From positions 62,001 through 126,000 of the forward strand of contig JAGNKU010000004.1 in the NCBI GenBank assembly GCA_017999985.1: 64,000 nucleotides of DNA, given 5' to 3'. The position numbers and the translations under genes were made by a program. Below the pieces are notes generated by a model. The model saw only the letters and a list, made by a program, of their open reading frames with translations. It was not told where the DNA came from and searched no databases. The stretch is from Phycisphaerae bacterium (GTDB taxonomy: Bacteria; Planctomycetota; Phycisphaerae; UBA1845; Fen-1342). Positions 1 through 64,000 of this stretch are shown one piece after another (within the stretch, counting starts at the first letter, position 1; every line of letters starts with the position of its first letter).

Positions 1-709
1 GATTCTGCGCCAGCGTGTTGCGGTGCATTCGGATGCCTCGGCTGTACATTAGGAACACGCCGACCGAATTATCATGCAGGTGGTTATCTTCGAGCACGCT
101 GTCGTGCGCGTACATGAAGTGCATGCCGTAGCGGCTGTCGGAGACGTCATTACCCACAAGGTGCGTGCCGCGCGAGTACCAGATCACGAGGTCGCGACAG
201 CCGACGATCGTGTTGTCCTCAATCCGCACGTCGTGGCTGTTCCAGAGGCGAATCGCGTCACCGCGGCGCCCCAGATCCAGTGGCTTGCCGCGGATCCTGT
301 TTCCGCGTGCCAGCGAACCATCCGCGTCGCGGAAGATGATGCCCAACAGCACGTCATCGATTGTGCAGTTCTCGATCGTGGCCCGTGGACGATTGACCAC
401 CAGACCGGCGTTCTCGCGGTCCAGGCTGTCGCCGCTGCCGCGCAAGACGAAGCCGCGCAACAGGACGTCGGGCGCGTCGATCCGGACGATGTCGCCCTGG
501 CCCCCGGCGTCAACGACCACTTCGCCATCGGCGACCAGCGTGAGCGGGCGATCAATGATAAGCGGAGCGGAGTAGCGGCCAGCCGGTACGCGCACGGTGT
601 CGCCCGGCGTAGCCGTCCGCACCGCGGCGGGCAGGTCGAAGTCGGCCAGGGCGGGCACAGCCAGCAGCGCGGCGAGCGCGAGCGTCAACGTCCGTAGGCC
701 GCTACGCAT
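1..709 (-). CDS. nosD: NosD, nitrous oxide reductase maturation protein (partial, runs off left edge)
   Basis: NosD is a periplasmic protein that works with the NosFY transporter to build the copper centre of nitrous oxide reductase. Read from the ATG at 709, the protein starts with a Sec signal peptide (RSGLRTLTLALAALLAV, cleavage near PALA) and continues as a right-handed parallel beta-helix with repeated Asn-rich turns (IENCTIDDVLLG, RIEDNTIVGC, LEDNHLHDN). There is no stop before the window edge; 236 codons are visible and the C-terminus is missing. The start codon lies inside the end of the upstream membrane gene (8-bp overlap), so translation is probably coupled. Its position after nosZ and a nosB-like gene matches clade II nos operons. 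Other carbohydrate-binding beta-helix proteins look similar, but the neighbours settle the call. Confidence 0.88.
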   Translation of the reverse strand, partial: MRSGLRTLTLALAALLAVPALADFDLPAAVRTATPGDTVRVPAGRYSAPLIIDRPLTLVADGEVVVDAGGQGDIVRIDAPDVLLRGFVLRGSGDSLDRENAGLVVNRPRATIENCTIDDVLLGIIFRDADGSLARGNRIRGKPLDLGRRGDAIRLWNSHDVRIEDNTIVGCRDLVIWYSRGTHLVGNDVSDSRYGMHFMYAHDSVLEDNHLHDNSVGVFLMYSRGIRMHRNTLAQN

Positions 710-1394
710 GCGGTGCTCCCTCGGCCGTGGTGGTTCGGGCAGCCCGGCGCTGCTCGTCCCGCAGCGGTTTGTAGGCCGCCCGATGAAACCAGAGGGCTAC
801 GAGCACGATGCCGGCCGCCGCCAGCGAGAGCCGCCAGCCATCGCTGACGCGGGCCACCGTCCGAAACTGGCCGATCAGGCCCTCGCCGAGGACCGGCGGC
901 ACGAACGGCTTGATCGAGCTGGAAAGCGCCGCAGCGGGGTCGAGATGCGTGCCAAAATGCGCCATCCATAGATGCAGGTCGACCAGGAATCCAAAGGGCC
1001 AGAGCAACGCCGGCAACGCGGCCAGCGCGGCCCACGGGCTGTGAACGAAGATCGCCGCGCACAACAGGCACGCCAACACACCAACCAAAATCGCCGACGT
1101 CCGGCGCTCCAGTTGCGCGGCCTCGTTCAGGCGGCGCATGCCGATGTAGTGGTTCAGGCCGTCGATCTCGCGCACGTCACCTTCCAGCCGGTTCAGGTAG
1201 GCCACGACGCGCAGTCCTTTCGGATACTGCGGGGCGTAGAGCCGCATGCGCCAATACGGCTGCCAGAAAGAGACCACCAGAAGGCTGGCCGCCACGAGCA
1301 GAAGCCCGCTGGGCAGCAAATACCGCCAACGGTGCGCCTTGAAGTTGGCGCCGGGCACCCGCGGTCCAACGATGTCCTCGATGGCGTGAATCAT
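702..1394 (-). CDS. nosB: NosB-like membrane protein of the nos operon
   Basis: This 230-residue integral membrane protein sits between nosZ and nosD, the place occupied by NosB in clade II nos clusters. Hydrophobic segments are visible at about residues 27-46, 100-120, 122-145 and 190-207. The first external loop (about 55-90) contains YPKGLRVVAYLNRLEGDV and a following INGLNHYIGM-like stretch (DGLNHYIGMRRL), which I recall as characteristic of this nos-linked family. It may take part in electron transfer to, or assembly of, NosZ; the molecular role is not established. The start at 1394 has an AGGAG ribosome site about 6 nt upstream. It lies 24 nt after nosZ and overlaps nosD. The symbol is by position and family resemblance, not by any catalytic motif. 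Confidence 0.65.
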   Translation of the reverse strand: MIHAIEDIVGPRVPGANFKAHRWRYLLPSGLLLVAASLLVVSFWQPYWRMRLYAPQYPKGLRVVAYLNRLEGDVREIDGLNHYIGMRRLNEAAQLERRTSAILVGVLACLLCAAIFVHSPWAALAALPALLWPFGFLVDLHLWMAHFGTHLDPAAALSSSIKPFVPPVLGEGLIGQFRTVARVSDGWRLSLAAAGIVLVALWFHRAAYKPLRDEQRRAARTTTAEGAPHA

Positions 1395-1418
1395 GCACCG
1401 CTCCTGGTCACCCGTGGC

Positions 1419-3509
1419 CTATGACCCGGCGTCTGCGTGCCGGGTTTCATGCGCGTGATCCACGGCCGCGGACTTCGTCGGCTCGATCAGCAGGTAGCCC
1501 ATCATCTCCAGGTGCAGTGCCGAGCAGAACTCCGAGCAGTACCAGGGGAACGTACCGGCGTGCGTCGCATCAAATTGGAACGTCGCGGTTTCACCTGGCT
1601 CCAGCGAGAGATTGACGTTGTAGAGCGGTAGGGCAAAGCCGTGGATCGCGTCTTCGGTGCGCTCGACGTTGGTGATGCGCCAGGTCACCTTGTCGCCCTG
1701 CTTGATCTTCACGTGCTCCGGCGTGAAGTGGCTGCGCGTCGCGGTCATCATGACGGTGACCTGGTTTCCGTCACGCTGCACACCCTCCGCGCCCGGCTTG
1801 GGTGCGGTGGGGTCGACGGCCTGCTTGTGCGGGTCCCAGCCAATCTCCGGGTACACGTTCCACGGCTTGAGCTTGTCCGCCTTGACCATCTGCGCGTAGT
1901 GCGGCTCGCCGACGCCGAGCGGCATGTCGTAGAGCACCGGCATCCTGTCGCCCGGCTGCGAGATGTCGAGCAGTTGCAGGTTCTGCGGGAACAGCGGGCC
2001 GGGGTGGAAGAAGCGGTCAATCGACCACTTGTTCAGCGCGACGAAGTACTTGCCGTCCGGGCTGGCGGTGTCACCTTCCGCGGCGCACACGTGGCCGACG
2101 TTGTACTGGACGTTGGTCTTCTTCACGAGCGTCCAGGCCGGTTCCTTGTGGAGCGCCTGGTATGGCCCGCCGAGTGTCCAGCGGGCGATGGCGCTGTCGA
2201 GGAAGAGCGACGTATAAGCGTAGCCCTTGTCGTCAAACACGGTGTGCAACGGCCCCAGACCCAGCTCGACCTGTGCTTCCCGGGTGGCGTCGTAGTCGAG
2301 CACCAACACGCCGTATTGGTCTGGCTGGCCCTTCTTCTCCTCGATCGCCTTCTTGATCTTGGCGATGCTGTAGATCGAGACGTGCGGGTCGAGCTTGCCG
2401 CCGACGACGATGAAGTCGCCCTTCGGTGTAACGTCGACGCCGTGCGGGCTCTTGGGCTCGGGTGTGAAATAGAGCAGGCCCTCATCGATCGACGTCTGCA
2501 GCGGGATGACCGCGAAGTCGCGCAGCTTCTCCACCTTGCCGGCTTTGAAGACCTGCTCTGCCTTCTTCAGATTGATGATGTGCAGGTAGTCGTTGTCGCG
2601 CTGGCTCACGCCGGCCTCGAACGGCGGGCTCTTGCCGTCGACGTTGCCAACCGCCAGCTCGGTGTTGATCGAGTTGCCGAAGATCCAGCCGTCGCTCTCG
2701 AACTTGCCGCCGTCGAACAGGTCCTGCCAGTACGGCGGTACTTCCATGCAGAACGAGCGGGCGGGGTCGATGCGGCCCTGCTCGCGGTCGAACTTCCAGA
2801 ACGTCACATAGCCCTTGTACGCTTTCTGGTAGTCCTCGATCGAGGCATATTCCCAGCCGCGCGGCGTGCCGTACTGCCCGCCCTCGACCACGTACTCGGT
2901 GTTGGGCGTCACGAAGCAACCGCCGTGATCGCTGATCGCGATGGGGTTCTTGACGATCTGCTTGGTCTCGAAGTCGCGCAGGTCGATGACGGCCACGCGC
3001 GAGCTGCTCTTGTCGCCGATAAAGAGGTACTGCCCGTCATACTCACCGTTGGTCTCGCTCAGCCCGGGATGGTGCGTGTCTGCCCAGCGAATCTCCCGGC
3101 CTTCGAAGTCGCCGCCTTTCAGCACCTCCTCGCCGGTGCCGAAGCCGTAACCCTGCCACGGCTCCGGCGTGAAGACGCCGATGGTCTTGAGCAGCCGCAT
3201 CGACGGGACGCCAATGGCGAAGACCTGGCCGCTGTGCCCGCCCGAGGCAAACATGATGTACTCGTCGAGCCGGCCGCTGGGCATGTAGGTCTTCAGGGCC
3301 GCGACCACGTCGTCCGGGGTCAAGTTGCGCTCCCGGGCGATCTGGTCGGCCACGCCCGTGGTGGCCCCGGCGGCGGCCGGCGCTGGCGCCTGGCCGGCCG
3401 GGGCCGCCGGGGGCGGGTAAGTTTCGTCGTCAAACTCGTCCTCCCGGTCACAGGCGGACAGCATCAGGGTGGCCATGATGTACCCGGCCACGAGCATCCA
3501 CTTCGCCAT
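1419..3509 (-). CDS. nosZ: Nitrous oxide reductase NosZ, Sec-dependent (clade II)
   Basis: NosZ reduces N2O to N2 outside the cytoplasmic membrane, using a dinuclear CuA centre and a tetranuclear CuZ centre. The 696-residue protein has an N-terminal beta-propeller with CuZ-type histidines (DTHHPGLSE near residue 147, SPHGVDV, DPHVSIY, GEPHYAQ). The C-terminal cupredoxin domain carries the CuA signature CSEFCSALHLEM (about 658-669). There is no twin-arginine motif. The N-terminus is a short Sec-type leader ending in a lipobox (LMLSAC, Cys20), followed by a Pro/Ala-rich linker, so the enzyme is predicted to be lipid-anchored. No C-terminal cytochrome c domain is present, unlike some clade II enzymes. 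A GAGGA ribosome site precedes the start. It is the first gene of the nos operon, divergent from an Rrf2 regulator that may control it. Confidence 0.96.
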   Translation of the reverse strand: MAKWMLVAGYIMATLMLSACDREDEFDDETYPPPAAPAGQAPAPAAAGATTGVADQIARERNLTPDDVVAALKTYMPSGRLDEYIMFASGGHSGQVFAIGVPSMRLLKTIGVFTPEPWQGYGFGTGEEVLKGGDFEGREIRWADTHHPGLSETNGEYDGQYLFIGDKSSSRVAVIDLRDFETKQIVKNPIAISDHGGCFVTPNTEYVVEGGQYGTPRGWEYASIEDYQKAYKGYVTFWKFDREQGRIDPARSFCMEVPPYWQDLFDGGKFESDGWIFGNSINTELAVGNVDGKSPPFEAGVSQRDNDYLHIINLKKAEQVFKAGKVEKLRDFAVIPLQTSIDEGLLYFTPEPKSPHGVDVTPKGDFIVVGGKLDPHVSIYSIAKIKKAIEEKKGQPDQYGVLVLDYDATREAQVELGLGPLHTVFDDKGYAYTSLFLDSAIARWTLGGPYQALHKEPAWTLVKKTNVQYNVGHVCAAEGDTASPDGKYFVALNKWSIDRFFHPGPLFPQNLQLLDISQPGDRMPVLYDMPLGVGEPHYAQMVKADKLKPWNVYPEIGWDPHKQAVDPTAPKPGAEGVQRDGNQVTVMMTATRSHFTPEHVKIKQGDKVTWRITNVERTEDAIHGFALPLYNVNLSLEPGETATFQFDATHAGTFPWYCSEFCSALHLEMMGYLLIEPTKSAAVDHAHETRHADAGS

Positions 3510-3574
3510 CGGTGATCCTCACTGCTGACTTCGGGCGGCCACGCCGGGGCGCTGGCCAGCGGTAACTGGATAAA

Positions 3575-3590
3575 TGGACCCATCTGTCCA
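3575..3590. promoter_or_regulatory. Inverted repeat in the nosZ/Rrf2 divergent intergenic region
   Basis: TGGAC-N6-GTCCA forms a 16-bp inverted repeat placed about 70 bp upstream of nosZ and about 95 bp upstream of the Rrf2 gene. It abuts a TTGACA hexamer at 3593. Dyads of this size are typical for dimeric regulators, and the neighbouring Rrf2 protein is the obvious candidate. No binding data are implied. Confidence 0.4.
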
Positions 3591-3592
3591 CC

Positions 3593-3621
3593 TTGACAAT
3601 TATATCATGCCCGGCGAGAAT
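3593..3621 (+). promoter_or_regulatory. Candidate sigma70-type promoter for the Rrf2 gene
   Basis: A perfect -35 hexamer TTGACA (3593-3598) is followed after 17 bp by GAGAAT (3616-3621), a 4/6 match to the -10 consensus. It would start transcription about 58 nt before the Rrf2 start codon. The -10 is weak, so confidence is moderate. Confidence 0.45.
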
Positions 3622-3685
3622 GTGGATGTCAACGTCCAGCAAAGCGTTCTTGGGGCCTGGACGAACCGATTTGGGAGCCGGCGAC

Positions 3686-4222
3686 ATGATCTCCATCACC
3701 GCCGAATACGCCTTGCGCGCCGTCGTGTTCCTCGGACGCGAGACGAGCCGCGCCTGGACCACCCAGCAGGTGGCCGAGGCCACGCACGTCCCGGTGAGCT
3801 ACCTCTCGAAGGTGCTGCAGGCGCTGGTGCGGGCCGAAATCATCCAGTCGGTGCGGGGCATCTACGGCGGTTACCAACTGGCCGGTCCCGCGGCGCACCT
3901 GACGGCTCTCGCGATCATCAACAGCGTGGATCCCATCCGGCGGATTCGTCGCTGTCCACTCGGTCTCGAACAGCACAGCGTCCGGCTCTGCCCGCTTCAC
4001 CGCCGGGTCGACGATGCGATCGCCCTGGCGGAAAAGGCCTTTGCGGAAACCACGATCGGCGAGCTGTTGGCCGAGCCCGACAAGCACGCGCGTTGCAGTT
4101 TTCCGGGCAATGGGAAACGGGCGCATCCGGACAGGCCCCCGGGCAAGGCGCCCACCCGCAAGCGGCGCGCCAGGGCGAACGCGCGGCCGAGGGCTGCTGA
4201 TGCGCCACAGAAACGCGGATAA
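3686..4222 (+). CDS. Rrf2-family (NsrR/IscR-like) transcriptional regulator
   Basis: Rrf2 proteins are winged-helix repressors that often sense NO, redox state or iron-sulfur status. The 178-residue protein begins MISITAEYALRAVVFLG, the family's usual N-terminus. It continues with a winged helix (TTQQVAEATHVPVSYLSKVLQ, about 25-46) and the wing GIYGGYQLAGP. In the cluster-binding loop there are two cysteines (C90, C102), with a third much later (C137); NsrR-type members have three close together, so cluster binding is uncertain. The last 40 residues are Lys/Arg/Pro-rich and unusual for the family. I chose the ATG at 3686 because a GGAG site precedes it and the alignment starts there; an in-frame start at 3593 would fall on the -35 hexamer. 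Divergence from nosZ suggests control of denitrification genes. Confidence 0.85.
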   Translation: MISITAEYALRAVVFLGRETSRAWTTQQVAEATHVPVSYLSKVLQALVRAEIIQSVRGIYGGYQLAGPAAHLTALAIINSVDPIRRIRRCPLGLEQHSVRLCPLHRRVDDAIALAEKAFAETTIGELLAEPDKHARCSFPGNGKRAHPDRPPGKAPTRKRRARANARPRAADAPQKRG

Positions 4223-4270
4223 CCGCATCGGTTCGTGGCGCCGGACATAATCGCCGAGTCTGACTGGCGA

Positions 4271-5194
4271 ATGAGCACGGCCATGGGAAAGCGTCCTTTT
4301 CTCAAGCGAAAGCGGCAGCCGGCGGGGCGCGAGGAACTGGGACCGCCGACGGTTGCGAAGCTGCTGGAATTGCTCGGCAGCCAGGTGATCGACCGTTTTT
4401 CCCGCGTCGGCATGAGCGACCTTCAGGCTCTGGCGCTGGCGGTGTCCGAGCCCAACGAGGAGGACCCCGCGCCCAATCCCTCTCATCCGGCCTGCGCGGA
4501 ATTCGCGGCGAGCGACTACTGCCGGGAATCCTGGCAACTGCATCTGGCTCAACTCAAACACCGCGCGGAGACACATTGGGGGACCTGCCAGCACCGCCGA
4601 ATCTGTGCGATGATCCCGGTCGTGTTGGAAGACCGTTGCCTGGCAGCGGTGAAACTGGCCGGGCCGACGCCAGCGGACGATGCCGAGTTCAAGCGGCTCG
4701 TGGAAATTCTCGAGCTGCTGGTCCGCGACTTTGTTTCCGCGCACGCCGATTTCCTGCGGCGCGTGCCCGGCGGGCTTTCCAGACTCAACGCTGGAGCGAT
4801 CTCGCCAAACGCTAGCACTACTGAAGTGGCTGAGCCTTCGCCAACGCACCCCCAAGTCGTTCGTGCATTGGAGTATCTGACAGCCCACTTGTCCGATCCG
4901 CGCCTGTCGGTCGGACACGTGGCCGCGGTGCTGGACATCTGCCCCACCTATCTCAGCGAACTCTTCGTTGCTCAAGTCGGGCAGCGCATGAGCCACTTCA
5001 TCGCGCGGCGCAGGATCGACGCCGCCAAGCACCTGCTGATCACGACCGACTGGCAGATCAAGAAGGTCGCGCGCGACACGGGTTACGCCAATCCCAACTG
5101 GTTCTGTCATGTCTTTGCTGCTCATACGGGTCTGACCCCTGGCGAGTATCGTGCCGCAGCGCGGGCGCGGGCGACGGACACGCCGGATCGGTAG
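4271..5194 (+). CDS. AraC-family regulator with N-terminal PocR-type sensory domain
   Basis: A DNA-binding regulator of about 307 residues. The N-terminal half resembles the PocR ligand-binding domain: paired Cys/His segments (CRESWQLHL, then THWGTCQHRRICAMIPV) and a closing LAAVKLAG strand. The C-terminal ~100 residues are a double helix-turn-helix of the AraC/XylS type: LSVGHVAAVLDICPTYLSELF, then RRRIDAAKHLLI, and the family end signature FCHVFAAHTGLTPGEYR. ATGs at 4271 and 4283 and a GTG at 4235 are all possible starts; none has a good ribosome site. The gene is followed by a tandem repeat (5236-5269) with the 20-bp spacing AraC proteins prefer, and then by a secreted-protein gene, so it probably controls the island downstream. 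A decayed partial copy lies at 6152-6345. Confidence 0.85.
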   Translation: MSTAMGKRPFLKRKRQPAGREELGPPTVAKLLELLGSQVIDRFSRVGMSDLQALALAVSEPNEEDPAPNPSHPACAEFAASDYCRESWQLHLAQLKHRAETHWGTCQHRRICAMIPVVLEDRCLAAVKLAGPTPADDAEFKRLVEILELLVRDFVSAHADFLRRVPGGLSRLNAGAISPNASTTEVAEPSPTHPQVVRALEYLTAHLSDPRLSVGHVAAVLDICPTYLSELFVAQVGQRMSHFIARRRIDAAKHLLITTDWQIKKVARDTGYANPNWFCHVFAAHTGLTPGEYRAAARARATDTPDR

Positions 5195-5409
5195 GCGCCG
5201 ATCCCATTTCGACCTTCGCCGGGGTCACGACCAGCGCAGGATCCCTCGAAACTCGGCAGGATCTCTCGGACGCGATGGCTTTGTTCGTGGCAGTCACGCC
5301 ACCACAGGGTACGCTCGCCTTCGCATCGTGACCGAGCGCTCCGGCGCCCGGCGTTTCTGGAGTCTGCGTACTTGGCAACTTGTCACGTGTTGATGAAGAG
5401 AGGTGTCTT
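5195..5409 (+). promoter_or_regulatory. Upstream region of PEP-CTERM gene with 20-bp-spaced direct repeat
   Basis: Two copies of GCAGGATYYCTCG start at 5236 (GCAGGATCCCTCG) and 5256 (GCAGGATCTCTCG), exactly 20 bp or about two helical turns apart. This is the usual geometry of AraC-family operators. About 50 bp further on is TTCGCATCGT, which aligns with the TACCATCGG and TAGCATCGT elements downstream of the two related repeats at 6409 and 12276, and may be the -10 region. The site lies directly between the AraC gene and the first PEP-CTERM gene. Confidence 0.5.
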
Positions 5410-6108
5410 GTGAATCGAATGTCCCTATTGAGTGTTCTGGCAGTCTCACTCCTGTCCTATTGTGTAGCGGCCGCGGACATCAGTGTAAGCCCAACGCGGG
5501 CTGGCTCGACGTATCGCAATTCAGCGGGTACTCCGCTGAACGTGTTTGCGCGCGAGCCCTATTCGCCGCTTTTTCTGGTTCACGGCGGAACGAATATTCA
5601 CCGCGGATTCATGGTCTTTGACCTCTCGTCCGTGCCGGCCGGCGCCACGCTCACCTCCGTGAGCTTTGACTTCGTGCAGCAGGCGGTTGGCGCACCAACG
5701 GTCGAAATCTGGGGTAATTACCAGCCGGGCGAGCTCGCGTACGACACCTATTTCGGCCTGCAAGGCTTGGGTTGGTGGACTCAGGTATACGCGGACGATG
5801 CGCCCTTCGCATCCATGACCACCGATGGCAGCTTGTTCGGACAAATCGCTCTGAACGGCTCCAGTGGCAACGGCACCCCAGTCTCCGTGGCCCTGTCGAA
5901 CAATGGTGGCTTGGCCTATTTCCAGTCCCAGATCGGCAATGAGGTGCTCTTAATCAGCCGCCTCTGGGGCGACATGGATGGCTACTATGGCCAGCACGGG
6001 GCGGATGGCGGCGGATACCCCACGCTCGAAATCGGATACATCATTCCGGAACCGGCGTCGCTAGGGCTGCTCGCCTGCGCCGCGCTGCTGCGTCGCCGTT
6101 CCTGGTGA
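5410..6108 (+). CDS. PEP-CTERM secreted protein
   Basis: A 232-residue exported protein. It has a signal peptide (about residues 1-24, ending CVAAA), a single beta-rich domain, and a C-terminal sorting signal: IPEPASLGLLACAALL followed by RRRSW. This is the PEP motif, hydrophobic stretch and basic tail processed by exosortase in systems of this type. The middle of the protein (GFMVFDLSSVPAGATLTSVSF) resembles DNRLRE/CBM96-like beta-sandwich modules found in secreted proteins, but I cannot name a substrate. I chose the GTG at 5410 because an AGAGAGG ribosome site lies 6 nt upstream; the ATG at 5419 is the alternative. It is the first gene after the AraC regulator and its repeat operator. No exosortase gene is in this window. 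Confidence 0.8.
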   Translation: MNRMSLLSVLAVSLLSYCVAAADISVSPTRAGSTYRNSAGTPLNVFAREPYSPLFLVHGGTNIHRGFMVFDLSSVPAGATLTSVSFDFVQQAVGAPTVEIWGNYQPGELAYDTYFGLQGLGWWTQVYADDAPFASMTTDGSLFGQIALNGSSGNGTPVSVALSNNGGLAYFQSQIGNEVLLISRLWGDMDGYYGQHGADGGGYPTLEIGYIIPEPASLGLLACAALLRRRSW

Positions 6109-6151
6109 GTCACGCAACCGCGCGTACCATCGTGGAGCCCGTCGGGCGGCG

Positions 6152-6345
6152 CTCCGCGTGCGCATGGGCCAGTTCAGCGCGAGGCGAGGGATTGACCGGG
6201 CCAGGCACCTGCTGGCCACGACTGACCGGCAGATCAAGCGCAATGCGATCGAAACGGGTTTTGCCAGTCCCATGGTGGTTTTGTCATGTCTTCGCCGCTC
6301 ACACGGGTTTGACCCCCGGGCAAGTACCGCGCCAAGACGCAAGCT
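6152..6345 (+). pseudogene. Relic of a second AraC-family regulator (C-terminal HTH, frameshifted)
   Basis: Translated in two frames, this stretch matches the end of the AraC protein encoded at 4271-5194. One frame reads RMGQFSARRGIDRARHLL, then ATTDRQIKRNAIETGFASP. After a frameshift near 6275 the other frame reads WFCHVFAAHTGLTPG. The counterparts in the intact gene are RMSHFIARRRIDAAKHLL and WFCHVFAAHTGLTPG. The N-terminal sensory domain is absent. The DNA similarity continues past the coding end into a copy of the direct-repeat operator, so a regulator-plus-operator unit was duplicated and its regulator then decayed. Confidence 0.8.
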
Positions 6346-6663
6346 GCAAAGCCGCGCGCACTGGGTTCGTAAGCACGGCCTCGTCCGTTCGGCGTGTCGT
6401 CTATCGGCGCAGGGCTTCTCGGAACGCTATTGGATCTCTCGGGCACAGTGCGATCCTGTGCGGCGCACGCACTCCCACGCGCTACCATCGGTTCATGAGC
6501 TACGGTTCGGACCGCCGGCGTTTAATTTGCCGACGACACTGAACGATCGGGCCCGCCGGTCGTCTCGAACGCCTGATTGGCTGTGGCCTTCAGTTCGTTG
6601 CGACCGGCGCCATTTGAGGCCGGGCAGGACGTTCGTCGTCTGCTTCGGATTCGGAGGATTTGG
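6346..6663 (+). promoter_or_regulatory. Upstream region of fibre-like gene with second direct-repeat operator
   Basis: Direct repeats at 6409 (GCAGGGCTTCTCGG) and 6428-6442 (ending GGATCTCTCGG) keep the same 20-bp register as those at 5236/5256. TACCATCGG (around 6483) is a candidate -10 element matching the related regions. The rest of this roughly 300-bp stretch shows no gene. A GGAGG ribosome site (6653-6657) precedes the next start. Confidence 0.45.
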
Positions 6664-8868
6664 ATGATGCCGTTCACGTACATTCGCTCGCTCTCCACGC
6701 CGCGGAGCGTGCGACGCGGAACGCTGTTGCTGGTCTGCCTCGCGGCGGCCTGGTCACTCGTTCTTCCGGCCGCGGCGCAGGCACCGCGCCTGAGACTGGC
6801 TTCGATGGACAACGACCGTCCGGCCGCGGCTAATGGCGGTACCGCGGAAGGCGGCGGTCGCTCCTCGCCGGGGTGCCATAACTACCAGCGCGACGACGGT
6901 TCGCTGGAAAGCGCGCTGGGAGGTCCGAGTATCGAACTCGGCTGGCTGGTCCGATATGACGCCATCGCGGGCGCTGAGAGCATCGAGTCGGTTTCGACGG
7001 CCTGGGGTATCTCGACAAGCCCTCCGGCCAACGGCACACCCGCGAAGGTCTACGTTTGGGAGGATCCCGACGACGATGGAGACCCGCTCAATGCCGTTCT
7101 CATCGCACAGAAAGACGTCAGCGTCCAGGGTTCCGGGACCGGGACGATCATCGAGTATGCGCTGGACCAGCCTGTGCGGGTCAGCGGCATATTCTATGTC
7201 GGCGCGTCGGTGCAGATTGCTGCCGGTCAGTATGCGGGGCCCATGGACGCGTCAGTCATTACGCCAGGGCTGTCGTGGGCCTTCTACGACGCAACCGCGC
7301 TCGATCCGACCGACCTCGCAAACAACGATGTTCCGCCGGCAGACGCGGCGCTCGAATGGAACAGACTGCTAGTAGTACGTACCAGCGGTTGCCCGTACGC
7401 CTTTACGTATCAGGGTCGCCTGTTGCAGTCCGGTGCGCCTGTGAGTGGCGTCGCCGACCTGCGATTCCGGCTGTTCGACGCCCTGCAAGGCGGAACACAG
7501 GTTGCTTCTCAGGTTGAAAGGAGCGGCGTTCCCGTCACCGACGGGCTTTTCACCGTTGAGTTGAGCTTCGGGCTGAGCGCATTCGACGGCACCGCGCGCT
7601 GGATGGAAATCGACGTCGCGTTTCCGGCTGGCGGGCCGTACACCGCCCTTTCGCCGCGACAGCCGATCGGCTATGCGCCGCAGGCACTCTACTCCATTCG
7701 AACGGCTCCGCACACGCATTCGGCGAGCGAGTTGGAGCTGCCAGCCAACCTGGCCACGACCAACGGCGCGAATACCTGGACCGCCCCCAACACGTACAAC
7801 ACGATTCCGGCTTTCAACGGCGGGACGAGCGGCAGCACGGCGCCGTTCACCGTCGACAGCACGTTCAAGGTCGCCAGTCTCAACGCCGACTTGCTGGACG
7901 ACTTAAGCGCCATCGCGTTCGCGCAGCTCGCGACAAGCAATGTGTTCGCCGGTGCAATGAACTCGTTCACCGGAGACGTCGGGATCGGCACGTCCATGCC
8001 GGACACGTCGCTGCATTTGGCAGCCGGCACCGACGCCAGTCTGGCCGCCGGCTCCGGCTACCTCGTACTCGGTATGGTCGCCGGAGCAAACATGGTCATC
8101 GACAACAATGAGATCATGGTCCGCAACAACGGTGCCGCGTCGTCGCTCTATTTGAACGGCGAGGGTGGTAACGTCGTCGTCGGCGATTCCACGGGCTATT
8201 CAACGCTACACGTTGAGGGCGCGAGCGGGAACTCCGGTTTCCGCGTCCGTTTCGACAATAACACAAAGGTGCTGGTGAGCGACAACGGGAGTACGTCGGT
8301 CGGCTCCGGTACGGTGGGACCCGCCAACGGGCTGCGCGTCGCCGGTGACTGCAACGTGATCGGGAGCCTCACCAAGGGCGGCGGGTCGTTCAAGATCGAT
8401 CACCCGCTCGATCCTGCCAACTGGTATCTCTACCACAGCTTCGTCGAGTCGCCGGACATGATGAACATCTACAACGGCAACGTCGTGACGGATGAACAGG
8501 GCTACGCCGTGGTCGAGCTTCCGGACTGGTTCGAGGCGCTCAACCGTGACTTCCGATACCAGTTGACGGTACTGGACGATGGCAACAGCGACTCGTGGAC
8601 TCTTGCGAAGATCGTCCAGGAAGTCGCGCACAACCGATTTACCATCCGCACCAGTGCCCCTCACACAAAAGTATCGTGGCAGGTGACCGGCATCCGCGAA
8701 GACGCCTGGGCCGAGCAGAACCGAATTCAAGTGGAGGTCGAAAAGGAACCGGAGAACCGCGGCCGCTACCTGCACCCGGAGGCCTTCGGGCTGACCCCGG
8801 AGCGGGGTGTCGATGCCAACTCCGAGCCGGATGCCCTCGATCAACCGGCGGCGACTCAGCAACGGTAA
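6664..8868 (+). CDS. Secreted fibre-like protein with YQGRL and KIDHPLDP domains
   Basis: A 734-residue exported protein of unknown function. It has a long signal peptide (about 1-42, ending AAAQA) and a ~200-residue N-terminal domain with GVSTAWG-like and YVWEDPDDDGDPLNA segments. From about residue 246 comes a domain starting FTYQGRLLQSG and ending SPRQPIGYAPQALYS. A low-complexity stalk with tail-fibre-like GIGTSMPDTSLHL repeats follows. From about residue 575 a conserved C-terminal domain runs (FKIDHPLDPANWYLYHSF, then SPDMMNIYNGNVVTDEQG, ending GRYLHPEAFGL). The YQGRL and KIDHP domains recur in the protein at 17728-20049, so the two are paralogues. The architecture suggests a trimeric fibre or spike with a C-terminal folding domain, by inference only. 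The start is set by a GGAGG site 6 nt upstream. Confidence 0.7.
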   Translation: MMPFTYIRSLSTPRSVRRGTLLLVCLAAAWSLVLPAAAQAPRLRLASMDNDRPAAANGGTAEGGGRSSPGCHNYQRDDGSLESALGGPSIELGWLVRYDAIAGAESIESVSTAWGISTSPPANGTPAKVYVWEDPDDDGDPLNAVLIAQKDVSVQGSGTGTIIEYALDQPVRVSGIFYVGASVQIAAGQYAGPMDASVITPGLSWAFYDATALDPTDLANNDVPPADAALEWNRLLVVRTSGCPYAFTYQGRLLQSGAPVSGVADLRFRLFDALQGGTQVASQVERSGVPVTDGLFTVELSFGLSAFDGTARWMEIDVAFPAGGPYTALSPRQPIGYAPQALYSIRTAPHTHSASELELPANLATTNGANTWTAPNTYNTIPAFNGGTSGSTAPFTVDSTFKVASLNADLLDDLSAIAFAQLATSNVFAGAMNSFTGDVGIGTSMPDTSLHLAAGTDASLAAGSGYLVLGMVAGANMVIDNNEIMVRNNGAASSLYLNGEGGNVVVGDSTGYSTLHVEGASGNSGFRVRFDNNTKVLVSDNGSTSVGSGTVGPANGLRVAGDCNVIGSLTKGGGSFKIDHPLDPANWYLYHSFVESPDMMNIYNGNVVTDEQGYAVVELPDWFEALNRDFRYQLTVLDDGNSDSWTLAKIVQEVAHNRFTIRTSAPHTKVSWQVTGIREDAWAEQNRIQVEVEKEPENRGRYLHPEAFGLTPERGVDANSEPDALDQPAATQQR

Positions 8869-8918
8869 TCCCGTTCAGCGTGTTCTTCCAGCATTGTCAA
8901 AACCAAAGGAAGTGTCAC

Positions 8919-9368
8919 ATGCTTGCAGGAGCCAGAAGACTCGGTGTGCTTGGGCTCGCGTGGCTTGCGAGCGGTTGGTGCGTGAGTTTCGCCGCGGCGT
9001 TTGAGATCGACTGGTGGACGATCGACGGCGGCGGCGCGATGTGGACGACGGGCGGGGACCTCGAGCTGTCCGGAACGATCGGCCAGCCGGACGCGGCCGT
9101 GGCCATGACCGGCAGCGACTTCAGCCTGACCGGGGGGTTCTGGGCCCTGTCGCCGGGGCCGGCGGTGCTGGTCGGCGACCTGAACTGCGACGGCGTGGTC
9201 GGCTTCGGAGACATCAACGCGTTCGTGTTGTACCTGAGCAACTTCGCGGTTTGGCAGACCACGTATGACGGCTGCCCACCGCAGAACGGCGACATCAACG
9301 GTGACGGGATATATCCGTCGTTCCAGGACATCAACCCCTTTGTCGCCCTCTTGAGCGGCGGCGTGTAA
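8919..9368 (+). CDS. Small secreted protein with dockerin-like C-terminus
   Basis: This 149-residue protein has a signal peptide (about 1-27, ending FAAA). A short domain follows (FEIDWWTIDGGGAMWTTGG, then LSGTIGQPD), of a kind seen in many planctomycete and verrucomicrobial secreted proteins. It ends in a dockerin-like pair of calcium-loop motifs: GDLNCDGVVGFGDINAF and [18 protein letters not shown]. The same pair closes the proteins at 9598-12063 and 52232-53101. Dockerins bind cohesins in cellulosomes, but no cohesin is visible here and the role in Planctomycetota is unknown. The start is the ATG after AAGGAAGTGTCAC. It follows the fibre-like gene by 50 bp, probably in one operon. Confidence 0.75.
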   Translation: MLAGARRLGVLGLAWLASGWCVSFAAAFEIDWWTIDGGGAMWTTGGDLELSGTIGQPDAAVAMTGSDFSLTGGFWALSPGPAVLVGDLNCDGVVGFGDINAFVLYLSNFAVWQTTYDGCPPQNGDINGDGIYPSFQDINPFVALLSGGV

Positions 9369-9597
9369 GGGCTGCCTGCCGGTAGGAAGAAGGTTGCGGA
9401 ATTGCAGGCGCGCCAATCTCTAATCACGTGCGTTTCGGGTCGTCGTCGGGGGCGTTGCGTGGCCCCCAAAGACTCGGAGCCCGACGGGATCGTCCGGTGC
9501 CTGCGAACGTCGATTGAGCTGAAGGACACGGGCCATGCGGCTCGGTTTGCATACTACGAGTGCGCGGATTCCAGCCGTCAACAGAAGGAGAAGCAAG
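9369..9597. other. Intergenic region without a recognisable gene
   Basis: No coding stretch is convincing. A 6-bp stem GGGGGC (9448-9453) and GCCCCC (9462-9467) with an 8-nt loop could fold in RNA but lacks a following T tract. The AGAAGGAG ribosome site of the next gene lies at the right end. Confidence 0.4.
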
Positions 9598-12063
<2,466 letters not shown>

Positions 12064-12447
12064 CGGTGCGCGGTTGAAATTGGCTGTGCCACGGAGTGCA
12101 TCTGCCGCCGGCATCACTGCTCCGTGTTCGTCTTGAGCGCGGAGGCGATGCTGACTGGTTTCAAGGACTGTAGCGAGCAGGAGCGTTGTTAATTCGACCC
12201 CCGCGCTTTGGGGAGCGCGCCAGCCAAAGACGTCGCACGTACCGCCCCCCTGGGCGGGTACGCGGGGTGAACGACGCAGGATTTCTCAGATGAAGTGTGT
12301 TCTTTTCGGATCGGGGACCTCGTTCGTGCGACCTGCGTCAAAACTGAGATAGCATCGTCTACATGAGCGAGACGCGCGGTGCCTACGTCGCTGGTGGCAA
12401 CGACGAACGCGCCCGACCCAGCTCACGCGATGCGAGGAGAAGAGTCT
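12064..12447 (+). promoter_or_regulatory. Long intergenic region with third, weaker direct-repeat operator
   Basis: No intact gene is visible. GCAGGATTTCTCAG at 12276 matches the operators at 5236 and 6409. Twenty bp later the sequence TTTTCGGA (12303-12310) resembles only the right half of the motif. GTTCGTG follows, as it does downstream of the 5256 copy, and TAGCATCGT (around 12350) matches the proposed -10 element. A bulged hairpin lies at 12238-12262 (CGTACC-GCCC/GGGCGGGTACG). A stretch around 12190 (TTCGACCCCCG...GCGCCA) weakly resembles the end of the AraC relic. The next gene has an AGGAG ribosome site. Confidence 0.4.
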
Positions 12448-13193
12448 ATGACAGGCCCGCTATGGAAGTCGACGTTGATCTGGTGCGTAGTGGCTGCCGC
12501 GTGCTTGGCTTCTTCGCCAGTAGGCGCCGCGATCATCACGTACGGTCCGACGCTGCACGATAATGGCGGCGCCGGGTACGGCAACGGCGCCACGGGCTCG
12601 TTCCTCGTCCCCCAGTTCGATGACCTGGCCGGGGCACTCACGCTGACGAAGGTCACGCTGACCGTGCAGATCGACGGCACGGGGGGCAGCAGGAATTCGA
12701 TAATGAAAGCAGTGCCGGCGCTTTCGTTACGCTGGGCATCGGCTCGACGATGCGCGTGAAAGGCCCGTTGGGCGGCAGCCAACTGATCGTGATTCCGGAC
12801 GCCTTTGTGACCGCCACCGGATGGGTTGACGCCGACAACGAACCTGGCGGCGCGGGGGCGGACTTCGCCGGAACAGACTACTGCTCCATCATCGGTGGCG
12901 CGGTCAGTGACGTCGAATCCGGCTTCCAGACCTCGGCGGCCTCCCTGGCGCCTTACATCGGCACAGGAAACGTGACGTTCGTGTTTGACGATGCGGGGAC
13001 CAGCACGAGCGGCACCGGCGTCCTCCCGTCGCCCGGTGCCCGGCGGGTTACGATTGCAACGACGAACTTCAACTTCACGACGACTGTTCAGTATGAGTAC
13101 GTACCTGAACCGGCGACCGCGCTGCCGCTGGCTCTGGGGGGACTGGGCGTCCTGCGGCGCAGGCGGGTGCGGCGCGTTGCACCGGAGGTCTGA
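12448..13193 (+). pseudogene. PEP-CTERM protein gene interrupted by a one-base frameshift in a G tract
   Basis: Two overlapping frames together encode one PEP-CTERM protein. The first frame runs from the ATG at 12448 (AGGAG site upstream) through a signal peptide and ITYGPTLHDNGGAGYGNG to TVQIDGTGG. The second resumes as QQEFDNESSAGAFVTLGIG and reaches the sorting signal VPEPATALPLALGGLGVL plus an Arg-rich tail. The switch falls at a run of six G (12681-12686); seven G would give one open frame of about 249 codons. The gene may be truly broken, phase-variable at the homopolymer, or intact with a sequencing error. The protein resembles other secreted beta-sandwich PEP-CTERM proteins of unknown function. 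Confidence 0.8.
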
Positions 13194-13416
13194 ATGCGAA
13201 GCGCCTGCGCGCGCCTGGCAAGCTGCGTTGGCCAGCGCAACGCTTTCGCAGGGCGCGGCCGGCGGAGCGAAGAAAGGAGGTGCATGGAGAAGAAGCACGG
13301 TGTTCGGGCAGCGCGAGAGCGCGTTGCGTACGTCAGGCAGTCCATCCGAACTGCCACATCAAGCAGATGACGCGTAGGCAATGACGGGCCAAGCGCCCGC
13401 GCATGGGAGAAAAACA

Positions 13417-14163
13417 ATGAAAACCGCAAACGCAATCGGGGCTGCGATCGGCCTGATGATCTTCGTCGTCTCGCCGGCTGCGGCGGACTGGAACATCGGC
13501 GACCCACACAAGATGCACTATCCGCAGTTGCCTGACCCCTTCGGCTGGGACGTCAACGCGACCTGGCCGAAGGTGCTGGCGGATGATTGGATGTGCAGTG
13601 AGACGGGCCCGGTCACGGACATTCACTTCTGGGGCTCCTGGTACAACGACCAGCAGCTGCCCATCGAGTACATCCACGTCAGCATTCATGAGGATATTCC
13701 CGCCAGCCCGACCAATCCGTATAGCCGGCCCGGGGCACTGCTGTGGCAGCGGGACTTCTTTCCTGGCCAATTTACGCCTCGTTTCTGGGGCACCGGTGAC
13801 CAAGGCTGGTACAACCCGAACACGGGGGAAGCTTACCCACACAACCACCATATGACGTGGCAGTACAACATGGTGGACATCCCGGATCCGTTCTACCAGA
13901 ACCTAGGAACAATCTACTGGCTTGATATTTCCGTGAAGCTGCCGGACGGCACGCCACCGTGGTTCGGCTGGAAGACGTCGCTTGAGCACTGGAACGACGA
14001 CGCCGTCTGGGGTGACTTCCCGTCGCCGGATTGGATGGAACTGCGCGATCCGTTCACGCAGCAATCACTCGACCTGGCGTTCGTAATCACGCCCGAGCCG
14101 GCGTCGCTGTGCATGTTGTTGATCGCAGGCGTACTCGGCCTTCGGCGGTGCCGGTGGGCATAG
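13417..14163 (+). CDS. PEP-CTERM secreted protein (GPVTDIHFWGSW family)
   Basis: A 248-residue exported protein with a signal peptide (about 1-23, ending PAAA), a single domain and a C-terminal PEP-CTERM signal (ITPEPASLCMLLIAGVLGL then RRCRWA). The core contains MHYPQLPDPFGWDVNAT, a DDWMC segment and GPVTDIHFWGSW. I recognise this pattern from a widespread planctomycete PEP-CTERM family but know no function for it. It also has several conserved Trp/Asp positions (GTIYWLDISVKL). The ATG at 13417 is chosen because GGGAG precedes it and the signal peptide starts there. It follows the frameshifted PEP-CTERM gene by 223 bp, a stretch in which I see no gene. Confidence 0.75.
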   Translation: MKTANAIGAAIGLMIFVVSPAAADWNIGDPHKMHYPQLPDPFGWDVNATWPKVLADDWMCSETGPVTDIHFWGSWYNDQQLPIEYIHVSIHEDIPASPTNPYSRPGALLWQRDFFPGQFTPRFWGTGDQGWYNPNTGEAYPHNHHMTWQYNMVDIPDPFYQNLGTIYWLDISVKLPDGTPPWFGWKTSLEHWNDDAVWGDFPSPDWMELRDPFTQQSLDLAFVITPEPASLCMLLIAGVLGLRRCRWA

Positions 14164-14316
14164 CCGCGGGCTGGAAAGGTAGCACAGTCAGGGTGTCACA
14201 CCGGCAGATGCACGGGACTGCGTGCGTTTTGAGTTGGCCAGGGCCCTTGAGACCGGTTACCCGGATCAAGGGCCCCGGCCGATGTTGTTCCCTTGCAGGC
14301 GGATGCCAGCCCGCGG
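14164..14316. repeat. Nested perfect inverted repeats in a 305-bp intergenic region
   Basis: An outer pair of 11-bp arms, CCGCGGGCTGG (14164-14174) and CCAGCCCGCGG (14306-14316), encloses an inner pair of 10-bp arms, GGGCCCTTGA (14241-14250) and TCAAGGGCCC (14266-14275). The inner hairpin (15-nt loop) could act as a transcription terminator for the PEP-CTERM gene, although no T tract follows. The combination could also be a structured RNA or a small repeat element. I see no gene in the remainder up to 14468. Confidence 0.5.
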
Positions 14317-14468
14317 CGCGGAGCAACAGCATCGTAAGGCGCTGGCGTGAATCATGGTGCGGCCCGCGTTGAACGCCGTGGGATTGGCTAGCCCTCCCCG
14401 TTGAGAGGGCGGGTTGCTCGCCAGTCGGGCGAGCCCGGTCCATGAACCGAGTACGTTAAGGTGCGAAG

Positions 14469-17400
14469 ATGCGTGCAGTGGTGCGATTGTCTGTCGGGCT
14501 GATCCTGGGCGCGCTGTCCGCGCCGAGCCCGACCTGGGCGGACGTGCGAGTGAACATCAGCTTCGGAAATTGGTCGATCGGAATGTGCGACACGCCGCAC
14601 TACGGTCAATTTGACCTGGGCGACAGCGTTTCCAGCAGTTGCAGTCAGGACAGTGGTGGTGACACGCACTCCGCGTCGATTCAGGAATCGAGCAGCATTG
14701 TCATGGGTTCGCGCGGCGTGGATTCGATAGCGATGTCCGCCAGAATCGACGCTCAAGCGAACTACGACGGGGCGGGCGGCCACCTGGATCTCCATTGCAA
14801 TTTCGAGGTCACGTCGCCGACGCCGTTCGTCCTCAACATCCAACCAAACGTTGGTGGACTACAGGCTCAGGGCCAGGTGAAATTCGAATGGGATAGTTGG
14901 TCTGGCCTGGGGTGTGAGTGCGTCGGATCGGATTGCGCCGACTTTGGTTGCGACCCCAATCAGGGCAATCTTGTCTTGCAGGGCGTGGTGCCGCCGGGCG
15001 TCAGAACGCTCACGGTTGACATGAATGTGAGGGTGTACGACGAATCGGGCCAAGGGGCCTCGGGTACGGCCGAACTTACCTTTAGCATTTCATTCAACCG
15101 AACCTCCACGACCTACAACTGGGTCAACCTCGCGGGCGGCGACTTTGCGGTGGACACGAACTGGGATCCACGGGGCGTGCCCACGCACGACGCACAGGTC
15201 AGCGACACCGCCATCTTCGGCCCGGGCCTCTACGGCGTAAACGTGGTCGGCGCCAAGGCCGGGCGCTTCATCATCCGGCAGGCCGACGTGGGCCTGGTCG
15301 GCGACGCCCAGGTCTTCGCGTCGACCACGTCGCCGGCGTCGCTTGAAGTGGAGGGCGACGGATCGCTCCAACTCGTCGGCGGCGCGTCGCTGCGGGGAGT
15401 GCATGCGGTCGTTGGGACGGGCGCAGCCGCCAACGCGAACGACTTCTCAGCCATCCTCCTGGACGACGCCGCGACCCGGCTCGTGCTCTCAGGAGATCTG
15501 AGCGTTGGGGAAGCGCTGGATGGACTCGTGGCGGTTGATGGTGGATTCGTGCAGGCTGCGGACTTGAGTCTGGGCGGTGCGGCCCGCGGCAGGCTGGAGG
15601 TCAGCGGCCCCGACGCGGACGCGCTGTTCGACGGTGTGGTCGTCGGCGGCAGCGGGGGCCTGGGTTTCCTGACCGTAAGGGACGGCGGTGAGGTGACCGC
15701 CACGGATGTCCGGGTCGGTAAGAACAGGTTGCAGGACACGCAGACCAGAGAGACGAACACCGTGCGGGTTGCCGCCGTGGGATCGGGCGCACGTGCGTCA
15801 CACCTCGCCATCAGTGACGATCTTCTGATCGGAGTCGACGGTTGGGGAGACCTCTTCGTGCTCGACGGAGCGCTCGTCGAGGCGGGTACGGTCATCGCTG
15901 GCGTCGACAGTGTTGGAGACATAACCGTCAGGTCCATCGACCCTGCCCGGCCCGCGAACCTGAAGGCCGGGCAACAGCTCCAGATCGGTAAGGACAACGT
16001 CGGCCGGCTCACAATCGAGCCCGGCGGACTGGTTGAAGCCAGCAACGTGCGCCTCAACTTCGGCGGCCTGGTCGGCGGCGGCGAGTTGCTCATTGACGGG
16101 CAGGGCCAGAGCGGCGCGGCGCGCCTGGTCGCGTCCCGGGAGCTGGGCGTAGGTGGAGACCCCAATTCGATTCCGATTCTCGTCAAGAACGGCGGCGTAT
16201 TGATCGCGCGCACCGCGATCATCGGGAACGACGCGCTTCTCACCGACGAGGCCGAGGTGCATGTCGGGACCTTCGGCGGCGGGGATACGAAGCCCGCGGA
16301 GTTCAACGTCGTCGACCCGCGCAGCAGCCAACCCACCGGTGGCGGAGGCACAATCGTGGGCGGCGCAGGACCGGGCAAACTCAATATCGCAGGCGGCGCA
16401 ATCGCCCGACTCACCGGCGGCCTGGTCATCGCCGACCACGCGGAGGGCGTGGTGAGTGTGGACAATCAGGGCAGTGCCGCGGGATTGCGGTCTACGGCGA
16501 TCGTGAGCGGGTTCACCCTGGTCGGCGTGGAAGAGGCCGGAGAACTCACGGTCTCGAACGGCGGACTGGTCACATCGGACAGCGATATTCGCGTTGGGCT
16601 CCTAGATCCCGGCCAGATCCGGGTCTTCAACGGGCGTGGTTTTGCGGGGGATCGCGCGGAGCTGCGCATGTTGGGCAGCAAGCTCGTAATCGGCGTTTAT
16701 GACAGCGGCGAACTCAATGTGCGCGGAGGCGGCCTGGTGGGCTGCGCACAGATGGTCGTCGGCGACAACGACATTTCTGCCGCTGGTGACGTGCTCGTGG
16801 AAACGGGAGGCGAGATCCATTGCCTGGCCGACATGCTCGTTGGCGCAGCCGGGGATGGCGCCGGCTCGGTCGTCGTCGGGCCAGCGGGCACGCTGGTCGT
16901 GGATGGCGTCCTCACTGTCGGCGGAACAAGCGAGGGCGAGATCTCGCTGACTGACGCAACTGCGCGCGTTTCCGCGGGAGTCCTCTCGGGCGCCAGTACG
17001 TTCGTGAAAAACCACGGCAGCATTATCGGCGTCGGCACGCTGACGACCGCGCATCTCATCATCGAGCCCGGCGGCTTCGTCTCGCCCGGTCTGTCGCCGG
17101 GCACGCTGACCATCGAGGGCGACTACGAGCAGCAAGACGGGGCGACGTTGATCATCGAGGTGGCTGGGGCGGAGGCGGGTCAGTTCGACGTGCTGCACGT
17201 CACCGGTGACGCGGTGCTGGCCGGCGCCGTGGACCTGCGCTTCATCGATGGCTTCGTGCCCGAGCGCGGCATGGCAGTTGACTTCATGGTTGTGGATGGG
17301 GTGGTTACCGGCACGTTGACGGGCAGCAGTCAGGTCGACGTGCCCGGCACTGACACCGTTGACGGCGCCTCCGCGACGATCGCGGTTGCCGACGTGACCT

Positions 17401-17621
17401 GGGAGCTGACGTCCGACGGCTCGTACCGCCTGACGGTGACCGACGTACACCTAACGGGTGGGAACGACCCGGATATTCCGGCTGACGGCAGCAGCTTGGA
17501 TGTCCCGGCAGCCGGGTGCGGCGCCGGTCTCTGCGGCGCCGGCGTTGTTCCGATGCTGCCATTGACTCTTGCTGGATTGGGCATCATGCGATGTGGATGG
17601 CGGCGCCGCACCTATAGGTGA
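14469..17621 (+). CDS. Giant secreted beta-helix (autotransporter-passenger-like) protein
   Basis: A 1050-residue exported protein. It has a signal peptide (about 1-25, ending TWA), an N-terminal Cys-containing domain of ~215 residues, and then ~750 residues of Gly/Asp/Val-rich repeats of about 25-60 residues (LTVRDGGEVTATDVRVG, LLIGVDGWGDLFVLDGA, LTVSNGGLVTSDSDIRVG). This pattern resembles the beta-solenoid passenger domains of autotransporter-like proteins. Near the end is GGFVSPGLSPGTLTIEGDY, common at the end of such solenoids. The C-terminus has no PEP motif; it has a Cys-rich segment (AAGCGAGLCGAGVV), a hydrophobic helix and an Arg-rich tail. That is a different tripartite sorting or anchor signal. 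There is no beta-barrel translocator. The AAGG ribosome site is about 8 nt before the ATG. Probably a surface or cell-envelope structural protein. Confidence 0.75.
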   Translation: MRAVVRLSVGLILGALSAPSPTWADVRVNISFGNWSIGMCDTPHYGQFDLGDSVSSSCSQDSGGDTHSASIQESSSIVMGSRGVDSIAMSARIDAQANYDGAGGHLDLHCNFEVTSPTPFVLNIQPNVGGLQAQGQVKFEWDSWSGLGCECVGSDCADFGCDPNQGNLVLQGVVPPGVRTLTVDMNVRVYDESGQGASGTAELTFSISFNRTSTTYNWVNLAGGDFAVDTNWDPRGVPTHDAQVSDTAIFGPGLYGVNVVGAKAGRFIIRQADVGLVGDAQVFASTTSPASLEVEGDGSLQLVGGASLRGVHAVVGTGAAANANDFSAILLDDAATRLVLSGDLSVGEALDGLVAVDGGFVQAADLSLGGAARGRLEVSGPDADALFDGVVVGGSGGLGFLTVRDGGEVTATDVRVGKNRLQDTQTRETNTVRVAAVGSGARASHLAISDDLLIGVDGWGDLFVLDGALVEAGTVIAGVDSVGDITVRSIDPARPANLKAGQQLQIGKDNVGRLTIEPGGLVEASNVRLNFGGLVGGGELLIDGQGQSGAARLVASRELGVGGDPNSIPILVKNGGVLIARTAIIGNDALLTDEAEVHVGTFGGGDTKPAEFNVVDPRSSQPTGGGGTIVGGAGPGKLNIAGGAIARLTGGLVIADHAEGVVSVDNQGSAAGLRSTAIVSGFTLVGVEEAGELTVSNGGLVTSDSDIRVGLLDPGQIRVFNGRGFAGDRAELRMLGSKLVIGVYDSGELNVRGGGLVGCAQMVVGDNDISAAGDVLVETGGEIHCLADMLVGAAGDGAGSVVVGPAGTLVVDGVLTVGGTSEGEISLTDATARVSAGVLSGASTFVKNHGSIIGVGTLTTAHLIIEPGGFVSPGLSPGTLTIEGDYEQQDGATLIIEVAGAEAGQFDVLHVTGDAVLAGAVDLRFIDGFVPERGMAVDFMVVDGVVTGTLTGSSQVDVPGTDTVDGASATIAVADVTWELTSDGSYRLTVTDVHLTGGNDPDIPADGSSLDVPAAGCGAGLCGAGVVPMLPLTLAGLGIMRCGWRRRTYR

Positions 17622-17727
17622 ACGTGCGTCCGTACAAACCACGCGGTCGGTGTGTGTCCGAGACGAACTGAAGCGTGTCGGTTGTGAGTTGCCGACACAG
17701 GCGAGCAAGGCACTAGGAGTCTATCGA

Positions 17728-20049
17728 ATGGTCAGGAAAGTGGTCTTTCTAGCGGCGCTGTTGATATCGCTCCGAGGATGGGGCAACCGGGCTCTGGCAC
17801 AAACGCCGTTAAGCACCGGATTCACCTACCAGGGGCAGCTCAAGGACGGCGGCAGCCCGGCCAACGGGACGTATGACCTGCAATTTGCACTCTACGACCA
17901 GCTGACCTTCGGCACGCAACAGGGTCCGACGGTCTGCGAGGACAACGTCGTGGTCGTAGAGGGGTTGTTTACACTGGAACTCGATTTCGGCGCGCAGTTC
18001 GCCGGCCAGGAGCGCTTCCTGGAAATCGCGGTGCGGGCCGACACAGGTCTGAACTGCGGCAATGCAACCGGGCTCGTCACGCTGAGTCCGCGACAGGCCT
18101 TAACCGGCACGCCCTACGCGCATTTTTCGTTGAACGCAGACCAGCTCGACGGCCTGGACTCCGCGGATTTCCTCCAATCGATCCCCATGCCGCTCACGCT
18201 GAGCGGGACGAGCCCGACGCACATCATCAGGGGAGAGAATGCTTCCACGGGCACTGCCTCCGTCGGCGTCTACGGCCTGTCTACCGCCGCCAGCGGCGAG
18301 ACGTACGGCGTGCGTGGTCGGAGTGACAGCGCCGGCGGGTTTGGAGTGTTCGGCGATGAGACTGCGACCAGCGGAACCACCTACGGCGTCTATGGCCGGA
18401 CAGCCAGCACAACCGGGCGCGGCGTGCAAGGGTATGCAAACGCCTCCAGCGGAAGCAACTACGGTGTATATGGCCAGAGCGACAGCACCAGTGGGACCGG
18501 CGTGTACGGCTTCGCGAGCACACTCACGGGTTCGACTTACGGCGGGCGGTTCATGACCATGAGCTCCAGCGGGCGCGCCGTGTACGCATCCGCCCTGGGG
18601 GGTAGCGGGACCACCTACGGCGTGTATGGGCTGAGCGAGAGCACGTCCGGACGCGGCGTCTATGGCACAGCCATGGCCGCAACCGGCTACGCCTACGGCG
18701 TGTATGGCGTGAGCGCCAGCACTTCCGGCGTTGGGACTGTTGGGCATGCCTCCGCCGGCACAGGCGATACGTACGGCGTTTACGGTCAGTGCGACAGCGC
18801 GGATGGAACCGGCGTCTTCGGCCTTGCCACTAACACCGGCTTGTCGGAGAACTACGGTGGGCACTTCGTGAGCAACGGCCAACTGGGGCGCGCCGTCTAC
18901 GGTCTGGCCACCAACACCTCGGGCCTGACCTACGGCGGCTACTTCGAGACCGACAGTAACCAGGGAACTGGGATCTGGGCGTCCGGCGGCACGTATGGCG
19001 GGCGCTTTGAGGCCGCCAGCACTTCCGGGGTCGCGGTCTCCGGCACCGCCACGGCCACCAGTGGCAGCACGTACGGCGTGAAAGGATCAGCCGGTGCCTC
19101 GTCGTCGGGGATCGGTGTTTACGGCGCCGGCGGCGCCATTGGCGTGCAGGGCTGGAGCAATTCCGAGATCGGCGTCCTCGGGCAGGCCGGGTCGAGCGGC
19201 ACCGGCGCCATCGGAGGGAGTTTCGAGAGCCTCAGCCCCGACGGGCGCGGTGTCACGGGCTGGGCCAGCGGCAGCGGCGACTCCTACGGCGGATATTTCG
19301 GCACGCCGAGCACATCCGGGCGCGGCGTATATGGTCAGGCTACGGCCACCAGCGGCAGCACGTTTGGTGGGTACTTCGAAAGCGCCAGCACCTCTGGCTA
19401 CGGCGTCTACGCGCGGAACAGCGCCACGAGCGGCACGATCTACGGCGTGCGCGGGTACGCGAGCACCGCCGCCGGCGGGTATGCCGTGTATGCCGCCGGA
19501 GACATGGGCGCCAGCGGCACCAAACCATTCCGCATCGACCACCCCATCGACCCGGAGAACAAATACCTCCTGCACTACGCGACTGAATCGCCCGAGGTCC
19601 TCAACTTCTACTCCGGCAAGGTCACACTGGATGAGCGCGGCGAAACGGTGGTGGAATTGCCCGACTATTTCGCCAGCATCAACAAGGACCCACGGTACAT
19701 GCTCACCGCCATCGGCGCGCCGATGCCGATGCTGCACGTGGCGGAGGAAATCAGCGAGGAGGCGCTGGCGGCCGGCGAGCAGGCCGGCCCCGGCGATGCG
19801 CCGCCGCCCTGCACATTCCGCATTGCTGGCGGTGTCGCAGGAGGCAAGGTGTCCTGGCGTGTCGAAGCCCTGCGCAATGACCTGCGCGTGCGCCTGCACG
19901 GCGCACCTGTTGAGCACGAGAAGACCGGCCCCGAGCGTGGCAAGTACCAGCATCCCGAATACTACGGCCTGCCGCTCGAGAAGGGCATGGACCACGAAGC
20001 CCTGCGTGCGCGCCCGCCTGGTGAACTTGAAGGCGAGGAGCAGGACTAA
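17728..20049 (+). CDS. Secreted fibre-like protein with YGVYG repeats and KIDHP-type C-terminal domain
   Basis: This 773-residue exported protein is paralogous to the one at 6664-8868. It has a signal peptide (1-25, ending ALAQ). At residue ~32 the shared domain starts (FTYQGQLKDGG) and runs to TLSPRQALTGTPYAHFS and LDGLDSADFLQ. About 430 residues of imperfect 26-residue repeats follow (YGVYGQSDSTSGTGVYGFA), probably a beta-solenoid stalk. From about residue 601 comes the conserved C-terminal domain: FRIDHPIDPENKYLLHYA, then SPEVLNFYSGKVTLDERG, ending GKYQHPEYYGLPLEKGMD. There is no PEP-CTERM signal. The start ATG follows AGGAG. The function is unknown; the shape suggests an extracellular fibre with an adhesion or shielding role. 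Confidence 0.72.
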   Translation: MVRKVVFLAALLISLRGWGNRALAQTPLSTGFTYQGQLKDGGSPANGTYDLQFALYDQLTFGTQQGPTVCEDNVVVVEGLFTLELDFGAQFAGQERFLEIAVRADTGLNCGNATGLVTLSPRQALTGTPYAHFSLNADQLDGLDSADFLQSIPMPLTLSGTSPTHIIRGENASTGTASVGVYGLSTAASGETYGVRGRSDSAGGFGVFGDETATSGTTYGVYGRTASTTGRGVQGYANASSGSNYGVYGQSDSTSGTGVYGFASTLTGSTYGGRFMTMSSSGRAVYASALGGSGTTYGVYGLSESTSGRGVYGTAMAATGYAYGVYGVSASTSGVGTVGHASAGTGDTYGVYGQCDSADGTGVFGLATNTGLSENYGGHFVSNGQLGRAVYGLATNTSGLTYGGYFETDSNQGTGIWASGGTYGGRFEAASTSGVAVSGTATATSGSTYGVKGSAGASSSGIGVYGAGGAIGVQGWSNSEIGVLGQAGSSGTGAIGGSFESLSPDGRGVTGWASGSGDSYGGYFGTPSTSGRGVYGQATATSGSTFGGYFESASTSGYGVYARNSATSGTIYGVRGYASTAAGGYAVYAAGDMGASGTKPFRIDHPIDPENKYLLHYATESPEVLNFYSGKVTLDERGETVVELPDYFASINKDPRYMLTAIGAPMPMLHVAEEISEEALAAGEQAGPGDAPPPCTFRIAGGVAGGKVSWRVEALRNDLRVRLHGAPVEHEKTGPERGKYQHPEYYGLPLEKGMDHEALRARPPGELEGEEQD
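18245..19500 (+). repeat. Coding tandem repeat of about 78 bp (YGVYG repeats)
   Basis: Around fourteen degenerate units encode YGVYGxSxSTSGxGVYG-type 26-residue repeats. The DNA shows recurrent TACGGCGT and AGCAC...GGCGT blocks. It is a protein repeat, not CRISPR: there are no constant repeats with unique spacers and the reading frame is continuous. Confidence 0.75.
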
Positions 20050-20526
20050 GCTCTCGCGGTCCTCAAAGGGCCGCGTGTTGAGCGAGCGCATTTCAGGCGA
20101 AGCCAATGCAGTAACCGGCTCGACATCGCGTGTCGTCACGCCCGCGCAGATGGGACAAGGGGGCGTTGAGGTCCACGGCGTGAACAGTCTCAGGGTAAGC
20201 GGGTCAGTGCTACACACACCGACCGCGATCGGGTGTGCGGTTCAGTCAACGGACACAGAGGTCCTCGACGCCCGCTGGCCCCCAGCGGAAGGTGAACACG
20301 GACGGGTTGGCTGCCGGTGCCGCGGTCAGGCCGCGTTTGGACGCCGTCCGCGGGGGTGGTTTACTATCAACGCTTGTCGCCCCGAGTCCGAAGTGCCGCC
20401 CGCATCCCTCCAGCCTGAACGCGATTGTCCGCGTCGGCGCGCGTCCGGTCCGCGCGGGATATGCTGTCCATTGTGCCCAAGCCAGCCACGACACCGTGCG
20501 CGGATGATGTCTCAGGAAATGGGTTC
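20050..20526. other. 477-bp convergent intergenic region
   Basis: Only a hairpin is noteworthy: CTCTCGCGGTCC (20051-20062) pairs with GGGCCGCG...GAG (20068-20082) immediately after the fibre-gene stop, with one G-U pair. It is a plausible terminator without a T tract. The rest shows no recognisable gene, RNA or repeat on either strand. Confidence 0.4.
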
Positions 20527-21249
20527 TCATGTTCCGCGTCGGTTCGCGGCGGGCCGCGCGACGCGCCGTCGCCATGATGCGCTCCGGCAAGATAACGCGG
20601 CGAGCACCATCGCCACGGGCACCAGAAAGCACGGCAAGCCGACCGCCGTGGCGTCGATTTCGTGGAATTGGCGGACCTGCGGCAAAATACCCGGCAACGC
20701 GGCGATGTCGCCCAAGCCGAACTCCTCGCGCTGCCCAAGTGTCACCCAGAGCTTGCCCGACTGGCCCGCAGGGTCATACGCAACCAGGTAGTAGCGCCCC
20801 GCAACGGTGATGGGAATCGTCTCGGTCAGCAGAATCCACGAGGAGGTGCCGCTGAATGGCTCATCGAATTCCACCGGCTCCGCGACCTGATCTGAGGGAA
20901 ACCGCTCAGCACCCAGGCCCGTTGGCACTGCAAACGGCAGGCGGGCCTGCGGCAGTCCCGGACCGACCAGCACGAGCGCGGGGCGATAGTTCGTTAGCCG
21001 CTCAAGCACCGGCACGCCGAGCTGGAAGTACAGGGACTGGCCCTCGTTGAGATGAAAGGTAAGCCAGAGCTGGGGCGACTCAGCCGTGACCTCGTGGTAC
21101 ACCACCTGCGAGAGATCGACGTCCGAGATGTAAAACGCCGTAGAGGCGTCCCGGGCGGAGCCATCGCTCAACGTGGGCCGGTGTGCCCACGCGACCGACG
21201 GCACACTGACCAGCAGAACGACGCCGAAAACCAATGCAGGTGAACGCAC
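20527..21249 (-). CDS. Conserved exported hypothetical protein with C-terminal membrane anchor
   Basis: I do not recognise a named family. The 240-residue protein starts at a GTG (21249) with an AGGAG site 8-9 nt upstream. It has a signal peptide (VRSPALVFGVVLLVSVP, cleavage after VAWA) and a mature part starting HRPTLSDGSARDASTAFYIS. One central beta-rich domain follows (SQVVYHEVTAESPQLWLTFHL, YYLVAYDPAGQSGKLWVTLG), then a hydrophobic segment near residues 205-222 before an Arg-rich end. This gives a periplasmic domain with a C-terminal anchor. The mature N-terminus with conserved His and the GRYYLVAYDP strand recall periplasmic domains from metal-handling or redox loci, but that is only an impression. 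It is downstream of the photolyase genes on the same strand. Confidence 0.6.
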   Translation of the reverse strand: MRSPALVFGVVLLVSVPSVAWAHRPTLSDGSARDASTAFYISDVDLSQVVYHEVTAESPQLWLTFHLNEGQSLYFQLGVPVLERLTNYRPALVLVGPGLPQARLPFAVPTGLGAERFPSDQVAEPVEFDEPFSGTSSWILLTETIPITVAGRYYLVAYDPAGQSGKLWVTLGQREEFGLGDIAALPGILPQVRQFHEIDATAVGLPCFLVPVAMVLAALSCRSASWRRRVARPAANRRGT

Positions 21250-21339
21250 GACGATTTCTCCTGGACCATTGCCGCGCCCGGAACAAGCAATTATACAACA
21301 TGCTGTTCGCGCGGGGCAGCACAATCAGTCCTCGCTCGG

Positions 21340-21565
21340 TTGGATCTCGGGCAGATTGGTGAACGCCGCGCAGTCCGCGCGACAGCGCCTGGCGGCTGTG
21401 CAGGACGAAATTCAACTGCATCGAGCCCCCGCCGCGGTTGGACCAGTGCGCGCGGCGTGCGGCCGCGGCCGCAATTACGCCCTCCCGGGCGGAGCGGCGC
21501 GCATGATACAGCGCGGTGCCATCGCCGACGCACAGGTCCGATCGAAGCCACAGCAACGCCGCCAT
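21340..21565 (-). pseudogene. N-terminal fragment of a class I photolyase/cryptochrome
   Basis: The translation from the ATG at 21565 begins AALLWLRSDLCVGDGTALYHA. This matches the LVWFRxDLRxxDNxAL start of DNA photolyases. It continues with REGVIA and a segment like the antenna-domain pattern (RRAHWSNRGGGSMQLNFVLH, then RQALSRGLRG). After about 75 residues the similarity ends, and the FAD-binding domain is missing. It begins 9 bp after the stop of the intact photolyase-related gene, so it is probably the remnant of a second photolyase in the same operon. Confidence 0.6.
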
Positions 21566-21574
21566 GCAACAACT

Positions 21575-23188
21575 CTAGCTGGGGGCAGCAGGACACTGAA
21601 TCCCAAACTCCCGTCGGCGTTCCCGCGCCTGCGCTATTACGGTGGCGCGCTCGTCGTCCGTCAGGCGATCGACATGCCGCATGATCATGCGCATGCGACG
21701 ATTGCCCCGAAATCGCCGCCGGTTTCGGATGAGAAAATCCCAGTAGAACGTGGTGAACGGACAGGCTGCCGACCCGGTGCGTTGGGCTGGGTCGAAGCGG
21801 CAGGTCGCGCAGTAGTTGCTCATGCGCGCGATGTACCTGCCGCTGGCGACGTAGGGCTTCGTGCCGACCACGCCACCATCGGCATGCATCGCCATGCCAA
21901 GCGTGTTCGGCAGCGTCACCCAGTCGACGGCGTCCACGTACATTCCCAGGTACCAGTCGCTGATCTGACGCGGAGCCACCCCCGCAAGCAGCGCGAAGTT
22001 GCCGGTGACCATCAGCCGCTGAATGTGGTGGCCATAGCCGTACTGGAGCACCTGCCCGATGCACTCTCGCAAGCACACCATGTCGGTCTGGCCCGTCCAG
22101 TAGAACTCCGGCAGGCTACCGTGCTGGTCGAGCTCGTTCCGCGCCTCGTAACCTGGGCCCGCGTGCCAGTAGATCCCGTGGATGAACTCGCGCCAGCCGA
22201 TGATCTGGCGCACAAAACCCTCCACACAATTCAGCGGCGCGGCAGCGGACTCGTACGCCGCGCAGGCGGCGGCGATGCACGCGCGCGGGTCCAGCAGCTT
22301 CAGATTCAACGCCGGCGACAGAAGCGAGTGATACAGGAAGGGCTGCCCCGACCACATGGCGTCCTGGTAGGTACCAAAGTGCGGTAGCCGGTTCCGGATG
22401 AAGTCATCCAGCGCCTGGCGAGCCTGGACCCGCGTCACTGGCCAGCGAAATCGTGCGAGGTGGCCTGGATTGCGGGCGAAACGTCGCTCGACGAGCACGA
22501 GCACCTCCTGGGTGATGGCGTCCATCCGCGGCGCATACGGCGGCGGCACTTGCGGTGCGCGCCGAAACGAACCGCGGTTCTGCTGGTCGTAGTTCCATTG
22601 GCCGCCCGCGGGCGCGCCGTTCGGTTCCACCAGGATGCCGAGCCTGCGGCGCTGCCAGCGATAGAAGTGCTCCATCACCGGCTGCTTCCGCCCAGCCATC
22701 CAGCCGGCGAATTCCATATCGCTCACGAGGAAGTGCCGATCCGGGAACGTATGCAACGGAAGCCCGGTGGCGGCCGCGGCGTCGTCCACCACCCGCCGGA
22801 CGCGCCACTCTCCCGGCCGTGTGCAGCTGAGCGCCGCGGGCTTGAGCGTTTTCGCGGCGCGCCGAATCTCGCCGCGCAACGAGTGCGTGTTGGCGGGATC
22901 GTCCAGGGGCACGTACTGGACGCGAAACCCGCGACACTGCAGTTCGATGGCAAAGTGGCGCATGGCGGCCAAGAACAGCGTGGTTCGTTGCTTGTGGCTG
23001 GGTACGTGTGTGGATTCGCCTGCGACCTCCATCATCAGGACCGCATCCGTGGACGCATCAAGCCCGGTCAAGGCAGCGGCGTGTGGGTCAAGCTGATCGC
23101 CCAACACGATCGCCAGATTCCGTACCGCTCCCCTGACTCTCAGCGTCGGAAAGCGCTGCGAACGGACGGTGGCGTGTTCAGTGCGCAT
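21575..23188 (-). CDS. FeS-BCP type cryptochrome/(6-4) photolyase-related protein
   Basis: A flavoprotein of the iron-sulfur bacterial cryptochrome and photolyase group (PhrB/CryB-like), which repairs (6-4) photoproducts or signals in blue light. Its 537 residues carry the N-terminal antenna domain (LAIVLGDQLDPHAAAL, then VLMMEV) and the FAD domain with WREFIHGIYW and the GYGHHIQRLMV region. The four cluster cysteines are present: one in NCVEGFVRQIIGWREF, two in YCATCRF, and one in ACPFTTFYWDFL, with the C-x2-C-x12-C spacing of the family. It binds FAD, [4Fe-4S] and usually a ribityllumazine antenna. The start overlaps the end of the SDR gene by 11 bp, so the two are coupled. Blue-light genes surround it. 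Confidence 0.93.
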   Translation of the reverse strand: MRTEHATVRSQRFPTLRVRGAVRNLAIVLGDQLDPHAAALTGLDASTDAVLMMEVAGESTHVPSHKQRTTLFLAAMRHFAIELQCRGFRVQYVPLDDPANTHSLRGEIRRAAKTLKPAALSCTRPGEWRVRRVVDDAAAATGLPLHTFPDRHFLVSDMEFAGWMAGRKQPVMEHFYRWQRRRLGILVEPNGAPAGGQWNYDQQNRGSFRRAPQVPPPYAPRMDAITQEVLVLVERRFARNPGHLARFRWPVTRVQARQALDDFIRNRLPHFGTYQDAMWSGQPFLYHSLLSPALNLKLLDPRACIAAACAAYESAAAPLNCVEGFVRQIIGWREFIHGIYWHAGPGYEARNELDQHGSLPEFYWTGQTDMVCLRECIGQVLQYGYGHHIQRLMVTGNFALLAGVAPRQISDWYLGMYVDAVDWVTLPNTLGMAMHADGGVVGTKPYVASGRYIARMSNYCATCRFDPAQRTGSAACPFTTFYWDFLIRNRRRFRGNRRMRMIMRHVDRLTDDERATVIAQARERRREFGIQCPAAPS

Positions 23189-24698
23189 GGTTACGTGGGG
23201 TGTGCTTGCCGAGGACCGTCCCCGCTGTCACAGGCACGCCGCGTTCGGCCACCTGGCGGATTCCCTGTAACATGCCGTTGAATACCAGACCGTGCAGCGG
23301 CATCACCGCGTACCAGTAGGCCAGCCCCAGCAGTCCCCGCGGCTTGAAACGCGCGGTCTGGATCAATGCGCATCGGGCCGCGTCCTGGTCATCCGGGCGA
23401 ATCTCAAAGCTGAGCAACGCCTCGCCCGGCAACTTCATCTCCGCCCGCAGCTCGAGGCGACGATTCACTTCAACGCCCGTTACGCGCCAGAAATCCAGCG
23501 CGTCGCCATAGGACAGTCGCTGCGGGTCGCGCCGGCCGCGGCGCAGGCCCGGTCCGCCCACGAGGCGGTCAAGCCAGCCACGCACGCGCCACAACCAGTC
23601 GGCGGCGTAGTAGCCCTGATCGCCGCCGATGCGGGTGACGGCGTGATAGACGGTCTCCGGCCGCGCGCGCACATCCGACATCCGCCGATCCACGAAGACC
23701 CGGCCACCGGACCAGTCGGGATCACCCGGCAGCGGCCCGGCGTCGAACCAGGCCGTCTCGATTTCATGAGCCCGCGTCCTGCCCAGCGCGGCATCGATCG
23801 CTTCGCGGATGGTCAACAGGCGTTGCGGCATGAGGCGCGCGGCGTCATCGTCGCGGCACACCACGCGGTTGCGCAGTCCCTCCGCCAGCGGACGGGCGAT
23901 GCGGTGGCTCAGGGGCGTCACCAGGTGAATCCACAGCGAGCTGAGTCGCGGTGTCAGCACAGGCACCGGAATGATCAGGCGCTTCCGCAGCCCGAGCGCG
24001 GCGGCCATGACCTGCATGATCTCGCGGTACGTCATGATTTCGGCCCCGCCGATGTCGAGCGTCCGGCCGCTGGTCGCCGGGCACTCCAGGCAGGCAACCA
24101 GGTAGTGCAGCACATTCTGAATGGCGATCGGTTGCGCCTCCGTGCTGACCCACCGGGGGGTGATCATCACCGGCAGCCGTTCGACCAGGTACCGCAGAAT
24201 CTCGAACGAAGCTGATCCGGCCCCGATGATCATCGCCGCGCGGAACACCGTCACGGGTACCGACCCCGAGGCCAACGCGTCTTCGACCTCGCGCCGCGAC
24301 TTGAGATGCTCGCTGAGCTGCGGACCGGTTTCTCCCAATCCGCCCAGGTAGACAATACGTTCCAGCCCCGCTTCGGCCGCGGCTTCGGCAAAGGTCCGCG
24401 CCAGCACGCGATCACGCTCGCGATACGCTCGTCCCGCGGCCACCATCGAATGGACCAGGTAATACGCCGGACCGCAGCCGCGCATCGCTTCGGCCAGCGG
24501 CTGTCGGTCGCCGACGTCGCAACGCACGCCTTCCACGCGGGGGTCGGTGCCCCAGGAGCGTGCCTCCAGCTTGCGCGGCTCCCGTGCCAGGCAGCGGACA
24601 CGGTAGCCCGCCGCCAGCAGCCGCGCCACGAGCCGGCCGCCGATGTACCCGGTCGCGCCGGTGACCAGCACGGGTTTTCGTTCGTCGGCGGCAGTCAT
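23178..24698 (-). CDS. SDR-family NAD(P)-binding oxidoreductase with C-terminal DUF2867
   Basis: A 506-residue two-domain protein of the YbjT/atypical SDR kind. The N-terminal Rossmann domain begins VLVTGATGYIGGRLVARLL (GxxGxxG), and conserved SDR blocks follow (YYLVHSM, YLGGLGE, VFRAAMIIGAGS). From about residue 330 comes the DUF2867-like domain (FVDRRMSDVRARPETVYHAV, then GGDQGYYAADWLWRVRGWLD, ending PRGLLGLAYWYAVMPLHGLVF). The reaction is unknown. This gene commonly sits beside photolyase-family genes in light-induced clusters, and here it is co-transcribed with the FeS photolyase. The ATG at 24698 follows AGAGGG. It diverges from folE across 218 bp. Confidence 0.88.
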   Translation of the reverse strand: MTAADERKPVLVTGATGYIGGRLVARLLAAGYRVRCLAREPRKLEARSWGTDPRVEGVRCDVGDRQPLAEAMRGCGPAYYLVHSMVAAGRAYRERDRVLARTFAEAAAEAGLERIVYLGGLGETGPQLSEHLKSRREVEDALASGSVPVTVFRAAMIIGAGSASFEILRYLVERLPVMITPRWVSTEAQPIAIQNVLHYLVACLECPATSGRTLDIGGAEIMTYREIMQVMAAALGLRKRLIIPVPVLTPRLSSLWIHLVTPLSHRIARPLAEGLRNRVVCRDDDAARLMPQRLLTIREAIDAALGRTRAHEIETAWFDAGPLPGDPDWSGGRVFVDRRMSDVRARPETVYHAVTRIGGDQGYYAADWLWRVRGWLDRLVGGPGLRRGRRDPQRLSYGDALDFWRVTGVEVNRRLELRAEMKLPGEALLSFEIRPDDQDAARCALIQTARFKPRGLLGLAYWYAVMPLHGLVFNGMLQGIRQVAERGVPVTAGTVLGKHTPRNHAH

Positions 24699-24867
24699 GG
24701 TTGCCCTCTGATCGGGGCGGACGATCGCGGCTCTCGCCGGTGCAACGTGCTGCTCACGACTCGCGGCGTCTTTCGAGACCGGCGCGCAACACGACGTGGC
24801 TGATTATCGTCGGCGACCGGTTGCACCGAAAGATGGCGGATCGCCTCAGGGCCTTTCTCACGAGCCA

Positions 24868-24896
24868 ATGACGCCGGTAGCTGTGGTTGGTATACT
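24868..24896 (+). promoter_or_regulatory. Candidate promoter for folE-BLUF
   Basis: TATACT (24891-24896), a 5/6 match to the -10 consensus, lies 17 bp after ATGACG (24868-24873, 4/6 to TTGACA). It is 21 nt before the folE start and just upstream of an ideal AGGAGG ribosome site. The divergent SDR-photolyase operon starts 170 bp to the left. Confidence 0.5.
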
Positions 24897-24916
24897 GCGG
24901 TCCGCAGGAGGCCGAC

Positions 24917-25630
24917 ATGGCTGCGAAGTGGGACAACCGAGACGCCCAGACGCCCGTCGCGGATCGCATCCGGGCGCGCCTCGTCGCCGCCCGCCGGCGC
25001 TTTCACGCCAACGACAGCATCGCCGACTTCATCGAGCCCGGAGAGCTGGAAGCACTTCAGGGCGAAGTCCAAGCTAAGCTCCAGGACGTTTTGGACACGC
25101 TCGTGATTGACACCGCCAGCGATCACAACACCCAGGACACGGCCCGCCGGGTCGCCAGGATGTTCGTCAACGAGGTCTTCCGCGGCCGCTACGCGCCGAT
25201 GCCGCCGGTGACCGAATTCCCCAACATCGCCCGGCTCAACGAGCTGATGATCGTGGGGCCCGTGCTCGTGCGCAGCGCCTGCTCGCACCATCTGTGCCCG
25301 ATCATCGGCCAGCTCTGGGTGGGCGTGATGCCCAACGAGCACTCCGCGCTGATCGGGCTGTCGAAGTACGCCCGGCTGGTGGAATGGGTGATGGCGCGCC
25401 CGCAAATTCAGGAAGAAGCCATCGTGCAGTTGGCCGACCTGCTGCAGGAGAAGATGCGCCCGGATGGACTGGCGGTCATCATGCGCGCGGACCATTACTG
25501 CATGCAATGGCGCGGCGTGAAGGACATGGACTCCAAGATGGTCAACAGCGTCATGCGCGGCAGTTTCCTGAAAAACCCCAATCTCCGCCGCGAGTTCCTG
25601 GCGCTGCTGAACAACCGCAACCGGTCGTAA
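24917..25630 (+). CDS. folE: GTP cyclohydrolase I
   Basis: It converts GTP to 7,8-dihydroneopterin triphosphate, the first step of folate and pterin synthesis. The 237-residue protein has the zinc site in the form SACSHHLCPIIGQLWVGVMP (Cys and His ligands) plus the later Cys in RADHYCMQWRGV. Substrate-loop residues are in GLSKYARLVEWVM and the QERL-equivalent segment (IVQLADLLQEKM). An AGGAGG site sits 5 nt before the ATG at 24917. It lies 10 nt upstream of the BLUF gene and divergent from SDR-photolyase. In such clusters an extra folE may supply pterin for photolyase antenna cofactors. Whether it is the genome's only folE cannot be judged here. Confidence 0.93.
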   Translation: MAAKWDNRDAQTPVADRIRARLVAARRRFHANDSIADFIEPGELEALQGEVQAKLQDVLDTLVIDTASDHNTQDTARRVARMFVNEVFRGRYAPMPPVTEFPNIARLNELMIVGPVLVRSACSHHLCPIIGQLWVGVMPNEHSALIGLSKYARLVEWVMARPQIQEEAIVQLADLLQEKMRPDGLAVIMRADHYCMQWRGVKDMDSKMVNSVMRGSFLKNPNLRREFLALLNNRNRS

Positions 25631-25640
25631 GGAATCTGCG

Positions 25641-26069
25641 ATGCTCGTGCGCTTGATTTACGCCAGCCGATCCACGAAGCCCATCAACGACGACATGATC
25701 CAGAACATTCTGGACCAGTCCGGCAGGCACAATGTCGCCGCGGGCATCACCGGCGTGCTGTGCGTCTGCCACGGCGACATCTTCATGCAGGTACTCGAGG
25801 GTGGCCGCGAAGAAGTAAACCAGCTCTACGCGAAGCTGGTCCGCGACGCCCGGCACACCGACGTCACGCTGCTGGACTATGCGGAGATCAGCGAGCGGCG
25901 TTTCTCGAGCTGGCGCATGGGGCGTGTAGATCTGGACAAGCTTAACCTCGGCATCGTGCTGAAGTACGCGGAAAAACCGCAGCTCGACCCGTTTCAGCTC
26001 TCCGGACGCGTCGCCCTGGCCCTCCTGGAAGAGCTCATGAGCACGGCAGCGATCATGGGCGGGGGCTGA
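25641..26069 (+). CDS. Short BLUF-domain blue-light photoreceptor (PixD-like)
   Basis: A 142-residue stand-alone BLUF protein that binds FAD and senses blue light by rearranging hydrogen bonds around the flavin. The key residues are all present at PixD positions: Tyr7 (RLIYASRS), Asn31 (GRHNVAAGITG), Gln50 (DIFMQVLEGG) and Trp91 (SSWRMG). A ~45-residue C-terminal helical cap follows, as in PixD. There is no output domain (EAL, GGDEF), so signalling must go through a partner protein. It is co-transcribed with folE (10-nt gap, AAGGAA ribosome site) and its end overlaps, tail to tail, the MerR-type regulator by 17 bp. That regulator is the likely partner by analogy with E. coli BluF-BluR. Confidence 0.94.
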   Translation: MLVRLIYASRSTKPINDDMIQNILDQSGRHNVAAGITGVLCVCHGDIFMQVLEGGREEVNQLYAKLVRDARHTDVTLLDYAEISERRFSSWRMGRVDLDKLNLGIVLKYAEKPQLDPFQLSGRVALALLEELMSTAAIMGGG

Positions 26070-26979
26070 CAATCGCTGAGGGGCCGTTTTCGGCGTCCGC
26101 CGTCCCGCCGCGTGCCAGGGGCCACAGTGCTCGTGCGAACTCCACGGCGTGGCGCAGATTGTCGCCGTACGCGGAATATTGCATGCGCTCCCGCAGCTCG
26201 GCCGTCAGCATGCGGCCACCGACGAGCACGGCGACTCCGAGATCCTGCGCGGCAGCATACAACGGCGTGAAGTTGGCCAGGAACTGCGGCTCAGAATCGA
26301 AAGTGCTCACGCTGAGCCAGAGCAACCGCGGGCGCTCCGCCTGCAGAGCCTCGACCAGAGTGCTGGTCGGCAGCCCGCAGCCGTAGGACTGAGCGCGCCA
26401 GCCGGCCTCGCGCAGCGCGAGTTCCAGCATCGTCGTGGGGAGCGAATACGGGTCGCCGGCCAGCGTGCCGCCGATGGCCTGCGGCGCGTCGGGCGCGGGG
26501 AGTGGAAGCAACGCTCGCAACTGAAACAGTACGCGGGTACAGATCTCGACCGCCCGGCGCTCTTCGTAGATTGCCAAATCTCCATGCGCCCAGCGCTCCC
26601 CGACCGCGCTGAAGGCCGGCCCGACCAAGTCGTCAAGGATGTCGGCAGCGGATGTACCGGCGAAATAAGACCCGAGCAGCAACCGGCACACGACGGGTTC
26701 GTTTCCTGATGCGAATGCCGCTTGCGTCGCGTCGCGCAGCGCCGCGTGGTCGGCAACGGCGGGAGGTGTGACCTCCGGCAGGCCAAGCAGACCGGGTCGC
26801 ACGAGTTCCAGGCGACGTTCACGGACAAACTGAACGATGCCGCTCAGGGGGAGCCGGCGGTGTCCGCCGGGGGTTCGCACCGCCGGCAGAAGGCCCTGAT
26901 CACACCAGCGCTTGAGCGAGGCCTCGCTTACCCCGAGGGCCTGGGCGGCTTGGCGAGTTGTGATCGTGCTCCCAGCCAT
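26053..26979 (-). CDS. MerR-family regulator with degenerate B12-binding (BluR/LitR-like) domain
   Basis: A 308-residue regulator. Residues 5-55 form a MerR winged helix (TTRQAAQALGVSEASLKRWC, then TPGGHRRLPLSGI). Residues 75-160 are the helical cap of CarH/LitR proteins (GERWAHGDLAIYEERRAVEI). Residues 165-290 are a Rossmann-type cobalamin-binding-like domain. The ExHxxG cobalamin motif reads DPYSLP (176-181), with Tyr178 where the axial His should be. The second CarH ligand region has Arg141 in place of His142. Trp130 is kept. It therefore probably does not bind B12 as CarH does and is closer in logic to E. coli BluR, which a BLUF protein antagonises. A consensus promoter and a palindrome overlap its start codon region, suggesting autoregulation and a nearly leaderless mRNA. 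Confidence 0.88.
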   Translation of the reverse strand: MAGSTITTRQAAQALGVSEASLKRWCDQGLLPAVRTPGGHRRLPLSGIVQFVRERRLELVRPGLLGLPEVTPPAVADHAALRDATQAAFASGNEPVVCRLLLGSYFAGTSAADILDDLVGPAFSAVGERWAHGDLAIYEERRAVEICTRVLFQLRALLPLPAPDAPQAIGGTLAGDPYSLPTTMLELALREAGWRAQSYGCGLPTSTLVEALQAERPRLLWLSVSTFDSEPQFLANFTPLYAAAQDLGVAVLVGGRMLTAELRERMQYSAYGDNLRHAVEFARALWPLARGGTADAENGPSAIVSPRP

Positions 26980-26980
26980 G

Positions 26981-26995
26981 ATCGTTATGAACGAT
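26981..26995. promoter_or_regulatory. Palindromic operator at the MerR gene start
   Basis: ATCGTT-ATG-AACGAT is a perfect dyad with 6-bp arms and a 3-bp centre. It lies between the -10 element and the start codon of the MerR gene, where a bound protein would block transcription. The right half ATGAACGATT recurs exactly at 27156-27165, next to the divergent FAS1 promoter. Confidence 0.55.
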
Positions 26996-27022
26996 TATAT
27001 CAGTTTGATGGTGGACTGGCAA
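26994..27022 (-). promoter_or_regulatory. Consensus sigma70 promoter of the MerR gene
   Basis: On the minus strand, TTGCCA (27022-27017) is followed after exactly 17 bp by TATAAT (26999-26994). The start codon at 26979 is only 14 nt beyond the -10, so the expected transcript has a leader of a few nucleotides and no ribosome-binding site. Confidence 0.75.
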
Positions 27023-27121
27023 GAGGCGACTGCGGCGCTGGCGGGTGGAGATTCATGAAAATGTAAAGTTCTTTCCTCAATATGTTTATAGCATACACCC
27101 ACAAAGCATGCCCGCCGTGAC

Positions 27122-27149
27122 TTGACTCGTACAAAAACGGTGCTATATT
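27122..27149 (+). promoter_or_regulatory. Sigma70-type promoter upstream of the FAS1 gene
   Basis: TTGACT (27122-27127), 16 bp, TATATT (27144-27149). An ATG starting 6 nt after the -10 (27156) opens a 53-codon frame ending at 27317, before the FAS1 gene at 27356. The mRNA is thus either a ~200-nt leader or carries a leaderless small ORF. ATGAACGATT at 27156 duplicates the half-site of the MerR operator. Confidence 0.65.
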
Positions 27150-27355
27150 TGAGGCATGAACGATTTGAGCGAATACAGGGCGACGATGATCCCGCGTACC
27201 GCAGCCAGCCTCCCCAGCATGGTCACCCCGGTGAGGCGCCGCGGGCGGGCGCCGGGGCACCGACCGAATCACTCCGCCGCACCGATGACCGTCGCCCGGC
27301 TAGCGAGCTGTTGCTAACGAGGAATGGACCAGGGACCTTTAACAGGAGAAACGTG

Positions 27356-28249
27356 ATGATGACGAGTGCGAAAGTTGTTCCGACGTTTGCGAGCGTGGCG
27401 CTCCTGGTGCTCTTGGCGGCACCTGTCCGGGCCCAGGAAGCGTGCGGCGGTTCCAAGAACATCGTCCAGACGGCGGTCGCGGCGGGCCAGTTCAAGACAC
27501 TGGTCAAGGCCGTGGAGGCCGCCGGCCTCGCCGACACTCTGAGCGGCAGCGGGCCGTTCACCGTCTTTGCTCCCACCGACGAGGCGTTCGCGAAGCTCCC
27601 GGCGGGCACGCTGGAGTCTCTGCTCCAGAACCCCGCGGCCCTTAAGAGCGTGCTGCTGTATCACGTGGTCCCGGGCAAGGTAATGGCCGCGGATGTTGTC
27701 AAGCTGAAGTCGGCCAAGACGGCACTTGGCCAGTCCGTGCGGATTGATGCCTCCCAGGAGGTGCGTGTCGGAAACGCGAAAATGACGAAGACCGACATCG
27801 CCGCGAGCAACGGCGTGATTCACGTGATCGACACCGTGATCATCCCGAAGAATGACATTATTGAAGCCGCGCGGGCCGCCGGGTCGTTTACCACGCTGCT
27901 GACGGCGATCGAGGCGGCCGGCTTGACCGACACCCTGCGCGGGGACGGCCCGTTCACGGTTTTCGCGCCGACGAACGAGGCGTTCGCGAAGCTGCCCAAG
28001 GAGACGCTCGACGCGTTGCTGACGGACAAGACCAAGCTGGCGTCGATCCTGACCTACCATGTTGTTCCGGGCAAAGTGCTGGCGGCCGACGTGGTCAAGC
28101 TGACCGAGGCCAAGACTGTGCAGGGTCAGAGCGTGAAGATCTCCGCAGCGGATGGCGTAACGGTTGACAACGCGAAGGTAGTGAAGACCGACGTGTCGGC
28201 CACGAACGGCGTGATTCACGTCATCGATACGGTGATCATCCCGGGTTAG
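27356..28249 (+). CDS. Secreted protein with two fasciclin (FAS1) domains
   Basis: A 297-residue exported protein. It has a signal peptide (about 1-24, ending VRAQ) and two tandem FAS1 domains, at about residues 30-163 and 166-297. Each has the H1 motif ([34 protein letters not shown]), the YH motif ([18 protein letters not shown]) and the closing [15 protein letters not shown]1 domains mediate adhesion or ligand binding outside the cell. The two copies are very similar, indicating an internal duplication. AACAGGAG precedes the tandem ATGs at 27356/27359. A strong promoter lies 230 bp upstream, divergent from the light-linked MerR gene. DUF378 and SOUL genes follow on the same strand. Confidence 0.92.
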
Positions 28250-28307
28250 TTGCGGGCCGCCTGGTTCACTGCAATCGGCTGCTTGTTCAGAAAGGACGAG
28301 ATCAAAC

Positions 28308-28529
28308 ATGAAGACGCTGGATATCATTGCTGCGGTTTTGCTGGTGGTTGGTGGTCTGAACTGGGGTCTGGTCGGGCTGCTGAATTTCGACCTGGTCGCC
28401 ACGCTGCTCGGTGACGGATCGCTTCTGGCCAAAGCGGTATACACGCTGGTCGGTCTGGCGGCGGCCTATCAGGCACTGACGCTGCGGGCAATTCAGAAGC
28501 GTTGGCACGTGAAGCCTGTCGTCGCGTGA
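28308..28529 (+). CDS. DUF378-family small membrane protein
   Basis: The 73-residue protein matches the DUF378 pattern: MKTLDIIAAVLLVVGGLNWG and LVGLLNFDLVATLLG form a first hairpin of membrane segments. A second membrane helix follows (LAKAVYTLVGLAAAYQALTL), then a short basic tail. The function is unknown. An AAGGACGAG ribosome site precedes the ATG. It lies 58 bp downstream of the FAS1 gene, probably in the same transcript. Small DUF378 proteins often accompany stress-response genes, which fits the setting. Confidence 0.88.
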   Translation: MKTLDIIAAVLLVVGGLNWGLVGLLNFDLVATLLGDGSLLAKAVYTLVGLAAAYQALTLRAIQKRWHVKPVVA

Positions 28530-28646
28530 GCCCGCTTGGAGACCCGTGTGCTGTCAGGGAGCGTCCGGTCGTTTACGCCGGGCGCTTCCTGACGCATTGC
28601 TGGACAGGGGGCGAGGAAGTGGACGCTGAAGCAGGGAGTCGCTCCC

Positions 28647-29453
28647 ATGTTCAAGATCGCGGTTGTGTCAGGCACGTTGCTTTTAATGGTCGCGTTGCTG
28701 GGGGCCTTGGCCGTCCTGGTCGCCGGCTGCAGTCTGCACCGCCCGGTTTCGGCAGCGCGCGTTTCGAGCCTCACCGTTGCCCATGGGCCTGAACCGGCGT
28801 TAACCGGCACCGCGCAGACGCCTGATGCGGCCGCGGACATCGAAGTTGTGCGCGTCGGCGGGGACATGCACACGGCCATGGAGTTCATCAACGGCGAGTT
28901 TCGCAGCGGCGTGTGCCGGATTTCGACGCCGCTACCGGAGGGCTATCCGGCACCGACCCCGCCCAACACGATCGAGCTGAAGCGTTACCCCGCCGTCCGA
29001 CGAGCTGGCATCGGTGGGAGCATGTCGCCGGACTGGGGTATGAACTTGGCGTTCTTCCCGCTGTTCAATCACATCAAGCGACGTGAGATCGCGATGACCT
29101 CCCCCGTGGAGCTGGACTACGCGGGGCTGGGCGCGCCCGGCGCGACCAAACCGACCGAGTGGACGATGTCGTTCCTGTACCGCACTCCTGAGCTGGGGCC
29201 GGCAGGCATTGATTCTGAGGACACGCGCGTCCTGGTGGAAGATGTCCCGCCGGTGACTGTCGTGGCGCTCGGCATGCGGGGACCTTACCAGCTCGAGCAT
29301 GTGAATTCCGGCCTTGCAGCCCTGCGGGGCTGGTTGGCGAGCCAGTCCGACTGGGAGGAGGCCGGCGACCCGCGCGCCCTATTCTACAACGGCCCGGAGG
29401 TTCGTCCTCGCGATAAGTGGTCGGAGGTGCAGATCCCGCTGCGCCGAAGATAA
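28647..29453 (+). CDS. SOUL-family heme-binding lipoprotein
   Basis: A 268-residue protein of the SOUL/HBP family, whose members bind heme or related tetrapyrroles. The N-terminus is a lipoprotein signal (ALAVLVAGCS, Cys28). The SOUL domain from about residue 70 has YPAVRRAGIGGSMSPDWGMN, the family hallmark REIAMTSPVELDY, WTMSFLYR, VVALGMRGPY and a C-terminal ALFYNGPEV...WSEVQIPL. It should be anchored at the membrane facing the periplasm. A GGGAG site precedes the ATG. It follows FAS1 and DUF378 and is near a blue-light regulator; SOUL proteins are often found in light-induced photolyase clusters. Confidence 0.9.
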   Translation: MFKIAVVSGTLLLMVALLGALAVLVAGCSLHRPVSAARVSSLTVAHGPEPALTGTAQTPDAAADIEVVRVGGDMHTAMEFINGEFRSGVCRISTPLPEGYPAPTPPNTIELKRYPAVRRAGIGGSMSPDWGMNLAFFPLFNHIKRREIAMTSPVELDYAGLGAPGATKPTEWTMSFLYRTPELGPAGIDSEDTRVLVEDVPPVTVVALGMRGPYQLEHVNSGLAALRGWLASQSDWEEAGDPRALFYNGPEVRPRDKWSEVQIPLRRR

Positions 29454-29581
29454 TGTGGTAAGCAAATGGTCAACCGGTGCGTCCTGTCCTCGGAGGGTAC
29501 GACCGGCGCAGGCCCCGCATGAAAGAGCCATGTATACCGGCCCGAACCTGAAGCTGATTAACGCAAAGCAGGAGATCTCGA

Positions 29582-30436
29582 ATGCTGACGTCATCCTCTC
29601 CCGTGGCGACCCTTGCGGCCTTGGCAGCGGGTTGCCTGCTTTTCTCCGGCTGCTCGATTCCGCTGCCCTGGCCGGAAAGCCCGCTGTATGAAACGCCCGC
29701 CAACGATCCGAACTGGGTCGCGCCCGCGAGCAAGGCAGAGGCCATGGCGGCCATGGCGGGACATTATGCCCACTACGACATCGTCGCCTACGAGGGCGAG
29801 ACCGCCAATGGCCCGCTGTCCACGTTCATCGTCTCGTATGGCTTCACGGACCTGGTCATCGAAGACGGAGAGCTTGTCGCGTACGACACCTTCTGCTCTG
29901 CCAAGTACATCGCCAATCAAAACTTCGACACGATCTTCTCGGATGCCGCCACACAGGCCATTCAGCCCCCTGGTGCCATCGTCGACGTGTATGAGGAGAA
30001 TGGGGTGTGGAAGCTACGGCGTCCCGCGACGCCGACGCTCAATGGCATTGGTGGCGACCCGAACGTGCCGCTTTCCACGGACCGCAACGATCCCCTGATC
30101 AGCGACGATGACCATGACGGAAAGCCTGGCGTGACCGTATCCGTGAAGCTGTTCGGCGTTATTGAGGGTGAGATCTATATCGCCCGGCGCGAGATATTCG
30201 CAAACGAAATGGCGCTCTACTCCGATGGCAGCCTGCGCGGCAATGTCATCGACGACTCGGAGCAACTGGTGATTGGGGCGTCGCTCGCGATTCTGGACAC
30301 GCCCAACAACCCGCCCCAGCGGCGCGATCCCGGCCTGAATCCGATCATTCTGATACCGGTCTCGGATGACATCGACACCTGCGAAGAACTCATGGCCATT
30401 CGAGATTCGCTGTTTCCCCCCGAGCCGAAATTCTGA
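29582..30436 (+). CDS. Lipoprotein of unknown function
   Basis: I do not recognise a named family. The 284-residue protein has a clear lipoprotein signal (LAAGCLLFSGCS, Cys at about residue 24). A domain follows with AMAAMAGHYAHYDIVAYEGE and LSTFIVSYGFTDLVIEDGEL. Next comes an Asp-rich stretch (LISDDDHDGKPGVTVSVKL) that may bind calcium, and a C-terminal beta region (GEIYIARREIFANEMALYSD). The overall pattern suggests an envelope lipoprotein that binds a ligand. AGGAG lies 8 nt upstream of the ATG. The neighbours are the SOUL protein (128 bp upstream) and the PETase-like hydrolase downstream; no functional link is evident. Confidence 0.65.
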   Translation: MLTSSSPVATLAALAAGCLLFSGCSIPLPWPESPLYETPANDPNWVAPASKAEAMAAMAGHYAHYDIVAYEGETANGPLSTFIVSYGFTDLVIEDGELVAYDTFCSAKYIANQNFDTIFSDAATQAIQPPGAIVDVYEENGVWKLRRPATPTLNGIGGDPNVPLSTDRNDPLISDDDHDGKPGVTVSVKLFGVIEGEIYIARREIFANEMALYSDGSLRGNVIDDSEQLVIGASLAILDTPNNPPQRRDPGLNPIILIPVSDDIDTCEELMAIRDSLFPPEPKF

Positions 30437-30598
30437 ACCTGCGTAAGCCGTACATGGAGCGGCTCGGCCCAAACGCACCAGCGCCCACGCGGTCATAGCG
30501 GCATTTCGCCGGCGTGCCTTGGCGCTGGAAGAAGTAGTGCGTCATACTGGGCGCTTGAGGCAGGATTGAAGCAACGCTGGAATGCGAGGTTCCCAATC

Positions 30599-32038
30599 AT
30601 GGTTGGTGCTGTCGCCATTTCTGAGCTTGCCTGGGTCGGGGCCCCCAAGGCGCTGCTGCGGCCCGTTGCGTTGTTCCTCGCGTTGCTCGCCTCGCCGGCA
30701 ACTTGGTCTGCGTTGTCGGACCCCGGGCCATTTAGCGCCGGATGGGTCGAGGTTTCGGTGCCACGTCCGGGGGGCGGCGACTTCAACGCTTTGCTGTTCT
30801 ACCCGGCCACCACTTCCGGGCAGGGAGCCGCCTACGATGGCAGCGGCGCCCCGTATCCGGGTATCACTTTCGGTCACGGCTGGATCACGGCGGTCACCCG
30901 TTACCAGAGTACGCTGGAGCATCTCGCGACCTGGGGCTACTTCGTGATCGCGAGCGAGTCTTACGGCGGGCTGTTCCCCGACCACTCCGCCTTCGCCGAC
31001 GACCTGCGCTGGTGCCTGACGTATCTTGAGAACCAGCACGCGGATCCGGGCTCGTGGCTTCACCAGCAGGTGGACACAGCGAACTTCGGAGCTTCCGGTC
31101 AGTCCATGGGCGGTGGGGCCAGCATTCTGGCCACGCAGCGCGACCCACGAATCCGCGCACTGGCCAACATGGCCGCCGCAGAGACGAATCCGTCAGCAAT
31201 CACGGCAATCGCCGGTATATTCGCACCCGTCTGCCTGATCGCCGGGGACGAGGACTCGATTGCGCCGCCGGTGTCACACACGATTCCGATGTATGACAAC
31301 GCCCACGCCCCCCGCCGACTGCCGCTTCTTGACGGCGGCTGGCACTGTGGGTTCCTGGACAGCAGCTTCTTCGGCTGCGACAGCGGCGCGCTGCCCCGCG
31401 CGACGCAACTGGCCCTGACGCGGGGCCTGCTCACCGGCTTCTTCAACCTCTACCTGAAAAACGACCAAGCGGTCTGGCGGCACGTGTGGGGTCCCGAACT
31501 CTACGCGGAGCCGTTGATCAACAACACGTGCGTGGATCCGGGCATCATGCTTGATCCCAACCAAATTACTCTGCACGGGTTCGGCGGACAGACGGTGCAG
31601 GCCGAGTTCCTGCTGGTGAATTCCGGCCCACTCCCGACCAGTTACACGCTCCTGGTCGAAGACCACGCCTGGCCGACGACGGCCGCGCCTTCGCCGACGC
31701 CAGTGCTGAACCCCGGCGAGTCGCTGGTGGCGTGCGTAACGGTCCAGATCGCAGCGGGCGCGGGAACAGGCTCCGACCTGGCCTTGCTCAGCGCACGCTC
31801 GGATCTCGATGGCGGGACGCGCACGTACGCGACGCTGGCAACTCAGCGCTGGCTGCGCGGCGACCTGAACGGCGACGGCGACGTGGACGGGGCGGACTTT
31901 GCTGTTTTCAGTGGCTGCCTGACGGGACCGAACACCGACATTCTCGGTGGCTGTAACAACGCTGATCTGGACCTGGACGCGGACGTGGACCTCGCGGATT
32001 TCGCGTCTTTTGAGCTGAACTTCGGTGCTGGCCCGTGA
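30599..32038 (+). CDS. Secreted PETase/cutinase-like alpha/beta-hydrolase with dockerin-like C-terminus
   Basis: A 479-residue exported serine hydrolase. After a signal peptide (about 1-44) the catalytic domain has the nucleophile elbow GQSMGGGAS (Ser169), the acid in GDEDSIAP (Asp219) and the histidine in GGWHCGF (His249). Order and context match PETase, cutinase-2 and PHL-type polyester hydrolases (GWSMGGG, ENDSIAP, GGSHSC), including the IPMYDNAHAPRR stretch between Asp and His. A substrate-side GHGWITAVTRYQ precedes. After about residue 300 comes a beta-sandwich domain, and the last ~55 residues are dockerin-like calcium loops (GDLNGDGDVDGADFAVFSGC, DLDLDADVDLADFASF). Likely substrates are natural polyesters or lipids. 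Chlorophyllase-like or dienelactone hydrolases are alternatives. I chose the ATG at 30599 (GAGG 9 nt upstream) over an earlier TTG. Confidence 0.8.
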   Translation: MVGAVAISELAWVGAPKALLRPVALFLALLASPATWSALSDPGPFSAGWVEVSVPRPGGGDFNALLFYPATTSGQGAAYDGSGAPYPGITFGHGWITAVTRYQSTLEHLATWGYFVIASESYGGLFPDHSAFADDLRWCLTYLENQHADPGSWLHQQVDTANFGASGQSMGGGASILATQRDPRIRALANMAAAETNPSAITAIAGIFAPVCLIAGDEDSIAPPVSHTIPMYDNAHAPRRLPLLDGGWHCGFLDSSFFGCDSGALPRATQLALTRGLLTGFFNLYLKNDQAVWRHVWGPELYAEPLINNTCVDPGIMLDPNQITLHGFGGQTVQAEFLLVNSGPLPTSYTLLVEDHAWPTTAAPSPTPVLNPGESLVACVTVQIAAGAGTGSDLALLSARSDLDGGTRTYATLATQRWLRGDLNGDGDVDGADFAVFSGCLTGPNTDILGGCNNADLDLDADVDLADFASFELNFGAGP

Positions 32039-32167
32039 ATACCGGCAGCGATCGGGCCCAGCCGTAGTGCCGTGAGACAGATTGAGTTCCGCAGTTGTCG
32101 CCGTTGCGTCAGGCCAGCCATGGGCAGTCACACGCGAAGTGGCAGGATCCGTGAATTCGATCTCTGA

Positions 32168-32383
32168 TTAGTGAGGAGTCCTGAGGGTTGCGGCCGGCAG
32201 CCGCTGCGGCTTGTAGTCGCGGCGGTTCGTCAGGATCCGCGCAGTCACGCGGGTCACCTTGAGCGCCACCGCGGTCACTGCGTCCAAGGAATGCAGGCCC
32301 TGGCCGCCTTTGCTGATGTGGCGTTTCACCTTTTGCCGAGCCGCGGCGGTGACGGCGACTGTGCGCAGGTCGGTGGGTTGCAT
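32168..32383 (-). CDS. Small basic helical protein, unknown
   Basis: A 71-residue open frame from an ATG at 32383 ending just before the PETase-like gene tail. Its codons end mostly in G or C, as in neighbouring genes, which supports coding. The sequence is Lys/Arg-rich with two predicted helices (TVAVTAAARQKVKRHI and SLDAVTAVALKVTRVTARIL) and a basic tail (RRDYKPQRLP). It could be a nucleic-acid-binding or histone-like protein, but I recognise no family. No convincing ribosome site is visible (ACGGGTG before ATG). It is downstream of the GH38 gene on the same strand. Confidence 0.4.
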   Translation of the reverse strand: MQPTDLRTVAVTAAARQKVKRHISKGGQGLHSLDAVTAVALKVTRVTARILTNRRDYKPQRLPAATLRTPH

Positions 32384-32537
32384 CACCCGTACACGCGGGG
32401 GGCGTGACGCGACCAACCACCGCGACTTCCGGGAGCTACCCGCCCAAGCCGCTTTCCCGGCTCGACATGCGCCGACGCGGCGCAGCCCCGGCACGCAGCG
32501 TGCGAACTGTTTCCGCCTCACCGCTGCACCCGCGTCG

Positions 32538-35429
32538 TCAGCCCAGGAACTCGACGGTGACGATGCGCTTGCCCGGCACGCGCACGCGCACCCAACCGCG
32601 CGCGTCCAGCGTCAGATCGCGCTCCGGCATCTCCTCCAGCGTCACTTGCCGCACGCGCCGCCAGCGCTGTCCCCGCTCGGCCGGCAGCGCGAACTCGGTC
32701 CGCACGCGCTCCATCGGCGAGCGCGACGCAGGCGGTCCGCTCCACCCATCGTTCAGGCGCAGCGTGGCCCGCACGGCCGTCGGACGCGGATTGAACACCC
32801 GCACGATCCAACCGGCGCCGCTTTCACTCTGTTTCACCGCGCTGACGTGCAGTCCCTCGGGTTCGACTTCAAGAAACGCCCGCGAGCGCGGCTGCGAACC
32901 GTGCTGCGTGGGTCCGATCTGCGCCGCGAGCACCGGCACGTTGAACCGCTCCGCGGCCGCCCAGACGCCGCCGCGCGCCCAGTCGCCGGCGTGCGGCGAA
33001 ACCGCGTAGCGGAATGTGTGCCGGCCGGGGCACTGTGCGCCGCGCGCCTGGTCCGGGTAGTCCGTGCGGTTCGGGACGAAGAACCGCAGCGCAAAGCAGC
33101 GCAGGAGGGTCAGGCTGAGCGTGCTCTCCGCGTCAGCGTGCGCTTCGTACGCCTTGAGCCCGTCGTTCAGGAGCGCCAACCCGGCCCGGCCATCGCTGAC
33201 GTCTATGAAGGCGTCCATTGGCTGCTCGGGTTGCGGCGGCTCATCGAATTGAGCCGCATCCGGGAGTGCCGTCGGGCGCGTGACGACGTCGAACGGACTC
33301 TGCACCTGCACGGTGTCGGTCCGCAAGCCAGTCGGGAACGACACGCGCAGGTAGTGATCCTCCGCGACGTTTTCGAGCTCGGTCACGATCTCAACCCATG
33401 GTTCCCCGCGACGGAGCGTGACCCGGTTGACGATCGGATACGGCACGCGCGTCGCGCTGCGGGCCCGTCCGTCGGGCGTGAGTCTAGCCGGCAGCTCCCA
33501 CGGCAGCTCGACGCGAAACGTCGTCTCCAGCGGGCCGTCGTGCACAAGCGTCACGACGGCGCGCACGTCACGGGTCGTCAGCAGCGTATCTTCCGCCGGG
33601 GCCTCGTGCTGCCACGGATTTCCCGCCGCGCCGGAGTCCCGGAAGTACCCGAGGCCCGCGTAGTGCCGGCGGGTGCGCTTGTCCGCGATGTCCAGCGTAC
33701 CGTTGGCGTTGATCGTCACAGCCAGCAGGTCGTTTGCCATCGACTGCGGGCCGGTACGGAGCGACGCGTGGCGCGCCGGCCGGCGGCGCTGCGCGGGCCG
33801 CACGCGGAACGTGCGGTACCCCAGGCCGGGCAGTGCCGGCAGCAGCGCCCGCAGTTCCTGGCGCTGCACATTGAGAAACGTGAACACGTCGTGCGGGTTG
33901 TGCAGCCGCTCGGCAAAGGGCGCCGGCGGTCCGCAGCGCTGCACAGCAACGGGCCGCCCACGTTCATCGACCAGCTCGAAATCGGTCGACTTCCATTCGG
34001 CCGGTAGGTCCAGCACGAGCGGAACCACCGCGTCGCGCACCGACGGCAGCGGGTTGTAGGCCACCACGGCGACGTCTGTGGCGGGCCAGTCGCGCAGCTC
34101 AATCGCGCCGGCGATCTCGCGCAATGCCTGCTCCAGCACGCATTCCCCGATCTCACGCGCCTGCCGCGACCGATAGAGCATGTCGTCGTGCACCACGTCG
34201 CGCCCGCAGCCACCGATTGAATCATGACTGTGGTTTTCCAGCAGCCAGCGGCCCGCGCGGTCCAGGAACTCACGCGGGTAGGGCGCGCCCAGCAGCGCGG
34301 CGAACGCGGCCAGCGGCTCGGCGAGGGCAAAGAGCAACCGCTCCGTGTGGCAGTTGTCCTGCTTCAGGTATGTACGGGCCGAGATAATCCAGCCCAGCAG
34401 CGCGCTCGTGCTGCCGCGCGTGTAGGTGTGCCGCATTTCGCCGGTCACCACCGGCCAGTCTGCCCGCCTGTGCTGGCGCAGCCCGTCCTGAAACGCCGCC
34501 AGCGTACTGTGGTAGACGTCGGCCGTGCGGCGCAGCGCGCGGGCGGAATCCGCGATCAGGCGCACCTCGCGCACATCCGGGCAGGACAGGTCATGCCCGG
34601 CGGACCAGAGCCGGTGCGGCGTGCTCCAGTCGGCATCCTGCTCGCGGAGCGCCTGGCGCGCCGCGCGCGGCATGACGCGCGCGTCGTACCGATGCGGCGG
34701 ATGCGCGAGTTGGTACTCGAATTCGGCGTGCGCCGCATCGGCAAGTCGAAACGGTGCCCCGCCGTGCGACCACGGGCGTTCGAAATCGTTCAGTGCGTCC
34801 AACGGCACGCCCCAATACGCCGGCCGCTGGAGTACATACCAGGCGTTGTAGCGCGGCCGCGCGCCCAGCCGCGACGCGATGAGCTCGCTGCCGTCGGGCC
34901 CGCGCCAAATGAACTCGGCCCGCGGCGCGACCAGCGTATTGACGCCCCGGTAAAACATCATCACGTCGATGCCGAAGCCGCGGTAGAGCTGCGGCATCTG
35001 TGAGATCTGACCCCAGGAGAACGGCGAGTACCCGGTCTTGGCGACGGCGCCATAGCGCCGTGCGATCCGGTGTCCGAGCAGCAGATTGCGGATGAGTGAT
35101 TCACCCGAGACGCAGAACTCGTCCGGCAGGCAGAACCATGGTCCGACGATCAGACGACCTTGCCTGACGTGACGGCGCAGGCGCTCCTCCTGCGCGGGGC
35201 GAATGTCCAGGTAGTCCAGCAACGGCAGCGTCTGCGAATCCAGGTGGAACGACTCGTAGCGCGGCTCCCGCTCAAGAATGTCCAGCAGCATGTCCATCAG
35301 GTAGACGAGCATGTGCCGCGTGCGTTGCGCCGAGTGCTTCCACTCTCGATCCCAGTGCGTGTTGGAAACGAAGTGGCACTGAATGCGCTCCTGTGCTGCC
35401 CGGCGCTGTGCTGCTGCCCGCTTGGTCAT
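32538..35429 (-). CDS. GH38 family alpha-mannosidase
   Basis: A 963-residue cytoplasmic glycoside hydrolase with no signal peptide. The start is placed at the ATG at 35429 (MTKRAAAQRRAAQER), 16 residues before the family hallmark SNTHWDREWKH. The zinc and nucleophile region follows (GPWFCLPDEFCVSGESLIRN, YSPFSWGQISQMP, FYRGVNT), then the C-terminal catalytic His-Asp block (ENHSHDSIGGCGRDVVHDD). From about residue 480 a long beta-sandwich part is typical of GH38. Retaining hydrolysis of alpha-mannosides, from glycans or mannosyl-glycerate-like compounds, is the family activity. The gene is followed by a small ORF and preceded, 22 nt away on the same strand, by a HAD phosphatase gene, suggesting a mannoside breakdown operon. 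Confidence 0.93.
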   Translation of the reverse strand: MTKRAAAQRRAAQERIQCHFVSNTHWDREWKHSAQRTRHMLVYLMDMLLDILEREPRYESFHLDSQTLPLLDYLDIRPAQEERLRRHVRQGRLIVGPWFCLPDEFCVSGESLIRNLLLGHRIARRYGAVAKTGYSPFSWGQISQMPQLYRGFGIDVMMFYRGVNTLVAPRAEFIWRGPDGSELIASRLGARPRYNAWYVLQRPAYWGVPLDALNDFERPWSHGGAPFRLADAAHAEFEYQLAHPPHRYDARVMPRAARQALREQDADWSTPHRLWSAGHDLSCPDVREVRLIADSARALRRTADVYHSTLAAFQDGLRQHRRADWPVVTGEMRHTYTRGSTSALLGWIISARTYLKQDNCHTERLLFALAEPLAAFAALLGAPYPREFLDRAGRWLLENHSHDSIGGCGRDVVHDDMLYRSRQAREIGECVLEQALREIAGAIELRDWPATDVAVVAYNPLPSVRDAVVPLVLDLPAEWKSTDFELVDERGRPVAVQRCGPPAPFAERLHNPHDVFTFLNVQRQELRALLPALPGLGYRTFRVRPAQRRRPARHASLRTGPQSMANDLLAVTINANGTLDIADKRTRRHYAGLGYFRDSGAAGNPWQHEAPAEDTLLTTRDVRAVVTLVHDGPLETTFRVELPWELPARLTPDGRARSATRVPYPIVNRVTLRRGEPWVEIVTELENVAEDHYLRVSFPTGLRTDTVQVQSPFDVVTRPTALPDAAQFDEPPQPEQPMDAFIDVSDGRAGLALLNDGLKAYEAHADAESTLSLTLLRCFALRFFVPNRTDYPDQARGAQCPGRHTFRYAVSPHAGDWARGGVWAAAERFNVPVLAAQIGPTQHGSQPRSRAFLEVEPEGLHVSAVKQSESGAGWIVRVFNPRPTAVRATLRLNDGWSGPPASRSPMERVRTEFALPAERGQRWRRVRQVTLEEMPERDLTLDARGWVRVRVPGKRIVTVEFLG

Positions 35430-35451
35430 CGCCGCAAGTCCCCTTGCCCCG

Positions 35452-36438
35452 TCACTCGATCTGCCGGAGCACGGCCTCAAAGCTCGTGCAATACGCCGCA
35501 CACAGCTCGCGCGTGCCGCTCTCGATGATGTTCCCACCGGCCATGCCGAGTGGCGCGAAACCGGCCAGTCGCACAGCGCACACACCCGCGCCGCTGTCCT
35601 CCAGCCCTATTACCGTGGCGCGCTCCTCGAACGGAATGCCCAGCCCCACCCGGCACGCCTCGGCGTAGAGCCACGGGTGCGGCTTGGGCGAGAGCTCGCC
35701 TAACGTACCCACTTCGCCCGCGCGCAGTGCATGGCCGGCCGTGATGATCGCGTCATAGAACGCACGCGGATCGCCGAGATCCAGCGTGCGAAACGCCGAC
35801 ACGATCTCCGGCCACGCCTTCTCGTACAACCCCGAGGTCACCAGCGCGATGCGCACGCCGCGGGCCTTCAGCCGCAGCAGAAAATCCTTGAGTCCCGGCG
35901 CGGGCGCGAAGGCGTCCGCGCGGCCGCGCCCCGCCAGAACCTCGGCCAGTTCACGCCGCGTATGCTCGAAGTAGAAACGCCGGGCCTCTTCCACGGTCCT
36001 GTCCGGGCAGTACTTGCGAATTCCGTACTCCAGGTGCTCGGAGACACTATGCCCGGAGACACATGGTACATCCTCGTCTGCGAGCTCAAACTTCGGCTCG
36101 CCGCGCAGGCTGGCGAGCGAGAGCTGGATCATCCAGATCCAGAAGTGCTCGCTGTGGACGCTGGTGCCGTCCAGGTCCATGAGCACGGCCCGCACCGGCT
36201 TGCGGACAGTGACGGGGTGCACCGGGTAGTACGCAGGATAGCCGAGCTGCGATTTCACATACGCCAGCGCGTGGTCAGCCCAGGCGATGAACTCGACCTT
36301 GTGGTCGCCCGTCGCCGTGATCGACACCACGCCGTCGTGACCGACACGGTGCACGCCATCGGAGGCCGCCGCGAGCGGCACGCAGCCTGAGCAATCCGAG
36401 ATGGGGCCGAGCGCAGGGATATCGACGAGTACGCCCAT
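35452..36438 (-). CDS. HAD-superfamily phosphatase/phosphomutase-like hydrolase
   Basis: A 328-residue protein whose N-terminal ~85 residues are a small extra domain with no assignment (VSITATGDHKVEFIAWADHA). From residue ~88 it is a HAD hydrolase: motif I LMDLDGTSVHSE (nucleophile Asp and acid Asp), cap helices, motif II ALVTSGLYEK, motif III LSPKPHPWLY (Lys), motif IV GLEDSGAGV. The cap type and order resemble beta-phosphoglucomutase-like subfamily I enzymes. It probably acts on a sugar phosphate. Transcribed just ahead of the GH38 mannosidase, it may dephosphorylate or isomerise a mannose-derived product. The N-terminal extension is unusual for the family. The start is the ATG at 36438 with AGGAA upstream. 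Confidence 0.82.
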   Translation of the reverse strand: MGVLVDIPALGPISDCSGCVPLAAASDGVHRVGHDGVVSITATGDHKVEFIAWADHALAYVKSQLGYPAYYPVHPVTVRKPVRAVLMDLDGTSVHSEHFWIWMIQLSLASLRGEPKFELADEDVPCVSGHSVSEHLEYGIRKYCPDRTVEEARRFYFEHTRRELAEVLAGRGRADAFAPAPGLKDFLLRLKARGVRIALVTSGLYEKAWPEIVSAFRTLDLGDPRAFYDAIITAGHALRAGEVGTLGELSPKPHPWLYAEACRVGLGIPFEERATVIGLEDSGAGVCAVRLAGFAPLGMAGGNIIESGTRELCAAYCTSFEAVLRQIE

Positions 36439-36515
36439 CCATCCGTTCCTGGCCCGTGCGGTGGGCCGCTGCCCCGGGGATCATCGCGACCGGCGCGGTG
36501 CTGTCAAGACTTGCC

Positions 36516-36538
36516 CGCCGAGGCTCCACTTGTATAGT
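36516..36538 (+). promoter_or_regulatory. Promoter giving a leaderless transcript
   Basis: TTGCCC, a 16-bp spacer and TATAGT (36533-36538) precede the GTG start codon at 36545 by only 6 nt. Transcription would therefore begin at or next to the GTG, and there is no ribosome-binding site. Confidence 0.55.
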
Positions 36539-36544
36539 GCCCGC

Positions 36545-37990
36545 GTGGCCGACACGTCAACTTCATTGCCGGCAAGCACGCTTGGGCGACGCGCGCACGC
36601 GCTCGACGCGCTCCGCGGCTTCGCGATTCTCACCATGGCGCTGTCGGGCATGCTGCACGCCTACGACCTCCCGGCCTGGATGTATCACGCGCAGCGCCCG
36701 CCGCCGAACTACGCTTTCGACCCGGCCTTGCCGGGACTGACCTGGGTCGACCTGGTGTTTCCGTTCTTCCTGTTCTCGATGGGGGCGGCGATGCCGCTGG
36801 CGCTGACCAGCCGGATCGCGCGCGGCGCCCGCGGGTGGCAACTTGCGGCGTATGCCGTGCGGCGTGGGTTGCTGCTCCTCGCGTTCGCCGTATATGTCGA
36901 TCACATCGTGCCCTGGAAGTTCGAGGTGGCTGGACAAGTCTCGACGGGCCGCTGGCTGTGGTCGCTGCTGGCGTTCGCCCTGCTATTCCCTGCCTTGGCG
37001 CGGCTGCCGGGCCATTGGCCCACGTGGCGCGTGTGGGCGGCGCGCCTCGTCGGCTGGGGCGGAGCAAGCGCGCTGCTGGCGACAGTTCATTATCCGAACG
37101 GCACCGGCTTCTCGCTGGAGCACACCGACATCATCATCGTGGTGCTTGCCCACACGGCGACCGCCGGCATGCTGCTCTGGCTGATTTCGCGCGACAACCT
37201 GCCGCTGCGGCTGGGTTTCATGCTGGTCGTACTGACGATCATTCTTGGTGCCGGCCCGCCGGGCTGGCTGCATGAGGTCTGGCACGTGCGCTCGCCACAG
37301 CGGTCCTTGCTGCTCGCGGGCTACCTGAAGTACCTGCTGATCGTCCTGCCGGGGACGATTGCCGGCGATGGATTGCTGGAGTGGCAGCGCGGATCAATGC
37401 ACGGTTCTCGCCCGGGCTGGAGCCGGCCGCGCTACCTGGCGCTGCTCGCGCTGACGCCGGCGCTATGCGTGCTGGTCTGCGCGGGATTGCAGGCGCGCTG
37501 GCTGCCCGGGACGACGTTTGCATCGTTCGCCCTGCTCGCGGCCGGCGCCGGGCTCGTCGCTGGGCCGCGCACGGACCTGGAAACGCTGCTGCGTCGGCTC
37601 TACGGCTGGGGTGCGTTGTGGCTGGTGCTCGGCTTGCTGGTCGAGCCGTTTGAGGGTGGGATCAGGAAGGATCACGCGACGATCAGCTACTACTTCGTGA
37701 CCAGCGGGTTGGCCGTGCTTTCGTTGATGATCTTCCTGGTCTTGATTGATCGCTTCGGGCGCGGTCGTTGGCTATGGCTGCTGATCGCCAGCGGGCAGAA
37801 CCCGATGGTGGCGTACGTCGGCATACGCAACCTGGTGCCGCCGGTACTGGGCCTGCTGATGATCGAGCGCACCGTCTCGCGGTGGCCGTTGACGGCGTGG
37901 CTGGGCTTTGGCTGGGCCTGCCTCAAGACGGGCCTCGTTGCGGCGGCGGCAAGCGTGTGCACGCGGTTCAAGATCGTGTGGCGGACCTGA
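36545..37990 (+). CDS. HGSNAT/DUF5009-like multi-spanning acyltransferase
   Basis: A 481-residue membrane protein of the group related to heparan-alpha-glucosaminide N-acetyltransferase. The opening RRAHALDALRGFAILTMALSG, then GLTWVDLVFPFFLFSMGAAM, are the family's first two membrane segments, with the conserved DALRG and WVDLVFPxFLF motifs. A further nine or so hydrophobic segments follow, and GSGKN-like ASGQNPMVAYVG lies near residue 415. It may transfer acetyl groups across the membrane to sugars. The GTG at 36545 sits 6 nt after a -10 element, pointing to leaderless translation. It diverges from the GH38-HAD operon, which also suggests glycan metabolism. Confidence 0.82.
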   Translation: MADTSTSLPASTLGRRAHALDALRGFAILTMALSGMLHAYDLPAWMYHAQRPPPNYAFDPALPGLTWVDLVFPFFLFSMGAAMPLALTSRIARGARGWQLAAYAVRRGLLLLAFAVYVDHIVPWKFEVAGQVSTGRWLWSLLAFALLFPALARLPGHWPTWRVWAARLVGWGGASALLATVHYPNGTGFSLEHTDIIIVVLAHTATAGMLLWLISRDNLPLRLGFMLVVLTIILGAGPPGWLHEVWHVRSPQRSLLLAGYLKYLLIVLPGTIAGDGLLEWQRGSMHGSRPGWSRPRYLALLALTPALCVLVCAGLQARWLPGTTFASFALLAAGAGLVAGPRTDLETLLRRLYGWGALWLVLGLLVEPFEGGIRKDHATISYYFVTSGLAVLSLMIFLVLIDRFGRGRWLWLLIASGQNPMVAYVGIRNLVPPVLGLLMIERTVSRWPLTAWLGFGWACLKTGLVAAAASVCTRFKIVWRT

Positions 37991-38108
37991 CCCGCGGGGT
38001 TCCGCCGCACGATCACCGTACCGGCGGCGCCGACCGCCGTCTGGCTGGCCCATATAATCGGTCCGGCCGCAGCGCGCTGGCGCCGTTGCCTGTTGATGAG
38101 GAACACGG

Positions 38109-39509
38109 ATGAGCACATTCCTGGATGCTGGCGCGATCGAATCCGTCCGGCTGGCCTGGGCACAACTGCCGCCCCGCTACTCGGTCGATGTGCTCGTGGC
38201 GGGCGGTGGACCCGCGGGCTGTGCCGCCGCGATCGCCGCCGCACGCGAAGGCGCCCGTACGCTCGTCGTCGAGCAGTTCGGCTGCCTGGGCGGCATGGGC
38301 ACCGTGGGACTGGTGCCGGCATTCTGCCCGTTCACAGATCGCCAGCAGACCATCACGCGCGGTGTCGGCTTCGAGATCCTGCAGGAGATGATGGCTGGCA
38401 TGCCGCATCTCGACCGCGACAACGTGGACTGGGTACCGATCGACGCCGAGCTGCTGAAGGTGATCTATGATCGCCGGGTGACTGACGCCGGAGCACAGGT
38501 ACTGTTCCTGACGCACTTCGTCGACACGGCGGCGGCGGACGGTCGCGTGACTTCCGTACTGGTCCACAACAAGTCGGGATTGCAGCGCGTCGCGGCGTCG
38601 GTGGTTGTCGATTGCACCGGCGATGCCGATCTCGCCGTCGCGGCCGGCGCCGCGTACGAAAAGGGCGACCCCCAAAGCGGCGAACTGCAGCCATGCACGC
38701 TGTGCTTCATACTGGCGGGGATCGACAACCAGCGGCTGCAGAAGTGGCTGTGGGCGGACAACGCGCGAAACTTGTTGCTGAAGGACGTGATCGCACAGGC
38801 CAAGGCGGCCGGCGACCTGCAGATCATGGAGGAAGGGGCGAATGTCGCGTACCAGTCGCCCAGCACGATCGGCCTGAACTTCAGCCATGTGTTCGAGGTC
38901 GATGCCACCGACGCCGAGCAGCTCTCCCGCGCGCACCTCGAGGGTCGCCGGCTGATTCGCCACCTCACCGACTTCATTCGCAAGTACTGCCCTGGTTGTG
39001 AACAGGCTTACCTCGTCCACAGCGGCAGCCAGATCGGCGTGCGTGAGACGCGGCGGATTGTCGGCGACTACGTGCTGACGTTGCACGATTACCTGGCGCG
39101 ACGCTCGTTTCCGGACGAGATCGCGCGCAACGCCTACTACATTGATATACACCTGTCGCGCAAGCAGTGGGAGCAGCAGCTCGGCCACGAGATCGACTGG
39201 GAGGCGCAGACGCACCGCTACGCACCGGGTGAATCGCACGGGATCCCGTATCGCTGCCTGATCCCGCGCGGCCTGCGGAACGTGCTGGTCGCGGGGCGCT
39301 GCATCAGCACGGATCGCGCGGTGCAGGGTTCGACGCGCACGATGCCAAACTGTCTCGCGATGGGCGAGGCCGCCGGCTGCGCGGCAGCGCTGGCCGCGCG
39401 CCAACACGGCGGCGATGTGCGCGGCGTGGATACCGGGGCGTTGCGGAAACGCCTGCGGGACCACGGCGCGTACCTGCCGGCTGTCGACCGCCCGCGCCGC
39501 CAGGCGTAA
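38109..39509 (+). CDS. FAD-dependent oxidoreductase (GGG-W-Y-E type)
   Basis: A 466-residue flavoprotein with no signal peptide. The N-terminal dinucleotide fold is VDVLVAGGGPAGCAAAIAAA with the following EQFGCLGGMGT, matching FAD-dependent oxidoreductases that planctomycetes have in large numbers near sugar-catabolic genes. VVVDCTGDADLAVAAGA and the final GRCISTDRAVQGSTR plus CLAMGEAAGCAAALA close the FAD site. The substrate is unknown; related enzymes oxidise sugars or sugar acids. GAGGAA lies 6 nt before the ATG. A TATAAT at 38053-38058 could be its -10, but I see no -35. It ends 5 bp from the convergent HyuA gene. Confidence 0.87.
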   Translation: MSTFLDAGAIESVRLAWAQLPPRYSVDVLVAGGGPAGCAAAIAAAREGARTLVVEQFGCLGGMGTVGLVPAFCPFTDRQQTITRGVGFEILQEMMAGMPHLDRDNVDWVPIDAELLKVIYDRRVTDAGAQVLFLTHFVDTAAADGRVTSVLVHNKSGLQRVAASVVVDCTGDADLAVAAGAAYEKGDPQSGELQPCTLCFILAGIDNQRLQKWLWADNARNLLLKDVIAQAKAAGDLQIMEEGANVAYQSPSTIGLNFSHVFEVDATDAEQLSRAHLEGRRLIRHLTDFIRKYCPGCEQAYLVHSGSQIGVRETRRIVGDYVLTLHDYLARRSFPDEIARNAYYIDIHLSRKQWEQQLGHEIDWEAQTHRYAPGESHGIPYRCLIPRGLRNVLVAGRCISTDRAVQGSTRTMPNCLAMGEAAGCAAALAARQHGGDVRGVDTGALRKRLRDHGAYLPAVDRPRRQA

Positions 39510-39514
39510 CCGCG

Positions 39515-41719
39515 TCAGCTCGTGCCCATGTCAACCAGCAGCGCGCAAGGCGTGGCCTGCGCCTGGCGTTGCAGCTCGATGCGCAGCACTTCCAGCACCT
39601 GCTGCATCTCCACCAGCCCGGACAGGTCGATGACGCGGTTGCTGAGCAGCACATAGCACCGCGGGATCGTCGCGCCCGCGTCGGAATAGCGCGTGTACGT
39701 CTCCGCGAAGTCCGCCAGATCACGCTCCGCCAGCGCCACCGTGCTGCCGCGGACGTCGGCGTGATTCGACGCCCAGCGGATGGTGCCCGCCTGATCCAGC
39801 ACGCGCACCGCCTGTCGCGCCTCCGGCAGGAACTTCCACAACCGATGCACGACGCGCCGGGCAGTCCAGATCTCAAAGCCACCGGCTTCGAGCACCCGTT
39901 GCGCGGGTTGCCCGTTTCCGCCAAGGCTGGCCGCGACCAATGCGCCGCGCTCGGCCAGACTCAGTTCGGCCCGGCGCAGCTCCTGCGCGCGAATCTCGGT
40001 CGCCCCCTCCGCCGTGGCCCGCAGCAGATTCCGCTTCGCATCGACCTCGACGAAGACCTCAACCGTCTCCGCGGCCGCGCCCATGCGCAGGACGCTCGTG
40101 AAGGCCTCTTCGCGGATGCGGCGGATGTCCTCTTCGTTCGGCTCGATCACGGTCCGCTCGACGGAATCACGCACCAGGGCCAAGGCAGCACCGATTGCAC
40201 TGATCACATCCGCGTTCTCGACCGTCTCGAACGGCAGCCCCATGACCCGGGCCACATAGGGCACGATGGCCGAGGCTCCACCGCCGCCGCCGATCAAACG
40301 CACTACGCCCGGATCCAGCTTGTAGTCGCGCAGCAGACCCTGAATGAGCACTGTGACCTTCCTGGCCGCGGTCCTCAGGATCGCGTCTGCCAGCGCAGTC
40401 CCATCCTTGAACTTCAGCATGTGGGCAAGCAGGTCGAACACGGGACGAATGCACTCCTGATGGCCCCGCGCCGGATCGCCTTCCGGAACGAGGCCCAGGT
40501 AGTTGCTCGCACAGGTCGGCGTGACCGCGGCTTCAATCAACTCGGCCTTGGGCAGCGTGTTCTCGTCGCCTGCGCGACACAAGAAGTCGCGCCGCGGACT
40601 CACACCCACCGTCAGAGCCCCGGAGCAATCCGTGGCCGGCCCCGGCGCCATGATGGATTCCGGCCGCGTCGGCAGAAAGCTCACATACGACAGACCCGCG
40701 ATGTGCGCACTCCGCGGCCCTACGTCCACGATGCAACCGTCCCGGTACTGCACCAGCGACCCGCCGGCCAGCCCCACCGTGCGCACATCCAGTGTGCTGA
40801 CATGCAGCTTCTGCCCGCCAATCTCCGCGCTGCGAATCTGGCAGCGCCCGTTCTTGATGACGCTGATGTCCGTGCTGGTACCACCCACTTCCAGGAAGAC
40901 GCCGTCGGACACGCGCGCGTAGAGCAGCGCCGCGGCGACGCCCGCGGCCGGACCGGAGAGCATCGTCAGGATCGGCCGGCGCCGCACCTCGGCGATGTCC
41001 ATCACGCCGCCGTCGCTGCGCATGATCATCAGGGGTGCCGTGATGCCCGCGGCGCGCACCGCCCGTTCCGTCAGCTCCGCCGTGTTGAGCATGCGCGGGA
41101 TCATGCTGGCGTTGATGACGGCCGTGCGCGTGCGCACGCCCAGCCCGTGCAGCCGACTGACGTGATGTGTCGCCGTCGCCGGCAGGCCGCGCCGCGCGGC
41201 CACAGCGCAAACCAGTTCCTCGTGGCGCGGATCGTCCACGCTGAAGGCCTCGGCGGCCACGATCACTTGCGCGCCCGCGCGGCACAACTCGTCCAGGGCC
41301 GCAGCAACCGTGGTTTCGCTGACGCGCTCGGAACGGATGAAGCGTTGGCTGATCGCCAGGTGCCGCCCGGGGGCCAGCGCGATCGACGGCAGCGCCGTCT
41401 GGCGGCGTGCCAGCCAGGCCCCCGCGCCGCCGCCCATCCCGACGATCCCGACCGGCGCCACATCGCCTTCGAGCAGCGCATTCGTCGCCTGCGTCGTCGA
41501 GTGCGCGATCAGCACGATCTCGTCCGGCGCAATCGCACATCGCCGCAGTATTTCCTGCAGGCTCTCCACCACGCCGCGCGCCACGCCCTCTGCGGCGGTG
41601 TGGGTCGTCGGGACCTTCGACCGTCCCACCAGCGCGAGCGTGGCGGCGTCGATTGCGACGGCATGGGTAAACGTGCCGCCCACGTCGATGCCGATCCGGA
41701 TCTTGCGCTGGCCGGCCAT
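39515..41719 (-). CDS. Hydantoinase/oxoprolinase family protein (HyuA-like)
   Basis: A 734-residue protein of the HyuA/acetone carboxylase-beta fold, an ASKHA-type ATPase that opens cyclic amide or hydantoin rings with ATP. The N-terminus has IGIDVGGTFTHAVAID (phosphate-binding loop), then HSTTQATNALLEGD, the central domain entry GGTSTDISVIKNGR, and GLAGGSLVQY. The C-terminal LIGGGGGASAIVPYVA is the second phosphate motif. There is no adjacent HyuB, so it may work alone or with a partner elsewhere. It is the last gene of the minus-strand operon GHL10, HELWH protein, transporter, HyuA (7-nt gap to the transporter). This suggests uptake and breakdown of a lactam, hydantoin or related amide. Confidence 0.88.
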   Translation of the reverse strand: MAGQRKIRIGIDVGGTFTHAVAIDAATLALVGRSKVPTTHTAAEGVARGVVESLQEILRRCAIAPDEIVLIAHSTTQATNALLEGDVAPVGIVGMGGGAGAWLARRQTALPSIALAPGRHLAISQRFIRSERVSETTVAAALDELCRAGAQVIVAAEAFSVDDPRHEELVCAVAARRGLPATATHHVSRLHGLGVRTRTAVINASMIPRMLNTAELTERAVRAAGITAPLMIMRSDGGVMDIAEVRRRPILTMLSGPAAGVAAALLYARVSDGVFLEVGGTSTDISVIKNGRCQIRSAEIGGQKLHVSTLDVRTVGLAGGSLVQYRDGCIVDVGPRSAHIAGLSYVSFLPTRPESIMAPGPATDCSGALTVGVSPRRDFLCRAGDENTLPKAELIEAAVTPTCASNYLGLVPEGDPARGHQECIRPVFDLLAHMLKFKDGTALADAILRTAARKVTVLIQGLLRDYKLDPGVVRLIGGGGGASAIVPYVARVMGLPFETVENADVISAIGAALALVRDSVERTVIEPNEEDIRRIREEAFTSVLRMGAAAETVEVFVEVDAKRNLLRATAEGATEIRAQELRRAELSLAERGALVAASLGGNGQPAQRVLEAGGFEIWTARRVVHRLWKFLPEARQAVRVLDQAGTIRWASNHADVRGSTVALAERDLADFAETYTRYSDAGATIPRCYVLLSNRVIDLSGLVEMQQVLEVLRIELQRQAQATPCALLVDMGTS

Positions 41720-41726
41720 GCGCGGC

Positions 41727-43571
41727 TCACTCCCCCCCGACGAAACGCAGCCCGAATATCACTACGGCGACGATGGCGGCCGCCCAGATCGGCAGTAGCG
41801 TATAGCGCAGAATCCGGTTCACGGTGACGCCCTGGAAACCCGCGATCCATACGTTCGCGGTGTTTGTCGGGTCGCACACACCCTGCAACATCCCGGCGGC
41901 CAGGATCGCGCCGAGTATCGCCGGCGCGGGCAAGGCCGACGTCGCCAGCAGCGTCGCCGAAACCGCGAGCCCCATGCCCCACACGTTCAGCGGCCCGCGG
42001 TACAGCGCCAGCGGCGCCGCGAGCGCAAAGAGCACAATGTAGCCGACCCGCGAACTCGGCACCGCCGCCGAGAGCAGTGGCCGCAGGTAGCCCTGCACCG
42101 GCGGCGTAGACAACGCCATCACCAGCAGGCCGATGCCCACCATCAGCAACACTGGCGGCATCACGGTCTGTGCCCCTTCGATCAGCGAGCGGGCCAGCAA
42201 GCGCACCGCCCCGCGCCGCCGACAGACGCACACGAACATGTATCCCACGGCGATGGTGAACGCCGTGATTTCCTCCACGCCGGCAAAGTACACCAGCGCA
42301 ACGGGGATCAGCGGGGCCAGCATGAGCCGCGCGGGCACGTCCGGCTGGGCCGGCGGCTCGGTCGCCGGCCCGGCTTGAAAGCTGCTCAGCAGACCGCGAC
42401 GTGTGCCCCACCAGATCCAGCCGACGCCGCACACGAGATACAGCCCGACCATCGTCCAGAGCATCGTGTCCAACTGGGCCGGCGGCAGGCCGTAGAAATC
42501 CAACCACAGTCGGCGCGACACCGGCTGCAATGTGCCGCCCATCGCGATCGCGATGAGGAACACGCCCGCCGCCACGATCGCGCTGAGTCCCACCGAGCGC
42601 AGCACCGGCAGGATGATCGTCCCCAGCATGATCACCGTGCCCAGGCCGCCCACCGACGTGAAGATGCCCGCGGTCACCAGCAGCACCGCCAGACTGATGA
42701 AGAATGGCCGCTCGCCGGCATACTCCGCGGTCCAGTACACGAGCCGCTCGGCCACCTTGAGGTTCTTCACATACATGGCGAACATGCCGCCGAACACGGT
42801 GGCGATGATCGCCGCAGAGAGGTGCAGGCTGCCCGCGCGGATCACCAGGATGAAATACTCCTTGAGATACGTCGCGGCACTGAGCAGCCAGAACCACCAC
42901 GACGCCGGCGCGGGCAGCGCGGCATGCCGCGTGGTCCATTGCCGGCTCTCGCGGCGCAGGTCGTCCACAAGCCGCTGCGCGCGCGACGCGGAGTCGGTGG
43001 AGAAAGGCTGTCCCGCGAGGCGCGCGAGCGGCTGGAGCCGCGCACTGATGGCCATGGCGGTGCTGGCGTCGTCGAAGCGGGCCCGCGGTCCGGCGTGGTG
43101 CGGCGGCCGCGCGAACACGTCCGGCAGCGCCGCCAGACGCGCGCCCGCCTGCTGCTGAAACTCGGTCTCACGTGTCCGGATGCGCGCGAGCTCGTCGAGC
43201 AGGCGTGTTGGCAGCGAATCGTCCGCCCGCGCGACCGCGGCCTCGAGCGCTGCGACGCAATCCGCCAGGAAGCGCGCCTGGTCGCGTAACACCGCCATTC
43301 GCTCCCAGCGCAGCGCCCGCCACTGCCCAAACCGCGACGGCCCCGCGCGCGGCTCGGCCTGCACCGTCCGGCGGCCGAACTGATCCACCTGCTCCGTGGT
43401 CACCAGCTCGACCACTTCGCCCGGCTGAAAAAGGTCCGCCGCCGCGGCCACCAGGAGGAACGCCAGCGCCATCAACGGCAGTGCCAGCAAGGCCGAGAGC
43501 CGCTCGAGGAACATCAGCAGCGCGAAGCCCAGGAAGATCAGCAGCAGGATCGTGCCGATGAGATAAGTCAT
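41727..43571 (-). CDS. Ion-transporter-superfamily-like membrane protein with soluble insertion
   Basis: A 614-residue polytopic membrane protein. Two N-terminal hydrophobic segments (about 1-22, 26-46) are followed by ~180 soluble, helical, Arg/Ala-rich residues (50-225). Then come ten or more membrane spans. Loops such as GGLGTVIMLGTIILPVL, GPLNVWGMGLAVS and GVCDPTNTANVWIAGFQG carry the Gly/Asn/Pro-rich re-entrant patterns of dicarboxylate/citrate/gluconate-type secondary transporters. The soluble block is unusual and might be a periplasmic or cytoplasmic sensor or coiled region. The ATG overlaps the stop of the HELWH gene (ATGA), and HyuA follows 7 nt downstream, so it probably imports the HyuA substrate. 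I cannot assign the exact family. Confidence 0.72.
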   Translation of the reverse strand: MTYLIGTILLLIFLGFALLMFLERLSALLALPLMALAFLLVAAAADLFQPGEVVELVTTEQVDQFGRRTVQAEPRAGPSRFGQWRALRWERMAVLRDQARFLADCVAALEAAVARADDSLPTRLLDELARIRTRETEFQQQAGARLAALPDVFARPPHHAGPRARFDDASTAMAISARLQPLARLAGQPFSTDSASRAQRLVDDLRRESRQWTTRHAALPAPASWWFWLLSAATYLKEYFILVIRAGSLHLSAAIIATVFGGMFAMYVKNLKVAERLVYWTAEYAGERPFFISLAVLLVTAGIFTSVGGLGTVIMLGTIILPVLRSVGLSAIVAAGVFLIAIAMGGTLQPVSRRLWLDFYGLPPAQLDTMLWTMVGLYLVCGVGWIWWGTRRGLLSSFQAGPATEPPAQPDVPARLMLAPLIPVALVYFAGVEEITAFTIAVGYMFVCVCRRRGAVRLLARSLIEGAQTVMPPVLLMVGIGLLVMALSTPPVQGYLRPLLSAAVPSSRVGYIVLFALAAPLALYRGPLNVWGMGLAVSATLLATSALPAPAILGAILAAGMLQGVCDPTNTANVWIAGFQGVTVNRILRYTLLPIWAAAIVAVVIFGLRFVGGE

Positions 43572-44101
43572 GCACCGCCGTCAATGCCAACCACGTCCGA
43601 TCGTGCCAGCGCGAGCGCGCGCAGCGCCGCCGCACAAGCCTGCACGTCCGCCGGCGGCAGGCATTGTAGCCACATGTCCGCGAAGCGTCGCGCGGCCGCT
43701 TCGCCGGCGTGGCACTCACCGTGCCTGCGACGCGCAGCACAACGCCGCGCGTCAGCCATCACGTGCCACAGCTCGTGCCCCAGGGTCCGGACCAGCTCCG
43801 CGTCTGACCGGGCCTCGCCGCACCCGTAGATTTCGATCCGTCGCAACACGGGATCCCACGCCCCGAAAACCTGTCGCCCCCGGCCACACAACGGCTGTGT
43901 CCGCACCAGCAATCCGACACCCAGCCGCGCTAGCGCGGCGCGCGGCTGCCGCAGCGCAAACGTCGCCGCCAGGCGCCGGGCCCACGCGCTCAGCACCGCG
44001 GCAGGCGGCACCAGTGCACAGGCCGCGGCGCGCCGCAGCAGACGTGCGTGCCGGCCACCTCCGCAAGAAACAGGCCGCTGTTGCTGACGCGCGTCACTCA
44101 C
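43568..44101 (-). CDS. Small HELWH zinc-peptidase-like protein
   Basis: A 177-residue protein without a clear signal peptide. The middle holds LVRTLGHELWHVMAD, a zinc-binding HExxH motif with Glu as catalytic base. A later GEAAARRFADMWLQ could give the third zinc ligand (Glu), as in ImmA/IrrE-like and minigluzincin peptidases. The N-terminal ~65 residues are Arg/Ala-rich and the true start may be internal. It overlaps by 4 bp both the upstream GHL10 gene and the downstream transporter gene, so translation is coupled. A peptidase in a sugar/amide catabolic operon is unexpected; it may process a partner or act as a sensor. Confidence 0.65.
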   Translation of the reverse strand: MSDARQQQRPVSCGGGRHARLLRRAAACALVPPAAVLSAWARRLAATFALRQPRAALARLGVGLLVRTQPLCGRGRQVFGAWDPVLRRIEIYGCGEARSDAELVRTLGHELWHVMADARRCAARRRHGECHAGEAAARRFADMWLQCLPPADVQACAAALRALALARSDVVGIDGGA

Positions 44102-46257
44102 GGCAGACCGAATCGCAACTGAAAGCTGGCCAGATCAGCGAGGTCCACGTCCGTATCGTCGTCCCAGTCAGCGAACTCGCACGTCGTGGCGGCCGGTCCC
44201 GCGTCGGGGCCCGTGATACACCCCGCCACCGCCGCAAAATCGGCCGCGGCGACCGTCCCGTTCCCATCGGCATCGCCCAGCGCATAGCCCGAGAGCACCA
44301 GCTTCACACCGTCACTGCTTGTGTACTCAGCCGCATCGCTGTCTGCGGTGGAGACGGTGACCCGCCGCGCGAGAGGGCCGGCTTCGAAGATCCAGCGGCC
44401 GATGGGCACCCATTGGCCGCCGTTGGCGCGCTGGTCGACCAGCACCGTGGACTCGCCGTTGTAGTGCGCGACCGTATAGCGCGCCGCGTCGTTGCGGTTG
44501 CTGGCCGCAGTGTACCAGACGTACACGCTGTAGCGGCCGTCCTTGGGCAATTCGGCGTGAAACTCCGCCGACTTCGTGTTGCCACCCGCCGCCACGCGTG
44601 AGCCGAGGCGCAGGAAATCCGGCTGCGCGGAGTTCGCCCAGGCACCGACCTCGACGTAGCGCGGGCTGCCATCGTGATCGTCGATGACGCGCTGCACGTA
44701 ACGATCACTGACAAACGGGTTGTAGGCCGGCGGCTCCCACGGCCCACCGGGTGCCGGCAAGTGATCGATCTCATCCTGGATGGCGATCTGCGCTGTGTAC
44801 TGGTGATAGACCCACAGGCAGCCGTGCGGTACGCCTTGGCTGACTGCGTACTCGATCTGGTCCGCGACGAGCGACCAGTCGTTATCCTCGGATGCGCGGT
44901 AGCCGACACCAAGCTTGTCCAGATGCGCCGGAGCCTGGGTCTTCTGCGTGTTGAACTCGGTGATGAAGCTGCTGAGCGTGGTCATGTACATCTGCGGCAT
45001 CACCAGATCCATGTAGCCGCCGTTCACCCAGTCCGACCAGCGCTGCATCATCTGCGTGATGCCGTACGATCCCAGCGGCGAACTCGAGACGACGATCTCC
45101 GCATTCGCAGCCTGCACGCGGTCGTAGAACTGGTGCATTGCGTCGTTGACCAGCCCCTCACGGAACGTCACCCACGTCGCGTTGTTCACGTTCGTCGGCG
45201 GATAGACGCCGTAGATCACGTAGTAGCGGTTCTTCGTGCAGTCCTCGTAGCCGTACTCACGGCCCGTGTCCTTGCGCCCCCAGCGAATGCGGTCGAGCTG
45301 GATGTCGTCGAAGTCGTAGTTCTCGGCCAGCTCACGCACCATGCCCGCGATCATCGCCACGCCCGGCTCGGAGCCCGGACTGATGAACACGAACCCACCG
45401 TTCTCGCCGGTCACCGCGTCGCCGAAGCGATCCCGTGCCAGCCAGTCGGGATGCGCCACGGCAATGGAATGCGACTGTCCGCCGAGCGCAAAGCCGTATT
45501 CGAACCAGGCCCCGACCTTCAGTCCTTCATCGTGGAAGATGTCGAGCAGGCGCGCCGCGTAGTCCGTGGAAGCCGATGCCCAGCTCCCACCGGCGCTCTT
45601 GTACGCCTGCGACGGCCAATAGACCGTGCCGCCGGTGTACATGGCGATGTAAACCGTGTTCATGTGACCGGCGCGGATGTTCTGCGCCATCGCGCGCAAT
45701 TGCGCCTCGGTCTTACCCAGATACGTATACTGCGTCAGCCAGCAGGCCCGCACTTCGGGCACCGCGTCACCCGGCGTCTGGGCGACGAAGCGCACCGCGT
45801 CCGCGACAATGCTCTTGCCCGCCTCCGCCGCGCTGGTGAGCGTCACGCGCCCCGCGGTGCCCGCCGCGAACTCATACGAGCCGATCGTATACCACTGCGA
45901 CCCATTGACGCGCTGATCGACGTACACGTCCGCCGTGCCGGTCGCATGCTCGATCGTGTAGTGAGCGTTGCTCGGGCGGTCGTAACCACCACGGTACCAG
46001 ACGGCGACCTCGTACACGCCGCCATGTGCAAGCGTGGGGCACCACTCCACTTCGCCCGGCGTCAGGCTGGTCGATCGATACCGATAGTCCGCCCCGTACT
46101 GACCATCGACCGAGGCCGTCGCCCAGATCTCCGAAAGCACGACAAACCCCGCATCGGTGTTGTCGATCGTGATCACCTGGGCCACCGCCGTGGGAGTCGC
46201 AACCAGGATCAAAACGCTCAAGAGCCCCTGGCGCCTGATGCAACCGCCTGCTTGCAC
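44098..46257 (-). CDS. Secreted GHL10 (DUF187) glycoside hydrolase-like protein with golvesin and dockerin-like modules
   Basis: A 719-residue exported protein. Starting at the GTG at 46257 (AGGAG 7 nt upstream), it has a signal peptide ending AVAQ. A golvesin-like beta-sandwich follows (IDNTDAGFVVLSEIWATASV, DVYVDQRVNGSQWYTIG). The central GHL10 TIM barrel (about 165-530) begins VRACWLTQYTYLGKTEAQL and includes KVGAWFEYGF, DFDDIQLDRIRWG and YMDLVMPQMYMTT. A second golvesin-like domain comes next (VIDDHDGSPRYVEVGAWA, TVLVDQRANGGQWVPIG), and a dockerin-like end (GDADGNGTVAAADFAAVAGC, DWDDDTDVDLADLASF). GHL10 proteins act on cell-wall or other polysaccharides. It heads the four-gene operon and faces a related operator at 46335. 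A second GHL10 gene lies at 56588. Confidence 0.88.
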   Translation of the reverse strand: MQAGGCIRRQGLLSVLILVATPTAVAQVITIDNTDAGFVVLSEIWATASVDGQYGADYRYRSTSLTPGEVEWCPTLAHGGVYEVAVWYRGGYDRPSNAHYTIEHATGTADVYVDQRVNGSQWYTIGSYEFAAGTAGRVTLTSAAEAGKSIVADAVRFVAQTPGDAVPEVRACWLTQYTYLGKTEAQLRAMAQNIRAGHMNTVYIAMYTGGTVYWPSQAYKSAGGSWASASTDYAARLLDIFHDEGLKVGAWFEYGFALGGQSHSIAVAHPDWLARDRFGDAVTGENGGFVFISPGSEPGVAMIAGMVRELAENYDFDDIQLDRIRWGRKDTGREYGYEDCTKNRYYVIYGVYPPTNVNNATWVTFREGLVNDAMHQFYDRVQAANAEIVVSSSPLGSYGITQMMQRWSDWVNGGYMDLVMPQMYMTTLSSFITEFNTQKTQAPAHLDKLGVGYRASEDNDWSLVADQIEYAVSQGVPHGCLWVYHQYTAQIAIQDEIDHLPAPGGPWEPPAYNPFVSDRYVQRVIDDHDGSPRYVEVGAWANSAQPDFLRLGSRVAAGGNTKSAEFHAELPKDGRYSVYVWYTAASNRNDAARYTVAHYNGESTVLVDQRANGGQWVPIGRWIFEAGPLARRVTVSTADSDAAEYTSSDGVKLVLSGYALGDADGNGTVAAADFAAVAGCITGPDAGPAATTCEFADWDDDTDVDLADLASFQLRFGLP

Positions 46258-46334
46258 GTGGAATGCTCCTGTCGTTGGGAAATCAGCCGCGCCGTAGCGG
46301 GGTGAGCGCAGACCCGTCACAAGCGACGCCGATT

Positions 46335-46350
46335 ATTGTTATATAACAAT
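46335..46350. promoter_or_regulatory. Perfect 16-bp palindromic operator upstream of the GHL10 operon
   Basis: ATTGTTATATAACAAT is self-complementary over its full length and lies 78 bp upstream of the GHL10 start. It contains TATAAC, a possible -10. The sequence TTGTTATATAA recurs at 46773-46783 over the divergent promoter. TTGT...ACAA resembles the operators of AraR-type GntR/LacI regulators, one of which is encoded at 50987. Confidence 0.6.
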
Positions 46351-46619
46351 CTAACGGCCATTTGCACTTGAAACAAGTTGGGCGCCGTCGCATCCACCGC
46401 CGTTCTGATGACATGCCTATCCAGCGACCAGCCGAACCACACGCGAGACAACCCTGGTCCACCACGAAACCCCAGGCGTTCGCTGCACCGGTTGCATGCT
46501 CGGCCCCCCGCAGCCGGCAGGCCCTTCGTCGGCATCTCCCCGCATCCAAGGTTACGCCGAGCGGGCACAGTGACCACTTGAGCCTGTTGAATAGGCACCA
46601 CTCGAGCCAACACCTAGAC

Positions 46620-46675
46620 TGCACGGTTGTAGTATGCGATATGGAACAATTATGCAATATATTATAGGACTCGCA
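46620..46675. other. AT-rich segment in the 631-bp divergent intergenic region
   Basis: This stretch (GAACAATTATGCAATATATT and flanks) is strongly AT-rich compared with the rest of the window and contains TATAAT-like hexamers on both strands. It may hold further regulator or RNA polymerase sites. The remaining intergenic sequence from 46351 to 46619 shows no gene. Confidence 0.35.
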
Positions 46676-46755
46676 TAGTCACATCGTCTGCGCACTCCGC
46701 TCTGGTCGCCGCTGACCAACGAGCTGAGTTTCACTGGCAGCAGGCCGGTAAGCGC

Positions 46756-46787
46756 TTGCATCACGCTCTTCTTTGTTATATAATTAT
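46756..46787 (+). promoter_or_regulatory. Promoter with overlapping second operator copy
   Basis: TTGCAT (46756-46761), a 17-bp spacer and TATAAT (46779-46784) make a good sigma70-type promoter about 100 nt before the PEP-CTERM gene. TTTGTTATATAATTAT (46772-46787) overlaps the -10 and matches the palindrome at 46335 in 13 of 16 positions, so a shared repressor would block this promoter. Confidence 0.65.
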
Positions 46788-46888
46788 TTATCGAACTTAC
46801 GACATTGGGGCGGGTGCGGGACTGGACCCGCATCCCGAGGTTTGGCGGGTGCGGTACGCACCATTTCTTGGACCAGGAGGAGAACATC

Positions 46889-47950
46889 ATGCTGACACGT
46901 ATCACACTCATGCTTGTCGTGGGGGCGCTGGCCAGCGCGGCCGGTGGGACCAGCATCACGCTCGAGCGCATCGCCACTGTGGACTTCACCGGCCAGATTC
47001 AGGGCGACAACCTGACCTCGGTCGCCTGGGACGGAACCAATCTCTATGTCGCGCCCTACACGAATACGGCGCGCGATGTGGCGATCACCGCGGCCGACAA
47101 CGCCCTCACGGCACCCATGTTTCGCTCGTTTGGCGCCGTGACCGTCACCGCCTATCGCGGCTACAGCGGCCTGACGATCAACCAGTTCGGACAACTCGGC
47201 GCCGTCGTTTGCTCGACCGGGGCCGCGCTGGGCACCAACGTCGGGATCTATGACGCCGCCACCGGCGCCCTGATCACCAACGCCCCGTCCACGGCGACGA
47301 CGGCGGGCGGCGGCGGTGCGCCGCGCACCGGTCCGGCCTGGGATCCGATCAAAGGCGGGCTGGTGTTCACCAATTTCGGCTCTGGCCGACACCGCCAGAT
47401 CGACGCCGCCGGCAACGCGCTGTGGACGGATGCTGCCGGGCCGTACAACTACGACGCCATGTGGGGCACCGCCTGGATGGACACCGACATCGACGCGAAT
47501 GGCAACGTCTATTCGCGCGAGGGCCAGCAGATCATCAAATTCACCCGCACCGGCCCGGACACGTTTCAGGCGCCGTTCACCGCGGATATGAACCTCACTC
47601 CGCAGTTTTACCCGAGCGATGGCGACGGCACGTTCGGCCTGAACCTGGCGATCCTGGAAGGCTTCGACGTGATCCTCTGGAACGACCGCACGGACACGGG
47701 CGGCGGCCAGCTCGCCGAGAACGTGCTCAAGGCGATCGACCTGGAAGGCAACGTCGTGGATCTGGTTTTCGCGAACAGCCCGTCGGACTTCCTGGGCAAC
47801 GCGATGTTCGACTTCAGCTACGACCCCGTGTCGCAGACGCTGGCGGTCTCCGAGTTCAGCTCGAACCGGGTGTACATCTACAACGTGACGCCGGAGCCGG
47901 CGGCCCTGGCTTTGCTGGCCATGGCCGTTGGCCTGATCCGTCGTCGCTAG
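46889..47950 (+). CDS. PEP-CTERM secreted protein, propeller-like
   Basis: A 353-residue exported protein with a signal peptide (about 1-18) and repeated blades containing LTSVAWDGTNLYVAPY, TDIDANGNVYSREGQQIIKF and FDFSYDPVSQTLAVSEFSSN. These suggest a beta-propeller of the strictosidine/NHL kind. The C-terminal sorting signal is VTPEPAALALLAMAVGL with RRR. AGGAGGAG precedes the ATG at 46889. A promoter with an operator-like sequence lies 100 bp upstream, and a prepilin gene and a dockerin-like propeller gene follow. It may be a surface-exposed ligand-binding protein of the locus. The function is not known. Confidence 0.78.
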   Translation: MLTRITLMLVVGALASAAGGTSITLERIATVDFTGQIQGDNLTSVAWDGTNLYVAPYTNTARDVAITAADNALTAPMFRSFGAVTVTAYRGYSGLTINQFGQLGAVVCSTGAALGTNVGIYDAATGALITNAPSTATTAGGGGAPRTGPAWDPIKGGLVFTNFGSGRHRQIDAAGNALWTDAAGPYNYDAMWGTAWMDTDIDANGNVYSREGQQIIKFTRTGPDTFQAPFTADMNLTPQFYPSDGDGTFGLNLAILEGFDVILWNDRTDTGGGQLAENVLKAIDLEGNVVDLVFANSPSDFLGNAMFDFSYDPVSQTLAVSEFSSNRVYIYNVTPEPAALALLAMAVGLIRRR

Positions 47951-48135
47951 GTGGACGCGGGGCAGGGAGGCGTCGCCGGGCCCCGGTCGGCCCGGCGACG
48001 ACCAGCCCCGGCGCGCGACGCGGATAACCGGCGCGGATGAGGTACTGCCGGCGCGGAGCGTGGCAGGCGCGCGGCCGAACCAGCGACGTGGGAGCAAGCG
48101 CGGCATTGATGCGTCACATCATGGAGAGCGTGGTC

Positions 48136-49068
48136 ATGAAACGGATCGCCCGAGGCTTCACGCTGATTGAATTGCTGGTCGTGGTCGCGATCATCGCGCT
48201 GCTGATATCCATCCTCCTGCCGTCCCTGTCCGCGGCGCGGGAAAGCGGCAAGCGCGCCGTGTGCGCATCCAACCTGCGCAGCATCGTGCAGGCGATGATC
48301 GCGTATTCGATGGACAACCGCGACGTCATGCCGCAGCACGAAGGGGTCGAACCGAGCTACGTATACGTAAACAAGGGCTCGGTGCAATGGCATCTGGCCG
48401 AGCTGATCCTGCCCTACATGGGCACCCAGAACATCACCCGCAGTGGCCCCAATGGGACCTTCGCACCCATCGATTTCGAACTCTCGGCGCCACTGGGCAA
48501 GATTTTCCATTGCCCCTCCACCGGGAACGCCACACGCAACAGCGCGGCATCCTGGCAGAACCCGTCGCAGTGGGGCTCGTTCATGGATTATGCCCAGATC
48601 TGGAACTTCGTCGGTCCGTCCGCGATCGTCAGTGGCGACAAGGTCGAGGCCGCCACGGCCGACGGCCTGTACCGCGTATTCGACGACGATCAACTGACGA
48701 TCATCCCGGACACCAGCAATCCCTATCGGCTTTTCCGCCTGCCGTACTCGGTAAGCCGACCGATCATGCAGCTTCCCAAGAGTGACGGCCAATCGCGGGT
48801 GCCGGTCATCCAGGACTACCTCGTCAGTGTCGGCAAGACGGCGGCCCAACTCCCCGGAGATTTCGACGCCGGCCGCCTGCGGCCCACTGCCGGCAATCAT
48901 CGCTGGACAGGCCGCGCCAACGGCTCCGACACCGGCCAGCTCAAGGGCGGGAACTTCGGCTATGACGACGGCAGTGTGCAGTGGCGTACGCTCAGCGTAC
49001 TGCGCCCCCGGTTGATGATCGATCGCACGTTCCAGGGCGGCTCGACGCGCCCAACGTACTGGTGGTGA
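48136..49068 (+). CDS. Prepilin-like protein with type II N-terminal methylation motif
   Basis: A 310-residue type II secretion pseudopilin-like protein. The N-terminus KRIARGFTLIELLVVVAIIA is the prepilin peptidase cleavage/methylation site (cut after Gly, then FTLIE) followed by the hydrophobic helix and SAARESGKRAVCASNLRSIV. The C-terminal part has GGNFGYDDGSVQWRTLS, a variant of the H-X9-DG segment common in planctomycete proteins of this kind. Such proteins are numerous in Planctomycetota and their role is unclear. The start at 48136 follows a GGAGAG site, and the signal begins there; in-frame ATGs at 48109 and 48121 are alternatives. It sits between two secreted-protein genes in the operator-controlled locus. 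Confidence 0.88.
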   Translation: MKRIARGFTLIELLVVVAIIALLISILLPSLSAARESGKRAVCASNLRSIVQAMIAYSMDNRDVMPQHEGVEPSYVYVNKGSVQWHLAELILPYMGTQNITRSGPNGTFAPIDFELSAPLGKIFHCPSTGNATRNSAASWQNPSQWGSFMDYAQIWNFVGPSAIVSGDKVEAATADGLYRVFDDDQLTIIPDTSNPYRLFRLPYSVSRPIMQLPKSDGQSRVPVIQDYLVSVGKTAAQLPGDFDAGRLRPTAGNHRWTGRANGSDTGQLKGGNFGYDDGSVQWRTLSVLRPRLMIDRTFQGGSTRPTYWW

Positions 49069-49124
49069 CCGGCGCGCCGGCATTGTCCGGTCCGCACGCG
49101 CCGCTCCAAGGAGGAATCCAGATC

Positions 49125-50912
49125 ATGAAGCTATCGTGCCGCATCTTGATACTGCTCGGATTGACCGGCCTGATCGGCGTGCCGACCGCGTCAGCCGACC
49201 CCAACCAGCCGTTCGTGCTGGTGAATGTCATTGACCTGTATGAGTTCTTCAGCGCACCCGAGGGCGTGCCGCTGGATCCCAGCGACCCCAATTTCCCCAG
49301 CGCGTGGAATCCGGCCAGCGGCCCCCCGCCGAACTACGCCCTCTACCGCGCCGACCCGCGGCTGGGAACCAACCCAGGCGCGATCACCGTCGACGGCGAC
49401 CGCCTGTGGATCAGCGGTTACCACAACGGCTACAACTATGAGGGCAGCACGCTCAACAAGCAGTTGGCGTGGTACAATTCGCTCGGCGTCGGCGAGGTAC
49501 AGAACATCCTGACCACGTCCGGTTTCGACGGTTCGCTCGTCAAGTTCCTGAACACCGTGCATTTCGGCCCGGGGATTCGTAACACCGATTCCTTCACCGG
49601 AATCGATCTCGACCCGGTCGCCCAGATCCTGTATGTCGCTTTTGACGACATCATCGACCTCAACCCCACCTTGCTGCCGCCGGGTGCCGATCCACAGGTC
49701 GGCTCGTACATCGCGGCCGTGGACGTTGATCCGAACAGCCCGGCATATGGCCAATTCCTGTGGCAGCTCAGTGATCCCTTCCACCCCTTTGTCCCGCCCT
49801 TCGAGCCAGGCGACCGGTTCTACGGCGGTGTGGCGGTCGACCCGCTCGATCCGACCCGCCTGTTCGTGCCACAGAACGGCGGGCCCGCCGCCGCGGAGTT
49901 TGGGTTCCGCGTCATCGACGCAACCAACCCCCTGGGGCTGGACCCCAACGACCCGGCGACCCGCGTGAACATAAAGGACATTGACGCCACGTGTCCCGCG
50001 ACCTTTTACCGGGGGATCGCGTTCGACGCGGTCACCGGCGACATGTTCGTCCGAAACGCCAATGCGGCCGAGCGGATTCCGCGCAATCCGAACCTGCCGA
50101 CCGCGCCGTTTCGTCCGGCACCGCGCTTCATCGAGGAACCGGCCGGCGGGAACGGCGTGGCCAACACGGTGGCCACCGGCGACGACGTGCAACTGATCCC
50201 CGTGAACGGCGCGACGGCGCCCGGCGCCAACATCATCGCGGCCGGTGCCAACGGATTGATCGATAGCATTCCCGCCGGCGATGACGTGTACAGCGCCACG
50301 GAACTGGTGAATGAACGTCCGATCGGCAACAAAAACCTCCCGGACGACGATGGCGAATGCAACGAGGACCCGGTCAACGGCTTCCCGAATGGCCCGTTCG
50401 CGCAGGGCCAGGGGCTGGCCGTCGTGTCCGCCAGCAATCTGGTCAACCTGACCGAGGATCTGGTGGTGGCGAACAACCGGCCAACGTTCGGCGGCAATCA
50501 GTTGACTGACATCCGCTTTTTCAACCTGTCGGGTGCGCAGGTGGCACAGCTCCCCATCCCGTGCAGCCCGCTCCCGAGCGCCAGCACGGGTCTGGCGTAT
50601 TACGACCTCGACTACGACGAAACCGGCGGCACGCTGGTCGTGTGCAGCCTGGAGGATCGTCTGGTCTATGTCTTCAAGGCACAAACCACGGACGGCCCCG
50701 CCTACCCGCAGTTCGACTATACGCGCAACGGCGTGACCGACATGCGCGACTTCTGGGGCTTCCAGGCGTGCTTCACCGGGTCGGAGCTGCCGCCGGATGC
50801 GCCGCGCCTTTCGCTGAACTGCATGCGGATGAACACGGACAGTGATTGTGACGTGGACATCGAAGATTTCTGGGCCATGGAGGAAGTCTGGAACACGATC
50901 GGTGGTCCCTAG
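49125..50912 (+). CDS. Secreted protein with propeller-like repeats and dockerin-like C-terminus
   Basis: A 595-residue exported protein with a signal peptide (about 1-24, ending ASA). A long repeat region follows with blades such as NPGAITVDGDRLWISGYHNG, SFTGIDLDPVAQILYVAFDD and GGVAVDPLDPTRLFVPQ. The C-terminal ~70 residues are a dockerin-like pair (FDYTRNGVTDMRDFWGFQAC, DSDCDVDIEDFWAMEEVWN). I cannot name a substrate. AAGGAGG lies 9 nt before the ATG at 49125. It is in a row with the PEP-CTERM and prepilin genes, upstream of the GntR/LacI regulator. It probably binds or senses an extracellular compound. Confidence 0.75.
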   Translation: MKLSCRILILLGLTGLIGVPTASADPNQPFVLVNVIDLYEFFSAPEGVPLDPSDPNFPSAWNPASGPPPNYALYRADPRLGTNPGAITVDGDRLWISGYHNGYNYEGSTLNKQLAWYNSLGVGEVQNILTTSGFDGSLVKFLNTVHFGPGIRNTDSFTGIDLDPVAQILYVAFDDIIDLNPTLLPPGADPQVGSYIAAVDVDPNSPAYGQFLWQLSDPFHPFVPPFEPGDRFYGGVAVDPLDPTRLFVPQNGGPAAAEFGFRVIDATNPLGLDPNDPATRVNIKDIDATCPATFYRGIAFDAVTGDMFVRNANAAERIPRNPNLPTAPFRPAPRFIEEPAGGNGVANTVATGDDVQLIPVNGATAPGANIIAAGANGLIDSIPAGDDVYSATELVNERPIGNKNLPDDDGECNEDPVNGFPNGPFAQGQGLAVVSASNLVNLTEDLVVANNRPTFGGNQLTDIRFFNLSGAQVAQLPIPCSPLPSASTGLAYYDLDYDETGGTLVVCSLEDRLVYVFKAQTTDGPAYPQFDYTRNGVTDMRDFWGFQACFTGSELPPDAPRLSLNCMRMNTDSDCDVDIEDFWAMEEVWNTIGGP

Positions 50913-50942
50913 CCCCGTTCGGCAGCATTCAGCCGGGCACGG

Positions 50943-50958
50943 CAACGACGTGTCGTTG
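50943..50958. promoter_or_regulatory. Palindrome upstream of the GntR/LacI regulator gene
   Basis: CAACGAC-GT-GTCGTTG has perfect 7-bp arms around a 2-bp centre, 28 bp before the regulator start. A 2-nt loop is too small for an RNA hairpin, so a DNA-level protein site is more likely. It differs from the TTGTTATATAA operators, so it may serve a different protein. Confidence 0.4.
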
Positions 50959-50986
50959 GGTCGTGGGCGCTGGCGGCGAGCGAATC

Positions 50987-52108
50987 ATGCAGGAACCTGG
51001 CCTCAATCACGGTTTGACGCTTCGGCGGGTCGACCATCAGAATCCGACCCCCAAGTATCTGCAGGCGCGCGAGATTCTCATCGGCGCCATCCGCGCGGGC
51101 ACGTTGCCCCCAGGCACCAAGCTGCCCTCGACGAAGGAGATCGGATCGCTCGTCGACATCAGCCTGATCACGGCCCACAAGGCCCTGGAAGGTCTGGTGG
51201 AGACCGGCTGGTTACGCCGCGAAGTCGGCCGCGGAACCTACGTCCGCGAGGACGTTGACCCCCGGAACGGCGTGCAAAGACAGCTTTTCATCGGCCTGAT
51301 CCTCGATCGACACGTGAACATCGACGACTACTACCACAGCACGATCATCAACGCGCTGCGGCGCGCAGCCTGGGCCGATGCACGGCGGGTCGAGTTCTTC
51401 TTCCACGACCGCTGCGACCTGCGCGACCGACGCCGAAAGGACGTCGGCGCCATCTGCGTGCACCCCGTCCTGGAGATGCAGGGGCAGGTCGAAGAGCTGG
51501 CCCAGCGTTGCCCCGTGGTTGTGCTCGGCGGGACGCTACCCACCAGTCGTGTCGTCTGCGTCGATTGCGACAACGCCAGCGGCGCGCGTGCCGCGGTCCG
51601 GCATCTGCTCGAGCTGGGGCACCGGCGGTTCATGCTGCTCTCTGGCCCGCTGAGCCTGAGCAACGCGCGCGACCGCGTCGTGGGCGCCACCGCGGAGCTG
51701 GCTAAGGACGGGATCACGCTGGAGCCGCAGGAACTGCAGGTCTCCCGGGACAGTGTGATACTGGACGACGACACAAAGGTCCGGCTCGAGCGCCGGCTGA
51801 CCGGTCCCGACCGCCCCACGGCCATTTTGGCCGGTGGGTTCTACCTCGCGCTCGCGGCCATGCAGACAGCGCGCCAAGCGGGGCTGGTCATTCCGGAGGA
51901 CGTGTCAATCATCGGGTTCGATGATCCACCCTCGGCCTCCCTGCTCGATCCGCCGCTGACGACCGTGCGGCAGCCGCTGAATGAAATGGCCGCCCAAGCT
52001 TACAGCCTGACCCGACGCTCCATCGTGGACCGGCAACCGGACGCACGCGCTTGTCTGTTGCCGACGGAATTGACGGTGCGCGGCTCCACGGGGCCCGCAC
52101 CCTGTTGA
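50987..52108 (+). CDS. GntR-type HTH / LacI-type ligand-binding regulator (AraR-like)
   Basis: A 373-residue repressor fusing an N-terminal GntR winged helix with a C-terminal periplasmic-binding-protein-like sensor, as in AraR. Residues 20-85 are the HTH (PKYLQAREILIGAIRAGTLP, GTKLPSTKEIGSLVDIS, RREVGRGTYVRE). From about 95 the LacI-like domain runs (LFIGLILDRHVNIDDYYHS, CVDCDNASGARAAVRHLLEL, GHRRFMLLSG, SIIGFDDPPSASLLDPPLTT), a sugar-binding fold. The sugar is unknown. The start ATG has only a weak GGCGAG site. The palindromes TTGTTATATAA (46335, 46772) and CAACGAC-GT-GTCGTTG (50943) are candidate operators. It probably controls the GHL10 operon and the secreted-protein genes on both sides. 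Confidence 0.88.
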   Translation: MQEPGLNHGLTLRRVDHQNPTPKYLQAREILIGAIRAGTLPPGTKLPSTKEIGSLVDISLITAHKALEGLVETGWLRREVGRGTYVREDVDPRNGVQRQLFIGLILDRHVNIDDYYHSTIINALRRAAWADARRVEFFFHDRCDLRDRRRKDVGAICVHPVLEMQGQVEELAQRCPVVVLGGTLPTSRVVCVDCDNASGARAAVRHLLELGHRRFMLLSGPLSLSNARDRVVGATAELAKDGITLEPQELQVSRDSVILDDDTKVRLERRLTGPDRPTAILAGGFYLALAAMQTARQAGLVIPEDVSIIGFDDPPSASLLDPPLTTVRQPLNEMAAQAYSLTRRSIVDRQPDARACLLPTELTVRGSTGPAPC

Positions 52109-52123
52109 CGTCTTCTACCCGGT

Positions 52124-52144
52124 GCCGGACGGCAGTCGTCCGGC
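52124..52144 (+). terminator. Hairpin downstream of the regulator gene
   Basis: GCCGGACG and CGTCCGGC pair perfectly (8 bp) around a GCAGT loop, 15 bp after the regulator stop. No T tract follows, so a strong intrinsic terminator is not proven. A second small stem, CCAGCA/TGCTGG (52177-52192), lies in the leader of the next gene. Confidence 0.4.
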
Positions 52145-52231
52145 CGGAGAGACATGCAGGACATAAGAAGTAACCGCCAGCACCCATGCTGGGCACGTTG
52201 CCAGACAATGACTGATCGGCAGGAGGAAATC

Positions 52232-53101
52232 ATGCGTAACATGCTCATCGCCGCACTCGGCATGCTCATGACCGCCAGCCTGGCCGTTGGCCAGACCGTG
52301 ACGGTCAGCCTGGAATCGCCGCAAAACGGCCTGACCCTTGCCCCGGGCACGACGGTGGAGTGGACGATCAAGACCACCGTGTCCACCGGCGACAATGCGG
52401 GCTTGGCCCTGCTCGTCTGCGATCTGGTGCAGGACCCCAACAACCCGGCCAAGTTCGATATACCGCCGGCCGCCCTGTCCAGCGTGGATGCGACCATGGC
52501 CCAGTTCAGTCGACCGGCAGGCATCTGCAACCCTGGCGAAACCGTGCCGACCTCGGGTTACACGGGCGTGCAGCGTGGGACCCCCGGCGCCATGAACCTA
52601 GTCCAGATCGGCGGGAGCCAGAACACGTTCGGCCTGCCCGGCGCGACCATGGGCCAGGACGTCAACGTGCTGGGCGGCATCGGACAAAGTGGACCCCAGG
52701 TGGTGGCGGGCGGTTCGTTCGCCGCGCCAGGCGCGAGCGGCACCTACATCTTCCGCGTGGCGAACGTCCTGGCCAATGTGTTGGAGAGCATCAGCGCGCC
52801 GCCGAGTCACTCGCCGGTGCGGACGGCGACCACGACGCTGCTCAACGACGGGGTGATCACCTTCGCGGTGGGACCGCAGTACTGCCTGGGCGACTTGAAC
52901 TGTGACAACCAGGTGAGTTTCGTGGACATCAACGCGTTCGTGCTGTACCTGTCCAACTTCACGGTGTGGCAAACCACGTACACCGGCTGCAGCGCGAAGA
53001 ACGGCGACATCAATGATGACGGCACGTATCCGAGTTTCAGTGACATCAACGCGTTCGTGACGCTGCTCAGTACGAACTCCCTGCCGATCATCTGCCCGTA
53101 G
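52232..53101 (+). CDS. Secreted protein with dockerin-like C-terminus
   Basis: A 289-residue exported protein. It has a signal peptide (about 1-20, ending AVGQ) and one beta-sandwich domain (VTVSLESPQNGLTLAPGTTV, then GLALLVCDLVQDPNNPAKF). The C-terminal dockerin-like pair is GDLNCDNQVSFVDINAF and GDINDDGTYPSFSDINAF, ending in LLSTNSLPIICP. AGGAGG lies 5 nt before the ATG. The dockerin-like part is of the same subtype as in the proteins at 8919 and 9598. The substrate or partner is unknown. It is the last gene of the presumed regulator-linked locus. Confidence 0.78.
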   Translation: MRNMLIAALGMLMTASLAVGQTVTVSLESPQNGLTLAPGTTVEWTIKTTVSTGDNAGLALLVCDLVQDPNNPAKFDIPPAALSSVDATMAQFSRPAGICNPGETVPTSGYTGVQRGTPGAMNLVQIGGSQNTFGLPGATMGQDVNVLGGIGQSGPQVVAGGSFAAPGASGTYIFRVANVLANVLESISAPPSHSPVRTATTTLLNDGVITFAVGPQYCLGDLNCDNQVSFVDINAFVLYLSNFTVWQTTYTGCSAKNGDINDDGTYPSFSDINAFVTLLSTNSLPIICP

Positions 53102-53125
53102 GCCGATGGCAGGCGGGTTGTGAGC

Positions 53126-53395
53126 AGGGCGCAACTTCCGCAGACCGGTCGATGGAATCGCGCGGCGTGGTCGATCGCCGCCAATCTCGCCGAACGCAAC
53201 GGCCGCTACACGAAAGCCGATCGCGGCACTTCTTCATGATCGCACGCGGCTCGGCGCAGGAATGCGGCCCGCTGCTCGAACTCGCCCGCCGGCAAACGCT
53301 GCTTTCCGACGACCGCCACAGCCAGCTCAAAGCTGCGCTGGAGGAAGTCGCGCGCGAGCAAATGGCCGCGGCCTGCCTTCTTGACCATGCCGCTT
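53126..53395 (+). pseudogene. Frameshifted four-helix-bundle (S23/IVP-type) protein gene
   Basis: One frame reads WNRAAWSIAANLAERNGR then YTKADR up to about 53222. The next frame continues RHFFMIARGSAQECGPLLEL and DRHSQLKAALEEVAREQM. Together they match the conserved S-I-xx-NIAEGxGR...FxxIARGSAxE core of the small four-helix-bundle family first seen in 23S rRNA intervening sequences. A single lost base and a missing N-terminus explain the break. The rest of the 402-bp gap up to 53503 shows no gene. Confidence 0.7.
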
Positions 53396-53503
53396 CATCG
53401 AGTCGTCGCCACGGATTAGAATCGCATCGGCTGGGCTCTTGTGGGCCTGCGTGCCTTCTGCGGGCGGTGCTCACAGCGCGGGAACTTCACAGCGGGATAG
53501 CGC

Positions 53504-53995
53504 ATGCCGCGTCAGCTTCGACGCAGACTATGGTGGTTGGCGACGGGCGCGGCCGGCGCACTCGCCGCGCTCCTGTTGATTACGTCGTTCGCGCCGCTCT
53601 CGTTCGATTGGGGCGGCGAGCGCCTCATACTCCGCGACGGCGGCGCCGGACTAACCTATTGGGGCATCGGCTGCGAATGGGCCGATCTGGCCCATTGGCC
53701 GCGTGTCGAAATGCGGTTCAAGAGCCCATGGGACGGGGCCGATGGTCCGCTGCATTGGTACTGGCGGCCAGTCAAGGGCGGCTTCACATTCAGCTCCAAC
53801 CAGCGAATCGCGTATTTTCCGCTGTACATGCTGCTGCCGCCGCTGGTCCTGGCGGCCTGGTTTCTGCGCGTCCCCAAGTATGCATTCTCTGCCTGCCAGC
53901 GCTGCGGCTATAACCTCACCGGCAACGTCAGCGGGCGGTGCCCGGAGTGCGGCAAACGGGTAACGTGTAAATGTGAGCGCGGAGTAGTAGAATGA
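53504..53995 (+). CDS. Small membrane protein with C-terminal zinc ribbon
   Basis: The 163-residue protein has two membrane segments: WWLATGAAGALAALLLITS near the N-terminus and FPLYMLLPPLVLAAWFL around residue 108. At the C-terminus is a four-cysteine zinc ribbon, CQRCGYNLTGNVSGRCPECG. This ribbon is a hallmark of planctomycete small proteins of unknown role; similar ones are found in pairs, as here. The ~75 residues between the helices face outside and contain WDGADGPLHWYWRPV. The stop overlaps the start of the next gene (ATGA), which encodes a protein of the same kind, so the two are translationally coupled. Confidence 0.72.
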   Translation: MPRQLRRRLWWLATGAAGALAALLLITSFAPLSFDWGGERLILRDGGAGLTYWGIGCEWADLAHWPRVEMRFKSPWDGADGPLHWYWRPVKGGFTFSSNQRIAYFPLYMLLPPLVLAAWFLRVPKYAFSACQRCGYNLTGNVSGRCPECGKRVTCKCERGVVE

Positions 53996-54540
53996 CGCAG
54001 TCGCGGCGATTGCGGCCTGTGGCGAAGTGGGGCGCAACCACCGGGTTCGCGCTCAGCGTCGTCATGACCGTGTTCAACGCGCTGACGTCGGTCAGCTGGG
54101 GGAGTCCCGAGGGCCATGTCTGCGTGTACCTCCAGAACGGCGATTTTCACTGTTGTTGGACCTGGCCCCAATACGTGCGGGCGGGGGAGCCCGGGTGGTC
54201 ATGGGGCAGTCATGATTTGTTCTTTCCGCTTGCGCCACCCGGCAGAATATCACGGGTGCTCGGAACGTCTGCCAATTTTGTAGGGTTGACCGGCCGCGAT
54301 TGCTCAGCGGCGGAATACCGCGTAGGACGGGCGGGGTACATGCTGTCCCTTCCTCTCTGGTTGCTCGTAGGCGTGACGTTCGCTGCATCTCTCGCTCTTT
54401 GGCGGCTCGACATTTCTCGGCGTATCTCGACAAGCCGCTGCCAAAGCTGCGGCTACGACCTCACCGGCAACGTCAGCGGCCGGTGCCCGGAATGTGGGCA
54501 CGCGATGGATGGAGGTGGCGGGCATGCAATCAGCAATTAG
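53992..54540 (+). CDS. Second small membrane protein with zinc ribbon
   Basis: A 182-residue relative of the preceding gene. It has an N-terminal membrane segment (WGATTGFALSVVMTVFNAL), an external part with several Cys and Trp residues (FHCCWTWPQYVRAGEPGWSW), and a second hydrophobic segment (LPLWLLVGVTFAASLALW). The ribbon near the end reads CQSCGYDLTGNVSGRCPECG. The two proteins share ribbon and topology but little else, so they probably diverged after an old duplication. The function is unknown. Its last 17 bp overlap the next gene, so three genes form a coupled unit. Confidence 0.72.
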   Translation: MTQSRRLRPVAKWGATTGFALSVVMTVFNALTSVSWGSPEGHVCVYLQNGDFHCCWTWPQYVRAGEPGWSWGSHDLFFPLAPPGRISRVLGTSANFVGLTGRDCSAAEYRVGRAGYMLSLPLWLLVGVTFAASLALWRLDISRRISTSRCQSCGYDLTGNVSGRCPECGHAMDGGGGHAISN

Positions 54541-56389
54541 GTCCGCATTAGCGAATTCGCCTGCGATAGCGCTCATGCTGCTGGTCGGTAACGCCGCGTG
54601 CTGGGCAACCGGACCGCTGTACCAGACGGATTACCAGATCTCTCAGCACCCCATCGTCGTCGTTGCCACCTGGGACCGGGCCGCCGTCAGGGAACACCAC
54701 CTGATAGCCGGCAACGTCTGCAAAGAGCCGGAGGCATTCACGGAGTTGAACGTGCTCCGCGTCCTGTGCGGCGACCTGCAACCTGGAAAGCACCAGCTCA
54801 TGTTCGGCTGGGGGGTCGCGTGGAACGCGGACGGCAGCGGGCTGGCAACCTGGACGTCAACGGATATCCCCGGGGATGTGGATGACATCACCCAGCCCAG
54901 CCTCTGGTTCCTCGACCGCAAGCGCAGTTGGGACGCCGCCGACCCGCTGGAATACTTGCACATCCCGTACTATCGCGCAGTCCAGCCCCTCGCGCTCGAG
55001 CCGTACTTTCAGGCGCTGCTGACGCCGGATCGTGACCGCGCCGTGATCGCGCTGCTGCAGGCGGGCGACCCGCTGATCGTCCGCCGAGCGCTCCGCTACG
55101 CGTGCGGCGAGATCTGGCCCTGGCCGTTCGGGCCGCGCGAAGGCGACGAACTGGCATACGATCGCCCGCACGAGCGCGAGCGTCTGCTCGCCGAGGCCGC
55201 CCCCGCCGTCGGCCGCATCATCGACAGCACACTCGAGGAGCTGCGCCCACTGGCGGTCGCGGTCTACGCCGAACTGGTGAAAACCGAGCGCCAGCCGCGC
55301 CTGCGGGCGTTGCTGGCGGATCGCAACCCGACCGTGCGCGGCGTCGCCATCGGCCTGCTCACGCGGGACAAGGACGCGGCCAGCCTGACCGCCATGGCGA
55401 CAGCAGTCGCGGGCGTGGACGATGCCTCGGTCGCCTGCAGGATCATTGACGCCGTCACCGCCTGGGATGAGCCGCGGGCAGTGCCGCTCCTGATTCCCTT
55501 TCTGGAGAACGATCGCAGCGCATACCGCTACGGCGATGACTGGGGAATTCCGGCGCTCAAGGCCCGCGCGGCGTTGCACGCGCTGACCGGGTGCTGGTTT
55601 CCGTATCGCGTGTCCGCAGCGGCAGACGCGTGGTCCCAGGTCGCAGACCTCGCGGACCGCCCACAACAGAAGCGCCGCCTCGCGGAGCTGCTGCCCGACC
55701 CGGAGTTCCCAGTGACGGCGGAGCTGGTCGGCACGGCGCGCCCGGCTTCGAGCCAGCCCGCGCCGACGACCGAGCCGACGCGCGTGCAGTCAGCCCTGCG
55801 CGCGGGGATGTATTTACCGGCGGACGACGCGCTCGTCACCGTGCGGTTGCGGAATGTCATCGGCCACCCGATCACGATCCGGCGCTTCCCGTCGGCCGTG
55901 AACCTGCAGTGGCCCGGCGGCCTGCACGACTATGCTGCCGGCCCGCAGCCCAGTGAAGAGACGAACGCCGACTTTACGGACCTGACGCCCGGCGAGGTGA
56001 TCGAGTTCGAGATCGCGCTCTACAGTAGCTTCCTGCGCGCGGAGCCGGACCGCCGCATGTTGCGGCTCGAGTACGCGCGGTTTCCACCCACGTGCGAAGA
56101 GCACTGTTGGATCGGCATGCTCTCCGTTGAGTTTGGGGCGCTCTGGAAGGAGGAACGGAAGTTCGCGTGGGTCGAGGAGTGCTGGCCCAACGGAAACCTG
56201 CGGGCGAGAGGCCAGACCCTTAACGGAGACCGGTTCGGCGAGTGGCATTTCTTCAACGAGGCTGGCGACCGAATCAGGATTGTCGATTACTCCGGCGGCC
56301 ACGCCGAGACGGTGTGCAACCCGGCGCACTCGGACAACAAGAGAGCTGGACGGCGACCGGCGACTGCCACGCAGACGACGGGACCGTAG
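54524..56389 (+). CDS. Secreted protein with HEAT-like repeats and MORN-like C-terminus
   Basis: A 621-residue exported protein. The start at 54524 has GGAGG nine nt upstream and a signal peptide follows (ALMLLVGNAACW). A first domain includes VVVATWDRAAVREHHLIAGN and PGKHQLMFGWGVAW. Residues ~160-340 are alpha-helical HEAT-like repeats (RPLAVAVYAELVKTERQPRL, NPTVRGVAIGLLTRDKDAA). A beta-sandwich domain follows (DALVTVRLRNVIGHPITIRR). Near the C-terminus is a MORN-variant repeat (ECWPNGNLRARGQTLNGDR, then GEWHFFNEAGDRIR). The role is unknown; such combinations suggest a protein-interaction scaffold in the envelope. It overlaps the zinc-ribbon gene and is probably co-transcribed. Confidence 0.68.
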   Translation: MQSAIRSALANSPAIALMLLVGNAACWATGPLYQTDYQISQHPIVVVATWDRAAVREHHLIAGNVCKEPEAFTELNVLRVLCGDLQPGKHQLMFGWGVAWNADGSGLATWTSTDIPGDVDDITQPSLWFLDRKRSWDAADPLEYLHIPYYRAVQPLALEPYFQALLTPDRDRAVIALLQAGDPLIVRRALRYACGEIWPWPFGPREGDELAYDRPHERERLLAEAAPAVGRIIDSTLEELRPLAVAVYAELVKTERQPRLRALLADRNPTVRGVAIGLLTRDKDAASLTAMATAVAGVDDASVACRIIDAVTAWDEPRAVPLLIPFLENDRSAYRYGDDWGIPALKARAALHALTGCWFPYRVSAAADAWSQVADLADRPQQKRRLAELLPDPEFPVTAELVGTARPASSQPAPTTEPTRVQSALRAGMYLPADDALVTVRLRNVIGHPITIRRFPSAVNLQWPGGLHDYAAGPQPSEETNADFTDLTPGEVIEFEIALYSSFLRAEPDRRMLRLEYARFPPTCEEHCWIGMLSVEFGALWKEERKFAWVEECWPNGNLRARGQTLNGDRFGEWHFFNEAGDRIRIVDYSGGHAETVCNPAHSDNKRAGRRPATATQTTGP

Positions 56390-56587
56390 CCGAGTGCACG
56401 CTGCTTCAACGACGCTCCGCGCCCGCCGGCTGAGCGCGAACGCGGGTGCGACAATAGCCAAGGTCCGATAGCCTCCCGCCGCGTCCACCCGAGCAGGCCA
56501 CGCCGGCGGAGTGCTTTCCGCCAATTCGCCCTCAGGGTCCCGTCGCCGCAGGTGTACAATGGCCGCGGGGAGAAAGGCGGTGCGCGG
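56390..56587 (+). promoter_or_regulatory. Intergenic region with candidate -10 for the second GHL10 gene
   Basis: TACAAT (56555-56560) lies 27 nt before the ATG at 56588 and could be a -10 element; no clear -35 is seen. GGGAGAAAGGCGG supplies the ribosome site. No coding signal is seen in the rest. Confidence 0.35.
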
Positions 56588-59113
56588 ATGCGGTTGGCAG
56601 GTCAACCGGGGGCTCAGGCGGTCGCTCGACGGCGGGGTTGGCGCGGGGTCATCGCGGTCGTCGTCTGTGCCGCCGTCGTCATTGATGCGGGTGCCCAGAC
56701 GCCGGAGTTCCGCGCCATGTGGGCCTCGCGGTTCGACTGGCCCGCCCCCAACGAGGCCGCCTGCAAGGCGAACCTTGACGCGCTCATGCAGGACCTGGAC
56801 GACGCGAACTTCAATGCCGTTTTTCTGCAGGTTCGCGGCCAGGCGGACGTGCTGTATCCCTCGCCGTACGAGGTCTGGTCACCCCTCCTCGGGGGTGGCG
56901 ACCCGGGCTGGGACCCGCTGGCCTACGCGCTCGCGGCGGCCCACGCCCGCGGCATCGAGCTGCACGCCTACATCAACATCCACACGTGCTGGCAGAGCTC
57001 GGCCCACACGCCGCCGGCCGAGCCCAACCACCTGTTCTACGCGCACTGCAACGCGTCCGATCCGGCCCACCGCGACTGGCTGCACCACGACAACCCCACC
57101 AACCCCGTGCAGTTCAGCGAGAGCGACTACGTGTGGATCGCGCCGGGCGTACCGGCGTTCCAGGCGTACATCCGGCAGCAGGTCCTGTACGTCGTCCAGA
57201 CCTACGACGTCGACGGCGTACACTACGACCGCATCCGCACGCCGTGGTCCAACCAGCCCTCGTACGATCCGATCAGCCTGGCGCGGTTCAACGACCCGCA
57301 GAGCAACCCGGACGACCTGGATTTCACCGCGTGGACGGCCGACCAGATCACGCGCACCGTCCGCGACATCTACGCCGCCATCATGGCTGTGCGGCCCGAG
57401 GTCGCGGTCAGTGCCGCGGTTTACTCCAACCCGAGCACCGCGCCGGCCGCGCAGCACCAGGACGCGCCCGCGTGGGCCCAGACCGGCGGCCTCGACATCC
57501 TGGTGCCGATGATGTACTTCACCGGCGGGGCCGGCTCGACCTGGGACCTGCGGCTTCAGCAATGGCTTGCGCTCGACGGCGGGCGCCACGTCGTCGCCGG
57601 GCAGATCACGTCACAGGGCGTCACTTCACTCCTGGGACAGATCATCCTGACGCGTCAGCGCGGCGCACAGGGCAACAGCGTGTTCTCGTGGGGCTCGTTC
57701 ACCTTCGGCGACGACTACCTCGCCAACGTGTACCAGACACCGGTCGCGACCCCGACCATGGACTGGAAAACCGCGCCCACCACCGGGATCATCGTCGGCA
57801 CGGTGACCGGCAACGGCGTACCCGTCGTCGATGCGCAGCTTCACCGCGACGGCTCCACGTACACCGCCCTCGCCAGCGGCGACGGGTTCTACTCGTTCCT
57901 GCTCGTTCCGCCGGGAACGTACACGCTGACGGCCGCGCATCCGGCGTATTCCACAACGGTGGCCACCGGCGTGACGGTGGCCGCGGGGCAAGTCGTGCAG
58001 CGTGATATCGACCTGGGTCTGCCGTTGCCGCCGATCATCGCTGAAGTGACGCCCGATCCCGATGTCGTGGAGGCAGGCACGGCGTACACGCGTCAGTTGG
58101 CGCTGACACAGGGCATCGCGGATTCGTGGACGCTAATTGATGGGCCGTCGGGCGCCAGTGTGGGCGCGCAAGGCTTCGTGAGCGGCTGGACACCCGGCGA
58201 AAGCGAGATCGGCCAGATGTTCCTCTTCACGGTGCGGGCCACGAACGCCAGCGGCTCCGACGATGAGAGCTGGTACGTCGCCGTCGCGGGTCCGCCGCCC
58301 TGCCAAGTTCACCTGTTCACGGATTTCGACGCGTACGCGGCGGGTGAGCGGGTGTTGTTCAACCGGCCGCGCTACAGCGGCTCGACCTCGACCGACCTGC
58401 TGGCGGCGCCGGACGTGGCCGAGGTTACGACCGCGGTCACGCCATTCAGCCCGCCGAACTGCTACCTCGTGCAGTGGCAGTTCGTCGACACGGACCCGCA
58501 GCGCTGGCTGCGGCTGACCACGCACAACGCCCCGTATGTACCGAACCCGACGGTTGAGCTCGATCGCCCGATTCGGGTCCGGCTGCGACTGGATAGCGGC
58601 CGGCTACGGCTGGCGGTGGGCATACGCGAGACGGGCACGACTGCCGCGGTTGGCGAGGACGGCGGCACGACGGGCACGATTGAATGGGTCGGCGCTGCGA
58701 CGGACCTCAATGGCGCGCCGCAGGGCGTGCTGGTCGAGCCGCAGCCGGGAGTCTGGCAGACTTTCGTCTTCGATCCGCTGACCGACCCGATTCTCGGGCT
58801 GAACGGCGACGGCGTGCTGTGGACCGGCACGAACAAGGGCACGTTCGAGCACCTGGCGTTCTCGATTGTCGATGGCGCCGGGCCGTTCACGGTTTACATC
58901 GACGACATCGATCTGCGATGTGGGCTGCCCGCGTGGGGCGATTTCGATGGCGACGCGGACGCGGACAGCGATGACTTCGCGCTGCTGGCCAACTGCCTGC
59001 AGGGGCCGGACAACGACCGGCCGCCGATGTGCGCCGCCGCCGACTTCGAGGGCGACCAGGACGTGGACCTGGGCGACTTCATGGTGTTTCAACAGGAGTT
59101 CACGGGGGAGTGA
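56588..59113 (+). CDS. Secreted GHL10 glycoside hydrolase-like protein with carboxypeptidase-regulatory and dockerin-like modules
   Basis: An 841-residue exported protein, second GHL10 homologue in the window. It has a signal peptide (about 1-37) and a GHL10 barrel (about 40-400) with EFRAMWASRFDWPAPNEAAC, FNAVFLQVRGQADVLYP, TYDVDGVHYDRIRTPW and LDILVPMMYFTGG. Next comes a carboxypeptidase regulatory-like domain (GTVTGNGVPVVDAQLHRDGS, FLLVPPGTYTLTAAHPAY), a Ig-like linker and a beta-sandwich. The last ~60 residues are dockerin-like (GDFDGDADADSDDFALLANC, DFEGDQDVDLGDFMVF). It should act on extracellular glycans. The start ATG is placed after the AAAGG site; a GTG at 56552 falls on the presumed -10. 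It faces the efflux operon tail to tail. Confidence 0.87.
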   Translation: MRLAGQPGAQAVARRRGWRGVIAVVVCAAVVIDAGAQTPEFRAMWASRFDWPAPNEAACKANLDALMQDLDDANFNAVFLQVRGQADVLYPSPYEVWSPLLGGGDPGWDPLAYALAAAHARGIELHAYINIHTCWQSSAHTPPAEPNHLFYAHCNASDPAHRDWLHHDNPTNPVQFSESDYVWIAPGVPAFQAYIRQQVLYVVQTYDVDGVHYDRIRTPWSNQPSYDPISLARFNDPQSNPDDLDFTAWTADQITRTVRDIYAAIMAVRPEVAVSAAVYSNPSTAPAAQHQDAPAWAQTGGLDILVPMMYFTGGAGSTWDLRLQQWLALDGGRHVVAGQITSQGVTSLLGQIILTRQRGAQGNSVFSWGSFTFGDDYLANVYQTPVATPTMDWKTAPTTGIIVGTVTGNGVPVVDAQLHRDGSTYTALASGDGFYSFLLVPPGTYTLTAAHPAYSTTVATGVTVAAGQVVQRDIDLGLPLPPIIAEVTPDPDVVEAGTAYTRQLALTQGIADSWTLIDGPSGASVGAQGFVSGWTPGESEIGQMFLFTVRATNASGSDDESWYVAVAGPPPCQVHLFTDFDAYAAGERVLFNRPRYSGSTSTDLLAAPDVAEVTTAVTPFSPPNCYLVQWQFVDTDPQRWLRLTTHNAPYVPNPTVELDRPIRVRLRLDSGRLRLAVGIRETGTTAAVGEDGGTTGTIEWVGAATDLNGAPQGVLVEPQPGVWQTFVFDPLTDPILGLNGDGVLWTGTNKGTFEHLAFSIVDGAGPFTVYIDDIDLRCGLPAWGDFDGDADADSDDFALLANCLQGPDNDRPPMCAAADFEGDQDVDLGDFMVFQQEFTGE

Positions 59114-59260
59114 CAGTACACGGCGGCGTCGCAGGGATGCCGACAACCGCGGCTGGGCTGCGCCAAATCGTGCCACCCGTTGCGCGCCAAGCCGCCGTGG
59201 CGCGTGTGACGTTCGCTCGCTCCCGTTGCCGGTTCGGACTGGGTCGCGTCGCGGGCGCGC

Positions 59261-60532
59261 TCACTCGTGGCGCAGGGCTTCGATCGGGTCAAGGTTCGCG
59301 GCGTGCCGGGCGGGATAGAGCCCGAAGATCAGACCGACTGTCACGCTGATGCCCACCGCCAGGGCCAGGCTGTACCCTGTCACGACCGTCGGCATGCCAA
59401 CGATCCGCGTGATCAGCCACGGAATCGCCAAACCGATCGCCACGCCGAAGAACCCGCCGGTCGTCGACAGCACCATCGTCTCGATCAGGAATTGCACGAT
59501 GATCTGGGCCCGCTTGGCGCCGATCGCCCGGCGAATACCGATCTCGCGCGTGCGCTCGGTCACCGAGGCGAGCATGATGTTCATGATGCCGATGCCGCCG
59601 ACCAGCAGGCTGATACCCGCGATCGACCCCAGCACGACATTGAACGTGCGCTTGGTGGCTTCGGCCTGCCGCAGCAGCGCCAGCGGCACGCTGAAACGGT
59701 AGTCCACTTTGGGGTGAAACTGCTTCAACATGCGTTCCAGACCGGCGGCGGTGGCCTCGACGTTCTGGATCGCGTCCACCTCCACGATGAGCTGGTGCAG
59801 TTCCACCATCTCGCGCAGCATCGAGCCCGACGTGATGATCACCGTCATGTCGCCGTAACGCTCGCGCGCGACTTCGATCGGGATGTACGCGTCGATTTCC
59901 TGGTCCGGCGTCTGGATGGCGCCGCCCTGTCCGGACTCGCTGCGCACGATGCCAATGACCTCGTAGTACTCGCCGCCGATCCGCAGTGTCTCACCCAGCG
60001 AGCGCGCGGTCGCCAGCAGCCGGCGGGCACCGTACTCCGTCAGTACGACCACGCCCGCGTGCCGCTGGGCGTCGCGCGGGGAGATCACGCGGCCCGCGAT
60101 CACGTCGCGTTGCACGAGGTCAAACCAGTCGGGCGTCGTGCCGACGATTCGCATGTCGAGCTTGCGCTCGCCGAGGCGCCCCTCCTTGCGCACCAGCTTC
60201 ACCGGGACGGTGCGCTTGATGGAGCGCAGCGCCTGCGCGGCGCGCTGCTCGTCCGCGTACAGGAGGCCGTAGACGCTCATGCTGAAGGGCGAGACGGTAC
60301 CGCGGGACTCCTCCTCGACCGGCTTCATCGACGTGATGATGATGTTCGTGGAGCCGAGCTTGCGGATCTGATCGAGCGCTTCGCGGCTGGCCCCCTCGCC
60401 CACGGCCAGCATGGCCACCACGCTCGCCACGCCGAAGACCACGCCCAGCATGGTGAGGAACGAGCGCAGTTTGTGCAACGTCAGCGTCTTGATGCCGAGG
60501 CGAATGTTGCGATAGAGCTTCATCGCTCTCAT
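59261..60532 (-). CDS. MacB-like ABC transporter permease
   Basis: A 423-residue permease of the MacB/FtsX type. The N-terminal membrane helix region KTLTLHKLRSFLTMLGVVFG is followed by ~240 residues of MacB-type periplasmic domain (NIIITSMKPVEEESRG, VVVLTEYGARRLLATA). Three further membrane segments form the FtsX domain with the typical GIGIMNIMLASVTERTREIG and IRRAIGAKRAQIIVQFLIE. It exports or extracts lipid, lipoprotein, peptide or small-molecule substrates with a TolC partner. The ATG overlaps the stop of the ATPase gene (60529-60532), and it is the last gene of the TolC-MacA-ATPase-MacB operon. No cargo can be named. Confidence 0.9.
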   Translation of the reverse strand: MRAMKLYRNIRLGIKTLTLHKLRSFLTMLGVVFGVASVVAMLAVGEGASREALDQIRKLGSTNIIITSMKPVEEESRGTVSPFSMSVYGLLYADEQRAAQALRSIKRTVPVKLVRKEGRLGERKLDMRIVGTTPDWFDLVQRDVIAGRVISPRDAQRHAGVVVLTEYGARRLLATARSLGETLRIGGEYYEVIGIVRSESGQGGAIQTPDQEIDAYIPIEVARERYGDMTVIITSGSMLREMVELHQLIVEVDAIQNVEATAAGLERMLKQFHPKVDYRFSVPLALLRQAEATKRTFNVVLGSIAGISLLVGGIGIMNIMLASVTERTREIGIRRAIGAKRAQIIVQFLIETMVLSTTGGFFGVAIGLAIPWLITRIVGMPTVVTGYSLALAVGISVTVGLIFGLYPARHAANLDPIEALRHE

Positions 60533-61260
60533 TCGGGATCCTCGTCAATCCGGTCGACCAGCCCGTCGCGCATGTGCAGGCGGTACCGTGCGTAATTCGC
60601 CAGGTTGGGCTCGTGCGTGACCATGATGATCGTCTTGCCCTGCTGGTTCAGCTCCTTGAGCAGTTGCATGATCTGTTCGCCGGTGGCGCTATCGAGGTTA
60701 CCAGTCGGCTCGTCGGCCAGCAGGATCGCGGGGTTGGCCGCCAGCGCGCGGGCAAACGCGACGCGCTGCTGCTGGCCGCCCGAGAGCTCCGACGGGCGGT
60801 GGTTCAGCCGGTCCGCCAGGCCGACGCGCTCGGCCATCTCCTCCGCGCGCTGCGCGCTCGCGCCCGCCTCCCAGTCCAGGTAATACAGCGGCAACTCGAT
60901 GTTCTCGCGGACCGTCAGTTGCGGGATCAGGTTGAAGCTCTGGAAGATGAACCCGAGGTGCCGCAGGCGCAATTCGCTCAGGGCGTTGTCGTCCAACTCG
61001 GCCACGTCGTGGCCCTCGAGCACGTAGCGCCCGGACGTCGGCCGGTCGAGACAGCCCAGCAGGTTCAGCAGGGTACTCTTGCCGGAGCCGCTCGGGCCCA
61101 TGATGGCCCAGAAGCTCCCGGCCTCGAACGCGAGCGTGACGCCGGCCAGGGCGCGCACCTCCGTCGTGCCGACCTGGTAGATCTTGGTCACGTTCTCCAC
61201 TCGGACCAGCCCCGTCTCGGCGCCCGTGCCCGTGGTCATCCCTGCGCTGCGCGCGGTCAT
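60529..61260 (-). CDS. MacB/LolD-type ABC transporter ATP-binding protein
   Basis: A 243-residue ATPase with all ABC motifs: Walker [19 protein letters not shown]-loop [13 protein letters not shown], signature [16 protein letters not shown], Walker [14 protein letters not shown], and the switch His in VTHEP. The [20 protein letters not shown] segment is typical of the MacB/LolD group. It powers the adjacent FtsX-type permease. Translation of MacA, ATPase and permease is coupled by 4-bp overlaps on both sides. An internal start ([10 protein letters not shown]) is possible and would drop only six residues. Confidence 0.94.
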
Positions 61261-63146
61261 GAGCGTTGCTCGGAACCACCGGGCGGCTCACCCGGTGGAC
61301 CACCCGGCCGGCCGGCCGGTTGGTCACCAGCGGGCTCGCTCGGCGGAGCACCACCTTCCTCGCCGGTTTGCCGGCCGGAGCGCCGTTCGCGCATCCGCTG
61401 CATGAACTCTTCCCGCTCCTCGGGCGTCATGTTCTCCATGCGGCGCCGCAGCTCGGCCGACCGCTCCCCCGACGGCTGATCGCCGCCGCGGCGCCCGCGC
61501 CCGCGGGGCTGGCCCTCGGCGGCAGGCACCTCTCCCGACGGGTCCGCTGTCGGCGCGAAGCCGGGCTGCGAGCCGGGCACGCCCGTCAGCGCTCCAGATT
61601 GTCCGTTCGCGCCGTTGGCCGGCGGCAACGCGGCCGCTGGCAGCGCGGCCGCAAACGGCGCAGCGCTCGCGCCCAGAGGCGGCGCCAGGCTCACCACCTC
61701 ACCCGCAGTGAGCCCGGACGCGATGTGGATCATGCTGCTGTTGTCCAGGCCGGCGTCGACTTCGCGGGGGACAAATTGGTTGCCGCTGCGCACATAGACC
61801 GTCGGCTTTCCCGCCTCGCGGATGACCGCCTGCACCGGGATGTAGAAAGCGTCTTCGAATGTCTGGACGATGATCTCCGCCCGACAACTCATGCCCGTGC
61901 GCAGCTCGGGGTTCGCCCCCAGCAGGTCCACCCGCGTGGCGTAGACCTTGCGGTCGGCGTTCATGAACATGCTCTGAGCATCCGGCAGCGGCGCGATGGA
62001 ACGGACGCGCCCGGCGAAGCTCTTGCCGGCCAGCGCGTCGACGGTCACCTGCACCGGCTGGCCGGGCTGGACCTTGCCGAGGCTCGATTCGTGGATCATC
62101 AGCTCGGCCATCATGGCGTCGGTGGAGGGCAGGTAGATCAGCTCCTGCCGCTCGCGCACCGTCTGGCCCTCTTCCAGCGGCTGGGTCATGCCCGGGCGCG
62201 ACTGCCGCGACGACGTCGCGTACACCACCAGCCCCGCGCGTGGCGCGATGATCTTGCTCTTCTCGATCAACTCGTCGATCTTGGCCAGCTTGACCTGCTG
62301 CTGCCGGAACTCGGCTTCCTTCGCCTTGAGCTGGGCCTCCGCCTGCACGATATCCGCGTTGCCCTTCAGCCGCGTGCGATCGAGCGCCAATTTGGTCTGT
62401 TCCACATCGCTTTCGAGCTGCCGCCGCTGGCGCTCGTGCGTGTACTGCTCCAGCAGGTCCTTGGCGGCCAGCGCGAGCTCGTAGTCCAGCCTGGCGCGCT
62501 CGTAGGTCAGCCGGTCGGCTTCGTACTCCGTCCCGGAGAGATATTTCTCGTCGCAGAGGCGCTTCGACCAATCCATCTTGTCCTTGGCGCGGTTCAGTTC
62601 CTCGTTCGCGATCGTGATTTTCGAGGTCGCCTCGCGATGCTGCTGCTGGTACTCGCCCTCCATGTACTTCTTCAGGTCCTGCACGGCGAATTCGGCCGCC
62701 AGTTCCGCCTTGGAGATATCCCCGGCGGTCTGGTTTTTCACGATCGACAGGTTTTCGCTCGCCTGAATGTACGCCGCCTGGGCGTTGTCAACCTGAATCT
62801 GCCGCTCGACCCGGTCATCGCGGAGCTTGCTGGCGTCAAGCTCGGCCAGCAACTCACCCTCCTGCACGCGCGTCCCCTCGGGGATCAGGAAAATCAGCGT
62901 GGTCTGACCCTCGACCTCGCTCTTCAGCACCACCTGGTCCTGCGACTTGATCGTGCCCGACTCGACGACGCTGATGGTCAGCGGCCCGCGCTGCACCGTG
63001 AAGGTCGGCACCGTCGTGGCCGTGCCCGCCAGGCTGGCCGCCCGTGACAGCACCATCGTGCCGGCGACCGCCAGCACGGCGACGCCGCCGAGAATCACCG
63101 GCAGCCATCGCCGCCAGCGTGTACCGTTAGTTTTCGGGAGACTCAT
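61257..63146 (-). CDS. MacA/HlyD-type periplasmic adaptor with long C-terminal tail
   Basis: A 629-residue membrane-fusion protein. It has an N-terminal membrane anchor (LPVILGGVAVLAVAGTMVL) and a lipoyl/barrel-sandwich half (VQRGPLTISVVESGTIKS). A long coiled-coil hairpin follows (about 110-290, rich in Lys/Glu/Gln), then the second half (SKIIAPRAGLVVYATSSRQS) and beta-barrel and membrane-proximal domains. The last ~140 residues are an unusual Pro/Gly/Arg-rich tail with MENMTPEEREEFMQRMRERR, a Spy/LTxxQ-like pattern. It bridges the MacB transporter to TolC. The start at 63146 has GAGG upstream; an ATG at 63161 is an alternative. It overlaps the TolC gene by 20 bp. Confidence 0.88.
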   Translation of the reverse strand: MSLPKTNGTRWRRWLPVILGGVAVLAVAGTMVLSRAASLAGTATTVPTFTVQRGPLTISVVESGTIKSQDQVVLKSEVEGQTTLIFLIPEGTRVQEGELLAELDASKLRDDRVERQIQVDNAQAAYIQASENLSIVKNQTAGDISKAELAAEFAVQDLKKYMEGEYQQQHREATSKITIANEELNRAKDKMDWSKRLCDEKYLSGTEYEADRLTYERARLDYELALAAKDLLEQYTHERQRRQLESDVEQTKLALDRTRLKGNADIVQAEAQLKAKEAEFRQQQVKLAKIDELIEKSKIIAPRAGLVVYATSSRQSRPGMTQPLEEGQTVRERQELIYLPSTDAMMAELMIHESSLGKVQPGQPVQVTVDALAGKSFAGRVRSIAPLPDAQSMFMNADRKVYATRVDLLGANPELRTGMSCRAEIIVQTFEDAFYIPVQAVIREAGKPTVYVRSGNQFVPREVDAGLDNSSMIHIASGLTAGEVVSLAPPLGASAAPFAAALPAAALPPANGANGQSGALTGVPGSQPGFAPTADPSGEVPAAEGQPRGRGRRGGDQPSGERSAELRRRMENMTPEEREEFMQRMRERRSGRQTGEEGGAPPSEPAGDQPAGRPGGPPGEPPGGSEQRS

Positions 63147-64000
63147 CTTCCTTGGCCTCATTCTGCGGCAGGTATTCCTGCCAGAGCCCCCGCTCGTTCA
63201 CCGCGAGCACGCCCAGATCGCGCTGCAGCGCGAGCTCACCGAGGCGGTAGCTGACCAGCGCAGCGGTCAGGGCGTTCTGGGCCGAGATCAGCGCGTCCTG
63301 CGCCTCCAGCACGTCGCGAATCTCGGCGCGCCCGGCCTCCAGGAACAGGTTCGTGCTCTCGACGCGCCGGCGGGCCACGGCCACCGCGTCCGTCTGGATG
63401 CGCAGTGACTCGCGCGCCTCCAGCAACTGGCTCAGACGGTTGCGGACGTCGAGCTTAACCTGGTCCTCGAACTGCTGCGCCGCGCGCACCGCCTGCTCCA
63501 ATCCGATCAGGCTCGCACGGTACGTGTTCCGCTCGGCCGTGCGCTCCAGCGGCAGATCCACCGTCAGCAGCGCCGAGTAGGTGCCCTCGTCGGGCCGCAG
63601 GATCGCGTCATCCGAGCTCACGCTCGCCAGGGTGCGGCTCGCTCCGGCCGACCCGCGCCCCAGCAGCGTCACGTCGGCCCGCAACTGGTCCGCGGCCACG
63701 GCCACGGTGCGCTGCGCATCGTCGATCTGCCCCAGGGCCACGCGCAGGTCGAGCCGGTGGGCGAGCGCGATGGCGACGGCCTCGGCCGGATCGAACTCGT
63801 ACGGCCCCGCCGCGCCGGTCCCGGGCGGTGTCAACTCGATCGGCGCATCGGCCGCCGGTGCGGTCGCCGCCCCGGCAACCCCCGCTTCGGGCGGGAACGC
63901 CTGCTCGGCGCGGGCTGCCAGGCGTTCCAGTTCGCCGTAATCGAGGGTCACATCCGCGTCGGCCGGCAGGCCCAGCGTCACCTTGAACGCATCCAGGCGC
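63127..64000 (-). CDS. TolC-family outer membrane efflux protein (partial, runs off right edge)
   Basis: The visible 290 residues are the C-terminal half of a TolC-like trimeric outer-membrane channel. The window edge reads RLDAFKVTLGLPADADV, the LDxFKxxLGLP segment that precedes the second repeat in such proteins. The second repeat follows (FDPAEAVAIALAHRLDLRVA, then QIDDAQRTVAVAADQLRADV) with long helical coiled coils (ARRRVESTNLFLEAGRAEIR, DVLEAQDALISAQNALTAAL). The frame has no stop or good start up to the edge. It is the first visible gene of the efflux operon; earlier genes lie outside. It continues leftward into the MacA-type adaptor (20-bp overlap). Confidence 0.88.
   Translation of the reverse strand, partial: RLDAFKVTLGLPADADVTLDYGELERLAARAEQAFPPEAGVAGAATAPAADAPIELTPPGTGAAGPYEFDPAEAVAIALAHRLDLRVALGQIDDAQRTVAVAADQLRADVTLLGRGSAGASRTLASVSSDDAILRPDEGTYSALLTVDLPLERTAERNTYRASLIGLEQAVRAAQQFEDQVKLDVRNRLSQLLEARESLRIQTDAVAVARRRVESTNLFLEAGRAEIRDVLEAQDALISAQNALTAALVSYRLGELALQRDLGVLAVNERGLWQEYLPQNEAKEDESPEN

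Follow-up and report, generated by a model that had tools for sequence, protein, structure and literature searches.

The window, a stretch of 64,000 nucleotides from a Phycisphaerales-like planctomycete, carries a gene for a predicted serine carboxylester hydrolase of a PETase-related Planctomycetota family. In our judgement there is about an even chance that this enzyme is secreted and docked, via its dockerin-like C-terminal tail, on an extracellular cohesin scaffold. Under this model Ser169-Asp219-His249 would cleave an ester through the usual acyl-enzyme route, and the calcium-loop tail would fix the esterase outside the cell, most likely on the cohesin-like domains of two scaffold proteins encoded on contig C6 of the same genome, where the docked esterase would adjoin other tail-bearing glycoside hydrolases and peptidases. 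The substrate would be an ester of natural origin, in a lipid, in a polymer or linked to a polysaccharide, rather than PET.

Gene and domain organization

The features of the esterase gene and of the related loci are listed in Table 1. An alternative TTG start at 30566 would give a product of 490 aa. The order of the modules, from a signal-peptide-like start through a hydrolase core and a beta-sandwich to the tail, is evident from the matches in the table and is preserved in the homologues that are 73-80% identical. Export of the esterase is probable.

Table 1. Coordinates of the esterase gene, its modules and related loci (window positions unless a contig is named).
Feature	Coordinates	Strand	Basis
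Esterase gene, 479 aa	30599..32038	+	ORF intact; homologues 73-80% identical align end to end
Signal-peptide-like N-terminus, residues 1-38 (LLRPVALFLALLASPATWS)	30599..30712	+	hydrophobic stretch also kept in relatives
Alpha/beta-hydrolase core, residues 39-302 (PF12740, PETase-like)	30713..31504	+	Pfam and PDB matches
Catalytic Ser169 in GQSMGG	31103..31105	+	motif and alignment
Catalytic Asp219 (= IsPETase D206)	31253..31255	+	alignment
Catalytic His249 (= IsPETase H237)	31343..31345	+	alignment
Family-specific stretch CGFLDSSFFGCDSG after catalytic His, residues 250-263	31346..31387	+	family alignment
Ig/PapD-like beta-sandwich, residues 308-418	31520..31852	+	structure model; weak NPCBM_assoc match
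Dockerin-like tail, residues 421-479	31859..32035	+	Pfam, genome-wide matches, loop patterns
GHL10 glycoside-hydrolase-like ORF with same tail	44101..46332	-	tail and Pfam match
GHL10 glycoside-hydrolase-like ORF with same tail	56390..59110	+	tail and Pfam match
Candidate scaffold locus	own genome contig C6, about 76.66-82.42 kb (L075:659-6420)	-	lineage cohesin profile

The full-length AlphaFold prediction, obtained from a four-sequence alignment, was unusable (pLDDT 43). Residues 308-418 modelled alone reached a pLDDT of 86.9, and the top solved structural matches of this sandwich were Ig folds of the PapD/ASH/MSP type, together with a linker region from a Micromonospora sialidase; judging from the model, the sandwich is most likely a spacer between the core and the tail. 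Both the beta-sandwich and the calcium-loop tail described in the initial annotation were recovered, the latter with two complete loops.

Upstream of the gene are a two-domain fasciclin protein (27122-28249), a SOUL-like gene (28647-29453) and an unmatched lipoprotein-like ORF (29582-30436), and further neighbours are a GH38 and a HAD hydrolase; none of these genes gave a pointer to the ester substrate. No sigma-70 promoter-like site was found near the gene, no terminator-like signal rose above chance at the gene, and PADLOC gave no match.

The hydrolase core is related to PETases

In a Pfam protein scan, residues 41-236 matched the PETase family PF12740 with 61.3 bits (E 1.2e-16, curated cut-off 28), and the same family was matched by all 11 of the family cores, the core of the window protein scoring 62.6 bits. 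When the single sequence was compared with the PDB, the top solved matches were PET hydrolases, the first being 8ian (E 1.9e-15), which we take to be CaPETase, and a profile of the family found solved PET hydrolases at E 3.6e-26. In an alignment for which the IsPETase and LCC reference sequences were confirmed against the PDB, S169, D219 and H249 were aligned with S160, D206 and H237 of IsPETase, which places the catalytic triad in a PETase context, and H93-G94-W95 occupied the position of the IsPETase oxyanion loop up to Tyr87. The GQSMGG, GDEDSIAP and GGWHCGF motifs lie exactly at the triad residues as numbered in the initial annotation, and its reading of the protein as a PETase-fold serine esterase, and not a dienelactone hydrolase, agrees with the profile scores (62.6 bits for PETase against 21.0 for DLH).

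The dienelactone hydrolase family (PF01738) was rejected as a candidate, with 19.0-21.0 bits compared with 61-63 for PETase and with Ser, not Cys, as the nucleophile at the elbow.

Gln168 (codon 31100-31102) is unique to the window protein, this residue being His in all 36 distinct relatives sampled and Trp in IsPETase. In the stretch CGFLDSSFFGCDSG, which follows the catalytic His, Cys250 is invariant and Cys260 nearly invariant across the family alignment, and a disulfide is proposed; this Cys-bearing stretch is absent from IsPETase and LCC in the alignment.

The active-site surround differs from that of polyester hydrolases

Judged by sequence, the window protein is a PETase relative with a different active-site surround. 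The Trp159/Trp185 clamp of IsPETase is missing, W159 corresponding to Q168 and W185 to A194, and both PETase disulfides are missing as well, Cys203, Cys239, Cys273 and Cys289 being aligned with G216, G251, W297 and T310. Three motif elements, GGGG (M2, serine helix), [PG]G[YF] (M4) and DxDxRYxxFxC (M5), were absent from residues 1-302 and were all found in the IsPETase control, using patterns derived from the prose of PMC12224614 and not from its supplement. In the published panel of that 2025 study, PET was reported to be degraded only by enzymes with the full M5 motif (PMC12224614). Maximum-likelihood analysis placed seven polyester hydrolases in one clade (100/100) on a stem of 1.73 changes per column, with the window protein outside it; joining this clade to the window trio was not rejected in a tree test (AU p 0.36).

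Because the clamp, the disulfides and the motifs are missing and the polyester hydrolases form a separate clade, a polyester substrate is unsupported, and so is a specific PETase, cutinase or suberinase function. That the window protein nevertheless acts on polyesters, cutin or suberin, and is in function a PETase or cutinase, is improbable: its top solved-protein sequence matches are PET hydrolases and an aromatic residue, W95, stands at the position of IsPETase Y87, but these likenesses have to be set against all of the differences listed above.

Another reading of the core, which we consider highly improbable, is an esterase that resembles chlorophyllases, PAF-acetylhydrolases or lipases and attacks the lipids or pigments of algae. 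The chlorophyllase family PF07224 matched 11/11 family cores and the PAF-AH family PF03403 matched seven, but on the window protein PF07224 scored 19.1-20.7 bits, below its cut-off of 26, and covered about 50 residues. Similarly, the segment FGHGWITAVTRYQSTLEHLATWGYFVIAS is similar to chlorophyllase 8fjd, but the catalytic sites of chlorophyllase carry GHSRGG and GHLDMLDDD where GQSMGG and WHCGFLD are found here.

A separate chlorophyllase-like hydrolase (GHSRGGK, HADMLDAD) is encoded elsewhere in the genome, at 95590-96024 of contig C1.

A dockerin-like tail is shared by many proteins of the genome

The tail contains two calcium loops, DLNGDGDVDGAD at residues 422-433 and DLDLDADVDLAD at residues 456-467, both of which are complete and of the dockerin type and would be expected to bind calcium, and Cys440 and Cys452 sit between them. 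Given that the tail scored above the cut-off of Dockerin_1 (PF00404, 22.9 bits) in the genome search (24.2 bits) and below it in the protein scan (19.7 bits), it is by score a borderline Dockerin_1. Its sequence matched 40 other places in the genome, which together with three further Dockerin_1 places gave 43, and 30 of these 43 matches finish at most 15 residues from a stop, compared with 1.4 expected by uniform placement. Among the 30 tail-ended proteins are five GHL10, a GH16, a GH18 and two Amidase_3 proteins (one below cut-off), as well as a C10 peptidase, a phosphodiester glycosidase and beta-helix and propeller proteins, and a crude scan detected a hydrophobic N-terminal stretch in most of the 30.

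Distribution of the family

Relatives with 80% and 73% identity were found in other planctomycete genomes and one with 53% identity in a Caldilineales (Chloroflexota) assembly. In a survey of Planctomycetota, 29 of 392 genomes had matches at E <= 1e-25. No extra homologues were found in viral contigs, and a plasmid collection gave a single weak match. At least one dockerin-type calcium loop was present in the last 60 residues of 14 of the 15 Phycisphaerae-type rows (the window protein, L009, L010 (class not given), and order- and class-mates), compared with 1 of the 22 other rows. Three members (L033-L035) carry the tail directly after the core, without the sandwich, and this together with the lineage-restricted tail counts indicated that the modules combine freely and that the tail follows the lineage. 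The combination of this fold with a dockerin-like module, initially described as unusual, is therefore so only in part: the tail itself is common, with 30 other ORFs in the genome and Dockerin_1 matches in all 61 genomes searched, and its pairing with a PETase-type core is unusual, yet recurrent among the Phycisphaerae-type members.

The Chloroflexota protein is nested in the Phycisphaerae-type clade of the tree (99/95). It has the sandwich and lacks the dockerin-like tail (L011:3920-5446), and by eye its flanking ORFs appeared to be ordinary housekeeping genes. Given that the protein nests among planctomycetes and has such flanks, an inter-phylum transfer in which the tail was lost is possible.

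In many other Planctomycetota (L036, L038-L056) the same core is followed by an unlike C-terminal sequence, which frequently finishes with ...LYFQAL...VP and may be another lineage-specific tail.

Cohesin-like domains and the role of the tail

A genome search with the Pfam Cohesin model (PF00963) gave no match in the genome carrying the window and matches in 20 of 61 relatives' genomes. A lineage cohesin profile was made from ten relatives' domains; these were taken from other genomes, so that a match in the window's own genome is not circular. In the PDB the matches of this profile were confined to cohesins and scaffoldins of cellulosomes. Applied to the window's own genome, it found two cohesin-like domains (E 3.1e-17 and 1.1e-7), both on contig C6 in the candidate scaffold locus. 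One protein of this locus (395 aa) has a cohesin-like domain and a dockerin-like tail at the C-terminus, and in another (1411 aa) a cohesin-like domain is accompanied by some ten repeats rich in Cys (Dicty_CTDC) and by a dockerin-like stretch; by eye, the N-terminus of the 1411-aa protein resembles a lamin-tail domain, which Pfam did not call. On one protein of the locus PF00963 reached 20.4 bits, below cut-off, and the cohesin of the 395-aa protein matched no solved cohesin when used as sole query against the PDB. These results show that the Pfam cohesin model can overlook likely partners in the planctomycete lineage.

An ORF adjoining the scaffold locus (L075:6480-7373, minus strand) has two calcium-loop-like stretches and, by eye, a possible cohesin-like stretch, and gave no Pfam match.

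Because cohesin-like partners are present in the genome, the dockerin-like tail could serve for display of the esterase as the initial annotation had suggested. Of the five genomes whose homologue carries the tail (G000, which is the window's own, G010, G001, G014 and G060), the lineage profile found cohesins in four, G060 being without. Counting against docking, it found them in only 31 of the 61 Dockerin_1-bearing genomes, so that about half are without and the tail may do something else. For this reason the main rival is a model with the same secreted esterase, in which the tail acts throughout the lineage as a C-terminal signal for sorting or surface retention, is recognized by another component of the secretion machinery or wall, and binds no cohesin. 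Such a role is a serious possibility, although we consider it less probable than docking. It would account for the presence of Dockerin_1 in every genome searched when cohesins were found in 20 (Pfam) or 31 (lineage profile), and for the position of 30 of the 43 tails at the extreme C-terminus; that the same core ends differently outside the Phycisphaerae-type rows, and without the tail in the Chloroflexota member, is also what a lineage-specific tag would predict. A sorting signal fits less well with the full set of dockerin-type calcium ligands kept in both loops, and with the cohesin-like domains of the same genome, one of which is in a protein with a dockerin-like tail of its own. Moreover, given that Pfam missed these domains, the absence of cohesins elsewhere may be missed detection.

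Implications and comparison with known systems

If the tail does dock on cohesins, the PETase-fold esterase might be part of a natural scaffolded complex, sharing a planctomycete scaffoldin with glycoside hydrolases and peptidases that also have dockerin tails, and acting on ester-bearing natural polymers. We put this forward tentatively, as a rather unlikely proposal; if true, the complex would be a natural counterpart of engineered PETase-dockerin designs. Engineers join PETases to dockerins for faster plastic breakdown, and a related fold with a dockerin-like module occurs naturally. The tail of the esterase and the C6 cohesin-like domains also make a concrete, testable pair for the role of the abundant dockerin-like modules of planctomycetes.

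With the PET hydrolases IsPETase, LCC and CaPETase (8ian), the window protein shares the alpha/beta-hydrolase fold, the GxSMGG elbow, the xDSIxP acid motif and the catalytic His, and it differs from them by the Cys-bearing insert after the His, the sandwich and the dockerin-like tail. The 'planctosome' of freshwater Planctomycetes, a hypothetical model (PMC6461901), likewise combines cohesins with dockerins and includes a large protein in which a cohesin is joined to Cys-rich repeats, as well as an adaptor-like protein bearing both modules; the published model centres on peptidases, whereas here the tail is found on glycoside hydrolases and an esterase. Cellulosomal dockerin enzymes, which include carbohydrate esterases (PMC11557425), have in common with the present case the attachment of a hydrolase to a dockerin with two calcium loops, and cohesin-like domains in the genome; here, in contrast, the core is of the PETase type, two cohesins were detected with none over the Pfam cut-off, and docking is presumed. 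Among nine papers of the searched literature that mention both PETase and dockerin, none, judged by title and abstract, describes a natural fusion of the two. Engineered PETase-dockerin fusions (reviewed in PMC11423324) also bring this fold and this module together on a scaffold, but those are laboratory-made and combine a true PETase with a clostridial dockerin, whereas here a natural gene combines a non-PETase active site with a dockerin-like tail.
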